Of a stretch of DNA of 46,336 nt, positions 1 to 46,336 are shown in pieces (within the stretch, counting starts at the first letter, position 1; each line of letters starts with the position of its first letter). A program made the translations under genes and the position numbers. Where the stretch lies: positions 1 through 46,336 of the forward strand of contig JAITOL010000147.1 of assembly GCA_031289955.1 (NCBI GenBank), read 5' to 3'. The notes beneath the pieces are model-generated. The model worked only from the letters and a program-made list of their open reading frames with translations. It did not search any database and was not told the origin of the DNA. Source of the stretch: Synergistaceae bacterium. Lineage in GTDB: Bacteria; Synergistota; Synergistia; Synergistales; Synergistaceae.

Positions 1-507
1 GAAACGGTCAAAGATGGTTCGGTTGACGAATAAAACTTCCGTCGATTTCGCAACCGGCAGGAGGTAGAGATTTTCGCCCCCAAGCATACCCTCTTCCAAA
101 AACTGGGGGACGAATCGGGCCAGCTCATCTGCCGTGAAATAATCGCGTATGTCGGCCAACATGCCCATGTCCGCTAGTTCGACAGCTATTTTCGGATAGA
201 TAACGGCAATATCCGGCGCGAGTGGCGCCCCCGGATCGCGTTTTGCCGCGGCTATGATCATCTCGTTCAAAGTAGAGGAATTCGCTTCGGTCGCCACCTT
301 GACGACGATGCCGCGCTTTGCGCCTTCGGTGTCATTGAATTCTTTCACAAGTGTTTCAAAAGAGTCGCTCATTTGTTCGACGTAGGTGTGCCAGACCATC
401 AATGTGATGTTTTGTCCGGCATGTTTTTGCCACAGTTCGCCGCTGATAGTAATCCAAGCCCCGATGGCCGCAGCCAAAAGCGAGGCCGCGATAATCAGCT
501 TTCTCAT
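1..507 (-). CDS. Extracellular solute-binding protein, family 1 (partial, C-terminus outside window)
   Basis: This is the N-terminal 169 codons of a periplasmic or lipid-anchored ABC receptor; the gene runs off the left edge. The start is ATG at 507-505, with a GGAG-type site about 15-20 bases upstream. The protein opens with a positively charged stretch and a hydrophobic segment (MRKLIIAASLLAAAIGAW, residues 1-18), which is a signal peptide or anchor. The mature part shows the typical family-1 opening: TLMVWHTYVEQ, then a lobe describing a fluctuating residue set ending in an APDIAVIYP strand near residue 100. That order resembles UgpB/MalE-type sugar and glycerol-phosphate receptors. The substrate cannot be read from this fragment. 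Neighbours on the left are unseen. Confidence 0.75.
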   Translation of the reverse strand, partial: MRKLIIAASLLAAAIGAWITISGELWQKHAGQNITLMVWHTYVEQMSDSFETLVKEFNDTEGAKRGIVVKVATEANSSTLNEMIIAAAKRDPGAPLAPDIAVIYPKIAVELADMGMLADIRDYFTADELARFVPQFLEEGMLGGENLYLLPVAKSTEVLFVNRTIFDRF

Positions 508-684
508 ACGCTCACGGTTTCTCCATATCTCCACACAATGCGGAAGCATACCGCAGCCCGAGGCATTGTATTTGGCTTTACCCTGTTATCAAGGGGTTTC
601 ATGAAGATTCATCCTCCGTCTGGTGATCGGCGTTTATAAAATTATATAGCATATTTTGGATTTGAAAACTCTTACAAGAAATAC

Positions 685-786
685 GAGGCGCCTCGCTCAA
701 GCCATTGAACCGCCGTATACGGGTTCGTACGAAGGGCGGCGTGGTAGGAGGCCTCTCAATCAATGGGAGACCTCCCACCCGATTTA
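685..786 (+). mobile_element. Orphan 3' end of a group II (IIC-like) intron: domains V and VI
   Basis: Between two minus-strand genes lies a stretch resembling the 3' end of bacterial class C group II introns on the plus strand. GAACCGCCGTATACGG begins at about 713. It can fold with GGCGG near 748 into a domain V-like stem (CCGCC/GGCGG outer pairs, UACG/CGUA inner pairs, short loop). A second hairpin follows, GGAGGCCTCTC paired with GGGAGACCTCC, in the place of domain VI, and the element ends near ACCCGATT. No reverse-transcriptase ORF or domains I-IV are present upstream, so this is a remnant. The match is from memory of the consensus; the alternative is an ordinary double hairpin acting as a terminator. 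The remaining bases of 508-799 hold nothing else I can support. Confidence 0.55.
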
Positions 787-799
787 TCCGTTCTGAAAA

Positions 800-2362
800 T
801 TAGATGTCCGCCGGACGCACGCGTGATATGACGAAATCTGTGCTGTCTTTTTTCTGCCAGGCTATTCCAACACCGGAATACGTCAGCGCTATGGCAACCA
901 GCGGGTTCAGCCAGTTAAGGAACGCGTAGGGCGCGTACTGGAACGGATGGACCCCCAGCGTCTTCCAGTGATAAGCTCCGCATGTATTCCAGGGGATCAA
1001 CACGCTCGTGAGAGTTCCGGAATCCTCGAGCGAACGGGAGAGCATCCTCGGATGCAGGCCGGCCAGAGCGAAACGCTCCTTTAACATGCGCCCCGGCAGA
1101 ACGAGCGATATGTACTGGTCGCCAGTGAGAAGGTTCGTAACGAAGCACGCGAGCACCACGGAAGTGCAGAGGCCGCCCACGCTCTTTACGCCGCCCATGA
1201 GGGTGTCGAGAAGAACCTCCAGATATCCGACGCGGTCCAATACTCCGCCGAACGTCAGGGCACAGAGTATGAGAGATACGGTCCAGTTCATCGACTGAAG
1301 GCCGCCCGCCTCCAGAAGCTCGACGAGCACTGCCGACGCGGTCAGCGCCGCTTCCGGCGTCACGCCGCTCACGCCAGCCCGCGCCATTATATCGCCGATG
1401 GCGGCAAAATCCGCCGCCCCTTCGCCGAGCGCGTCGCTCAGGGCGGCTATCTCACCGGAGAGCGCCGGAGAGTAACCGTTCTGCATCGCGTTCATTATCG
1501 TGCCGTAATCGATGCCGTGAATCATCGCCAGTATACCGCCTGCTATCACTCCGGCGAAAACGGACGGCAGAGCCGGTTTTTTTGAAGCGGCCAGGCTTAT
1601 TACGAGTATCGGAGGTATGAATCCCCACATGGAAATTGTGAATTCGGACGACATGAGGGTCTGGATCGCGGTTATCTTTTCCATGTCGAGCGCGCCGCCG
1701 GCATACCTGATGCCCATAACGCCGGCTATTATAAGCACAATTATATAAGTGGGGCCCGTAGTCCAGCACATGGCCCTGATATGCTGGAATATGTCCGTGC
1801 CGGCGACGGCCGGGGCGAGATTGGTGGTGTCGGAAAGAGGAGACATCTTGTCTCCGAAATAAGCGCCTGAAATGACGAAACCAGCCGAGACGGGCGCCGG
1901 TATTCCAAGGCCCGCCCCTATGCCCATGAGGGCTATGCCCACGGTGCCGCTGGTGCCCCAGGAGGAACCTGTCGCAAGCGACACGACGCTGCATATCGCG
2001 ATAGTGGCTATCAGAAAAAGGGATGGGCTGAGGAGGTCGAGGCCGTAGTATATCATCGTCGGGACGACTCCGCTCGTAACCCATACCCCGATGAGGGTTC
2101 CGACCGTGTAGAGGATCATTATCGCCTGCATCGCCATCATTATCGAGTTGAGAATGCCCTCTTCTATTACCGCCCATTTCTCCTTGAGCACGAACATCGA
2201 CCAGAAGATGGCGGCGGCGGCCGAGAGCACGAGCGGAATGTGTACGTCCTGTTCAAAAACGACCACGGCAGTCAATATGAGGGTTGCCGCGATACCAACT
2301 AAAATGAGAGCTTCGAGGAAACTCGGCTTCCTGCCGACCCTTTCAATCTTTGCTTCACTCAC
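800..2362 (-). CDS. nhaC: Na+/H+ antiporter, NhaC family
   Basis: A 520-residue inner-membrane protein with about 11-12 hydrophobic segments throughout. It carries the NhaC-family signature ATGSSWGTSGTVGIALMGIG (about residues 130-150) and, near residue 175, the polar GDKMSPLSDTTNLAP segment, both conserved in electroneutral or electrogenic Na+(Li+)/H+ and malate/lactate antiporters of this family. It should exchange external protons for cytoplasmic Na+, supporting sodium homeostasis; several neighbouring carriers (GltS, APC, TRAP) may be sodium-driven. The start is GTG at 2362, with GGGAGT eight to nine bases upstream. It appears monocistronic. Substrate preference (Na+/H+ versus malate/lactate exchange) cannot be decided by eye. 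Confidence 0.9.
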   Translation of the reverse strand: MSEAKIERVGRKPSFLEALILVGIAATLILTAVVVFEQDVHIPLVLSAAAAIFWSMFVLKEKWAVIEEGILNSIMMAMQAIMILYTVGTLIGVWVTSGVVPTMIYYGLDLLSPSLFLIATIAICSVVSLATGSSWGTSGTVGIALMGIGAGLGIPAPVSAGFVISGAYFGDKMSPLSDTTNLAPAVAGTDIFQHIRAMCWTTGPTYIIVLIIAGVMGIRYAGGALDMEKITAIQTLMSSEFTISMWGFIPPILVISLAASKKPALPSVFAGVIAGGILAMIHGIDYGTIMNAMQNGYSPALSGEIAALSDALGEGAADFAAIGDIMARAGVSGVTPEAALTASAVLVELLEAGGLQSMNWTVSLILCALTFGGVLDRVGYLEVLLDTLMGGVKSVGGLCTSVVLACFVTNLLTGDQYISLVLPGRMLKERFALAGLHPRMLSRSLEDSGTLTSVLIPWNTCGAYHWKTLGVHPFQYAPYAFLNWLNPLVAIALTYSGVGIAWQKKDSTDFVISRVRPADI

Positions 2363-2618
2363 TTGTTATCACTCCCTTTGTCAATAATGGCGCTGCATTT
2401 TTCAAAAACGCGATACACAAAACCCATATCTCGACAGACCCCCTTGAGAAATGTATTGAGATTCTTGACTAAATAACAATAATATTGAAATGGATTCTAT
2501 TCCATACGTATTTCTATTGAATTAACAGCTCTTTTTCAAAATAGACGATATATAGATCTCAATATACGTATTTTACGCAGAATTAATAAATCACCAAAGG
2601 ACAAAATGTCATCCGTTC

Positions 2619-2647
2619 TTGACCAATTGTTCAAAGGCATGTAAAAT
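2619..2647 (+). promoter_or_regulatory. Sigma-70-type promoter of the tRNA-Pro gene
   Basis: TTGACC (2619-2624) and TAAAAT (2642-2647) are separated by exactly 17 bases. The predicted start, near 2654, is about ten bases before the tRNA. The rest of 2363-2618 is AT-rich intergenic sequence in which I see nothing else I can support. Confidence 0.7.
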
Positions 2648-2663
2648 ACATCGTGTTCAAGAT

Positions 2664-2741
2664 CGGGATGTAGCGCAGCCTGGCTAGCGCACCTGCATGG
2701 GGTGCAGGGTGTCGGAGGTTCAAATCCTCTCATCCCGACCA
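2664..2741 (+). tRNA. tRNA-Pro (anticodon GGG)
   Basis: A complete cloverleaf can be drawn: acceptor arm CGGGATG/CATCCCG, D-arm GCGC-AGCCTGGCTA-GCGC, anticodon arm CCTGC-ATGGGGT-GCAGG with anticodon GGG, and T-arm GGAGG-TTCAAAT-CCTCT. The discriminator A is followed by an encoded CCA (2739-2741). A run of six T follows directly. An ORF of 68 codons on the opposite strand is only its shadow. Confidence 0.97.
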
Positions 2742-2818
2742 TTTTTTACCTTTCCGCCTTCCCGACCCCCCTTGACGACATTTCCACTAAAACTTTCTCA
2801 TTTTCCTCACAAATGTGT

Positions 2819-2845
2819 TAATTCAAAATAACAAATTGCCGATAA
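2819..2845 (+). promoter_or_regulatory. Sigma-28 (FliA)-type promoter upstream of fliS
   Basis: GCCGATAA (2838-2845) exactly matches the flagellar sigma-28 -10 element. TAATTCAA (2819-2826) lies 11 bases upstream; it keeps the leading TAA of the TAAA -35 core. The downstream gene is fliS, a typical late flagellar target, with its start 39 bases after the -10 box. No sigma-70 pair with good spacing was found in this gap. Confidence 0.65.
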
Positions 2846-2883
2846 TAAGACAGGATTAATAATGCGCATGGAGGCTGGTTCGC

Positions 2884-3342
2884 ATGGATGAACGTTTCGC
2901 GCAGCAGGCTCAGGACACCTATCGCGTCAATCAGATACAGATGGCGTCCAAGGAGCAGCTGCTCATAATCACCTACGATATCGGAATACGATCGTGCATG
3001 GCTGCCGAGAAGGCTATCGGCGTGGAAGACGCCGAACAGATCAACGCCAACTTGCAGCGGGCACAATCTGTCGTGCGCGAGCTCATGGTGACATTGAACC
3101 TCGAACAGGGTGGCGAAGTGGCCGCCTCGCTGATGCGTTTGTACGATTTTATGTACTATCAGCTTGTAGACGCCAATGTCAAACATGACGAGGGGATGGT
3201 TAGAAACGTTCGCACCATGATGGAGGAACTGAAGGCGACCTGGGTGGAGGCCATCGCGAAGCTGAAGGTGGAATCCGCTAAAGGTGGTCAAAAATCTGCC
3301 GCGGTTGCGCCGCAGGCTGGAGGGACAAATTTTGCCTACTGA
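2884..3342 (+). CDS. fliS: Flagellar export chaperone FliS
   Basis: A 152-residue cytosolic protein. FliS binds the disordered C-terminus of flagellin, prevents premature polymerisation and delivers it to the flagellar export gate. The N-terminus has the family pattern: a Tyr in AQDTYRVNQIQMASKEQLL (FliS usually reads AYxxNxVxTASPxxLLxxLYDG), followed by a helical bundle and the second-half motif SLMRLYDFMYYQLVDAN (family: LxxLYxYMxxxLxxAN). Length is near the usual 125-150, with a slightly long C-terminal tail. The ATG at 2884 is preceded by GGAGG at 2870-2874. It is the first gene after the sigma-28-type promoter and overlaps flgN by 11 bases. No flagellin gene is in the window. Confidence 0.9.
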   Translation: MDERFAQQAQDTYRVNQIQMASKEQLLIITYDIGIRSCMAAEKAIGVEDAEQINANLQRAQSVVRELMVTLNLEQGGEVAASLMRLYDFMYYQLVDANVKHDEGMVRNVRTMMEELKATWVEAIAKLKVESAKGGQKSAAVAPQAGGTNFAY

Positions 3343-3793
3343 TTTTTTTGACGTCGTGAATGGCCTTGTGCGGGAGGAATTGAGCCTTTATAAATCGCTC
3401 GGCGCTCTCGTGGACAACGAGGAAGCAAAAGTCCGGGATTCCGATATGGAGGGACTGCTGGAGGTTCTCCAGCAGAAACAGTCGATCATATCCCGCCAGG
3501 AAATGCTGCTCGAGCAATGGAATAAAATATCCTCGTCGCTCGGTATCGCGGACGGCAGAGAAGGGCCGGTTTTCTGGAATACTCTGGCTGCGCGCATAGG
3601 CGAGAGCGGATATAAGCAGATAGCCTCGGGCATCAACGAGATAAAGGATCTCGGCCAGCAATTGCTCGACAGGGAGAGCGGCATAAGGAACGAGCTCGAA
3701 AAGAACCTCGCCGAAATGCGATCCACTCTGCTTCGAATCGGGCGCAACCGTGTCGCGATGAGAGGCTATTCCCAGGGCATGGCGGCCTTTTAA
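3332..3793 (+). CDS. flgN: FlgN-like flagellar export chaperone
   Basis: A 153-residue, almost fully helical, heptad-rich protein. FlgN-type chaperones guard the hook-filament junction proteins FlgK and FlgL before export. The sequence has the FlgN shape: an N-terminal helix with EELSLYKSLGALVDNEEAKV, then DMEGLLEVLQQKQSII (FlgN family: LxxLxxxEKxAL...D...L..L...K..ll), and a long C-terminal coiled coil. The best start is TTG at 3332, eight bases after GGAGG (3319-3323). An in-frame ATG at 3284 lies inside fliS and lacks a binding site. The reading frame overlaps the end of fliS, implying translational coupling. Similarity is weak at sequence level; context with fliS raises confidence. Confidence 0.75.
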   Translation: MPTDFFDVVNGLVREELSLYKSLGALVDNEEAKVRDSDMEGLLEVLQQKQSIISRQEMLLEQWNKISSSLGIADGREGPVFWNTLAARIGESGYKQIASGINEIKDLGQQLLDRESGIRNELEKNLAEMRSTLLRIGRNRVAMRGYSQGMAAF

Positions 3794-3800
3794 AAATTTC

Positions 3801-4919
3801 ATGCGTCTCGCGAAGCGTTTCGCGGCCTCCGCAGCGTTGATCATTATGCAAATAGCGGGGCCCGCAAACGCCGCCCCCGCGAGCATATCCTCCGACATGA
3901 CTCCATCGGACGCGACGAGCCAGGAGATAAAACTGGGCGACCGTGTCGCGGCCGAAATAGAAAAAAACTGGACTATTCTGGTCAACCCGGTTCATCAGGC
4001 GAAAGTTGAGACCATTGTCAACAGGCTCTCCCCGCAAATGGAAAGACGGCTCAATTACAACGTCCACATCGTCGATCACAAGATGGTAAACGCCTTCTCG
4101 CTCTCCGGAGGCGGAATTTACGTGACAACCGGCATGCTCGATTTCGTCAGGACCGATCTGGAATTGGCCGGAGTGCTCGCCCACGAAATGGTCCACGCGG
4201 ACAAAAAACACGTGATTATCCAGTCGGCACGCAATAACAAAATGACGCTGCTCGCGATAGCCGCGGCGATAGCGAGCAGGGGCAACGGGGCCGCGATGGT
4301 TGCGGCAAGCGTGCTTCAGGTGGCGGTCATGGGCGCTTACAGCATCGACCTCGAGAAGGAGGCCGACTCGCTGGGCATAAACGCGTTGTCGCGCGCCGGT
4401 TATAACCCCGTCGGAATGCTGACGATCCAGGAGCGATTAAAAGAGGAACGAATGAAGCGTCCGGAGATAAACCCTGGCATATATCAGACTCATCCCGAAG
4501 TGGAAGAGCGCATAGACGCGGCTGAAAAATACATGGAGGATCACGATATACCGATCCGCAGAAAATTCGCGCTGGGGAACCTGCGTACCGACGTATCCGT
4601 AATATCGGGCGATCTCACCCTTACGCTGGACGGAGTCGGCGTGTGGCGGGGACATGACGACGAAAACACCAGGACACTCTTCGGCCGCGTTGCGTCTGAC
4701 CTGTGGAAATACCTCGAGATGGAGACTTTGCCGTTCGACATCAGGGTGGACGGAGATCCGGGGAGCCCCTCGGCCGCGTTTTTCATCGAGACGAAGAAAA
4801 TAGCGACGGCGCGCGAACGTCCCGACGGGACGGAACCGCTCTCCGTTCTCCGCGAGGGCATTCAAAAAGTCCTCACGGAGGCAAGGCGAAATCACCCGAT
4901 GGCGGATTATTACAAATAA
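3801..4919 (+). CDS. Exported M48-family zinc metallopeptidase
   Basis: A 372-residue protein with a cleavable signal peptide (MRLAKRFAASAALIIMQIAG, predicted cut after ANA near residue 24). The M48 zinc motif HEMVH lies at about residue 130 (LAHEMVHADKKH), and the third-ligand region EKEADSLGINALSRAGYNP follows near residue 185. Residues 230-270 then give THPEVEERIDAAEKY, as in BepA/YfgC and LoiP-type periplasmic proteases. These act in envelope protein quality control. The C-terminal 110 residues form an extra domain I do not recognise. It starts seven bases after flgN without a clear binding site, so it is probably co-transcribed with the flagellar chaperones. A strong terminator follows. 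No TPR repeats are visible. Confidence 0.85.
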   Translation: MRLAKRFAASAALIIMQIAGPANAAPASISSDMTPSDATSQEIKLGDRVAAEIEKNWTILVNPVHQAKVETIVNRLSPQMERRLNYNVHIVDHKMVNAFSLSGGGIYVTTGMLDFVRTDLELAGVLAHEMVHADKKHVIIQSARNNKMTLLAIAAAIASRGNGAAMVAASVLQVAVMGAYSIDLEKEADSLGINALSRAGYNPVGMLTIQERLKEERMKRPEINPGIYQTHPEVEERIDAAEKYMEDHDIPIRRKFALGNLRTDVSVISGDLTLTLDGVGVWRGHDDENTRTLFGRVASDLWKYLEMETLPFDIRVDGDPGSPSAAFFIETKKIATARERPDGTEPLSVLREGIQKVLTEARRNHPMADYYK

Positions 4920-4956
4920 AATCGGCGCCCCCGGTGAAAAGAGGCGCCGATTTTTT
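4917..4956. terminator. Bidirectional intrinsic terminator between the M48 peptidase and the APC permease
   Basis: ATCGGCGCC (4921-4929) and GGCGCCGAT (4943-4951) form a perfect 9-bp stem with a 13-base loop. It is flanked by an A-run on the left and TTTTTT on the right, so it can stop both the plus-strand operon and the converging minus-strand operon that ends at 4963. Confidence 0.9.
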
Positions 4957-4962
4957 AATTCC

Positions 4963-6303
4963 TCATGAAGCTTCGTAACTGATTTCCATATTGACCTTGC
5001 CCGTTTTTTTACGCCACAAGGCATAGATGACGGCGAACACCGTTACGATGAGATTACCGATCAATTCGTGCCTCGGCATATCCATGACCAGCAGCACGTT
5101 TTGCGCGATAGTGGCAACTCCGCCGATTACGCTCCAGAATACAAGCTGATTGTGGGAAACGTGAAATTTCGATTTGTTCCATAATTCCGGAACCACTGTT
5201 TCGAGACGTATAGCAGAGAAACAGACGAATACGAACAACACGTTGTTCAACACTACGGCCATATTTGCGATGGACGACATGTTGAATTTGAAGAATATCG
5301 GGAGCAGGCTTTCCAGGTATAACAGTGTGAGAATTATGTGAGGCGTCTTGAATCGCTGATTGATGGCTCCTATTTTACGAGGAAGCCATCCGTCGACACA
5401 CGCCTGCAGGATAGGCTTTGTAACCCATCCCAAAGCGGCGTTCAGCGTAGTTGTAAGAGCGAGCATCGCGCCGCCGACAACAAAAAATATATAGAGCGGG
5501 CGCGGCAATATCTGGCTCGCGACAAGGGTCAGAGGTTTGCCCACAACTTCCGAGATAGGCAGAACTCCGGCCGCGACGGTCGCCATAGCCGCGTAAAAGA
5601 GCGCTATTATAATCGTGGCGACTATCATGACAACGGGTATATCCTTTGTCGGGTTTTTTGCCTCCGCGCCAAGGTGGATGACGACATTCGCCCCTCCAAC
5701 GGCCCACGTCATAAGAGCTCCCGCCGAGAAAATACCGACAATACCGTTTGTGGCGAAATCAGGCCCGCTGAAATACCCCGGTCTCAGCTCCGGCATTCCC
5801 CAGCAGGCGAATACGGTGAGCGCCACCGCCATTATCAGCATCATGAGATTTTGGAGCTTGGCCGCGCCTTCTATGCCCATCAGGTTCGTCACATAGAATA
5901 CAGTCAGCACAATAAATGAAACAAGCGTTTTATTGATGGACGGCACAAGCGCGAAACAATAATCGGCAAAACTGATAGCATAGAGAGCGAGAGCCGACCA
6001 CGCTATTATGTGTATTATCGCGAAGAACCCGGAGCAGGTTTCGTGCACCAAAAAAGCGAGCTGGGTATACATGCCCCCGCGCATCCTTATGGTGCCGCTC
6101 ACAAACAGCATTGGAACCGTCATCAGCATTACGAAGACGGCGGCTATCAGCATCGAAATATTTATCGATTTTCCTGTCATGCCGATTCCGATGCCCAATA
6201 GCGCGAAAATCCCCGCTCCTATTGTCTGCCCTATCGCTATGGACAATAGCTCCTTTCTGCCGAGAACTCGCTTTAGTTCCTTGGTCGAAGTTATCTCAGA
6301 CAT
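4963..6303 (-). CDS. APC-superfamily amino-acid permease
   Basis: A 446-residue membrane protein with about 12 predicted transmembrane segments. The N-terminal LLSIAIGQTIGAGIFALLG is the unwound first helix of the amino acid-polyamine-organocation superfamily (GxGIGxGIF motif). A second family feature is the charged loop LGAEAKNPTKDIP near residue 215, matching the E-A/K-N-P-x-R/K-x-I-P signature between helices 6 and 7. It should import an amino acid, or exchange one for its product, at the inner membrane. It begins 18 bases after the flavin reductase gene and is probably the last gene of that operon, ending at the bidirectional terminator. The substrate is unknown. Confidence 0.85.
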   Translation of the reverse strand: MSEITSTKELKRVLGRKELLSIAIGQTIGAGIFALLGIGIGMTGKSINISMLIAAVFVMLMTVPMLFVSGTIRMRGGMYTQLAFLVHETCSGFFAIIHIIAWSALALYAISFADYCFALVPSINKTLVSFIVLTVFYVTNLMGIEGAAKLQNLMMLIMAVALTVFACWGMPELRPGYFSGPDFATNGIVGIFSAGALMTWAVGGANVVIHLGAEAKNPTKDIPVVMIVATIIIALFYAAMATVAAGVLPISEVVGKPLTLVASQILPRPLYIFFVVGGAMLALTTTLNAALGWVTKPILQACVDGWLPRKIGAINQRFKTPHIILTLLYLESLLPIFFKFNMSSIANMAVVLNNVLFVFVCFSAIRLETVVPELWNKSKFHVSHNQLVFWSVIGGVATIAQNVLLVMDMPRHELIGNLIVTVFAVIYALWRKKTGKVNMEISYEAS

Positions 6304-6321
6304 ACCCTCAGCCCCTCTTTG

Positions 6322-8271
6322 TCATATGCTGATACCGGCGTCATAGCCGCCGCGTACCGCTTCCAGCACCAATCCAATCTTCCCGCAGTCGCCAATGGTT
6401 ATAAAATCCGGAGCGCAGTCGCGGAGCTTCCATGCCTCATCCGTCAGAGGCTTCAAACCGACAGCTATCACTATAGTGTCAGCGTCGATAACCCTCTCGG
6501 ATGAAGATGAATCGCTCACGACCACTCCGCTCCCCGTTATCTTTTTACATGACGTCCCCAATTCCACATGGGCATACTTCGACAATTCTTCGGTCACGGC
6601 CAGTCGGTGCAGAAAATAAGCTTCCGGGGCGAGCGAATCCCTCATCTCGATGATTGAGACATCGTGTCCCCGCATCGCGAGGTTGAGACCTTCCTCACAC
6701 CCGATGAGCCCTCCTCCGATAACCACCACTTTCTTGCCTATTTTGACATCCGGGTTGTAGAGGTCAGTCGCGAGCACGACATTTTTGCCATCCACGCCTG
6801 GAATGGCCGGAATGATTGGAGTGGCGCCTATAGACGCTATGATTACGTCCGGATGAAGCCTCTCGGCAAGCTCGGGCGTCACTTCCGTGTTCAGCAGAAC
6901 TTTCACCGCGCCGCGTCCCAATCTCGCGATGATGGAATCGCGGTATATTTTCAAGTCCTCCTTGAAGGGCGCTCCATCCGCGTGTTTGAGAGCCCCTCCA
7001 AGCCTGTCGCTCTTTTCGCATAGAATGACTTCGTGCCCGCGCTCCGAAGCGGTTATCGCGGCCTGAATTCCGCCCGGGCCGCCTCCCGCTATAAGCACCC
7101 GCTTCGCGGAGGTAGGTTTTTCGACGAACTGAGACTCGAATTCGCGCCCGACTACCGGGTTCACCGAACAGCGGAGGACTCGTACCGCAAACGGAACATG
7201 CGGGACGAACGACAGGCTGAGACAGACGTTACAGCGCAGACAGTGAACTATTTCGTCTTCCCTGCCGTTTTTCGTTTTTACGGGAATATCCGGATCGGCC
7301 ACTACGCCGCGACCGATATATATGAGATCGGTCTTGCCGTCACGCAACGCCTCTTCCATCAATGCCGGATCGGAGAAACCCCCGACTGTGGCGACAGTGG
7401 TGGAGACCACTTTTTTAATGGCCTCCGCCAGCGGCAGGTTGCTGCCATGCGGCAGGAATACGGATGGGAACATATGCAGCGATGTCTTCGGCACGTGGAA
7501 AGAACCGGAGGACACGTGGATTATATCCACTTTGCCGTCGAGCAGTTTCGCTATTTCCACATTATCCTCGGCTTTTAGCCCACCCTCGAAAAACTCTGAT
7601 CCGCTCAAGCGAAATTCGATCGGAAAATTAGGGCCGCAACGCTTGCGAATGTTTTCGATCACCATAAGGGGAAATCTCATTCTGTTCTCTATGCTGCCGC
7701 CGTATTTATCCGTCCGCTTGTTATTGGCGGGAGAGAGGAATTGCGAAATAAGCCAGCCGTGTCCTCCATGAACCATGCACATATCAACTCCGCCGCATTT
7801 TGCCATGAAAGCCGCTTTCCCGAACTGTTCAGCCGCCTCTTCTATGTCGGCCTCGGTCATTTCCGCAACCTCTTCGCCATAGATGCCCATCGTCCTGCTG
7901 GGTCCTATCGGGCCGGATGCGCAGTATTCGGGACGCGCGCGGGCCCCCGCGTGGATCAGCTCTATCGACGAGAACGCGTTGAACTGTTTTATGGCGTCCG
8001 TACAATCGATAAGGGACGGCAATATTTCGACGTCGTCGAGCGCCAGCATCCGGCCATGCGCTTTCCCGCGGACGGAATCGACAAGGCTCTCCCCCAAAGT
8101 GACGCACGCAACTCCGCCTCGCGCTTTTCTTTTGTAAAAAGCTATGTTTTCCGGCGTAAGATAACCCTCGGGGCTGAGGTCGGAACAACTCATAGGCGCT
8201 GTTGCCATGCGGTTTTTGAACATAAGAGGGCCAATTTTTCGCGGACTGAACAGATGTGGATATTTTTTCAT
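6322..8271 (-). CDS. Old-yellow-enzyme-type NADH:flavin oxidoreductase (FadH / enoate reductase-like), FMN-FeS-FAD
   Basis: About 649 residues, the usual length of 2,4-dienoyl-CoA and enoate reductases. Residues 1-340 are the FMN TIM barrel (LIHAGARA; QFLSPANNKRTDKYGG). Four cysteines for an Fe-S cluster follow near residues 344, 347, 350 and 368. A C-terminal pyridine-nucleotide half has a FAD Rossmann motif GGGPGG near 393 and a NAD(P)H motif GGGLIG near 533. The enzyme should reduce an activated C=C or oxidise an amine in the cytosol. Oddities: the position of the E. coli FadH catalytic tyrosine is Trp (HGGHGWLISQF), and the cysteine spacing Cx2Cx2Cx17C differs from the familiar Cx2Cx3Cx11C. 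The ATG at 8271 is preferred because AGGAG lies eight bases upstream; a GTG at 8277 is also possible. The APC permease follows, possibly supplying its substrate. Confidence 0.88.
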   Translation of the reverse strand: MKKYPHLFSPRKIGPLMFKNRMATAPMSCSDLSPEGYLTPENIAFYKRKARGGVACVTLGESLVDSVRGKAHGRMLALDDVEILPSLIDCTDAIKQFNAFSSIELIHAGARARPEYCASGPIGPSRTMGIYGEEVAEMTEADIEEAAEQFGKAAFMAKCGGVDMCMVHGGHGWLISQFLSPANNKRTDKYGGSIENRMRFPLMVIENIRKRCGPNFPIEFRLSGSEFFEGGLKAEDNVEIAKLLDGKVDIIHVSSGSFHVPKTSLHMFPSVFLPHGSNLPLAEAIKKVVSTTVATVGGFSDPALMEEALRDGKTDLIYIGRGVVADPDIPVKTKNGREDEIVHCLRCNVCLSLSFVPHVPFAVRVLRCSVNPVVGREFESQFVEKPTSAKRVLIAGGGPGGIQAAITASERGHEVILCEKSDRLGGALKHADGAPFKEDLKIYRDSIIARLGRGAVKVLLNTEVTPELAERLHPDVIIASIGATPIIPAIPGVDGKNVVLATDLYNPDVKIGKKVVVIGGGLIGCEEGLNLAMRGHDVSIIEMRDSLAPEAYFLHRLAVTEELSKYAHVELGTSCKKITGSGVVVSDSSSSERVIDADTIVIAVGLKPLTDEAWKLRDCAPDFITIGDCGKIGLVLEAVRGGYDAGISI

Positions 8272-8315
8272 TTTCACGACTCCTTCCTTGATTATTCTTT
8301 ATATATAATCCCAAT

Positions 8316-8882
8316 TTACAGCGCAAGCAGCCATCCGACGGCGGCGGCGCCGCCGATATAGCAGACCGGATGTTTGTTGAATTTTTTGAGCAGGCAGTAT
8401 GTGAGCGCAAAAAGAGCTATAGCTTTGTAATTGAAAATATCGGCCTTGTTGCCGGTCTGGCCGTACTCCCCCATGTCAAGCAGAGTTATTTTTATTATGC
8501 CCAGAGCGGCCGACGCGATAAGGGCCGTAACGGCGGGGCGTATGCCGTAGAACGCCGATTTGACGTATCTGTTTTCCTTGAATTTGCCCAATATCCTGGT
8601 TATTACAAGCATAATTATTATGGAAGGTGCGATGAGAGAGACGGTCGCGATTATGCCGCCGGCAGGTCCGCCCGCCGAAAAGCCGGCGTATGTCGCCATG
8701 TTTATCCCTATCGGGCCAGGCGTGGACTCGGATATGGCTATCATGTCGATCAGCGTCCCGCGCGTGAACCAGTCGTGGTTGTCGGCGAGCTGATAGAGGA
8801 AGGGAAGAGTCGCCAATCCCCCGCCGACAGAGAAAAGACCTATCTTGAAGAATTCGAGAACGAGAGCGAGGCAAACAGTCAT
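8316..8882 (-). CDS. Chromate transporter (CHR) family protein, second half of a split pair
   Basis: A 188-residue membrane protein with the short-chain CHR pattern: LALVLEFFKIGLFSVGGG at the N-terminus, ISESTPGPIGINMATYAG around residue 50 (family: xSQxxPGPxxxNxAxxxG), then five or six hydrophobic segments. Short-chain CHR proteins work as hetero-pairs that together equal a full-length ChrA. The known reaction is export of chromate, or in other cases sulfate, at the inner membrane; the true substrate here is not shown by sequence. Its ATG overlaps the stop of the upstream partner (ATGA at 8882-8879), a classic coupling. A longer ORF reading through the partner in this frame is a shadow. Confidence 0.9.
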   Translation of the reverse strand: MTVCLALVLEFFKIGLFSVGGGLATLPFLYQLADNHDWFTRGTLIDMIAISESTPGPIGINMATYAGFSAGGPAGGIIATVSLIAPSIIIMLVITRILGKFKENRYVKSAFYGIRPAVTALIASAALGIIKITLLDMGEYGQTGNKADIFNYKAIALFALTYCLLKKFNKHPVCYIGGAAAVGWLLAL

Positions 8883-9415
8883 CGTTTGGCCCTCGCGCGG
8901 GCGGCGATGCCGGCTGCCGCGCCGCCGACAACCGGGATTATCGGAGAGATATCGACGAACGTGAACGCGAGCAGCGCGGCTATGCCGATGACGACGCATA
9001 TCGGATCGATGAGACATTTGCGGCCCATATCGACCGTGGTGTTCACAATGAGGGCCGCTACGGCGGTCCTTATGCCGTTGAAAGCGTGCATCACCGACTC
9101 GATGCCAAGAAAGTTCTTTATGAAAAGGGCTATGGTGAGAATTATTATCACCGAAGGACAGACGACGCCTAACGCCGCCGCTATCATGCCGGATACATTT
9201 CTTTTTTTGTAACCGATGAGCATAGCGGTGTTGACGGCCACTATTCCCGGAAGGCTCTGGCTTATCGCGTAATAGTCGATTACCTCCTCCTCGGTGGCCC
9301 AATTCAGGTTTTTCACTATATCGCGATTCAACATCGGAAGCATCGTATATCCGCCGCCGAATGTCAGCACGCCTATTTTGAAAAATGTACAAAATACCTC
9401 GAGCAGTTCTTTCAT
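8879..9415 (-). CDS. Chromate transporter (CHR) family protein, first half of a split pair
   Basis: A 178-residue membrane protein homologous to the following gene. The N-terminal FCTFFKIGVLTFGGGYTMLP is the CHR opening motif, and AISQSLPGIVAVNTAMLIGY near residue 50 is its SQxLPG-x3-N signature. Five or six hydrophobic segments follow. Together with the ATGA-coupled downstream gene it should make the two-subunit transporter. The pair is followed 44 bases later by the flavin reductase and permease, so the four genes (9415 to 4963) may be one transcription unit. In this setting a metabolic anion, rather than chromate, is an equally reasonable substrate; this is inference. Confidence 0.9.
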   Translation of the reverse strand: MKELLEVFCTFFKIGVLTFGGGYTMLPMLNRDIVKNLNWATEEEVIDYYAISQSLPGIVAVNTAMLIGYKKRNVSGMIAAALGVVCPSVIIILTIALFIKNFLGIESVMHAFNGIRTAVAALIVNTTVDMGRKCLIDPICVVIGIAALLAFTFVDISPIIPVVGGAAAGIAARARAKR

Positions 9416-9450
9416 CTTGTCGCGACTATATCATCATACTCAGAAATTTG

Positions 9451-10167
9451 TCACGCGTTTTTACCCTCTAAAATGGCCTTCAGCGCGCCGACCCGTTTGT
9501 CGCGTTCCGCTGGAGCGAGGAACCAGTCGAACAGCAGCGCCTCTATGACGTCTATCGTCTGTCTGGCCTCATCATAATTTACGTCGACCAGCACCTTGAC
9601 GTCGTCGTCGGGCATCGCGCGAAATTTTCCCATTCTGCGCACGCGCTCCAGCGCGTCGATGACCTCCTGGCGCACCGTGCCGTTCATCGAAGAGAGCGTC
9701 TTTATCTCGTTCTGGAATTTGCCGGGCTTCAGTTTGAATTTTTTCCTCACCATCGCCTGAAGGCATCTGCGCGCGTATGTCGCCGACGCGCACGGGCTCG
9801 CTTTGAGCAGCCTGCACGCTTCGTCGTAGTCGCGAAAAATGGCCTCGGGGACATCGGGCGTCTTGAACTCCTGTTTGCCGCACGCCTCGGAGGGCAAGAG
9901 GCGCGCGGAGAAAAAAACATTCGGAAGTTCGTATTTCACCTTATGTCCGTCTCCGTCAGCCCTGCCTTTCTGCGAGGCGGGAGGCGAGCCGGCGTCGACC
10001 GCCACCTCGGTCTTTCCGCACGCTATATGCGGGCAGACGTATATCAGCGAATGTACCGCCACGCTGGCTCCCGGATCGGAAAACAGATTGGAGTACGCGG
10101 TTTGTCCAAGCACGACCTGATACATGTAGCCGCAGTAAGGACATCTGTGCACAGTTTCGATTTTCAT
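9451..10167 (-). CDS. DUF4145-domain protein with N-terminal zinc ribbon
   Basis: A 238-residue soluble protein. Two cysteine pairs, CPYC at residues 9-12 and CPHIAC near 50-55, suggest a zinc ribbon. The C-terminal half fits the DUF4145 helical domain: VPEAIFRDYDEACRLL, then YARRCLQAMVRKKF (family: PxxixxDyeEAxxxxxxsPrasaaLaRraLq), ending in a conserved hydrophobic helix. DUF4145 domains occur alone and in restriction or defence proteins, but no activity is established that I can state. It diverges from the MATE gene, and facing promoters lie between them. It starts 35 bases before the CHR pair on the same strand and may lead that operon. Confidence 0.7.
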   Translation of the reverse strand: MKIETVHRCPYCGYMYQVVLGQTAYSNLFSDPGASVAVHSLIYVCPHIACGKTEVAVDAGSPPASQKGRADGDGHKVKYELPNVFFSARLLPSEACGKQEFKTPDVPEAIFRDYDEACRLLKASPCASATYARRCLQAMVRKKFKLKPGKFQNEIKTLSSMNGTVRQEVIDALERVRRMGKFRAMPDDDVKVLVDVNYDEARQTIDVIEALLFDWFLAPAERDKRVGALKAILEGKNA

Positions 10168-10205
10168 CGAGCGATCACTCCCGGACGACGCGCGTCGTGA
10201 CTTTT

Positions 10206-10234
10206 ATAATACTATATTTATTATCGGCAGTTAA
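10206..10234 (-). promoter_or_regulatory. Candidate promoter of the DUF4145 gene
   Basis: Read on the minus strand, TTAACT (10234-10229) and TATTAT (10211-10206) are 17 bases apart, about 40 bases upstream of the start at 10167. The match to consensus is fair. Confidence 0.45.
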
Positions 10235-10239
10235 AACTG

Positions 10240-10270
10240 TTGACATCTCTCTCGTAAAAACGATTAAAAT
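10240..10270 (+). promoter_or_regulatory. Candidate promoter of the MATE-DUF1850 operon
   Basis: A perfect TTGACA (10240-10245) is followed by ATTAAAAT (10263-10270), offering a -10 box at 17-19 bases. It abuts the opposing DUF4145 promoter, so the two start sites may interfere. Confidence 0.55.
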
Positions 10271-10300
10271 GATCCCGGGAACTGGGAGTGATATTCGGCG

Positions 10301-11614
10301 ATGAAACGCAAATTTTTCGCGTACACTATACCGTCGGTCGTGTCCATGTGGCTCTACTCGTTTTATACGATGGCCGACGGATTTTTCGTGGCTCGCGGGG
10401 TCGGGCCGATGGCTCTCGCCTCCGTCAATATAGCAATGCCTTATATAAATTTCATCTTCGGGCTTTCCATGCTCTGCTCTGTGGGAGCGAGCACAGTGAC
10501 GGCCATATATCTCGGCCGGGGAGAGACCGATAACGCCTCGGACGCGTTCATGACGAGCATGACATCGCTGTTCGCCGCAAGCCTGCTGGTCGCCGTCTGC
10601 TCGTTCGCGTTTACCGGCAAACTCGCCGCCTTCCTTGGGGCGACGCCGCGCCTCGATGCCGGCGTTACCGAATATCTGAGCATAATAGCGTGTTTCACCC
10701 CGTTTTTCGTCATGACGTATTTCTTCGAGGTCATGTCGCGCGTGGACGGACATCCGAGGCTTGCCGCCATATCGGTGGCGCTCGCCGGCGCGACTAATAT
10801 TGTCCTCGATTACCTGTTCGTGCTCGTCTTAGGCTGGGGCATAAAGGGCGCCGCTTACGCCACAGGAATTGCCCAGACACTGCCGGCCGTCATGCTGTGC
10901 GCGCACCTCAAATTCCGGGGCAGACGCCTCAATTTCAGGGCGTTCACGTACAAACTGTCATACGTTTTGAGGGGATTTCGGCTCGGACTCGGGGATTCCG
11001 TCACCGAATTTTCAGTTGGGGCCGTGATATTCCTCTTCAACCATCGCGTGCTCGATATCATCGGGGAAGAAGGCCTCACGAGCTACACTGTGACGGCCTA
11101 CGCCACGACTCTGGCCATCATGACGATGTGCGGGATATCTCAGGGGATGATGCCGATCACGAGCTACAGTCACGGAAAGCGCGACATGGATACTTCGCGC
11201 CGGGTGCTGCGTCTCGCGCTTATCACCGCGACGGCCTGCGGCATGTCATGGTTTCTCATATCGGAAATTTTCGCGTCCGGCATCGCGTCAATTTTCATAA
11301 ACGCCGAGGCGAACCCGGAAATACATTCGGATACGGTCAGGGCGTTTCGAATCTACGCGGCCTCGTTTTCGCTGATAGGGATAAATATCGTGCTCGCCAC
11401 ATTTTTTTCGACCGTCGAGCGCCCGTTATATGGGATAATACTGTCGTCGTGCAGGGGGCTTTTCGTCATAGCGGCCTCGCTTTACGCCATGAGCGGCATC
11501 TTCGGCGCTCCGGGGATATGGCTTTCGCCGACCGTCTCCGAGGCCGTGTGCGCCGCGATAGGAGTCACGATGCTAACGCGGATGTACAAACGCGGCGGAG
11601 GTCATGACGGATGA
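10301..11614 (+). CDS. MATE-family multidrug/organic cation exporter
   Basis: A 437-residue protein with about 12 transmembrane segments arranged as two repeats of six. Family features include SVVSMWLYSFYTMADGFFVA in helix 1-2 (MATE: P.ii.ml...lynivD.ifvG), GPMALASVNIAMPYINFIF, GRGETDNA near residue 75 and GISQGMMPITSYSHGKRDMD near 285, the usual GxxxGxxPxxxYxxGA motif. MATE proteins export cationic compounds in exchange for Na+ or H+. This branch resembles the MepA/DinF-like subgroup of anaerobes. The upstream binding site is weak (GGGAG, 12 bases before ATG). The stop overlaps the next start as ATGA, coupling it to a DUF1850 protein. Confidence 0.9.
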   Translation: MKRKFFAYTIPSVVSMWLYSFYTMADGFFVARGVGPMALASVNIAMPYINFIFGLSMLCSVGASTVTAIYLGRGETDNASDAFMTSMTSLFAASLLVAVCSFAFTGKLAAFLGATPRLDAGVTEYLSIIACFTPFFVMTYFFEVMSRVDGHPRLAAISVALAGATNIVLDYLFVLVLGWGIKGAAYATGIAQTLPAVMLCAHLKFRGRRLNFRAFTYKLSYVLRGFRLGLGDSVTEFSVGAVIFLFNHRVLDIIGEEGLTSYTVTAYATTLAIMTMCGISQGMMPITSYSHGKRDMDTSRRVLRLALITATACGMSWFLISEIFASGIASIFINAEANPEIHSDTVRAFRIYAASFSLIGINIVLATFFSTVERPLYGIILSSCRGLFVIAASLYAMSGIFGAPGIWLSPTVSEAVCAAIGVTMLTRMYKRGGGHDG

Positions 11615-12177
11615 AACACGCCCTCGGTCCCGGGCCGGGATCGATACTTCTTCGGATAATTTTCATAGCGGCGCTCGGGGCGATATTCATGTCGTATATG
11701 CCAGTGAACTATTTCACCGTCACGGGACGCGGCAGGACGCTATTTTCCTGTCCGGCGCCGAACGGCTATCCGTTCGTCGCGACTTATATACATTCGCTTC
11801 AGCTCACGCCCGTCAAGGACGACTACAGATTCGTCGGCGGCAGGATATGGGGCTGGGAGGAGTGGACGCAGTCGCACAACGCAGGGCTGCCCTCCGTGAC
11901 GCCTCCCCACGCCGTGCTCGTCATATCGCCCCCGTGGATGATAAACAGGGGCGGCAGATTCTCTCACGACGTAATTTATTACAGGATCGGCACGGAGAAA
12001 TTCGGCCGCAACCTGTGGAAGTTCGGCCCATGGGACGAAATAAGCATTTTTGAAAAATATCCGTCGTACAGAGTCGCCATCGAAATCTCGGTAACGCCTT
12101 TGGGCGACGCCGGGACGACCGGCTTCGACACGATTCACGAAACGCCCAACGCCGACAGGCGGATTATGTCCCTCTGA
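11611..12177 (+). CDS. DUF1850-domain exported or anchored protein
   Basis: A 188-residue protein with an N-terminal hydrophobic segment (IIFIAALGAIFMSYM, residues 16-30), so it is secreted or anchored. Residues 45-125 match the DUF1850 pattern: a cysteine in a short strand (TLFSCPAP), FVATYIHSLQLTPVKDDYRF (family: F.v.yiHSVe.tPv.e.y.), then GWEEWTQSHNAGLP and a tail of beta-rich sequence. DUF1850 proteins are typically encoded beside TAXI-TRAP permeases; here the gene is instead fused by an ATGA overlap to a MATE exporter. Function is unknown; an extracytoplasmic binding or accessory role is inference only. It converges on gltD, with about 57 bases between them and no clear terminator. Confidence 0.72.
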   Translation: MKHALGPGPGSILLRIIFIAALGAIFMSYMPVNYFTVTGRGRTLFSCPAPNGYPFVATYIHSLQLTPVKDDYRFVGGRIWGWEEWTQSHNAGLPSVTPPHAVLVISPPWMINRGGRFSHDVIYYRIGTEKFGRNLWKFGPWDEISIFEKYPSYRVAIEISVTPLGDAGTTGFDTIHETPNADRRIMSL

Positions 12178-12234
12178 CTTGGAATGAGCGGCGCGGGATG
12201 CGCGTTTGACTTAGAATTAGAATAATCGCCGCCC

Positions 12235-13728
12235 TCAAATCAGGCTGGCTATCTTCTCGTTCTTCTCCTCGCTCAGATACCTGTCGCATTCGATCGCGGC
12301 GTGTCGTCCCTCATATATGGCCCACACCACGAGCGAAGGCCCTCTTCTCATATCGCCAGCCGCGAACACGGTGAGCAGGCTGCTCTTGTAGTTGACGTCG
12401 TTCGCGGCTACGTTGCCGCGGGCGTCCACTTCGATCTGAAACTGATCTATCAGCGCTCGTTCGGGCCCCGTGAAACCCATAGCTGTCACAACCATATCGG
12501 CAGGAAGCTCTTTCTCCGTTCCCTCTATGGGTTTGGGCGTCAACATGCCGTTTTCTCTGACCCACTCGACGTTCACAGTCACTACCGATGAGACTCTCCC
12601 CTTCTCGCCTTTTATCTCCTTCACCGTGGTGAGATAACGTCTCGGATCCTCCCCGAAGATCTCGAGCGATTCGTACTGGCCGTACTCCGTTCGCAGAACC
12701 CTCGGCCAGAGCGGCCACGGATTGGAACCGGCTCTATTCTCCGGAGATGCCGGCATTATCTCGAGCTGAACGACGCTCGCCGCCTTCTGCCTTATGGACG
12801 TTCCAACGCAGTCGGCGCCGGTGTCGCCTCCGCCGACGACGACGACGCTGCGTCCCCGCGCGTCTATCTGGTTCTCATCCCTTGTAGCGAGCCCGAGTAT
12901 GCGCCTCGTCGAAGCGGAGAGAAACTGTATGGCCGTATGGACGCCTTTCAGGTCGCTGCCCTTTACGTCGAGCCTCCGTTCGTTTGTAGCCCCGCAGCAG
13001 AGCACGATCGCGTCGAATTCGTTCATCAGGCGGATCACCGGCATATCGAGGCCGACCTCGGCGCCAAGGACGAATTTGACGTTCTCCTCCGCCATCATCC
13101 TGATCCTGTCCGCCACGACGGACTTTTCGAGCTTCATATTCGGTATGCCGTACATCAGAAGCCCGCCCGGCCTGTCGGCGCGCTCGAAAACCGTCACATC
13201 ATTGCCGAGGTGATTCAGCATATCGGCGCAGGCAAGCCCGGATGGTCCTGAGCCGACGACAGCCACCTTCCTGCCGGTGCGAACGAGCGGAACCTTCGGG
13301 CGTATCCGCCCGTTTTCGATCATATAATCTATTACATACCGCTCGATGTTTTTTATCGTGACCGGCAGTTCGTGTTCGCCGAGGGTGCATGATCCCTCGC
13401 AGAGAGCAGGACATACGCGCGACGTGAACTCGGGAAACGGATGTGTCCTCGACATGCGGTCGTACGCGCCCTCTATGTCACCGTTATAAACGAGGTCGTT
13501 TATCTCCGGTATCAGATTGCCGAGCGGACAGCCTATCGGGTTTCCCTCAACCACGATCCCGGCATGGCAGAACGACACGCCGCAGTCCATGCAGCGCGCG
13601 CTCTGGCGGGTTATCGTCTCCCGGTCCACCGGCATCGTGAAATCCGAATAGTCGCACACGCGTTCGCCTACTGGCCTGTATTCGACATCGACCCTCTCGT
13701 ACTCCATAAAACCCGTCGGTTTTCCCAT
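12235..13728 (-). CDS. gltD: Glutamate synthase (NADPH) small subunit
   Basis: About 497 residues. GltD passes electrons from NAD(P)H through FAD and 4Fe-4S clusters to GltB, which makes two glutamates from glutamine and 2-oxoglutarate. The N-terminal domain has two cysteine groups, ARCMDCGVSFCHAG near residue 45 and GCPLGNLIPE / VCPALCEGSC near 65-105, which ligate the low-potential clusters. The FAD Rossmann motif GSGPSG lies near 160 and the NADPH motif VVGGGDTGADC near 295; the C-terminal GDMRRG closes the FAD site near 465. The ATG at 13728 is preferred, because AGGAG lies nine bases upstream, over the GTG at 13740 that overlaps that site. It follows gltB by 34 bases in one operon. Confidence 0.95.
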   Translation of the reverse strand: MGKPTGFMEYERVDVEYRPVGERVCDYSDFTMPVDRETITRQSARCMDCGVSFCHAGIVVEGNPIGCPLGNLIPEINDLVYNGDIEGAYDRMSRTHPFPEFTSRVCPALCEGSCTLGEHELPVTIKNIERYVIDYMIENGRIRPKVPLVRTGRKVAVVGSGPSGLACADMLNHLGNDVTVFERADRPGGLLMYGIPNMKLEKSVVADRIRMMAEENVKFVLGAEVGLDMPVIRLMNEFDAIVLCCGATNERRLDVKGSDLKGVHTAIQFLSASTRRILGLATRDENQIDARGRSVVVVGGGDTGADCVGTSIRQKAASVVQLEIMPASPENRAGSNPWPLWPRVLRTEYGQYESLEIFGEDPRRYLTTVKEIKGEKGRVSSVVTVNVEWVRENGMLTPKPIEGTEKELPADMVVTAMGFTGPERALIDQFQIEVDARGNVAANDVNYKSSLLTVFAAGDMRRGPSLVVWAIYEGRHAAIECDRYLSEEKNEKIASLI

Positions 13729-13762
13729 ATTATCCAGCACTCCTTCTCATGATTTTCGCCCT

Positions 13763-16700
13763 TTAATCTTTTTTCTCCTCCGCGCGCCCGTTTCTGACAT
13801 CATTGAAGGCATAAAGCGGGATGTCCTCTTCCGGGACGCCATTCTCACGCGCGCTTCGCATGGAGGCCATAACTTTCTGGTAAGATTTCGGCACAACCTT
13901 GACGAACGATTCGAGACTCGTCTCGAAATCGCCGAGAATCGCGCCGGCCACAGGGCTGCCCGTGTACTCGCGATGACATTTGATAATGTTCCGCAAGGTT
14001 TCCTCATCCTCCCTGTCGAGTTTTGTCAGGCTGTCCGCCAGATCCCGGTTGCAGTTGTCCCCAAATTTGTTTTCCGGGTCGTATACATATGCCACGCCGC
14101 CGGACATGCCGGCGCCGAAATTCTTCCCCGTAGGCCCGAGGATCACGACAACGCCGCTCGTCATGTACTCGCAGCCGTGGTTGCCCACCCCTTCCACGAC
14201 AGCGGACGCCCCGCTGTTGCGGACGCAAAAACGCTCTCCCGCCACGCCCATTATGTAGGCTTCGCCGGACGTGGCGCCGTATAGAGCGACATTTCCTATA
14301 ATCACATTCTCGCCCACCTCCGGGACCCAGCCCTCCGTCGGGAGCACAATTATCCTGCCGCCCGAGAGTCCTTTGCCCACGTGGTCGTTCGCCTGTCCGT
14401 GAAGCTCCAGCGTCACGCCGCGCGAGAGAAACGCCCCGAAGCTCTGTCCGGCCGCTCCGTCGAAAATCAACTTCACCGAGTCGTCGGGAAGCCCGTCTAT
14501 GCCCCACCTCTTCGCGATTTCACCGGAGAGCATCGCCCCGACGGTGCGGTTCGTGTTGTTGATGGCGTATCTGGCCGATATTTTTTCCCCGCGCTCGAGC
14601 CTCGGGATGCAAAGGGGTATGAGCGTATTTCTGTCGAGCGAGCGCTGGAGCATGTGCTCCTGCGGGAAGTGGAAATAACGATCCTCCTTGCGTTCAATGG
14701 ACGACGGCTGCGACAGAAGGTTCGAAAGGTCCACAGTGCGCGCTTTTTCGTTGTTTATTTTGTATTTCACTCGAAGCAGCTCGACGTGGCCGATGAGCTC
14801 GTTAAACGTGTGAGCCCCGACCATAGCCATCCACTCGCGAACCTCCATCGCCAGAAATCGCATGAAATTTTCGACGTATTCCGGCTTGCCGCTGAATTTT
14901 TTCCGCAAAACGGGGTTCTGAGTCGCTATGCCGACCGGACAGGTGTCGAGGTTGCAGACCCTCATCATGTCGCAACCGAGCGCCACGAGCACCGACGACG
15001 CGAAAGCGAATTCCTCGGACCCCAGAAGCGCCGCGATCACTATGTCCCGCCCCGAAAGCAGCTTTCCGTCGGTCTCTAGCGTGACGCGATTTCTGAAATT
15101 GTTCAGCATCAGCGTCTGATGCGCTTCAGCAAGCCCGAGCTCCCACGGAAGGCCCGTGTGCCTGATGCTCTCCCTCGGAGCTGCCCCTGTTCCCCCGTCG
15201 TAGCCGCTTATCGTGATCACGTCCGCGAGCCCCTTGGCCACTCCGACCGCTATCGTGCCGACGCCTGCCTCCGAGACGAGCTTGACGCTTATCCGGGCGT
15301 GCCTGTTCGCGTTTTTCAGGTCGTGTATGAGCTGTGCCAGATCTTCGATCGAATATATATCATGGTGAGGGGGCGGCGATATGAGCGCCACGCCCGGCGT
15401 CGAGTTGCGCGCGCGGGCTATCCACGGGTATACCTTGGAACCAGGAAGATGTCCTCCCTCGCCAGGTTTTGCCCCCTGAGCCATCTTTATCTGTATCTCT
15501 ACGGCGCTGTTGAGGTAGGCTATCGTAACGCCAAAACGGGCGGACGCCACCTGTTTTATGGCGCTCGAGGAGTTGTCCCCATCCGGACGATCCGCCCATC
15601 TCTCCGATATCTCGCCGCCCTCGCCGCTGTTGCTTTTGCCGTGGAGACGGTTCATCGCGATAGCTATACACTCGTGTGCCTCCGGGCTTATCGAACCGTA
15701 GGACATCGCGCCCGTTTTAAACCGACGGACGATATTCTCCACAGGCTCCACGGAGTCCAGCGGGATCGGTTTGCCGCGGGTCACTATATTGAGCAGGCCG
15801 CGGATGTTTTTGAGCGTGTCGGAGCGGCTCGTCACAAGGGCAGTGAACTTCTTGAACAGGTCATAGTCCCCGGTCCGGCATGCCTGCTGTAGATAGTAGA
15901 CGCTCTCGGGGTTGAAGAGATGATACTCCCCGTCATGCCGCCACTTCATGTTCCCGCCGGAGTCCAGCGGCTCCCCTATTCTGATGGAGTTGAACGCGTT
16001 CTCGTGGCGCGCCCGGCTCTCGGCCTCTATCTCCTTGAGCGTCACTCCGCCGATTCGAGTCGTCGTTCCCGTGAAATATTCGTTCACTACCTGCTCGCTG
16101 ACCCCCAAGGCCTCGAATATCTGAGCTCCCTGATAGCTTCGGACCGTCGAGATTCCCATCTTCGAGATGACCTTCACGATGCCCTTCGTAAGGGAGGTCA
16201 TGTAATTGGCGATAGCGGCCGCTTCATCCTGCTTTATGGCGCCTCGCGACGCCATGTCGCGTATTATCCGAAACGACAGATACGGGTTTACCGCGTCGAC
16301 GCCGTAGCCGATGAGGGAAGCCATGTGGTGCGCCTCTCTCGGCTCGCCGCTCTCTATGATGATGCTTACGCGCGGGCGGGTCTTTTTTCTGATGAGATGA
16401 TGATGGAGTCCGGCGGACGCGAGCAGCGCCGGTATCGGTATCCTGTTCTCGCCCGCTCCCCTGTCGGAGAGGATTATGAGGTTATATCCGTTCGCGACCG
16501 CGACGTCCGCCGCGAAAAACAGGTTATCGAGCGATTTTTTGAGTCCCGAGGACAAGCGGCTGTTAAAGAGCATGGGCAGGGTGACGCACTTGAAGCCGCG
16601 TTCGTTTATGTTGCGGAGCTTCAGCAGCTCCTCGTCCGATATGACCGGCGTGTGGTGGCGTATCATGCGGCAGTTCTTGGGACCGGGGACGAGCATGTTG

Positions 16701-18490
16701 CCCTCGCTTCCGAACTGCACGCTCGACGACGTGACGTTCGCCTCGCGCAGAGCGTCGAGCGGAGGGTTTGTCACCTGCGCGAACATCTGCTTGAAGTAGC
16801 TGTAAAGCATCTGTGGGCGCTCGGAGAGGACGGCCAAGGGGATATCGGCGCCCATAGACGAGATGGGCGGCTCCGCGTTCTCCGCCATCGGTTTCAGCGT
16901 GAGGGTGAGATCCTCCCACGTATACCCGAATATCTTCTCCGCCTCGAGAAGCGCGCACGGCTCGAAATCGGCGTTCTCCGTCAATGTGAAAAGCGACTCG
17001 AGCCCGATCAAATCCTTCAGCAACGCCTGTTCGTATGGCGAGAGGGCGTTCGCGTCGCGCTTTTCCTTCATTATGTCGCGCCATCTCGTGCCAACCCCGC
17101 GCTTTGGCGGCAGGTCGTCGAGCTCGATGATGTTCTCCGATACCCATTTTTTGTACGGGGCCTCGGACGCGACCTTGGATTTTATCTCGTCGTCCTCGAT
17201 TATCCGCCCCTCCTTAGTGTCGATGAGGAGCATTCTGCCCGGCCTCAGTCTGTCTTTCCGGATTATCCGCGAGTCAGGTATGGGAAGCACGCCGACCTCG
17301 CTCGAAAGTATCACCATGTCGTCTCTTGTGACGAAATAACGCGATGGACGAAGCCCGTTTCTGTCGAGCCTCGCTCCGGCCACGACTCCGTCGGTGAACG
17401 CTATGGCGGCCGGCCCGTCCCATGGTTCCATGAGGCAGCTGGAGTATTCGTAGAACGCGCGCCGGTCCGAGTCCATCCGCGGATCATGCTCCCACGGCTC
17501 CGGTATCGCCATCATCAAAGCGTGAGGCAGGCTGTAACCGGCGTTTATCATAAACTGTAAAAAATCGTCGAGCATGGCGGAGTCGCTGCCGTCCTCATTT
17601 ATTATGGGCAGTATCTTCGCGTAATCAGCGCCGTACTTTTTTGACTCCAGTATCGACTCGCGGGCTTTTATCCAGTTTACGTTGCCGCGAATCGTGTTTA
17701 TCTCGCCGTTGTGTATTATGTGCCGTATAGGGTGGGCCCTCTCCCAGCTCGGGAACGTGTTTGTAGAATACCGCGAATGAACGAGGGCTATCGCCGATTC
17801 CACGTCCTCGTCGCGAAGGTCTATGTAAAAAGCGTCCATCTGATTCGGAATGAGCATCCCCTTGTAGACGACGGTGCGGGACGATATGCTCGCGAGATAA
17901 AAGTAAGGGTCCGACCCCATGTACTTGACGTTTCGTATGGCCGCCACAGCCAGTTTGGAGAGGATGTAGAGCTTGCGCTCGAAGTCCTCGCGCGTCATCC
18001 CGTCGGGGCGTCTGATGAAGACCTGAAGAATGGCCGGACAGACGTCCCGGGCCGGCCTGCCGACAGCTTTCGGATACGTCGGAACGTCTCGGACGCCTAT
18101 GATCTCCATCCCCTCGGAGGCGACTATGTTCCCGAAAATCCCGAGCGTCTTCTCCCTGCGCGCGAGATCCGGGGAGGCGAACATCATAGCCAGTCCGTAC
18201 CGCCCCTCGTCCGGTATGTCTATTCCTCTCGAAGCACAGTCGCGCCTCAGGAATAGATGCGGTATCTGGAGAAGTATCCCGGCGCCGTCGCCCGTATCCG
18301 GATCCGCCGCGACGCCGGCCCTGTGAGTGAGATTTATGAGAACCTCGAGCGCGTCGCTGACGAGCGAATGTGAACGATGTCCTTTGATATTGACGAGCAT
18401 CCCTATACCGCAGGCGTCATGTTCGAATTTTGGATCGTATAAACCTATTTTTTCAGGCGCGGAATAATCATAAATTCTTTTCAAATTCAC
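13763..18490 (-). CDS. gltB: Glutamate synthase (NADPH) large subunit
   Basis: About 1,575 residues, full length for bacterial GltB. The order is complete: class II glutamine amidotransferase with the catalytic cysteine exposed in HDACGIGM near residue 27, to be freed by removal of a propeptide; a central domain; the FMN synthase barrel (SGEGGE, GAKPGEGGHLPGSKV); the 3Fe-4S cysteines in CDMMRVCNLDTCPVGIATQ; and a C-terminal GXGXG helix domain (GGVAYVYDPENKFG). It forms glutamate from 2-oxoglutarate and glutamine with GltD. I prefer GTG at 18490, nine bases after AGGA; a TTG at 18529 would add 13 residues but has no binding site. The gene diverges from the ammonium channel, which supplies its nitrogen. 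Confidence 0.95.
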   Translation of the reverse strand: MNLKRIYDYSAPEKIGLYDPKFEHDACGIGMLVNIKGHRSHSLVSDALEVLINLTHRAGVAADPDTGDGAGILLQIPHLFLRRDCASRGIDIPDEGRYGLAMMFASPDLARREKTLGIFGNIVASEGMEIIGVRDVPTYPKAVGRPARDVCPAILQVFIRRPDGMTREDFERKLYILSKLAVAAIRNVKYMGSDPYFYLASISSRTVVYKGMLIPNQMDAFYIDLRDEDVESAIALVHSRYSTNTFPSWERAHPIRHIIHNGEINTIRGNVNWIKARESILESKKYGADYAKILPIINEDGSDSAMLDDFLQFMINAGYSLPHALMMAIPEPWEHDPRMDSDRRAFYEYSSCLMEPWDGPAAIAFTDGVVAGARLDRNGLRPSRYFVTRDDMVILSSEVGVLPIPDSRIIRKDRLRPGRMLLIDTKEGRIIEDDEIKSKVASEAPYKKWVSENIIELDDLPPKRGVGTRWRDIMKEKRDANALSPYEQALLKDLIGLESLFTLTENADFEPCALLEAEKIFGYTWEDLTLTLKPMAENAEPPISSMGADIPLAVLSERPQMLYSYFKQMFAQVTNPPLDALREANVTSSSVQFGSEGNMLVPGPKNCRMIRHHTPVISDEELLKLRNINERGFKCVTLPMLFNSRLSSGLKKSLDNLFFAADVAVANGYNLIILSDRGAGENRIPIPALLASAGLHHHLIRKKTRPRVSIIIESGEPREAHHMASLIGYGVDAVNPYLSFRIIRDMASRGAIKQDEAAAIANYMTSLTKGIVKVISKMGISTVRSYQGAQIFEALGVSEQVVNEYFTGTTTRIGGVTLKEIEAESRARHENAFNSIRIGEPLDSGGNMKWRHDGEYHLFNPESVYYLQQACRTGDYDLFKKFTALVTSRSDTLKNIRGLLNIVTRGKPIPLDSVEPVENIVRRFKTGAMSYGSISPEAHECIAIAMNRLHGKSNSGEGGEISERWADRPDGDNSSSAIKQVASARFGVTIAYLNSAVEIQIKMAQGAKPGEGGHLPGSKVYPWIARARNSTPGVALISPPPHHDIYSIEDLAQLIHDLKNANRHARISVKLVSEAGVGTIAVGVAKGLADVITISGYDGGTGAAPRESIRHTGLPWELGLAEAHQTLMLNNFRNRVTLETDGKLLSGRDIVIAALLGSEEFAFASSVLVALGCDMMRVCNLDTCPVGIATQNPVLRKKFSGKPEYVENFMRFLAMEVREWMAMVGAHTFNELIGHVELLRVKYKINNEKARTVDLSNLLSQPSSIERKEDRYFHFPQEHMLQRSLDRNTLIPLCIPRLERGEKISARYAINNTNRTVGAMLSGEIAKRWGIDGLPDDSVKLIFDGAAGQSFGAFLSRGVTLELHGQANDHVGKGLSGGRIIVLPTEGWVPEVGENVIIGNVALYGATSGEAYIMGVAGERFCVRNSGASAVVEGVGNHGCEYMTSGVVVILGPTGKNFGAGMSGGVAYVYDPENKFGDNCNRDLADSLTKLDREDEETLRNIIKCHREYTGSPVAGAILGDFETSLESFVKVVPKSYQKVMASMRSARENGVPEEDIPLYAFNDVRNGRAEEKKD

Positions 18491-18640
18491 CGACTTCTTT
18501 CCTGATGAAGATTTGTCACGCAATTCCAAAAATTCAGAAACTATTTTGGAAGTCTAACATAAAACTACAGTTTCATGCAATATTGAGAACTGAAATATAC
18601 TGTATACTTGCCGGCGGGAGAAGGGCTCACGGCCAATATC

Positions 18641-18716
18641 CGCATAATATTCATATTGATACGCATAAGCATCATAATTAATTTATTTATGTATAATTTT
18701 ATGCTCGCATAAGCAT
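18641..18716. promoter_or_regulatory. Repeated CGCATAAGCAT motif in the gltB-amt divergent control region
   Basis: CGCATAAGCAT occurs at 18662-18672 and again at 18706-18716, a 44-base offset (about four helical turns), with a weaker CGCATAAT at 18641-18648. The copies have local dyads (TGATac...gcATCA around the first; ATGCT...AGCAT around the second). They lie upstream of the amt promoter and within the gltB leader or promoter region, so they are candidate operators for a shared nitrogen regulator. They match neither the NtrC nor the TnrA consensus I know. The rest of 18491-18733 is AT-rich leader without a recognisable riboswitch. Confidence 0.45.
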
Positions 18717-18733
18717 AATTTTTCCCTAAATAC

Positions 18734-18761
18734 TTGACTAATATATTTTCTGGAGTAAAAT
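18734..18761 (+). promoter_or_regulatory. Promoter of the ammonium channel gene
   Basis: TTGACT (18734-18739) and TAAAAT (18756-18761) are separated by 16 bases. The implied start near 18768 lies downstream of an in-frame ATG at 18760, so that ATG cannot be the initiator if this promoter is used. Confidence 0.65.
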
Positions 18762-18804
18762 GTCCAACATTGAACGAAGGTTCAGGACGAGGAGGGAAAT
18801 GCGG

Positions 18805-20529
18805 ATGTTTTCATCGGTTGACACGATTTGGGTACTATTGGGAGCAATACTCGTTTTCTTTATGCAGGCCGGCTTCGCTATGGTGGAGACCGGTTTTACC
18901 CGAGCAAAGAACGCCGGCAACATCATCATGAAGAACCTGATGGATTTTTGCATCGGTTCGGTGGCTTTCTGGGTGCTTGGATTCGGCATCATGTTCGGCG
19001 CCGATATAAGCGGCATCATAGGCAAAGTGGATTTCCTGGTTCGGGGCAATTATGACTCCACGTTTCCTACATACGCTTTTCTCATTTTCCAGACGGTTTT
19101 TTGCGCGACGGCAGCCACGATCGTCTCCGGCGCGATGGCGGAGCGCACAAAGTTTATATCCTACTGCTTGTACAGCTTGATAATCAGTTTGCTCGTCTAC
19201 CCGATATCGGGCCACTGGATATGGGGCGGCGGCTGGCTTGCGCAGAGGGGGTTCCACGACTTCGCTGGTTCGACGGCGGTCCATATGGTGGGCGGATTGG
19301 CGGCCATGGTTGGAGCGTCCATACTGGGGCCCCGCATCGGGAAATATGACGCAAACGGGCGCGTGCAGGCCATACCGGGCCACAGCCTGACGCTCGGCGC
19401 TCTCGGGGTCTTCATACTCTGGTTCGCGTGGTTCGGCTTCAACGGCGGCTCCACGGTCTCCGCAACAGGAGACGAAATCTTGGTTTCTATGAGCGCCATA
19501 ATATTTAACACGAATTTAGCAGCCGCCACAGCCACAACCGTGACGATGATCATCACGTGGCTCAGATACGGTAAACCGGACATATCGATGACGCTGAACG
19601 GAGCGCTCGGCGGACTTGTGGCGATAACTGCCGGATGCGACGCTGTGAGCCCGGCCGGCGCGTTCTTTATCGGTCTTATCAGCGCGTTCATCCTCGTCTA
19701 CGGCATCGAGTTCATCGATCAGAAGCTCAGGATAGACGACCCGGTCGGCGCGATAGGCGTACACGGCCTCTGCGGGGCCGCCGGAACGATAATGACCGGT
19801 CTCTTTGCCCTGAATGGCGGCCTCTTCTATGGCGGAGGATCCGCTATGGTCACGACACAGATGATAGGGGTGGCGGCAGTCGCGGTTTGGACCTGCGTTA
19901 CGATGGGCATAGTGTTCTACGCCCTCAAGGCTACGATCGGACTGCGAGTGACCAGGGACGAGGAGCTCGAGGGCCTCGATATTCGCGAGCACGCCCTCAT
20001 AAGCAGCTACGCGGACTTCATGCCCCTTTCCGCGTCGCCCGTAAGTTTCACGTCCCCTCCGCGGAGCGCGCACTCGGAAGACACTACGCCGCTCGCCGCG
20101 GCCAAGAACATGCTTGGGGAACATCCCAAGATGAGCAAAGTCGAGATTTACACGAACCCCAAGAAGGTGGACGCGTTGAAAGAAGCGCTGAACGGCGTAG
20201 GAATAACCGGCCTCACTGTGACGGTCGTGACCGGCTGCGGCGCGCAGAGGAGCAAGAGGGAGTTCTATCGCGGGGCGGAGCTGAAGATGACGCTTCTGCC
20301 GCAGGTGCGGGTAGAGACGGTGGTCTGCAAGGTTCCTGTGCGGTATGTGATAGACGCGGCAAAATCGGTGCTGCACACCGGTTCGACGGGAGACGGCAAG
20401 ATATTCGTGTACGACGTGGAGAACGTCATACGGGTAAGCACGGGGGAAGAGGGTTTCGACGCGCTTCAGTACGATTACGACAAGGCTGTGGGCGACGGAT
20501 CAGAGCCGCCAATGAAATCAGCTACTTAA
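18805..20529 (+). CDS. amt: Ammonium channel (Amt) with C-terminally fused P-II domain
   Basis: About 574 residues. Residues 1-410 are an Amt channel with 11 membrane segments and the conserved pore residues: DFAGSTAVHMVGG (periplasmic Asp and first pore His) and GVHGLCGAAGT (second pore His). From about residue 443 to the end is a complete P-II (GlnB/GlnK) fold aligning without gaps to E. coli GlnB through GDGKIFV and TGEE. Normally separate GlnK plugs AmtB; here sensor and channel are one chain. The E. coli T-loop Tyr51 is Leu (residue 493), Lys58 is Gln (500) and Arg103 is Ser (545), while Gln39, Gly-Asp-Gly and Lys90 remain. The ATG at 18805 has AGGAGG nine bases upstream; the upstream ATG at 18760 overlaps the promoter. 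A terminator follows. Confidence 0.93.
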   Translation: MFSSVDTIWVLLGAILVFFMQAGFAMVETGFTRAKNAGNIIMKNLMDFCIGSVAFWVLGFGIMFGADISGIIGKVDFLVRGNYDSTFPTYAFLIFQTVFCATAATIVSGAMAERTKFISYCLYSLIISLLVYPISGHWIWGGGWLAQRGFHDFAGSTAVHMVGGLAAMVGASILGPRIGKYDANGRVQAIPGHSLTLGALGVFILWFAWFGFNGGSTVSATGDEILVSMSAIIFNTNLAAATATTVTMIITWLRYGKPDISMTLNGALGGLVAITAGCDAVSPAGAFFIGLISAFILVYGIEFIDQKLRIDDPVGAIGVHGLCGAAGTIMTGLFALNGGLFYGGGSAMVTTQMIGVAAVAVWTCVTMGIVFYALKATIGLRVTRDEELEGLDIREHALISSYADFMPLSASPVSFTSPPRSAHSEDTTPLAAAKNMLGEHPKMSKVEIYTNPKKVDALKEALNGVGITGLTVTVVTGCGAQRSKREFYRGAELKMTLLPQVRVETVVCKVPVRYVIDAAKSVLHTGSTGDGKIFVYDVENVIRVSTGEEGFDALQYDYDKAVGDGSEPPMKSAT

Positions 20530-20552
20530 AATTTTTAAGTCATATATGCATT

Positions 20553-20586
20553 AGCGGGTATTCATTTTCATGAATACCCGCTTTGT
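20553..20586 (+). terminator. Intrinsic terminator after amt
   Basis: AGCGGGTATTCAT (20553-20565) pairs perfectly with ATGAATACCCGCT (20570-20582) around a TTTC loop, followed by TTTG. The T-tract is short but the 13-bp stem is very stable. Confidence 0.85.
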
Positions 20587-20625
20587 ATCAGAAATTTCCC
20601 TAGGAATAACATAATAATTTTGTTA

Positions 20626-20654
20626 TTGCAATGCGATTGGGTAGCCTGTATACT
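20626..20654 (+). promoter_or_regulatory. Promoter of the restriction-modification operon
   Basis: TTGCAA (20626-20631) and TATACT (20649-20654) are 17 bases apart. The -35 box sits in a perfect ATTGCAAT palindrome, and TTGCATATTATTTGCAA, an inverted repeat, covers the predicted start near 20661. These dyads could be binding sites for a repressor, but no controller gene is present. Confidence 0.6.
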
Positions 20655-20697
20655 TTTGCATATTATTTGCAAGACGCGGATTGAAAGGTATTTAATT

Positions 20698-21351
20698 ATG
20701 AGTAATCATTGGCAAAGGCAGATACCTCAAAAACTGTTTGATAAGTATGAGATGTATAATTTTAATCACGCGGTCGAAATCCTTTCGAGCGCATATACTG
20801 AGGAATATTCTGAGATTATTTCGGCACTGGATGTATTTTCCTTGTCTACTGCGGATATAATCGCTGGTGGTGGGAATGAATCAGCTATTCCTAAAAAACT
20901 TTCGGCTTATTTGCATCCACTTGATTGGCAGGAAGTAAAAATTACAGGCGATTTGCTCGTTAAACTCCATCACAGAAATTCGTCGAATATCACAGAATTT
21001 ACAATCCAAGATTTTATAGATGGGCATAACATTGATTACGTGAAAAATCGTGTGGCGATAGATATGGAATGGAATAGCAAAGACCAGACATTTGATCGTG
21101 ACCTGTATGCGTTCCGTACTTTTTACGAGTGTAATATTATATCTTGTGGGGCTATAATAACGCGGAGCGAACAACTGAATCCTATATTTACAAAACTTGG
21201 GATCAGACAAAAATACGGCGCGAGTACGACTTGGATGGGTAAGTTGCTTCCTCGTATCAGTTCTGGTCGCCATGGTGGATGTCCCTTGCTGGTTATAGGC
21301 ATCACTCCGGCGGCTATAACAGATTTGGAGGTGGACGATGTCAGAGCATGA
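20698..21351 (+). CDS. Type II restriction endonuclease, BglII/BstYI-like
   Basis: A 217-residue cytosolic protein resembling the BglII/BstYI endonuclease family. The core shows an active-site arrangement of the PD-(D/E)xK type as used by BglII: an acidic residue in GHNIDYVKN, then VAIDMEWNSKDQTFDRDL near residues 119-137. Beyond it, WMGKLLPRI and GGCPLLVIGIT near 180-205 match the conserved tail of these enzymes. It probably cuts a palindromic GATC-centred site, but specificity cannot be read here. The ATG at 20698 follows AAAGG by nine bases. Base and codon use are clearly AT-richer than in the flanks, pointing to transfer. It overlaps the methylase start by 14 bases. Confidence 0.75.
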   Translation: MSNHWQRQIPQKLFDKYEMYNFNHAVEILSSAYTEEYSEIISALDVFSLSTADIIAGGGNESAIPKKLSAYLHPLDWQEVKITGDLLVKLHHRNSSNITEFTIQDFIDGHNIDYVKNRVAIDMEWNSKDQTFDRDLYAFRTFYECNIISCGAIITRSEQLNPIFTKLGIRQKYGASTTWMGKLLPRISSGRHGGCPLLVIGITPAAITDLEVDDVRA

Positions 21352-22000
21352 TAAAAATTATCATTATGAACACGATTTAGTCTCGTTCTGCAATGGTCGA
21401 AAGTTTAAGACGATACTGGCTGATCCCCCGTGGCAATTTCAAAACAGAACTGGAAAGATGGCGCCAGAACATAAGCGTTTGAACAGATATTCAACCATGG
21501 AACTTTGTGAAATAGAGAAGATACCTGTATCGGTAATCGCGGATGATCCTTGTCATTTGTACCTTTGGGTTCCTAACGCCTTACTGCCTGAAGGGTTGGG
21601 AGTAATGAAATCATGGGGATTCCAATACAAGACCAATATAGTTTGGGAAAAAATTCGCAAAGATGGCGAACCGGACGGACGCGGCGTTGGTTTTTATTTT
21701 CGCAATGTAACGGAGCTTATTTTATTTGGAATCAGGGGCAACAATGCGCGAACATTGACGCCCGGTCGCACTCAGGTAAATTTGTTTCGTTCTCAAAAAA
21801 GGGAACATTCTCGCAAACCGGATGAATTGATTAATATTATTGAACAATGCAGCAATGGCCCATTCTTGGAGCTATTTGCTCGTGGTACGCGTGAAAATTG
21901 GACTTTATGGGGCAATGAAGCCAATCAGGATTATGCTCCGGATTGGTCGACATATAAAAATGCCAGTAAGTCCCCTGTTACACGCGTGATGATTGGATAG
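21338..22000 (+). CDS. MT-A70-family adenine-N6 DNA methyltransferase
   Basis: A 220-residue methylase. The catalytic motif DPPW is in ILADPPWQF near residue 30. Family motifs follow in MT-A70 order: YSTMELCEI, CHLYLWVPNALLPEGL, GFQYKTNIVWEKI, GFYFRNVTELILFGIRG and SRKPDELINIIE, then FLELFARGTRENWTLWG, the S-adenosylmethionine pocket. The same family includes the MunI methylase and METTL3-like RNA enzymes; beside a restriction gene, DNA protection is the natural reading. It should methylate adenine in the site cut by the upstream nuclease. Its ATG lies inside the nuclease gene, so expression is coupled, nuclease first. AT-rich like its partner. Confidence 0.88.
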   Translation: MSEHDKNYHYEHDLVSFCNGRKFKTILADPPWQFQNRTGKMAPEHKRLNRYSTMELCEIEKIPVSVIADDPCHLYLWVPNALLPEGLGVMKSWGFQYKTNIVWEKIRKDGEPDGRGVGFYFRNVTELILFGIRGNNARTLTPGRTQVNLFRSQKREHSRKPDELINIIEQCSNGPFLELFARGTRENWTLWGNEANQDYAPDWSTYKNASKSPVTRVMIG

Positions 22001-22038
22001 ATATGGACACAACCTTAATGATAACATGCTAATTGATG

Positions 22039-22797
22039 TTACTTCAAAAAATAGCTGACGTCGAGGCTGCTCGATAAGAAGTACGCGCCGGTCGCCGTCA
22101 TTGCGGCGCACACGGCGGCGATATGGCGTTTCGGGACGTTTGAGATAAGCTGGCATGTCGTTCCCAGGACGAGTATGTGAATGATTTCAGCGACGCAAAA
22201 ATACGCCGCGACATCCAACACTATCGCCCGGGCTGGCGCCGTTCCCTGCGCGAAAATATGCGCGGGGGGAACGAATATCAGCGATAAAAACGACGCGTAG
22301 GAAAAAGAGAGCAGCGACGAAGCTCGTCCCGTCCCGCGAGCGGGAGCAAACGACAGGACGGATGAGACGAAAAACAGCGTCAACGCGCATATGACCCGCC
22401 AATTCACGATACCCTCCAGGCTCGTGATGGATCCCGGGCCCTCGATGCCCGGAATATCTCCGGGAACGCCCACCGTGAGCATAAAAAGATACAGCGCCGC
22501 CATAATGGCGGCCGTGTTCAGAATGGCGGTCAGCCGGCGCTCCGCGCGTCCGGAGCCGTCGCCGGGCTTCAGAAGCGACAACGACGCGGCGGCGGAGGGG
22601 AACCACAGCCACGACCCCACTCCTAAATAAGCTGACAGGGGCGCCCCGCTCCACGGCAGCGCGAACGCAGAAATGAGCGCGCACATCCACGCGGCGAAGC
22701 TCAGAGCGTCCCATCTTTTTCGCTCCACCGCCAGTGGAGACCTCTGAAACGGGCCGGCGGCCGCCGTAACTATCGCTATATACAGGACAAACGCCAC
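22039..22797 (-). CDS. Unidentified polytopic membrane protein
   Basis: About 252 residues with seven or eight hydrophobic segments and short polar loops; I do not recognise a family. The first segment, AFVLYIAIVTAAAG, begins at once after the start. Near residue 35 comes WDALSFAAWMCALISAFALPW, and the middle has LKPGDGSGRAERRL on a cytosolic loop. The reading frame extends upstream into the threonine deaminase gene, but that part is arginine-rich antisense-like sequence. GTG at 22797 or TTG at 22806 is a plausible start, neither with a clear binding site. Because it overlaps the stop of the deaminase gene, it is likely translated by coupling. It converges on the methylase gene. Confidence 0.6.
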   Translation of the reverse strand: MAFVLYIAIVTAAAGPFQRSPLAVERKRWDALSFAAWMCALISAFALPWSGAPLSAYLGVGSWLWFPSAAASLSLLKPGDGSGRAERRLTAILNTAAIMAALYLFMLTVGVPGDIPGIEGPGSITSLEGIVNWRVICALTLFFVSSVLSFAPARGTGRASSLLSFSYASFLSLIFVPPAHIFAQGTAPARAIVLDVAAYFCVAEIIHILVLGTTCQLISNVPKRHIAAVCAAMTATGAYFLSSSLDVSYFLK

Positions 22798-23771
22798 TAA
22801 AGACAATTTTTGTTTATATAGTCCGCCAATTGGGGCAAAGCTACGTTGCCGCCACTGATGAGCGACACGACTCGCCTGCCTTTGAAGCGACCTGGCAGAG
22901 CGCCGCACAGGAGCGCGGCGAACGCGACGGCGCCGGTCGGCTCGGCCAGCAGCTTGCACCGCTCGAGTATGAGGAGCTGAGCGCGGATTACTTCCGCGTC
23001 GGTCACAGTCAGCATATCGTCGACATATTTTTGAACGACCGGAAACGTCAGTTCGCCCGGTATCGTGGTCCTTATGCCGTCCGCGACCGTGAGAGGATGG
23101 TCGAGCGCCGTTCTTCCTCCGGCGCGGAATGAAATCCCGGTGCTGTTGCTGCCCTCCGGCTCCACTCCAAACACCGAAATGCCGGGATTTGTTTCCTTTA
23201 CCGCTGTCGCTATTCCGGAGATGAGGCCGCAGCCCCCTGTCGGCGCCAGAACAGCCGCAACGTCCTCCATGTCCTCGATTATCTCGAGCCCTGCGGTTCC
23301 CTGGCCCGCCATAACGAACGGATCGTCGTACGGAGGAACGAACGTCATCCCTCTCTCGCCTTGCATCTGCTTCGCCAGCGCAATGCGTTCGTCTGATTTA
23401 GTCCCGCGGTAGATCAGCTCCGCGCCGTAGTCCTTTATCGAGGCGGCTTTCACCGGAGAACCTCCCTCCGGCATAACGACCGTCGCTTTATATCCGCATA
23501 GTTTCGCGGCGTAAGCGACGGCTTGTCCGTGATTGCCGGATGAGGCTGTCACTATCCCCCGTTCACCTTCTTCGCGCGATAGCGAAAAAATCCTGTTGCA
23601 CGCCCCTCTTATCTTGAAAGACCCCGTCTTTTGAAGGTTTTCAGCCTTGAAAAAGACGTCGAACCCGGTAATAGCGCTGAGCGCCCTGGAACTGACGACA
23701 GGCGTTCTGTGAATATGGCCGGATATCCTGTCTCTGGCGTCCAGCACGTCTTTTATCGATATAACTTCCAT
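22797..23771 (-). CDS. tdcB: Threonine deaminase, catabolic type (PLP-dependent)
   Basis: About 324 residues, with the catalytic domain only and no C-terminal ACT regulatory domain, as in the catabolic TdcB type. It converts threonine to 2-oxobutyrate and ammonia. The PLP-binding lysine is in TGSFKIRGACNRI near residue 50, the substrate loop SSGNHGQAVA near 75, and the phosphate-binding loop PTGGCGLISG near 180. The ATG at 23771 follows GGAGG by eight bases; an ATG nine codons upstream has no such site. It is followed by an overlapping membrane protein and preceded by the terminator of the TAXI gene, so it has its own promoter or depends on read-through. Serine/threonine racemase or diaminopropionate-type relatives are less likely. 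Confidence 0.88.
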   Translation of the reverse strand: MEVISIKDVLDARDRISGHIHRTPVVSSRALSAITGFDVFFKAENLQKTGSFKIRGACNRIFSLSREEGERGIVTASSGNHGQAVAYAAKLCGYKATVVMPEGGSPVKAASIKDYGAELIYRGTKSDERIALAKQMQGERGMTFVPPYDDPFVMAGQGTAGLEIIEDMEDVAAVLAPTGGCGLISGIATAVKETNPGISVFGVEPEGSNSTGISFRAGGRTALDHPLTVADGIRTTIPGELTFPVVQKYVDDMLTVTDAEVIRAQLLILERCKLLAEPTGAVAFAALLCGALPGRFKGRRVVSLISGGNVALPQLADYINKNCL

Positions 23772-23800
23772 TAGATCCCCCTCCGCGTTGAATGTCATAA

Positions 23801-23839
23801 AAAATCGCAGACCCCCGCCCGTGAGGAAGGGTCTGCGAT
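23801..23839 (-). terminator. Intrinsic terminator after the TAXI receptor gene
   Basis: On the minus strand ATCGCAGACCC and GGGTCTGCGAT (23839-23829 and 23814-23804) form an 11-bp stem with a 14-base GC-rich loop, followed by TTTTTTAT. It ends the HPr-EI / TRAP / TAXI unit. Confidence 0.88.
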
Positions 23840-23867
23840 ATATTGTAGTGTCTATTGACGATTTGGA

Positions 23868-24821
23868 CTAGTCTACCGTTATTCCGGCTTCCTTATAGAA
23901 CTTCGCGGCGCCGGGATGCAGAGGCGCGGTGAGGCCGTTCGTTGCGGTTTCGAGCTTGATGTTGCGGGCCATCGCGTGCGAAGCCTGGACATCGGCGATG
24001 TTGTCGAACAGAGCCTTCGTGAAGTTGTAGATGACCTCCTCGGGAACACTTTCGCTCGTGATGAGAAGCGCCATGACGGAAGGAGTCGTAGTGTCGGTGT
24101 CGATCCCGCGGTATGTGCCGGCCGGGATCACATTGGCGACGAAGAACGGATTCGCCGCGATGACCTTATCGAGCGTATCCTTATCGAACGACAAAAGAGC
24201 TACATCCTTTGTGGTCGTGAGATCCATGAGCGCCGACGTGGGAACTCCGCCGACGACGAAACCGGCGTCGATCTGATTGTCCTTGAAGCGGCTGCTGACG
24301 CCTCCAAAGTCGAGGAACTCGACGGACATTTCGTCATATTTGACCCCAGCCGTCTCCAGTATCGAACGCACGTCGCCCTCGGTGCCGGATCCGGGCGCGC
24401 CCACTCCGACTTTTTTGCCCTTGAGGTCGGCGAGCGATTTTATACCGGATTCCTTGGAGACGACGAGCTGCAACGTCTCGGGATACAGAGCCGCTATCGT
24501 GCGGATTCCCTTTAGCGGCCTGCCCTCGAACATCAGCTCGCCGTTGTACGCCCACGCGGTGACGTCGGCCTGCGAGAAAGCTACTTCAATTTCGCCCTCG
24601 GCGACGAGGTTCGTGTTGGCGACGGCCGCGTTGCCGGTCTCAGCTGTGGCGTTGAGGTCGGGGTTCTTGCTGACGGCGGCCGCGATTGCCCCGCCGATCG
24701 GGTAATACGTTCCGGACGTTCCGCCCGTGGCTATCGAGACGGAAACGGGCGCCGCGAACGCGGCGGTGGCTATCAGGGACGCGCAGATCAGAATTGCGGC
24801 GATTATGGATTTTTTGGTCAT
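23868..24821 (-). CDS. TAXI-family TRAP transporter solute receptor
   Basis: A 317-residue exported binding protein. The signal peptide is MTKKSIIAAILICASLIATA, cut after the AFA near residue 23. The mature protein has the TAXI signature VSIATGGTSGTYYPIGGAIA near residues 27-46 and the FSQADVTAWAY strand near 100, then a KKVGVGAPGSGTEGDVRSIL domain crossing. Such receptors capture a small organic acid or amino acid and hand it to a fused TRAP permease. The permease gene is just upstream, so the pair is complete. The ATG at 24821 has AGGAG eight to nine bases ahead. The ligand is unknown; glutamate and other 2-amino or 2-oxo acids have been suggested for some relatives. Confidence 0.92.
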   Translation of the reverse strand: MTKKSIIAAILICASLIATAAFAAPVSVSIATGGTSGTYYPIGGAIAAAVSKNPDLNATAETGNAAVANTNLVAEGEIEVAFSQADVTAWAYNGELMFEGRPLKGIRTIAALYPETLQLVVSKESGIKSLADLKGKKVGVGAPGSGTEGDVRSILETAGVKYDEMSVEFLDFGGVSSRFKDNQIDAGFVVGGVPTSALMDLTTTKDVALLSFDKDTLDKVIAANPFFVANVIPAGTYRGIDTDTTTPSVMALLITSESVPEEVIYNFTKALFDNIADVQASHAMARNIKLETATNGLTAPLHPGAAKFYKEAGITVD

Positions 24822-24955
24822 AATAGATACTCCTCCTTATTTTAAATACCTCTTTTTTGTCAAGATCAATATTGCTTCCGTAGTTACCCTGAGTTCAACC
24901 GGCAGACAACACCTCCTTCCGGTTTTAAAACGATAATCCCCGGTGCGGACGAGTC

Positions 24956-27103
24956 CTAAGCGGGGTTTCCAGTTTCTCCTCGGTTATGTCTTTCCGCCAG
25001 TATCGCCTGAATCACATGGATGCCGATGAGAATGACAAGCCCTATGATGTCGGTCGTGGTGCCGGGATGGAGAAGGCCGATCGTTCCAATCAGAGCCACC
25101 AGTCTCAAGGGCCATATGAGTTTCGTCTTGTAGAAACCTATCGTGCACATGGCAAGCAGGAACACCCCGATGAGCGCCGTCACTACAGCCTGTATCATCG
25201 GAAGCGGAGTGGCGTCGACGAAGAGCAGTATCGGGCTGAAAACGTATATGTACGGCACCAGAAAACCCGCAAGAGCGAGTTTAAAGGCGGTAAATCCCGT
25301 CTTCATCGGATCATCTCCGGCTATGCCCGCGCCAGCGTATGCGGCAAGCGCGACCGGCGGCGTCAAGTCCGCCGCTATGCCGAAGTAGAAGACGAACATA
25401 TACGCGGCTATTGGCGGAACATTGAGCTCTTTAAGCGCGGGGGCCGCCATGGTGCTGGTCACTATGAAATTTGCCGTCGTGGGAAGGCCGGTGCCGAGCA
25501 AAATTGAGGCGCACATAGTAAAGAACAGGGTAAATATCAGCATGATCTGATCAATAGGCAAGGATTCGCCGGTGACATATTTGAACGCTCCGCCGGTGGC
25601 GGACACAAAGGACTTGGCGAGTTCGGAGGAGAGAGTTATTATACCTCCCGTGATATTGAGCGCGAGGCCGGTCAGGGTTCCTGTGCCAACCACTATCCCC
25701 ACGCAAGCGCACGCGCAGGCTACCGCGAGAGCGCCCCTCGCTCCCGCGTCGAAAGCTTCTATTATCCTCTTCGGGGTGAGAAGCGATTCGCGAGCCACGT
25801 TTTCCATGTGAAGTTTATCCACCATCGGTTTATCCAGAAACGCGGCACGCGTGAGCGCCCATCGGAAAATGTAGTTTGCCCACGACAGGGCCAGGCTGAC
25901 CAGAATACCGCCGAAAGCCGACATAAGCGGAGTATATCCCGCCACCAACAGATAAATTATAGCTATGAGAGGAATAAGGAGAAAGCCTTTTTCCTTCAAA
26001 AGTTTGCCCAATCGAGGCAGCTTGTCTCTCGTCAGTCCCTTGAGCCCAAGCCTGTTGGCCTCGAAATGAACCTGTACGATGACCGCAAAGTAGTACAGCA
26101 GCGCTGGAACCACTGCCGCCAGAGCGACTTCCAGATAACCAACGCCCAATATCTGAGCCATTATGAAAGCCCCGGCCCCCATCACAGGCGGCATTATCTG
26201 CCCTCCGGTCGAGGCTACGGCCTCGACTGCCCCCGCAAAATACGGCCTGTATCCAACGCTCTTCATGAGCGGTATCGTGAACATGCCCGTCGTGCAAACA
26301 TTGGCGACCGACGAGCCGGATATGGTGCCCATGAGGCCGGAGGCGACGACCGCGACCTTGGCCGGGCCTCCCGTCGACCAACCGGCCAGCGCGAGCGACA
26401 GGTCAATGATGAACCTTCCCAGGCCTGTCTTCTCGAGAACGGAGCCGAACAGGATGAACATGAATACGAACGTTGACGATACTTCGAGCGGCGTGCCGAA
26501 TATGCCCTCGGTGCCGAGGTACATGTGATTGAGTATGCGCTTGATGTTGAATCCCCTGTGATGGAACAGCTCCATGCTGATGCTGCCCCCGAAATAACAA
26601 TAGAGGAGCGCCGCGATAGCAAGGCAAGGCAGAACCGGGTTCGATATTCGCCTCGTAGCCTCGAGCAGAAATACAATGAGCATAAAGCCCATGGCGAGAT
26701 CCATCGTCGTCGGAAGCCCCGACCTCGTCATGGCGATGGTGTCGAGCTGCGTCACGAGATAATACAGGGGAACTGTCGAGAGCACGGCCAGAATTATGTC
26801 ATATATCGGTATGTTGGCGTTCTTCGGCATGGTTGACTTGATCGGATAGAGCAAAAAGACGAGAAAAAGCGCAAACGCCAGATGCACCGCTCCCTGTTTC
26901 TGGGCGGCAAGCAATCCAAAACCGGCTGTGTAGAAGTGAAAACATGACATGGCGACCGCGACCGCTATCAGAAATTTGAGCTGCCAGCCGGGAGGCGTCC
27001 GGAAACGCGCCTCGGTGTCGTACCTCCTCATCAGTTCTTCGAAATCTATTCCGGATTCCCGCCCAGGCTCTATCTCCGCTTCCCTTACCTTGTTTTCGTC
27101 CAA
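24956..27103 (-). CDS. TRAP transporter fused permease (4TM + 12TM)
   Basis: A 715-residue membrane protein, the normal length for the fused TRAP permeases that work with TAXI receptors. The N-terminal 160 residues give the small DctQ-like subunit; the large DctM-like domain follows with its loops GLMGTISGSSVANVCTTG near residue 260 and TGLPTTANFIVTS near 560, the repeated substrate and sodium-site loops. A third conserved patch is IAADLTPPVALAAYAGAGIA near 600. It imports an acid ligand with Na+. It starts seven bases after the HPr-EI gene and is followed, after a 134-base gap, by its receptor gene. That gap contains a small AACCGG/CCGGTT inverted repeat which might set differential expression. 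Confidence 0.93.
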   Translation of the reverse strand: MDENKVREAEIEPGRESGIDFEELMRRYDTEARFRTPPGWQLKFLIAVAVAMSCFHFYTAGFGLLAAQKQGAVHLAFALFLVFLLYPIKSTMPKNANIPIYDIILAVLSTVPLYYLVTQLDTIAMTRSGLPTTMDLAMGFMLIVFLLEATRRISNPVLPCLAIAALLYCYFGGSISMELFHHRGFNIKRILNHMYLGTEGIFGTPLEVSSTFVFMFILFGSVLEKTGLGRFIIDLSLALAGWSTGGPAKVAVVASGLMGTISGSSVANVCTTGMFTIPLMKSVGYRPYFAGAVEAVASTGGQIMPPVMGAGAFIMAQILGVGYLEVALAAVVPALLYYFAVIVQVHFEANRLGLKGLTRDKLPRLGKLLKEKGFLLIPLIAIIYLLVAGYTPLMSAFGGILVSLALSWANYIFRWALTRAAFLDKPMVDKLHMENVARESLLTPKRIIEAFDAGARGALAVACACACVGIVVGTGTLTGLALNITGGIITLSSELAKSFVSATGGAFKYVTGESLPIDQIMLIFTLFFTMCASILLGTGLPTTANFIVTSTMAAPALKELNVPPIAAYMFVFYFGIAADLTPPVALAAYAGAGIAGDDPMKTGFTAFKLALAGFLVPYIYVFSPILLFVDATPLPMIQAVVTALIGVFLLAMCTIGFYKTKLIWPLRLVALIGTIGLLHPGTTTDIIGLVILIGIHVIQAILAERHNRGETGNPA

Positions 27104-27110
27104 ATTAATC

Positions 27111-29219
27111 TCACTGCCTTTCCTTATCGAGCTGCTTAACGCCGGTATTTTTCCCCAGGTAATCGCGCGCTTCGGAAGCGCTGCCCAAACTCAGAACGTG
27201 GGCGGCTATGCGCTCGCACTCCGCTTTTGACAGCTCGCGCACGCGGGCTTTGACCTGAGGAATCGCCGGTACGCTCACGCTCAGCTCGTCGACGCCTATG
27301 CCGATGAGAACCGGGATGGCCGCCGGATCGCCCGCTATTCCGCCGCATACCCCGACCCAGCAGTTCTTTCCTCGCGCTCCGTCCACTGCGCTCTTTATCA
27401 TCGCGAGCACTGCCGGATTCAAACCGTCGGCAATGCGCGACAACTTTGGGTTTCCTCTGTCGGCCGCCATAGTATACTGGGTAAGATCGTTTGTGCCAAG
27501 CGACAAAAAATCCGCCTCTTCGGCAAAATGACGGGCCAGTATAGCCGCCGATGGAACTTCTATCATCAGGCCGATCTTCACGTCACTGACGCCCATATCC
27601 CCGGCTACGCGGCGGACGATCGAAGACGCCTCGCGGAACTCCTCCATCGTGCTCACCATCGGGAACATGATATGAAGCCCGCAATATTCCGAGGCCCTCA
27701 ATATAGCGCGGAGCTGGGTCTCGAACATATCCCTGTGCTCCAGCGACAGGCGAAGGCCGCGCACGCCCAAAAAAGGGTTTTCCTCGGCGTCCTGCGTTAT
27801 ATAGGGGATCGGCTTGTCTCCCCCTATATCCATGGTGCGAACGACGAGGGGCTTGTCGCGTCCTATGGTTTTAGCTATCTTTATATATATGTCGGCCAGC
27901 TCATCCTCGCTCGGGGCGGTCGCCCTGCCAAGAAACAGAAATTCCGAGCGCAGCAGGCCAACGCCGTCGCACCCGAGCGACGCCGCCTGTGACGCGTCGG
28001 ATGTCCCTCCTATGTTGGCGGCGACCTCCAAGGTGACGCCATCCTTCGTGACGGCCGGTTCCATGGTATGTTCCAGATCGCGCGCCCTGCGCGCGGATTT
28101 TTCCTCCTGATTCCCGCGAACCCGCTCGACCTCCGCCGGATCAGGATTTATGCGCAGTGTTCCCTCGTCGGCGTTCAATATCACGGCCATGCCGTCTTTT
28201 ATCCCGAGCGCGGCATGGTCTATGCCCACGAGAGCCGGAAGATCGAGCGAGCGGGCAAGTATCGCTATATGGCTCGTCGGGCCGCCCTTCACCGTGCAGA
28301 ACCCGAGCACGCGTTTGTCGAGCGTCGCCGTGTCGGACGGGGTCAGATCTTCGGCCACCAGTACGCAGTTTTGCGTGTATGCAATCTCTTCCTGCGTGCC
28401 GGTCAGTATCATGAGCACCCTTCTGCCCACATCGTTCAGATCGGCCGCGCGCGCGGCGAAAAGTTCGTTGGATAGACCGGAAAAACGCTCGGCCTGAGCC
28501 TTGTAGGCGCTCTTCCACGCAAAAGCGGCGCTCTTGCCGGTGGCGATCATCCCCAAAGCCGCTCCGGTGAGTTCCGGATCGTCGAGCATCTCTATGTGCG
28601 CGCCGAATATCGCGGCGTGCCCCGCGTCGATAGCGGTCTCCGTCTGTTTCTCTATCGAAGCGAGTTCGGACTTCGCCTCGTCGACCGCGCGCCTGAAATC
28701 CGCCGCCTCCTCCTCGGGAGAAGCCGCAGGCCGCTCGCTCACCGCTATGTCGCCGCGAGTTATGTGCTTGACAATTCCGGTCGCTATGCCTGGCGAGGCT
28801 GTTATCCCCCGAAACAACGATCTGTCCGCCTCGTTCCGCGTTCGGGTCTCTTTTTTTGCGGCGGGAACCTTGGCGGATTCCGCCGGTTTAGCCGTTTGCG
28901 CAACTGAGGGCGCTCCGTTTTCCATGTCGCCGGCGATGATTGGGATGAGGGCTTTGATTGCCTCTGCCGCGTCGGCTCCGGATGCTTCCAGCGCGACCGA
29001 ATCTCCCTGCTCCAGGGCAAAACCCATAACGGCGACGAGACTTTTCGCGTTCACCCTTCTGTCGCCCTTGACGAGCTTTATATCCGACGTAAATTTTTTC
29101 GCGGTTTTGACCAATATGGCAGCGGGACGCGCGTGAAATCCGTTTGGAGAGATTATGGTTATCTCTCCCGAAAACTCCCATCCCTGAGCGCTTTCTCCGG
29201 TATTTGAGCCATCGGACAT
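27111..29219 (-). CDS. HPr-Enzyme I fusion protein of the phosphotransferase system
   Basis: A 702-residue cytosolic protein. Residues 17-105 are an HPr domain, with the phospho-accepting histidine His29 in GFHARPA and the regulatory serine equivalent Ser60 in NAKSLVAVMGF. A linker of Ala, Pro and Lys follows (about 105-135). The rest is a full Enzyme I: FRGITASPGIATG, the active histidine in GGPTSHIAILARS near residue 325, the PEP-binding RTMDIGGDKP near 465, and the catalytic cysteine in WVGVCGGIAGD near 635. It moves phosphate from PEP to its own HPr domain. No EIIA, EIIB or EIIC gene is near; instead it heads a TAXI-TRAP operon. Its targets (a distant EII, DhaM-like kinase or a regulatory partner) cannot be seen. 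Confidence 0.92.
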   Translation of the reverse strand: MSDGSNTGESAQGWEFSGEITIISPNGFHARPAAILVKTAKKFTSDIKLVKGDRRVNAKSLVAVMGFALEQGDSVALEASGADAAEAIKALIPIIAGDMENGAPSVAQTAKPAESAKVPAAKKETRTRNEADRSLFRGITASPGIATGIVKHITRGDIAVSERPAASPEEEAADFRRAVDEAKSELASIEKQTETAIDAGHAAIFGAHIEMLDDPELTGAALGMIATGKSAAFAWKSAYKAQAERFSGLSNELFAARAADLNDVGRRVLMILTGTQEEIAYTQNCVLVAEDLTPSDTATLDKRVLGFCTVKGGPTSHIAILARSLDLPALVGIDHAALGIKDGMAVILNADEGTLRINPDPAEVERVRGNQEEKSARRARDLEHTMEPAVTKDGVTLEVAANIGGTSDASQAASLGCDGVGLLRSEFLFLGRATAPSEDELADIYIKIAKTIGRDKPLVVRTMDIGGDKPIPYITQDAEENPFLGVRGLRLSLEHRDMFETQLRAILRASEYCGLHIMFPMVSTMEEFREASSIVRRVAGDMGVSDVKIGLMIEVPSAAILARHFAEEADFLSLGTNDLTQYTMAADRGNPKLSRIADGLNPAVLAMIKSAVDGARGKNCWVGVCGGIAGDPAAIPVLIGIGVDELSVSVPAIPQVKARVRELSKAECERIAAHVLSLGSASEARDYLGKNTGVKQLDKERQ

Positions 29220-29307
29220 TTTCGCGTAACCACCTCTCGAAGAGGATTATGTTTGATGATTATTTAAAAAGCATAACACAGAGATTGGAGAAATTAAAGG
29301 GTTATAA

Positions 29308-29322
29308 ACCTCAAAATGAGGT
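29308..29322. promoter_or_regulatory. Palindrome upstream of the HPr-EI gene
   Basis: ACCTCAAAATGAGGT, a perfect 6-bp inverted repeat with a 3-base centre, lies about 90 bases upstream of the HPr-EI start and about 110 before the exported-protein start on the other strand. TTGACC on the minus strand overlaps it. It could be an operator; I see no clear -10 pair. Confidence 0.3.
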
Positions 29323-29434
29323 CAAAATCTCATGGCTATATCAGGGCGCTCTGGGCGATAAACGGCAATTGAGCATAGTCGTTTGGCGATATTGTTGTAT
29401 AATCGTCAAAACGATGATATGGGAGGCGAGATAT

Positions 29435-29803
29435 TTGAAGAAAATCTTCATGGCGATATTGATCGTTTCGTTTGCGTTTATAATCGCGCGCGCGGCGTCC
29501 GCATGGCCGGCCGAGGGCGTGATTTACGGCGCCGACATAGAATACAGCGGGATGTCGGTCACAAAGAACGGAGTGAGCGTCAAACTGACGAACACATCCG
29601 GCAACGACGTCAAGGTATCGCTGAAACTGACGTTTTACGACACAAAAGGCAACAGCCTGGGATATTCCATTTTCGGGCTCAGGGAGATAGCGGCGGGAGG
29701 ATATGCCGATATATCGAACAACCATCTCAACGGCAAATGGAAACCGTGCAGGGACGCTCAAAGGATCGATTTTTCGAAGATGACCTACGAGCCGCTCTAC
29801 TGA
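29435..29803 (+). CDS. Small exported beta-rich protein (FxLYD-like)
   Basis: A 122-residue protein beginning with a signal peptide (LKKIFMAILIVSFAFIIARA, likely cut after ASA near residue 24). The rest is a single beta-sandwich-like domain: VSVKLTNTSGNDVKVSLKL, then TFYDTKGNSLGYSIFGLREI and a closing strand. That pattern (vtVkNtSgkdvk...v.fyDakG..lg...) resembles FxLYD or DUF domains of secreted proteins, so a periplasmic or cell-surface location is expected; no activity is known. The TTG start at 29435 has GGGAGG eight bases upstream; an ATG at 29450 would shorten the signal. A TATAAT is at 29398-29403. It is 12 bases ahead of the serine acetyltransferase gene. Confidence 0.68.
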   Translation: MKKIFMAILIVSFAFIIARAASAWPAEGVIYGADIEYSGMSVTKNGVSVKLTNTSGNDVKVSLKLTFYDTKGNSLGYSIFGLREIAAGGYADISNNHLNGKWKPCRDAQRIDFSKMTYEPLY

Positions 29804-29815
29804 TCAGGAGGAGCG

Positions 29816-30784
29816 ATGTTGAATAATTCGCCGGAAGATGTCAAAAGAGAGAAAAAATTCTATCCCGATATAGAGGCCATCGTCGGGAAAATTTTCAACG
29901 TGAACGAAGAACGCAACATTCCCCTGCCGTCGACCGAGATGCCGTCGCTTTCGGAGCTGGCGACATTCATGGAACTTCTGCGCTCGGTGTTTTTCCCGGG
30001 ATTTTTCGGAGTCGGCGGGCTGGGGCACGAATCGACGAGGCATCGTCTCGTCTCCGATCTCGACCACATATTCCGGCTCCTCTCCGAACAGATACGCCTC
30101 GGAATTTGTTTCTCATCCTACGAGGAGAACGGCGACCCGGACGACATCTGCTCGAAGTGCGGCGATATGGCGCTCGATATGACGAACGACTTTTTAAATC
30201 GCATACCCGATATAAGCGATCTGCTCGACAGCGACGTGCTGGCGGCCTACGAGGGCGATCCAGCGGCCAAGAACAAATCGGAGACGATATTCTGCTACCC
30301 GTCGATCCACATAATGACTAACCACAGGGTTGCGCACGAGCTCTATAAACTCTCCGTTCCGGTGATACCGAGGATAATAAGCGAGATGGCCCACTCGCGC
30401 AGCGGAATAGACATTCACCCCGGCGCCGCGATAGGCGAGGAGTTTTTCATAGACCACGGGACGGGCGTCGTCATCGGGGAGACTACGATCATAGGAAACC
30501 GGTGCAGGCTCTATCAGGGCGTGACGCTCGGCGCGCTGTCATTCCCCAAGGACGCTGACGGAAATCCGATAAAGGGTCTTCCGAGGCATCCGGTTCTCGA
30601 GGACCGCATAACGGTCTACGCCGGCGCCACAATACTCGGACGCGTCACAATAGGTTCCGACTCGATCATTGGAGGCAACGTCTGGATAACGAGCGATATT
30701 CCGGCCAATTCGAGGGTGGTGCAGTCTCAATCGACCTCCCCCGCTTCGACGGATAAACTGTCGGGCGACGTCTCCGGAGAGTGA
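29816..30784 (+). CDS. cysE: Serine O-acetyltransferase (EpsC/CysE-like)
   Basis: A 322-residue cytosolic enzyme that makes O-acetylserine, the carbon skeleton for cysteine. The N-terminal 170 residues are helical and longer than in E. coli CysE, like the SatA/EpsC group. The C-terminus has left-handed beta-helix hexapeptide repeats: IDIHPGAAIGEEFFIDHGTG near residue 200, with the catalytic histidine in DHGTGVVIGET, then GNRCRLYQGVTLGALSFPKD and VYAGATILGRVTIGSDSIIGG. The start ATG at 29816 follows AGGAGG by four to five bases. Its stop abuts the ABC-F remnant. The partner O-acetylserine sulfhydrylase is not in the window. Confidence 0.9.
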   Translation: MLNNSPEDVKREKKFYPDIEAIVGKIFNVNEERNIPLPSTEMPSLSELATFMELLRSVFFPGFFGVGGLGHESTRHRLVSDLDHIFRLLSEQIRLGICFSSYEENGDPDDICSKCGDMALDMTNDFLNRIPDISDLLDSDVLAAYEGDPAAKNKSETIFCYPSIHIMTNHRVAHELYKLSVPVIPRIISEMAHSRSGIDIHPGAAIGEEFFIDHGTGVVIGETTIIGNRCRLYQGVTLGALSFPKDADGNPIKGLPRHPVLEDRITVYAGATILGRVTIGSDSIIGGNVWITSDIPANSRVVQSQSTSPASTDKLSGDVSGE

Positions 30785-30785
30785 A

Positions 30786-31844
30786 AACCTTATTATATAT
30801 CTGCTGAGAGCTTCGAATATAAAAAAATCATTCGGCGACAGGGTGATACTGGACATAGAATCGCTCGAACTTCACAGGGGAGAGAAAATCGGTCTCGTCG
30901 GCAGAAACGGCGCGGGAAAGAGCACTCTGCTCTCCGTCCTGTCTCGCGAGTCGGAACCGGACGACGGCGTCATCGCCATCAACGGCGCGAGCGCGGTCAT
31001 CCATCAAGACAACAGGCTGGAGAATCTGGCCGCTCCCGGAATGCCGCGACGCGGCGGCATTTTCAGCCATATGGAGATGTCGCGCCGCCCGAGCGGAGGA
31101 GAACTGACGCGCAATGCCATAACGGCGGCGCTCGCGTCGTCGCCCGATGTATTGTTCGCGGACGAGCCCACGACAAACCTCGACATTGAGGGCATAGAGG
31201 CTCTGTCGCGAGAGCTGATGTCGTTTACCGGCGCAATGATACTGGTCTCGCACGACAGGACTCTGCTGGACGAGCTGTGCGGCGAAATATGGGAGATAGA
31301 GGACAGCCGGGTCAGAATATTTCCCGGCAACTACTCCGCCTGGATGGAGCAGAAGACCCGGGAGCGCGACTTCGCCGCGTTCAAATACGACGAGTACAGG
31401 CGCGAGAAGCATCGGCTCGAGGACGCGGCGAGAAAGATAAACGACCGCTCCGGCAAACCGCTCCGCGCCCAAAGCCGCATGGGAGCGAGCGAGGCCCGCG
31501 TAAACCCCGGCAAGGGAAAATCCGCGCAGGCCGCCGTGAGCGCCGGGGCCCGCGCCATCAAAAAAAGGGCGCGGATGCTCGAGCGCCGCGAGCGTCCGGC
31601 AGACCTGCCGGATATAAAAAAGTCAGGACATACGAGGGAACGCTGGACGATTATATGGAACACGCCCTGTCGGCGGGACAAAGCGCCGCCGGTGAAACGG
31701 ACCGCGAGCTCGTCATTTCGATGATAAACATGAGGATGGCCGAGATCGCGTCGCGCAAGGCCGCAGGCGCGGAACGATGAAGAACGCGGACGGCTGGAGC
31801 GCGAACTGAGCGCGAAAGCGGACGAATTGTCCCGGCTGGGTTAA
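30786..31844 (+). pseudogene. Decayed ABC-F ATPase gene lacking its second ATPase domain
   Basis: The first ABC domain is intact: FGDRVILDIESLEL, Walker A GRNGAGKST, signature PSGGELTR, Walker B DVLFADEPTTNLD, and the switch SHDRTLLDELCG. A linker with ERPADLPDIKK follows, normally the entry to the second ATPase. Instead the next recognisable part, VRTYEGTLDDYMEHA, is the exit of the second domain, in another frame (switch at A6G near 31612-31620). The frame changes again near 31772 (KAAGA then DEERGRLERELSA) and stops at 31844. No ATG, GTG or TTG is available at the upstream end of the frame (a GTG at 30843 would cut off conserved residues). So the second domain is deleted and the gene is most likely dead. 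ABC-F proteins act on the ribosome (antibiotic protection or translation). Confidence 0.82.
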
Positions 31845-31889
31845 GCCTAATACCAGCAAGACGGCACAGCGTTGCCGCGTTGGAAAATT

Positions 31890-31948
31890 CATCCTCCCCG
31901 CAATGACGGCATCGGATCCTGTAAATCCAAGTCTTTGCGAGGAGTCAC
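31890..31948. repeat. Dispersed repeat copy (CCCGCAATGACGG ... GTCTTTGCGAGGAGT)
   Basis: The segment holds CCCGCAATGACGG and, 30 bases later, GTCTTTGCGAGGAGT. The same words recur at 34657-34686 and at 44595-44830, so this is one member of a dispersed family. It sits just behind the ABC-F remnant. The remainder of 31845-32005 shows nothing else. Confidence 0.6.
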
Positions 31949-32005
31949 TAATTCTTCGGGACAGGCGGAAACGTAAAGATAAACAAAATGGTTGATTGGT
32001 CAAAA

Positions 32006-32848
32006 TCACTTAAAAAGCATTGAGGTATTTCTATTCATGCCCGTACCATCAGATATCATAAGACCACCGCGCCATACACCCAAAGAATCTTGATACCTAT
32101 ATTGCATATTTTTTACATCCGGCTTATACCTGCTTCTAACCGATGAATACTGTGGTGAAATATGTTTATTTCCGCTTTCGCTCAAATAATTACCGTAAAC
32201 GTCCATTAGCATTGGGAAAACAACAGCTGAACAGATCATATCAGCCATTTGTAACATTGCGAAATTATTTGACTGCCCATACACAGGTATTTCTACAATT
32301 CTCTGGTATGAGTTGCCGCTTGACTTATGTAGCTGTGTAAAAATAACGTGGGTAGTTTTTTCATTTTGTGAGGGTCGCCGTCCATCGGCAATAACAAACC
32401 CGAGTTCCTGCTTTAACTCAAGAAATGAGTTGAAATGTTGGTATATATGCATCATGCCGCGACCATAAAATGCCTCGTCACTGTTTTTCTTCCCCAGCGC
32501 TTTAACGAGCGCTTTCCCAAGCAGTTTGACATCATTTTCTTTTAGCAAACGGATACAGGCGTCAATATAGCCTATAGACTGTTGATAACTTCTTTTGTCT
32601 CTTCCTCGCAGGTGCTTTCTTAAAATATTTCCTTTTATCTCTTCCTTAATTCCATCTAATGGAAACATTGGCGGAGCAAATCTTTTCGGGAAAAACCGCG
32701 ACTTAATTTTAAGGAAATCATGAGTCAATTTAACAAGGCTGGCATGGTTGATAATCAGACCTGTTATCACAAAGAGCGGATTCAAATTAACGTCGCAAAT
32801 ATCAAATGTCCCGGCATCGCCGCTTTCATCGACATAACAGATATACAT
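32006..32848 (-). CDS. DUF3800-domain protein
   Basis: A 280-residue soluble protein starting with MYICYVDESGDAGTF, the DUF3800 hallmark YxDESGdxg. Later acidic clusters fit the predicted RNase H-like fold: FVIADGRRPSQNE near residue 155 and MLQMADMICSAVV near 215 (family: lqlADlia.a). It is likely a nuclease-like or nucleic-acid-processing enzyme; family members occur in mobile and defence regions, but no activity is established that I can cite. The ATG at 32848 has AGGGAG nine bases upstream; an in-frame GTG at 32893 lies inside a leader hairpin. Composition is AT-rich compared with the flanks, suggesting acquisition. It has its own strong promoter and a structured leader. Confidence 0.82.
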   Translation of the reverse strand: MYICYVDESGDAGTFDICDVNLNPLFVITGLIINHASLVKLTHDFLKIKSRFFPKRFAPPMFPLDGIKEEIKGNILRKHLRGRDKRSYQQSIGYIDACIRLLKENDVKLLGKALVKALGKKNSDEAFYGRGMMHIYQHFNSFLELKQELGFVIADGRRPSQNEKTTHVIFTQLHKSSGNSYQRIVEIPVYGQSNNFAMLQMADMICSAVVFPMLMDVYGNYLSESGNKHISPQYSSVRSRYKPDVKNMQYRYQDSLGVWRGGLMISDGTGMNRNTSMLFK

Positions 32849-32860
32849 ATCACTGTACTC

Positions 32861-32895
32861 CCTAAAAATAACTGTGACTCCCGAAGGAGCCACAG
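32861..32895 (-). promoter_or_regulatory. UUCG-capped leader hairpin with T-tract ahead of the DUF3800 gene
   Basis: On the minus strand CTGTGGCTCC-TTCG-GGAGTCACAG (32895-32872) folds into a 10-bp stem (one G-U pair), followed by TTATTTTTAGGGAG. The run of T and the ribosome-binding AGGGAG follow at once. It looks like a weak intrinsic terminator or translational attenuator in the 5' leader. A second small dyad, GGGTATATCCC, lies upstream. Confidence 0.6.
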
Positions 32896-32956
32896 ACTTT
32901 GTTGTTCAAGGGATATACCCTCGCCCAACGCATGTACATATTTAATCACTAGGGAA

Positions 32957-32985
32957 AATATAAACCAAGGCAATTCGTATGTCAA
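32957..32985 (-). promoter_or_regulatory. Promoter of the DUF3800 gene
   Basis: TTGACA (32985-32980) and TATATT (32962-32957) on the minus strand, with exactly 17 bases between them: near consensus. The transcript would start near 32950 and carry a leader of about 100 bases. Confidence 0.75.
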
Positions 32986-33047
32986 GGAATAATAGACTGC
33001 TTCTCATTATCCACGAGAATATTTGTATCAATAAAGAACCCTTCCTT

Positions 33048-34406
33048 TTACCGGTCAGGGCCGGCCTCCGGTTCAATTTTGCGCTCGGGTTCAGAGGCCT
33101 GTTCGGGCTCGGTTGTGGGCGTCGGTTCGGGATCGGTTTTTTGTTCCATTTCCGGCGTCGTTTTTTGCTCCGTGTCCTGCCCGGTTTTCCGCGCCGCCGC
33201 AAAGCCGATTATGGCGTTGATTATCTGCTCGGCGTTGTACATTGGCGGAGTATATTGGGGCGGAGAGCCCTCGCTGGGCACTTTGCCCGCGCTTTCGGCG
33301 GCGTGTTCGGGCGCTTGAGACGCTTTGTCGGATTCTGGTGATCCGATTGGTTCGGTGTGCCCAAGCGGTTCCGGCTCTTGAGTGAGTTTCGTGGATTCCA
33401 TGGCGTGTCTGGGGGCTTCGCCCGGCAGAAACAGAGCCTTCATGGTGCGTGAGTCCTCGGGCGTCACATACTCCATCCGCTCCATCTCGTCTATGATGAA
33501 TCCATAGGCTTCGGCGGCGCGCGATGACTTCGGGTCCGCGTCCAGCACGCGGCGCATGCTGTTTTTCGTCTCGGTGAGGACGATCTTGTAGTGCGCCATG
33601 CCGAGCTTTACGTCGTTTCTTATCTGAGCGCGCCGGTTTATGTATTCCGCCACGTCCGTCCGCACCGTATCGATAAACGAGGGCGTGTCGAATTTCGAGT
33701 TCAAAATTCGCGTCAGCCTGTCCATCTCCATGAGGCAGGCCGATTTGTCCCAGTCGTCATCGGCGTCGGGATAGTCAGGGTCGTCGTAGTATTCGTCGTC
33801 GTCCAGGCCCTCCTCTTCGCGGCCCGCCGCCCTGCTCGAAGGCGTTATGAGTATGGACGCTATATACGCGAGATAAACGCACTGCGACAAAAAACCCGGC
33901 ACGCTTTTGAATATAGGGAATATCAGATAGAGCGGATGCACCATGAACATGAATATATCCGGCCCCGGCGTCTTTAAGAGCAGAAAATAAATTCCGGCGC
34001 TCATGGCGGCGACCACTATGATGTTCATTATCGAGGCGAACAGGTAGCAGAGCAGAGTCATGGCCGGCAGCACGATGACTCCGGTCACCGGCTCCCTGTA
34101 GTCGCGCCGCACGACGAACGGAGCGATAAAGAGGACGACCGCCATGACGAGCGGTATCATGAGAAATTCGTTCGGCAGCACTTCGCTCTTCGCCAGGACT
34201 ATATGGGTGTGGCTCTCGATCTCTCCCATATGTTCCATGATATAGGCGAAACCTCTGCGCTCCGAAAGATGCCTGAGAATAGAAGAGCCGATGAACACCC
34301 GATAACGCGTGTCCCACCACGAAAAAAATATGAGCCCCCAGTAGACGAGGTTCGCCACCGGCCAGAAAAAAGCCCTCATAATCGAGACTTCAATTTTATT
34401 GAACAT
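33048..34406 (-). CDS. Unidentified membrane protein with acidic and Pro-Glu-Thr-rich tail
   Basis: A 452-residue protein; I do not recognise a family. The N-terminal 190 residues contain five or six hydrophobic segments (first at residues 12-30, then 75-95, 105-150, 155-190). A very acidic linker follows (GLDDDEYYDDPDYPDADDD, about 205-225), then a soluble helical part to about 345. The last 105 residues are low-complexity, rich in Pro, Glu and Thr with short imperfect repeats such as EQKTTPEMEQKTDPEPT, presumably disordered. ATG at 34406 is used; an internal ATG ten codons on is also possible. Gap to the DUF3800 promoter is small, so it may be independent. Function unknown. Confidence 0.65.
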   Translation of the reverse strand: MFNKIEVSIMRAFFWPVANLVYWGLIFFSWWDTRYRVFIGSSILRHLSERRGFAYIMEHMGEIESHTHIVLAKSEVLPNEFLMIPLVMAVVLFIAPFVVRRDYREPVTGVIVLPAMTLLCYLFASIMNIIVVAAMSAGIYFLLLKTPGPDIFMFMVHPLYLIFPIFKSVPGFLSQCVYLAYIASILITPSSRAAGREEEGLDDDEYYDDPDYPDADDDWDKSACLMEMDRLTRILNSKFDTPSFIDTVRTDVAEYINRRAQIRNDVKLGMAHYKIVLTETKNSMRRVLDADPKSSRAAEAYGFIIDEMERMEYVTPEDSRTMKALFLPGEAPRHAMESTKLTQEPEPLGHTEPIGSPESDKASQAPEHAAESAGKVPSEGSPPQYTPPMYNAEQIINAIIGFAAARKTGQDTEQKTTPEMEQKTDPEPTPTTEPEQASEPERKIEPEAGPDR

Positions 34407-34536
34407 TCAGGCTGTTATCACTCTCTATCCCCGGCTAATCCGCCGAATTTTCGTTTTCTCGTCATGTTTATTATAAAGCGTTGTATTTACCATTATCAAG
34501 CATAAATTCCATCTTCGCTATAATTTATTATATGAG

Positions 34537-34589
34537 TATCAAGTTCACGGATAGACAAGATACATATCTATCCTACAGACAACTTGATA
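34537..34589. repeat. Nested inverted repeat in an AT-rich gap
   Basis: TATCAAGTT (34537-34545) pairs with AACTTGATA (34581-34589), and inside them GGATAG (34549-34554) with CTATCC (34568-34573). This could be a small cruciform, an operator or the end of a lost element. It stands in the 34407-34704 gap; no gene is visible there. Confidence 0.4.
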
Positions 34590-34656
34590 ATCATAATTTA
34601 TTATATCCGCAATATCGAAAAAGTGAGGGGATCGTACCAGTTGCGCAAGATTGTCC

Positions 34657-34686
34657 CGCAAAGACGGCATTACGCGCGTCTTTGCG
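34657..34686. repeat. Palindromic member of the dispersed repeat family
   Basis: CGCAAAGACG (34657-34666) and CGTCTTTGCG (34677-34686) form a perfect 10-bp stem with a 10-base loop, using the same core as the copies at 31890 and 44595-44830. It lies just behind the ABC permease gene and could also act as an operon-end hairpin. Confidence 0.6.
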
Positions 34687-34704
34687 AGGAAGCCGCCGGC
34701 CTTA

Positions 34705-35496
34705 TTACTCCCCTATCCTGATCTCCTGTTTCCAGGACGTGAAAAAGAGCTCCATCGAATATAGGGCGTAGTTGAGGCCCAGGCCGAGGATGGCGAGGCA
34801 GATGATGCCGGCGTACATTTCGGGGATATTGAAGGTCTCCTGCGAGTAGAGGACAAGATATCCCAATCCGGAGTTCGCCCCGATCATCTCGGCCGCGACC
34901 ACAGCCATGACGCAGCAACCGCCCCCGAGACGGACGCCGGTGAATATCTCAGGGGCGGCGGCGGGCAGGATGATCCGACGGAAAATAAACGCGCGGGAGG
35001 CCCCCATCGACTTCGCGGACTGTATCAACACCTTGTCGACATTCTTCACTCCGTTGCTCGTGTTGAGCAGAACCGGCCAGAGCGACGCCCAGAATATTAT
35101 GATCGTCTTGGAGAGCTCGCTCAGGCCGAAAAGGAGGATGAAGACGGGAAAGAGGGCGAACGCCGACATCTGGCGGAATGCCTGAAAAAGGAGATCGAGA
35201 CGACGTTCCACGCCCCTGAAATATCCTATGAAAAGGCCGAAGACGACGCCGACCGCCACCGACAGCAGGAGGCCGAGCATGATCCTCTGGAGGCTTATGG
35301 CGAAATGACGAAACAGCTCTCCGCGATAAGCGAGGAGATAGATGGCCCGAAAGACGGCGGACGGAGGGCTCATAAAGGTTTGGCGCACCCATCCGAGCCT
35401 CGGCGCGGCCTCCCACAGGATCAAAAACAGAAACAGGCCCATGCCCCGGGTAAAAATATCGTTTAAGTTGGCCGCCGATGCCCTGAGGAAATTCAT
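34705..35496 (-). CDS. ABC importer permease, nitrate/sulfonate/taurine type
   Basis: A 263-residue inner-membrane permease of the SsuC/TauC/NrtB type with about six hydrophobic segments. The EAA loop that contacts the ATPase is seen as SAKSMGASRAFIFRRIILPA near residue 165 (family: EaArslGas.w..f..v.lPaa.P.i..glr). It should form a dimer passing a small organosulfur, pyrimidine or nitrate-like solute. The start overlaps the ATPase stop as ATGA (35496-35493). The dispersed palindrome lies nine bases after the stop. The substrate cannot be assigned. Confidence 0.9.
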   Translation of the reverse strand: MNFLRASAANLNDIFTRGMGLFLFLILWEAAPRLGWVRQTFMSPPSAVFRAIYLLAYRGELFRHFAISLQRIMLGLLLSVAVGVVFGLFIGYFRGVERRLDLLFQAFRQMSAFALFPVFILLFGLSELSKTIIIFWASLWPVLLNTSNGVKNVDKVLIQSAKSMGASRAFIFRRIILPAAAPEIFTGVRLGGGCCVMAVVAAEMIGANSGLGYLVLYSQETFNIPEMYAGIICLAILGLGLNYALYSMELFFTSWKQEIRIGE

Positions 35497-36311
35497 GCCG
35501 TCATCAGCCCGCCGGGCAGCAAAGCGTTCACCTTTTGAACCTCTTCCTTGAGGAGCCCCCAGGCGTTCTGCCTTATCCTGGCGAAATCGATGGAGCCGCG
35601 AATTTCCTCAGTTCTCGGGCGGGGTATGTCTATGTCTATGATCTCCTTGATGCGGCCGGTTCGGGCCGTCATTATCGCGACCCGGTCCGACAAGAGGATA
35701 GCCTCGTCGATGCTGTGGGTGACGAAGATGATCGTCTTTTTGTCCGCCTCCCATATTCGCAGCAGCTCGATCTGCATCAGTTCCCTCGTCTGGGCGTCGA
35801 GAGCCGCGAAGGGCTCGTCCATCAAAAGCAGGTTCGGACGATACGCCAGCACCCTCGCTATGGCTACCCTCTGCCGCATCCCGCCTGAGAGCTGATGGGG
35901 GTATTGATTCGCGAAATTGGAGAGGCCTACCATCTCCAGATAGTGACGGGCTATCTCCCTCCGTCCTCTTCTATTTATATTGCGTATTTCGAGGCCGACC
36001 TCCAAATTTTCGAGCACGGTCCGCCAGGGCAGCAGGGCATAGCTCTGAAAAACCATGCCCCGGTCGAAACTGCGTTTTTTGAGCGGTTCCTGATCGACCA
36101 AAATTTCCCCTCGGTCGAAATCGTCCAGCCCGGCGAGTATGTTGAGGAAGGTCGACTTCCCGCAGCCGCTCGGCCCAAGGATGGAGAAAAACTCTCCCTC
36201 CAGTATATCGAGGTCGAAGCTGTCGAGCACCGAAAGAGTGTCCTTCCCTCCGCGATCATTCTTTACGTTGAACTCCCGGCAGAGCCGCCGTGCCTGGACT
36301 TTTATCTTCAT
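35493..36311 (-). CDS. ABC importer ATPase, nitrate/sulfonate/taurine type
   Basis: A 272-residue ATPase of the SsuB/TauB/NrtD group. Walker A is GPSGCGKST near residue 43; the signature is LSGGMRQRVAIARVLA near 140; Walker B is LLLMDEPFAALD near 162; the switch histidine is in FVTHSIDEAI near 200. The order matches the usual importer ATPase. It powers the adjacent permease. It starts six bases after the receptor gene and overlaps the permease start by four bases (ATGA), so the three form an operon with the order receptor, ATPase, permease. Confidence 0.95.
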   Translation of the reverse strand: MKIKVQARRLCREFNVKNDRGGKDTLSVLDSFDLDILEGEFFSILGPSGCGKSTFLNILAGLDDFDRGEILVDQEPLKKRSFDRGMVFQSYALLPWRTVLENLEVGLEIRNINRRGRREIARHYLEMVGLSNFANQYPHQLSGGMRQRVAIARVLAYRPNLLLMDEPFAALDAQTRELMQIELLRIWEADKKTIIFVTHSIDEAILLSDRVAIMTARTGRIKEIIDIDIPRPRTEEIRGSIDFARIRQNAWGLLKEEVQKVNALLPGGLMTA

Positions 36312-36317
36312 TAAGAT

Positions 36318-37295
36318 CTACTTCTTGTTTGCCGGATTGTAGTCGTTGGTAAAGACCTGGGCCAAAGCGACCTGCCCCTCGGTCAGTTTGTTCTCCGCAG
36401 TCAGCCTGTCGAGCCAATATTGAATCTCCGGGGTCGGCACAATCTGATCCGGATAGAACTCGAACATCTCGGCCTCCTCGATCTTGAAGCCGAATCGCTT
36501 CGCCATGAGGGCGCGGGCTTCCTCGGGGTGCTCGTTGTTCCACCGCGCGGCACGGGAGAGAATATCCGTAAGCTCCGCCACGGCCTCAGGATTCTTGCGG
36601 AGGAACTCGCCGTTGATGCTGTAAGGGCACATGCCGCTCAGCCCGCCGTCTATGTTGTAGTCGCTGAAAAGCAGCTTGAACTCCTTTGTGTTGGCGCTGG
36701 CGCGTCCCGACGACAACGGGTGAATAATGGCGATGTCCGTGTCCCCGCGCAGCAGCGGAACTTCCTGCTGGCTGTCCGGCGCGGTCGTCATCTTGATCGT
36801 CGACGAATCGAGCCCGTTGTCCTGAAGATATTTCTTCGTAACGTACTCGGAACACGCTCCGAAACTGTTTATGCCGAGAGTTTTGCCCTCGAAATCCTTT
36901 ATTGACGCGATCTTTGAATCGGCCCGGACGAAATACTTCATGTGGGGATTTTTTTCGGTCGATTTGCTGCCGGCCGCGAAGATTGTGATGTCGGCGCCGC
37001 TCGCTATCGCTGCGATGACGAGGGGGGTATGCCTGTTAGCGACATCGAGGTTGCCGTTCGCCACCGATGGAATCATCTGACCGGCGGCTATCTCTCCGAC
37101 GTACTTTGGGCGTATCCCGGCGTCCTTGAAGTAGCCGAGGTCGTCCGCCAGATAGATGAGGTCGTAATAAACCCACTCCGGATATTTGAACTCGACGACG
37201 GCCTCAGCCCTATTGCCGGGCAACGCGAGTGCAAATATCGACAACAGCAGTCCAACGTATATGATCTTGCGGAAACTCATGTTCGTACAACTCAT
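36318..37295 (-). CDS. ABC importer solute receptor, NMT1/THI5 (SsuA-like) type
   Basis: About 325 residues, exported: MSCTNMSFRKIIYVGLLLSI begins a signal peptide ending near AEA (residue 31). The mature part starts VVEFKYPEWVYYDLIYLADD, then the family strand YFKDAGIRPKYVGEIAAGQ (NMT1/THI5: laGyFkdeGldVe...ggg). Central YFVRADSKIASIKDFEGKT and LGINSFGACSEYVTKKYL match the ligand-binding cleft of SsuA/TauA-type receptors. The ATG at 37295 has GAGGAGG about eight bases ahead; an ATG 21 codons upstream lacks one. The ligand is unknown (sulfonate, thiamine precursor and amino-acid-like options remain). First gene of its operon. Confidence 0.88.
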   Translation of the reverse strand: MSCTNMSFRKIIYVGLLLSIFALALPGNRAEAVVEFKYPEWVYYDLIYLADDLGYFKDAGIRPKYVGEIAAGQMIPSVANGNLDVANRHTPLVIAAIASGADITIFAAGSKSTEKNPHMKYFVRADSKIASIKDFEGKTLGINSFGACSEYVTKKYLQDNGLDSSTIKMTTAPDSQQEVPLLRGDTDIAIIHPLSSGRASANTKEFKLLFSDYNIDGGLSGMCPYSINGEFLRKNPEAVAELTDILSRAARWNNEHPEEARALMAKRFGFKIEEAEMFEFYPDQIVPTPEIQYWLDRLTAENKLTEGQVALAQVFTNDYNPANKK

Positions 37296-37444
37296 AATTT
37301 TTCCTCCTCTATGATGTATCCTCTCAAAGCCCCCGCGATTCGGGGCGCCAGGCGTCAATTGTTACAGGCGTAATCCCGGCGGAATCTACATCGAACCGTA
37401 CTGCGGCCCAGCCTTCGCGATCCATAAATTATCAGCATCTATAA

Positions 37445-37495
37445 ATACCCCCTTTCATATAATACATAGCATTTTAATATGGATTATAGGGGTAT
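37445..37495. promoter_or_regulatory. Inverted repeat overlapping the transcription start of the ABC importer operon
   Basis: ATACCCC (37445-37451) plus ATAAT (37459-37463) mirror ATTAT (37483-37487) plus GGGGTAT (37489-37495). The right arm touches the -10 box and start site of the minus-strand promoter, as an operator would. Closer to the gene, GCCCC/GGGGC at 37329-37346 gives a small leader hairpin. Confidence 0.45.
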
Positions 37496-37522
37496 ATTAC
37501 CATAGTCCTTCTTTAGTGTCAA
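37494..37522 (-). promoter_or_regulatory. Promoter of the ABC importer operon
   Basis: TTGACA (37522-37517) and TAATAT (37499-37494) on the minus strand are exactly 17 bases apart. The transcript would begin near 37487 and have a leader of about 190 bases before the receptor gene. I see no known riboswitch in that leader. Confidence 0.78.
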
Positions 37523-37590
37523 AAAGTAATGACCATGCGATGGCAAGCGTGATATGCCGGTCGGCGCCGAGGGTTAAATTAGTTGAGCTA

Positions 37591-38535
37591 TCACCTGTCG
37601 AAGAAGTATTTTTCTGCGCCCGGGTGCATCGGTATAGACATACCGTCCAGGGCCGATTTGTCGTTCAGGAGAGCAGCCTCCGCGCTGATTTTGGCTATCT
37701 CGGCGCGGGATTCAAAAAGTATTTTCAATAAATCGGCAACAACCTGAGGGCTGAGTTTGTCGCTGACGGCCAGGGAGGCTTTCACCGCGACAGTCTCCGC
37801 CTCTTCATCCATGCCGGGATAAACGCCGCTTGGGATTATTTGCCGCGAATAGTATGGATATTGGCGTATGAGGGTTCTTGCGTGGGCGTCTCCTATATTT
37901 AAAAGGCGAACCTCGCCGTCCGCGGAGAGCTCGCTTATCGCCGGAGTGGGAACGCCGGCAGTGCAGAAGAACGCGTCTATTTTGCCCTCCCGAAACGCCG
38001 TCACCGAGGCGCCGAAGCTCAGATGGTCGACGTCGACGTCGGCATACGATATTCCGTACGCGCCGAGTATCTGAAGCGCGTTGAGCTCCGTCCCACTCCC
38101 CTCGTCTCCCAACGATACCCGCCGTCCCTTGAGATCGGGAATACCGGCGATGTCACGCCTCGCCACGATCTGACACGCTTCGGGGTAAAGGCACACGGCT
38201 GCGGAAAAATCCTTGAACCCGCCCTCCGTCGAAAAGATATTGATCCCCTCGTGGGCGTACGCCATGATATCGTTCTGCGCGAACGCTATGTCGGCCCTGC
38301 CGCTTCGCAGTATTCGGATATTGTCGACCGATCCGCCGCTTTGAATAGTGACGACCGGTATGTTCATCCGGCGCTCCAATATATCGGCCAGCGCGTTTCC
38401 GTAAGCGTAGTAGACGCCAGACTCGCCTCCGGTAGCTATCCTGATCCTCTGGGGACGCTCGTTTGGGGCAAAAATTTTGTATCCTATAAGAAACGCGATG
38501 ACTAACACGCCGAAAGCGACGAAACGTTTACGCAT
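37591..38535 (-). CDS. TAXI-family solute receptor without TRAP permease
   Basis: About 314 residues with an N-terminal signal or anchor (MRKRFVAFGVLVIAFLIGY). It bears the TAXI signature IRIATGGESGVYYAYGNALA near residues 32-51 and the strand DIAFAQNDIMAYAHEG near 85; GRRVSLGDEGSGTELNALQI near 135 marks the domain crossing, and IPMHPGAEKYF the C-terminus, as in the first TAXI protein of this window. No TRAP permease is adjacent: it follows gltS at a gap of a few bases on the same strand. The ATG at 38535 or a GTG at 38544 may be used. It may serve the distant permease at 24956, or be a binding or sensory partner of GltS. Confidence 0.85.
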   Translation of the reverse strand: MRKRFVAFGVLVIAFLIGYKIFAPNERPQRIRIATGGESGVYYAYGNALADILERRMNIPVVTIQSGGSVDNIRILRSGRADIAFAQNDIMAYAHEGINIFSTEGGFKDFSAAVCLYPEACQIVARRDIAGIPDLKGRRVSLGDEGSGTELNALQILGAYGISYADVDVDHLSFGASVTAFREGKIDAFFCTAGVPTPAISELSADGEVRLLNIGDAHARTLIRQYPYYSRQIIPSGVYPGMDEEAETVAVKASLAVSDKLSPQVVADLLKILFESRAEIAKISAEAALLNDKSALDGMSIPMHPGAEKYFFDR

Positions 38536-38545
38536 AGCCCTCACC

Positions 38546-39832
38546 CTACCTTAAAAATCCTGTAATCGCGGCGATAACTGTGGCGTTTGAGATATCAGCC
38601 AGAAACGCGCCGACGATGGGTACCACAAAAAAAGCCTTTTCGGACGGGCCGTATTTGTTCGTGATCGCCTGCATACAGACGAGCGCGTTCGGGGTGGCGC
38701 CGAGGCCGAACCCGATGAGCCCGCTCGCCATGACCGTGGAATCGTAGTTTTTCCCAAAAGGCAAAAAGACGAGAAAGTACGCGATAAGGACGATCAGAAT
38801 GACCTGCGCCGTCATCATGATGACGAGAGGCAGGGCCAAATTCGCGAGCTGTCCTAATTGCAGCGAATTTATGGCCATTGTGATAAAGAGTTCGAGAGCT
38901 ATGTCCCCTATCATCCCGACGCTTTTGGAGTCGATAGCGAACAGCTCGGTTTTGTCGCCGATGTTGCGTATGAGAATGGCTACGATCATGGCGCCGAGGT
39001 ATGGAGGCAGCGTGACGCCGGCCTTCTTCAGGTGATAGCTCACAGCCGAGCCGAATCCGGCCGCGACGAGTATCCACGACAGGTTCTTCATGAGATGAGG
39101 ACCGGAAACCTTGTGCTCGCCCTCCTCTTCTTTTTCCTTGGCTCTCCCCTGCGCGAAATCGCCGACTTCCTCGAGCACTGCGTCCTCATTCACGTCGATG
39201 GAGGGGATATTCTCTACATGACTGTTGGGAGTCGCCAGATTGCGTATTTTTATGATCATCTCGCCGACGGGGCCGCCGACGATGGAGCCGGCCACCATGC
39301 CGAACGTTGCGCATGCTATGGCGGCGCTCAATGCGCCGGAGATTCCATATTCATCCTCGAACAGCGCTCCGAAAGCGCCTGCGGTGCCAAGACCGCCTAT
39401 CATGGGAACGGATCCTCCGATTATCCCCATGAGGGGATTCAGGCCGAAAGCGGAGGCGACCGGGACGCCGACGGCGTTCTGCAGCACGGAGACGAGCGTC
39501 GACACGCCCCAGAAGGCGACGACCATGACGCCGCCCCTCAAAACCAGCTTGTAGCTGGCGTTCATGCCCACGGTGCAGAAAAAGCAGATCATAAAGACGG
39601 TTTGAAGCGTGCCGTCGAAAGCGAAACTGGCGACGCCGCGAGCCTGGAGGATGGCGGTTATGATCGCGACTGTGAGACCGCCCACAGCCGGGGCGGGAAT
39701 GGAGTACTTGACGAGCGCCGGTATCCTCGACCTCATCCAGACGCCGAAATAATACATAATGGCGCCAAGGGCGGCCGATTGAAGCATATCGAACTTAAAC
39801 TGCCACATTCCATCTACGAGTATTCTTTCCAT
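38546..39832 (-). CDS. gltS: Sodium:glutamate symporter, GltS family
   Basis: A 428-residue inner-membrane protein with about 10-12 hydrophobic segments. GltS-family features: ALGAIMYYFGVWMRSRIPAL near residue 25 (family: l..G..l......l....IP.pv.GG), IPAPAVGGL, and two re-entrant loops with GGSVPMIGGLGTAGAFGALF near 140 and ASGLIGFGLGATPNALVCMQ near 375. These carry glutamate in with Na+. It lies a few bases from a TAXI receptor gene, an unusual link. Its start ATG has GAGGTG about eight bases ahead, and a near-consensus promoter lies 50-80 bases upstream. A long acidic loop (about residues 215-245) is charged and probably cytosolic. Confidence 0.9.
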   Translation of the reverse strand: MERILVDGMWQFKFDMLQSAALGAIMYYFGVWMRSRIPALVKYSIPAPAVGGLTVAIITAILQARGVASFAFDGTLQTVFMICFFCTVGMNASYKLVLRGGVMVVAFWGVSTLVSVLQNAVGVPVASAFGLNPLMGIIGGSVPMIGGLGTAGAFGALFEDEYGISGALSAAIACATFGMVAGSIVGGPVGEMIIKIRNLATPNSHVENIPSIDVNEDAVLEEVGDFAQGRAKEKEEEGEHKVSGPHLMKNLSWILVAAGFGSAVSYHLKKAGVTLPPYLGAMIVAILIRNIGDKTELFAIDSKSVGMIGDIALELFITMAINSLQLGQLANLALPLVIMMTAQVILIVLIAYFLVFLPFGKNYDSTVMASGLIGFGLGATPNALVCMQAITNKYGPSEKAFFVVPIVGAFLADISNATVIAAITGFLR

Positions 39833-39879
39833 CCGTATAACACCTCGCCGTTGACTATGTATGTGTTTATTGCAATTTA

Positions 39880-39908
39880 AGTATAGCCTACGAATTGCGT
39901 TGTTACAA
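39880..39908 (-). promoter_or_regulatory. Promoter of the gltS-TAXI operon
   Basis: TTGTAA (39908-39903) and TATACT (39885-39880) on the minus strand are 17 bases apart; the transcript would begin near 39873, about 40 bases before the gltS ATG. An ATTGCAAT palindrome lies just after the -10 box. Nothing else is seen in 39833-40024. Confidence 0.72.
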
Positions 39909-40024
39909 GCTTTTATACAATGCCGCGAGGAAAGAAACAGTGATTTTGCGGAGTCATGAAAATGAATCGGGCGGATACGGTCAGGCGTATTACGGCGGTC
40001 TTCTGACGCGCGCTATGGAGTGCC

Positions 40025-43000
40025 TTATCCCCCGGTCGGCAGGTACTTGCGGAGTTTCTCCAGCACCACGTCGAGATCGAGCGGTTTGCCAACATGGTCG
40101 TCCATACCGGCCGCGAGGCATTTTTCTATATCCTCGCGGAATACGTTGGCAGTCATGGCTATGATGGGGATGGTCTTCGACCTTGGGACATCGAGCGCCC
40201 TTATGCGGCGCGTCGCTTCCAGCCCATCCATCACGGGCATCTGCAAATCCATAAAAATCATGTCGTAGCGTTCCGGGCGTTCCGTAAAGAGCCGCAGGGT
40301 CTCCGCGCCATTGTCCGCGCAGTCTATCTCCAGTTTCGTCGGCTCCAGAAGATCGATCACTATCTCCCGGTTGATTTCCACATCCTCCGCCATAAGCACA
40401 TGACAGCCCTCGAATACATCCATCACTCCCGAAGGGTTTTCAGACACGCGCAAATTGCCGCCTCCGAGGCATTCGTTTATGCAATCCGCAATGTCGGACG
40501 GGAACAGCGGTTTCGGCAGGAACCTATTCACTCCCGCCGCTCTCGCGTCGTCGGCGATCACGCTCCACTCAGCGGAGGAAATCATCGTGACGACCGAGTC
40601 GCTATTGCACCGCTCCTTGATCTTTCTGGAAAGATCGATGCCGTTCATGCCAGGCATCTTCCAATCTATAAAAAAGATGTCGTAACATTCGCCCTGGTCG
40701 AGCCTCGCGGCGGCTTCGTCTCCGCTGGAAACCGCGTCGCACTCGACGCCGAACCCGCGCGCCGTCTCCTTGAAAAATTCCAGAATCTCCGGATCGTCAT
40801 CCACAGCCAGCAAGCGGATATTCTCCCAGTTCACGCCAGGGGCGAGCAGGCTGGGGCGATCCGCCTTGCCCCGGGCGACCTGTATCGTGAAGAAGAACGA
40901 AGAGCCATGCCCGAGCTCCGATTCGATCCATATATTGCCGCCCATCAGCTCTACAATTCGTTTCGATATGGCCAGCCCGAGCCCTGTCCCGCCGAAATTG
41001 CGGGATGTGCTGCTGTCCGCCTGCTGAAAGGAGTTAAAAAGCCGCGACTGCTGTTCCTCGCTTATGCCTATCCCGGTGTCGGACACTTTGAACTGGATCG
41101 TGCAGAGCCCGTCCGTTTCACCGGCAAAGTGCGTATCGAGCCAGATGGCGCCGTCCTCCGGGGTGAATTTTACCGCGTTTGAAAGCAGGTTCGTGATGAC
41201 CTGCGCCAATCTCTGGTCGTCCCCAATGAGACGCCCCGGAATATCCTTGTCGAGCGCCACATGTAAATTCTGACGCTTTTGATCGACGCGGAAGTTGATG
41301 ACGTCGACGACCTTCCGGAGCATTTTTTCAAATCCGAAGTCCTCGAAGGAAAGCTCCAGTTTGTTCGCCTCGATCTTCGACATGTCCAATATGTCGTTGA
41401 TGACGCCCAACAGATGGGTGGAGGCGTCCCCTATCTTCCCGAACGCGTAGTCCTTTCTTTCCGCATCCGCCGCCGATTTTCCGATGGACGTCATGCCGAT
41501 GATCGCGTTCATCGGCGTGCGCATCTCATGGCTCATGTGGGAAAGAAAATCGCTCTTCGCGCGGCTCGACTCCTCGGCCTGCTCCTTGGCGGACGTCAGC
41601 ATTTCGTTCAGCCTGTTCAGGTTGTCGTTCTTCTCTTCCAGCTCGTGCGCGTAATTCTGCAATTCCTTGATAAGGTCATTGATCTTTTCAATCATAACCT
41701 TGAACGCCCGCGACAAAACGCCGATTTCGTCGTTGCCCCGGAGGGTCGGCACTTCGGCGTCAAAATTCCCCTCGCCGAGGATTTTGGCGGTATTGGCAAG
41801 CATAAGTATCGGTCTTGTAACGTTAGTCGCTATGAGATAAAGCAGGAAGGCGATCACGCATATTGAAATTATGGACACCCCTACGACATAACTCTGGATG
41901 CCGTTGGCGTTCTTTAGCACCTCGGTCATCGGAATGCTGACCGCGACCGACCATGGGTTTGTGACCTCGCTGAACTGAATCGGGATATATACCGTATAAA
42001 AATCCTCGCCGCGCGCGACATACATTTCGCCGTTTTTGATGGCTGTCTTGGCGGCCGCTGCGTAACGCGAGAGGTCTTCATCCGCTATTAATATCTCGGC
42101 CGCCACGCCCGGCGATATAAGCGACAGATCCAGCTCGGTTTTGCCGGGATCGTCCGCGTATTCATTCAAATTTTGGACAAACTTTAAAAGATTTTTGTAC
42201 GCTCCGATCAACGCCTCATCCTCGAGATCCTCGACGGGATTGTCGTCCAGGTATTTTTGCGCATATTGCATGGCCTCTTTTATTTTGGAGGAATCCGACG
42301 TCAGCATGTCGTACGCCAATATCTCCGTTAAATCTTTCCCCAGGTTCTGTCTCAGAGGATGCGCCACAACGACGCCGGAATTTGAAAGAATCTCCGTATA
42401 TCCGCCCTGCTTGTGGGCGTTCTCCTGAGAGACCATCTCCTGAAGTTTATCGAGGACGATGTCGGAGGCGATGATGCCGATGAATTTATCATCATGAATG
42501 ATAGGAAAGACAAAGCTCGCCAGCATGACGTCGTTACCCTGCACCTGATACGGATACGGATCCGTGATATATTCGCGCTTCGTCTCCCTCGGGACGACGT
42601 ACCAGTCGGCGATATCGATGTCATACAGCGGCTCGACGTCGATATTGCCGCCGAGCTTGTTCCAATAGGGCGAATATCTGCCCGTCTCGTCATACGCCGG
42701 CTTCTGACCGGCATAGAACGCATCCTTCCCATCGAGGGCGTCGGGATCGTAGGCTATACAAAAAGCCGTTATATACTCCTTCTGCGCCAGCGCGTTCCGC
42801 AGGATGTCGTTCATCGTATCGCGATCCGTGAGATTATGATTCTTCAACGTTTCGAATACGGACGCGAGCGTCTCCGACGACACACGAGCACCCTGAAGCT
42901 CGGCTTTTATCGCGTTTTTATACTTCTCTGCCGTCTCCTCAGCCATGCTGAAGGCGTCATGTTTAGCCATTTCAACGCTTCTGTTCGAGACGATCCATGT

Positions 43001-43078
43001 AACCGCCAGAAACGACACCACGACGACGGCGGTAACCAAAAAGAATATTTTTGTTTTCAGATTCAGGTTTTTAAACAT
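40025..43078 (-). CDS. Hybrid sensor histidine kinase with periplasmic dCache-like sensor and two receiver domains
   Basis: A 1,017-residue membrane protein. Residues 10-30 and about 405-425 are membrane segments bounding a large extracytoplasmic part resembling a dCache ligand-binding domain (WYVVPRETKREYITDPYPYQ near 155; IGIIASDIVLDKLQEM near 195). A HAMP linker (about 428-480), a coiled coil, the HisKA domain with phospho-acceptor His517 in SHMSHEMRTPMNAIIG, and a complete ATPase (DTGIGI, NFGGTGLGLAISK) follow. Two receivers end the chain: phospho-acceptor Asp805 (FFIDWKMPG) and Asp944 (IFMDLQMPV). Such proteins sense small molecules such as amino acids. No partner response regulator with an output domain lies in the window. 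The 3' side is 50-120 bases from the gltS promoter. Confidence 0.92.
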   Translation of the reverse strand: MFKNLNLKTKIFFLVTAVVVVSFLAVTWIVSNRSVEMAKHDAFSMAEETAEKYKNAIKAELQGARVSSETLASVFETLKNHNLTDRDTMNDILRNALAQKEYITAFCIAYDPDALDGKDAFYAGQKPAYDETGRYSPYWNKLGGNIDVEPLYDIDIADWYVVPRETKREYITDPYPYQVQGNDVMLASFVFPIIHDDKFIGIIASDIVLDKLQEMVSQENAHKQGGYTEILSNSGVVVAHPLRQNLGKDLTEILAYDMLTSDSSKIKEAMQYAQKYLDDNPVEDLEDEALIGAYKNLLKFVQNLNEYADDPGKTELDLSLISPGVAAEILIADEDLSRYAAAAKTAIKNGEMYVARGEDFYTVYIPIQFSEVTNPWSVAVSIPMTEVLKNANGIQSYVVGVSIISICVIAFLLYLIATNVTRPILMLANTAKILGEGNFDAEVPTLRGNDEIGVLSRAFKVMIEKINDLIKELQNYAHELEEKNDNLNRLNEMLTSAKEQAEESSRAKSDFLSHMSHEMRTPMNAIIGMTSIGKSAADAERKDYAFGKIGDASTHLLGVINDILDMSKIEANKLELSFEDFGFEKMLRKVVDVINFRVDQKRQNLHVALDKDIPGRLIGDDQRLAQVITNLLSNAVKFTPEDGAIWLDTHFAGETDGLCTIQFKVSDTGIGISEEQQSRLFNSFQQADSSTSRNFGGTGLGLAISKRIVELMGGNIWIESELGHGSSFFFTIQVARGKADRPSLLAPGVNWENIRLLAVDDDPEILEFFKETARGFGVECDAVSSGDEAAARLDQGECYDIFFIDWKMPGMNGIDLSRKIKERCNSDSVVTMISSAEWSVIADDARAAGVNRFLPKPLFPSDIADCINECLGGGNLRVSENPSGVMDVFEGCHVLMAEDVEINREIVIDLLEPTKLEIDCADNGAETLRLFTERPERYDMIFMDLQMPVMDGLEATRRIRALDVPRSKTIPIIAMTANVFREDIEKCLAAGMDDHVGKPLDLDVVLEKLRKYLPTGG

Positions 43079-43111
43079 AAGCCCATCCCTCAGTATAACC
43101 CAATAATTTTA

Positions 43112-43561
43112 TCATACATCGAAATTAGTACGCTGATTATATACTATTCTACGAAACAAAGCATATCCCACGGCAAATCCTGTTATATTTAAAATAATGT
43201 CGTCTATATCAAATACGCCTTTTTTAGAAATTAATTGCAATGTTTCAGCGACGAGCAATCCCGCGCAAAATATGATTATGGATTTTTTTAAACTGCCGAA
43301 AAACGCTGTCATCGCGATACCATACGGCACAAATAAGCCGATATTTCCGAACAGATTTGTAATAAACTGATAAGTGGATACATCCTCGCTGCTTATAAAA
43401 TAATAAATTGTTGAAAACGGCGCAAAATTATACCTGTAATCCTCGTGAGTTGTCCTGCCAAATCCCCAAAACATCCAATACAGCAGCAGGCCTGTATAAA
43501 CTAAAATCATGACGCCGACAAATCGCTTCATCTTTTCTATTCGCGTACTGTACCCCTCCAT
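43112..43561 (-). CDS. VanZ-like membrane protein
   Basis: A 149-residue protein with about four hydrophobic segments. The VanZ pattern is visible: YNFAPFSTIYYF near residue 45 (family: N..Pf..i), FGNIGLFVPYGIAMTAFF near 70 (family: NvllFvPlG), LVAETLQLISKKGVFDIDDIILNITGFAVGY near 105-135 in two adjacent parts (family: E.lQ.....R..diDDvi.NtlG..iGy). VanZ proteins give low-level teicoplanin resistance in some species; the general role is unclear. It starts one base after the DUF3791 gene, last in the four-gene cassette, and 33 bases ahead of the kinase. Confidence 0.85.
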   Translation of the reverse strand: MEGYSTRIEKMKRFVGVMILVYTGLLLYWMFWGFGRTTHEDYRYNFAPFSTIYYFISSEDVSTYQFITNLFGNIGLFVPYGIAMTAFFGSLKKSIIIFCAGLLVAETLQLISKKGVFDIDDIILNITGFAVGYALFRRIVYNQRTNFDV

Positions 43562-43789
43562 TTATATGCGCGTACCCTCGTTTTTGCCCTCGAGATATTC
43601 GTCCAAGTCCGCCATGAGATATTCCGTGCCGTGAACGTGCAGCAGATCATATAAATCGTAGATGTATGCGTCAGCTCCCGTTTGGCGCAAATAGCCGTAG
43701 GCCTGCTTGCCCGACAAGCCTTTTTCAGCCTTGTAGACCTCGACAACAAATGCAAAGTATTCTATGCGTTTCCTCTCGTCAGCAGTCAT
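43562..43789 (-). CDS. DUF3791 family small protein
   Basis: A 75-residue soluble protein matching DUF3791: FAFVVEVYKAEKGLSGKQAY, then YLRQTGADAYIYDLYDLLHV and YLMADLDEYLEG (family: vEeyA..k.isgkea..lf.kyg..dyi...Yd.LHt.g.e.ii.DI..yl). The start ATG is preceded by AGAGGAA about nine bases ahead. It follows immediately (no gap) the 82-residue gene and precedes VanZ. DUF3791 genes are often seen beside DUF3990 genes, but its role, perhaps as an antitoxin-like partner, is inferred. Confidence 0.78.
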   Translation of the reverse strand: MTADERKRIEYFAFVVEVYKAEKGLSGKQAYGYLRQTGADAYIYDLYDLLHVHGTEYLMADLDEYLEGKNEGTRI

Positions 43790-44038
43790 TTATGATTGTT
43801 CCTCTGGGATATTCGTGATTTTGCCCGTCGTAAGCTCTTCTTCCAATATATCGTAGAGAGACGCCGCGCTCAGATGCCAGAGCTTTGTTTCCTCAACTTC
43901 AAGCGCGTTGTACAAAGTCGAATTGTACAGCATTTCAGAAGCGATCCGCCAGTCCACTTTGCGATTTTCCATCAGCAGGCTGATAATACCAGGCGTTATG
44001 ATTGCAATTACAGAATAGACATTTTCCTGTGAAATCAC
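43790..44038 (-). CDS. Small conserved-type protein between DUF3990 and DUF3791 genes
   Basis: An 82-residue, helix-rich, acidic protein with MLYNSTLYNALEVEETKLWH near residues 36-55 and LSAASLYDILEEEL after it. I recall similar small proteins in the same position of DUF3990/DUF3791 cassettes, but cannot name a family with certainty. The GTG start at 44038 shares its last G with the DUF3990 stop (TAGTG), and GGGAGGGAG lies about five bases upstream, so translation is coupled. A short N-terminal hydrophobic patch (VIAIITPGIISLL) may be structural. Confidence 0.7.
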   Translation of the reverse strand: MISQENVYSVIAIITPGIISLLMENRKVDWRIASEMLYNSTLYNALEVEETKLWHLSAASLYDILEEELTTGKITNIPEEQS

Positions 44039-44550
44039 TACTCTCCCTCCCCCAATACAACGCTTTCCTTATGATTGAGCAAGTCAACCGCTTTCTGACT
44101 CGCGAAGCAGTATTGATCGGCAAGTTTGTCGGTTTTCAACGCGGCAATAGCGGCGGATATGTCAAAATCGCCGTTTACGAGCAATTGCAGAGTTGTAAAC
44201 ACATTGTCGTTCGCTACGGGGCCGATTATCAAGTCATATGCTCTGCCTGAATACTGCCGAAGCCTGTTTTCGCGAACGAAAGTAAGCCATTCGAACGTAG
44301 CTTTGCCGAAAGTCAGAACGGACAGTTCTGAAATGTTTGCTTCCAAGTCGAACTCAAATACATTAATTGTAGGCTCTCCGATATTGTCCTGGTTAAGCCT
44401 TTCTGCCCTTTTGCACACATTAAAGGCAAACTTCTTTGCCTGTTTATCGCTCGATGTCAGATAAAAGCCCTCGCCAAAATCAAGTCCCCGGGTTGCCGGA
44501 ACCAGTTTCGGGCGTTCGACTGCCATATTGCTTCCATGATATAACAGCAT
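44038..44550 (-). CDS. DUF3990 protein, predicted ADP-ribosyltransferase fold
   Basis: A 170-residue protein opening with MLLYHGSNMAVERPKLVPAT, then RGLDFGEGFYLTSSDKQAKK near residues 25-44. This YHGS ... GxGFYxT arrangement is that of the ADP-ribosyltransferase superfamily (His/Arg in the first strand, Tyr or Ser in the second), and DUF3990 is placed in that clan. YDLIIGPVANDNVF near 105 is a family block. It may ADP-ribosylate a cellular target or serve as a toxin or phage-defence enzyme; this is inference. The ATG at 44550 has GGAG about six bases upstream. The stop is coupled to the 82-residue gene. Confidence 0.8.
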   Translation of the reverse strand: MLLYHGSNMAVERPKLVPATRGLDFGEGFYLTSSDKQAKKFAFNVCKRAERLNQDNIGEPTINVFEFDLEANISELSVLTFGKATFEWLTFVRENRLRQYSGRAYDLIIGPVANDNVFTTLQLLVNGDFDISAAIAALKTDKLADQYCFASQKAVDLLNHKESVVLGEGE

Positions 44551-44594
44551 ATTTTCTCCTATCCGCGAACGATAACCAGATGTTTAAGCTCCTG

Positions 44595-44830
44595 AGCCGT
44601 CGTTGCGAGGCCGTTTCTTCTTCATGGCCGCAGCAATCCTGTACCAAGTTGCGCGACATAAACCCAAATATCAAAACCAAGACCCAAAAGCCGGATTGCC
44701 ACGTCGTTTCACTCCTCGCAAAGACGGATTAAAGCCGGATTGCCACGTCGAGGAATTCACCCTCCTCGCAAAACGGGGCGCCGGATTGCTGTCGCTTCCG
44801 CAAGGCCGCAACGATATGCGCTGGAAGAGG
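44595..44830. repeat. Cluster of dispersed repeats (CCGGATTGCCACGTCG ... CTCCTCGCAAAGACGG)
   Basis: Four imperfect copies of one sequence stand almost in tandem. Copy B is 44687-44730: AAAGCCGGATTGCCACGTCG followed by ...CTCCTCGCAAAGACGG. Copy C is 44731-44778 with the same opening, and a degenerate third copy opens at 44779 with GCCGGATTGCTGTCG. A reversed copy (CGTTGCGAGGCC...GCAGCAATCC) is at 44599-44643. The core is also at 31890-31948 and 34657-34686. No gene is seen in 44551-44888. Confidence 0.7.
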
Positions 44831-44888
44831 ATCCATTTCCGAAAAGTATATCATTTATAGACTAATCTGCCATGATCTGCGATCACAG

Positions 44889-45026
44889 CTAGCAATGAAA
44901 AATTATTAACGTGACAGAGCCATTATAGGAGCGCAATGCCTCGCTAAGCCGTTGATTTTCTGCCATTAGTACATGGTTTTGAGCCTCCAGTTCGCTGACG
45001 CGCTTTGATAATTTCGCTTCTGTCAT
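44889..45026 (-). CDS. Small coiled-coil ORF (45 residues)
   Basis: An ORF of 45 codons too short for the usual cut-off. GAGGAG lies seven bases before the ATG at 45026. The product, MTEAKLSKRVSELEAQNHVL then MAENQRLSEALRSYNG, has heptad-spaced Leu and Val residues, forming a leucine-zipper-like helix, and ends TLIIFHC. It could be a real small protein or the leftover N-terminus of a longer gene, since similar zippers begin several larger proteins. I cannot name it. It lies upstream of the repeat cluster and 72 bases after argH on the same strand. Confidence 0.4.
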   Translation of the reverse strand: MTEAKLSKRVSELEAQNHVLMAENQRLSEALRSYNGSVTLIIFHC

Positions 45027-45098
45027 CTGGCAGCTCCTCGTCTTGATATTTTCATAAGTATGCGTTTCATCTGGTTTTAGATTTCTCCGCTGCGCGAA

Positions 45099-46336
45099 TC
45101 ACAATGCCTTCATCACTGCCGACAGCCAATTTTTGCCGGTCTCGATCTGTCTTTTTACCTCCGAGGGGGCGGTTCCTCCGAATGACGTGCGGGCGTTTAC
45201 ACAGCCCCGCATCGAGAGATCCGGCAGGGAGAGGGAGTTGAAGCGTTCGTCTATCGAAACTAGCTCCTCGCGGCTTAAATCCGTGAAATCGCGGGAGTCG
45301 CGCTCGCAGAGCTTGACCATTTTTCCCACTATCTCGTGCGACTCCCTGAATGGGATGCCCTGCCTTACGAGGCTGTCGGCCATGTCCGTGGCGCTTAAAA
45401 ATCCGTTTGCCATGTGTTTGTTGATCTCATCCAGCCTGAACTCCGTCTTATCGATCATGGCGGCCAGAATCAAGAGGGATGCCTTCCATGTGTCCATGGC
45501 GTCGAACATCGGCTCCTTGTCCTCCTGAAAGTCCTTGTTGAACGACAGGGGCGTGCCCTTCATAACTGTGAGCAGTCCCATCAGATCCCCATACACCCTG
45601 CCTACCTTTCCGCGAAGCAATTCGGCGATGTCCGGGTTTTTCTTCTGCGGCATCATGCTGCTGCCGGTGCAGAAGCTGTCGTCTATGGATATGTACCGGA
45701 ACTCCGACGAGTTCCAGTAAACGAACTCCTCCGCGAAACGCGAAATGTGCATCATCGATATGGAGGCGTCGGACAGAAATTCGATGATGTAGTCACGGTC
45801 GCTGACCGCGTCCATCGCGTTTTCGGCGGGAACGTCGAAACCCAGAAGCTCCGAGGTTCTGTGCCTGTTTATGTTGAATGTCGTCCCTCCGAGAGCGCCG
45901 GCCCCAAGCGGGTTCTGATTCGCGCGCCCGCGCGTATCGATCAGGCGCTCGACATCCCTGCGGAACATCTGGAAGTAGGCCATGAGATGAAATCCTATTG
46001 TCACGGGCTGCGCGTGCTGCATGTGGGTGAATCCCACGAGCAGCTCCTCCGCGTTTTTCCCCGCTTTTTCGAGGATGACTTTTTGCAGTTCTATCAGGGC
46101 CTCCAGAATCGCGCCGGTTTCCCTCATGAAATAAAGCCTCACATCGACCTGAGCCTGATCGTTGCGGCTGCGCGCCGTGTGAAGTTTCTTGCCGACTGCT
46201 CCTATCCGCGATATCAGAGTCTCCTCGACGGCCATGTGTATGTCCTCCTGCCTCACGGTAAAGGTCAGACTGCCGTTTGAGATGTCGCGCCTTATGCCCT
46301 CGAGCCCCGTCACGATGGCGTCCTTTTCATCCCCCG
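45099..46336 (-). CDS. argH: Argininosuccinate lyase (partial, N-terminus outside window)
   Basis: The last 412 or so codons of ArgH; the frame is open through the right edge (GDEKDAIVTGLEGIRRDI), so about 50-65 N-terminal residues are missing. It cleaves argininosuccinate to arginine and fumarate, or in reverse. Fumarase/aspartase-superfamily motifs are clear: EDIHMAVEETLISRIGAVGK, LHTARSRNDQAQVDVRLYF, the catalytic-histidine region in GFTHMQHAQPVTIGFHLMAY, and the signature loop GSSMMPQKKNPDIAELLRGK. The C-terminus ends normally (TGKNWLSAVMKAL). A neighbouring argG is not visible here. In an amino-acid-using organism it may serve arginine synthesis. Confidence 0.95.
   Translation of the reverse strand, partial: GDEKDAIVTGLEGIRRDISNGSLTFTVRQEDIHMAVEETLISRIGAVGKKLHTARSRNDQAQVDVRLYFMRETGAILEALIELQKVILEKAGKNAEELLVGFTHMQHAQPVTIGFHLMAYFQMFRRDVERLIDTRGRANQNPLGAGALGGTTFNINRHRTSELLGFDVPAENAMDAVSDRDYIIEFLSDASISMMHISRFAEEFVYWNSSEFRYISIDDSFCTGSSMMPQKKNPDIAELLRGKVGRVYGDLMGLLTVMKGTPLSFNKDFQEDKEPMFDAMDTWKASLLILAAMIDKTEFRLDEINKHMANGFLSATDMADSLVRQGIPFRESHEIVGKMVKLCERDSRDFTDLSREELVSIDERFNSLSLPDLSMRGCVNARTSFGGTAPSEVKRQIETGKNWLSAVMKAL

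Follow-up and report, generated by a model that had tools for sequence, protein, structure and literature searches.

Gene arrangement at the HPr-Enzyme I locus

The window, that is, the whole stretch of DNA analysed (46,336 nucleotides of contig JAITOL010000147.1, Synergistaceae assembly GCA_031289955.1, here genome G000), contains a gene run on the reverse strand in which a fusion of the PTS proteins HPr and Enzyme I (EI) is followed by the two genes of a TRAP transporter. The features of this region are as follows.

27111–29219, reverse strand: HPr-Enzyme I fusion, 702 aa, with HPr at about residues 18–94 and EI at about 135–690
24956–27103, reverse strand: TAXI-type TRAP fused permease (TIGR02123), 715 aa, TTG start at 27103
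23868–24821, reverse strand: TAXI solute receptor (TIGR02122), 317 aa
23804–23839 (about), reverse strand: intrinsic terminator 3' of the TAXI gene, with a T run after the stem
22797–23798, reverse strand: PLP-dependent PALP enzyme, threonine/serine or hydroxyaspartate dehydratase-like, beyond the terminator
29308–29322, no strand assigned: inverted repeat ACCTCA-AAA-TGAGGT, named in the preliminary description

The HPr-EI protein contains the Pfam domains PTS-HPr, PEP-utilisers_N, PEP-utilizers and PEP-utilizers_C above cut-off (PF00381, 90.7 bits; PF02896, 343.3; PF05524, 88.1; PF00391, 77.5) and scores 541.8 against a cut-off of 341.7 for NCBIfam TIGR01417; its nearest solved EI structures are 2wqd, 2hro and 2hwg. 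The HPr motif GFH29ARPA, the EI motif GGPTSH317 (GGPTSHIAI) and Cys625 within VCGGIAG are intact, and we take these residues to be the phosphorylatable histidines of HPr and EI and the cysteine of the EI PEP domain. A fusion with both active histidines and the EI cysteine, as put forward in the preliminary description, is thus borne out by the domains and by the motifs GFHARPA, GGPTSHIAI and VCGG. The HPr domain also possesses a Ser60-type AKS motif. HPr-EI is a member of the general phosphotransfer proteins of the PTS, and PEP-dependent phosphotransfer is predicted for it from sequence. A small inverted repeat lies at its Shine-Dalgarno region (29233–29245) and occurs also in genome G010 and, with an altered loop, in G005; as a hairpin it is no more stable than shuffled sequences.

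The permease (689 bits, cut-off 320.65) and the receptor (349 bits, cut-off 84.35) both exceed the thresholds of their profiles, and the pair belongs to the TAXI-TRAP transporters, which combine a TAXI receptor with a single fused permease. The nearest solved structure to the receptor is 1us4/1us5. Compared with the TAXI-TRAP transporter VcGluP, as far as described in the consulted part of PMC11574862, the receptor keeps the equivalents of the amino-group contacts Y45, Q93 and E125, whereas the ligand contacts S40, S75, H123, D157 and Y200 are changed to G, A, Y, T and V, respectively. Since most of the other VcGluP contacts differ, the ligand of the receptor need not be glutamate. The same source reports that a reconstituted TAXI-TRAP transporter of Proteus mirabilis is H+-driven, and the premise of the preliminary description that TRAP transport is sodium-driven fails for that system (PMC11574862).

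The coordinates and profile scores agree with the earlier reading of the locus as HPr-EI, seven bases, fused permease, receptor and terminator. The gap between HPr-EI and the permease (27104–27110) is 7 nt long and contains no terminator or promoter-like site, so that the promoter and terminator which would have spoken for separate units do not lie between the two genes. The terminator 3' of the TAXI gene is strong (−24.5 kcal/mol, z −7.0, a stability reached by none of 200 shuffles). The PALP gene beyond it likely starts at 23771, as judged by eye, and the matches of its product fall below equivalog cut-offs. The inverted repeat at 29308–29322, on the other hand, had been called a perfect palindrome and a candidate control site, but its two 6-bp arms are separated by AAA; 21 repeats of this geometry (6-bp arms, 3-base centre) occur in the window, this one among them, and the stretch in which it lies has no counterpart in the orthologous upstream regions of G010, G007, G005 and G022. 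The repeat was therefore rejected as a conserved operator and is probably incidental.

Elsewhere in the window, an ammonium transporter gene with a fused C-terminal P-II regulatory domain was observed at 18760–20529, and an MT-A70 methyltransferase gene overlaps a BglII-family restriction endonuclease gene at 20701–22000, the latter two being a probable type II restriction-modification pair.

Distribution of the gene order

Among all 52 family genomes, the window's genome included, the intact HPr-EI fusion was found in five (G000, G005, G007, G010 and G022), and the order HPr-EI, TRAP permease, TAXI receptor, PALP in three (G000, G010 and G007), where HPr-EI and the permease gene lie on the same strand with gaps of 7 to about 26 nt. 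In G005, a divergent TAXI gene (58%) comes directly after HPr-EI, a permease gene is lacking there, and the contig stops 283 bases beyond the TAXI gene (L035:1-3625). G001 carries a fusion fragment at a contig end, with PALP directly after the end of EI and no TRAP gene between, and in G022 recQ follows HPr-EI and the TRAP ortholog lies on a different contig. In G001 and G005, whose assemblies are 97% and 84% complete, the best match to the TRAP permease is 42% identical. G039 encodes a glucose-type EIIA-HPr-EI fusion followed by an EIIC-EIIB permease gene. HPr-EI beside EII genes, the pattern that the preliminary description had named as contrary to its view, does therefore occur, but in a more distant relative of HPr-EI (47% identity). 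The HPr-EI/TRAP gene order is real yet lineage-local, and the conservation across relatives that had been suggested as a check is confined to these three genomes.

TRAP orthologs were searched in a 52-genome set of ten families, and in 36 of the 51 genomes other than G000 the best permease segments are 63–85% identical, which makes the permease a gene found across the order. The neighbourhoods of 20 loci in 19 relatives were read, the sequence available reaching less than 1 kb upstream at three of them and 15 bases downstream at one, and neither HPr nor EI occurred in the sequence read at any of the 20. A TAXI gene follows the permease at 15 of these 20 loci and PALP lies downstream at three; PALP adjoins TRAP genes in G010, G007, G004, G008 and G028. 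Several loci lie close to other acid-metabolism genes, for example that of the beta subunit of a sodium-pumping decarboxylase in G017. A block of genes for a sigma factor, a zinc-finger anti-sigma factor and an unknown protein was also observed 5' of HPr-EI in G022 (L036:7364-9689). Similar genes precede the TRAP permease gene in G028 and G008 (L088 and L089), and in the window the block is absent between a serine-acetyltransferase-like gene and HPr-EI.

A shared transcript of HPr-EI and TAXI-TRAP, by which acid uptake and PEP-driven dihydroxyacetone use would be co-expressed with no direct contact between the proteins, is a tentative reading, compatible with the function of HPr-EI favoured below. 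It would account for the gaps of 7 to about 26 nt in three species and for the single terminator after the TAXI gene, and a promoter-like stretch upstream of HPr-EI is conserved, by eye, in G000, G010, G005 and G022. However, the arrangement was not seen in G001, G005 and G022 and is thus not strongly maintained, and genes that resemble the sigma/anti-sigma block of G022 take the place of HPr-EI ahead of the TRAP gene of G008 and G028.

PTS components and dihydroxyacetone kinase genes

The fused HPr-EI contains the only HPr domain found in G000. No EIIA of the fructose/nitrogen type (PF00359) or the glucose type (PF00358) and no EIIB of PF02302 were found in this assembly, which is 95.6% complete in 219 contigs, so that an EIIA could be missed. 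The only PF02378 EIIC match is an EIIC-EAL fusion, and a sugar PTS set of EIIA, EIIB and EIIC was not found among the EII families searched, namely PF00359, PF00358, PF02302, PF02378 and the mannose-type EIIA. The HPr kinase profiles PF07475 and TIGR00679 had no match in G000; both were weak as controls, with matches in only three of 14 genomes and none in Bacillus subtilis, whose genome carries an HPr kinase gene. The EIIC domain of the EIIC-EAL fusion belongs to the lactose/cellobiose family (contig C18, L061:441-2657; TIGR00410, 295 bits, cut-off 236), and no EIIB or EIIA matching it was found in G000. Long open-frame EIIC matches recur across the genus (G001, G003, G008 and G010), and the fusion is possibly a sugar-sensing c-di-GMP phosphodiesterase.

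The preliminary description had advised looking elsewhere in the genome for EIIA or DhaM genes, and the single mannose-type EIIA of G000 is indeed a DhaM, encoded in a dhaK-dhaL-dhaM run on another contig (C139, locus L062). The three genes are consecutive and their products exceed NCBIfam equivalog cut-offs (DhaK, TIGR02363, 480.5 against 406.25; DhaL, TIGR02365, 236.7 against 138.3; DhaM, TIGR02364, 109.3 against 98.25); the contig stops about 0.7 kb past dhaM, so that the full operon may extend beyond view. DhaM is a protein of 135 aa that contains His9 and lacks both an HPr and an EI domain, and it therefore needs a donor in trans. With DhaK, DhaL, DhaM and an available HPr-EI, G000 has the components of a PEP-dependent dihydroxyacetone kinase, in which the phosphoryl transfer is predicted from sequence.

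In seven relatives from several families (G012, G015, G031, G055, G056, G064 and G068), an HPr gene closes a cluster of the order dhaK-dhaL-dhaM-glpK-glpA-like-glpB-like-HPr. In G012 and G015 the EI gene is found at a distance of about 3 kb from dhaK, and in G031, where the cluster was scanned further, a glycerol-3-phosphate antiterminator gene lies upstream and a DUF1667 gene precedes HPr. In G022, G001 and G005, the clusters of which are readable past glpB, HPr is absent from this position, and the fusion has apparently taken the place, in this lineage, of the separate HPr gene found within the dha/glp operon of relatives. Glycerol kinase was also considered as an HPr target and set aside: the one GlpK read, that of G022 (L066, by eye), does not show the Firmicutes-type HPr site.

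Across 52 genomes, 25 of which have HPr, at least one of three EIIA classes is present in 25/25 genomes with HPr and 2/27 without (p 7e-13), and DhaM in 21/25 and 2/27 (p 2e-8), these being Fisher p-values that ignore the relatedness of the genomes. The two exceptions with an EIIA and no HPr are G026, which is 65% complete, and G059, where EI is present and HPr had no match. Where HPr occurs and DhaM does not (G008, G052, G053 and G061), a fructose-type EIIA is present. DhaM occurs in all five genomes with an intact fusion, and in four of them it is the sole EIIA of the three classes searched. In contrast, a TRAP ortholog (defined by a best segment of 62% identity or more) is present in 15 of the 25 genomes with HPr and in 22 of the 27 without (p 0.13 by the same test, in the opposite direction). 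The presence of HPr tracks EIIA proteins, not the TRAP ortholog.

These distributions bear on the proposal of the preliminary description that PEP-phosphate status regulates uptake through the TRAP carrier, for instance by HPr binding or phosphorylating cytoplasmic parts of the permease. Genes on the same strand at short distance in G000, G010 and G007 would ensure co-expression of the carrier with HPr-EI. Nevertheless, the carrier is common in genomes that have no HPr, none of the 20 loci read in relatives lies near HPr or EI, the gene order is kept in 3 of 52 genomes, and HPr-EI persists in G001, G005 and G022 without an adjoining TRAP permease gene. Moreover, in the consulted portions of the literature on TRAP transporters, HPr and Enzyme I, such control was not found as a subject. 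We consider direct control very unlikely.

Origin and proposed role of the fusion

In the EI tree, which has several rows on long branches, the five fusion EIs and the EIIA-HPr-EI protein of G039 form a clade with support of 100/100, and the fusion may descend from a sugar-type EIIA-HPr-EI protein after loss of EIIA. Holding the fused EIs together with the dha-linked EIs gave p-AU 0.24 when G052 and G039 were placed as in the tree. A test leaving these two out gave p 7e-12 and was badly posed, because the tree places both inside the two groups. With p 0.24, descent of the fused EI from dha-linked EIs is not firmly backed. The sister position of a protein encoded beside EIICB would suit a remnant of a former sugar PTS that has no present acceptor, but the active-site motifs are kept in the five intact fusions (four match the strict pattern, and that of G005 has Ser in place of Ala at the second residue past the EI histidine) and every one of these genomes has DhaM, so that a remnant is improbable. 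Of very low probability is that the HPr domain acts as a sensor of PEP supply and, when free of DhaM, contacts the co-expressed TAXI-TRAP and gates acid uptake, which, if true, would give a PTS-controlled TRAP carrier through which a few Synergistaceae couple amino-acid import to the use of glycerol.

The reading we favour, with a probability of about 0.8, is that HPr-EI is the phosphoryl-transfer arm of a minimal, non-sugar PTS that serves DhaM in trans, and that TAXI-TRAP is an independent importer. The EI domain would take phosphate from PEP and pass it to its own HPr domain, which would phosphorylate the single-domain, mannose-type EIIA DhaM encoded on contig C139; transfer from DhaM to DhaL/DhaK could then lead to phosphorylation of dihydroxyacetone. 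TAXI-TRAP would act as a secondary importer, probably of an amino or organic acid; its genes follow HPr-EI in this genus and are possibly co-transcribed with it. The single HPr and single mannose-type EIIA of G000, together with the dha-HPr clusters of relatives, support the other possibility raised in the preliminary description, that HPr-EI feeds a distant partner, most likely DhaM. Some observations count against the favoured reading: HPr-EI is not adjacent to dhaM in G000, the short gaps in three genomes fit real co-transcription with the TRAP genes, and the fused EIs group with the sugar-type protein of G039.

An HPr-EI fusion without EIIA is known from Mesorhizobium loti (Comas et al. 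2008, PMC2405797). According to the consulted part of that paper, it likewise begins with HPr, ends with EI and has no EIIA domain, and its EI groups among proteins linked to dihydroxyacetone kinases; it belongs to the multiphosphoryl transfer protein group. Its gene lies in a glucitol PTS operon, whereas the Synergistaceae gene lies ahead of TAXI-TRAP and no sugar permease was found in G000 among the families searched. The same part of the paper describes, for M. loti and Bradyrhizobium japonicum, EI and HPr genes that lie within operons for dihydroxyacetone kinase, and it also ties to these kinases some multiphosphoryl transfer proteins that contain mannose-type EIIA domains (PMC2405797). 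The link of phosphoryl-transfer proteins with dihydroxyacetone kinase is thus common to both; here, in contrast, one protein carries HPr and EI, DhaM stands apart as a single-domain protein, and the HPr-EI and dha genes are found on different contigs. The dha operons of Synergistales (L106-L112) share members of the DhaK, DhaL and DhaM families and a PTS donor for dihydroxyacetone, but contain HPr as a separate gene, which the fusion lineages lack where readable (G022, G001 and G005). The incomplete PTS of Brucella melitensis similarly lacks a sugar permease and has a mannose-type EIIA among its proteins, and its EINtr, NPr and EIIANtr are read as regulatory in the part of PMC2937029 consulted; unlike that system, G000 has no detected PF00359 EIIA, and its DhaM is part of a complete kinase operon.

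The presence of dha genes in Synergistetes has been published (PMC4777399, consulted in part), and no description of a role for the HPr-EI fusion in Synergistaceae was found in the literature searched. With the favoured reading, an apparently orphan PTS arm would gain a concrete acceptor, DhaM, and the striking HPr-EI/TRAP order would be a local neighbourhood, which is poor evidence for a new TRAP control system.
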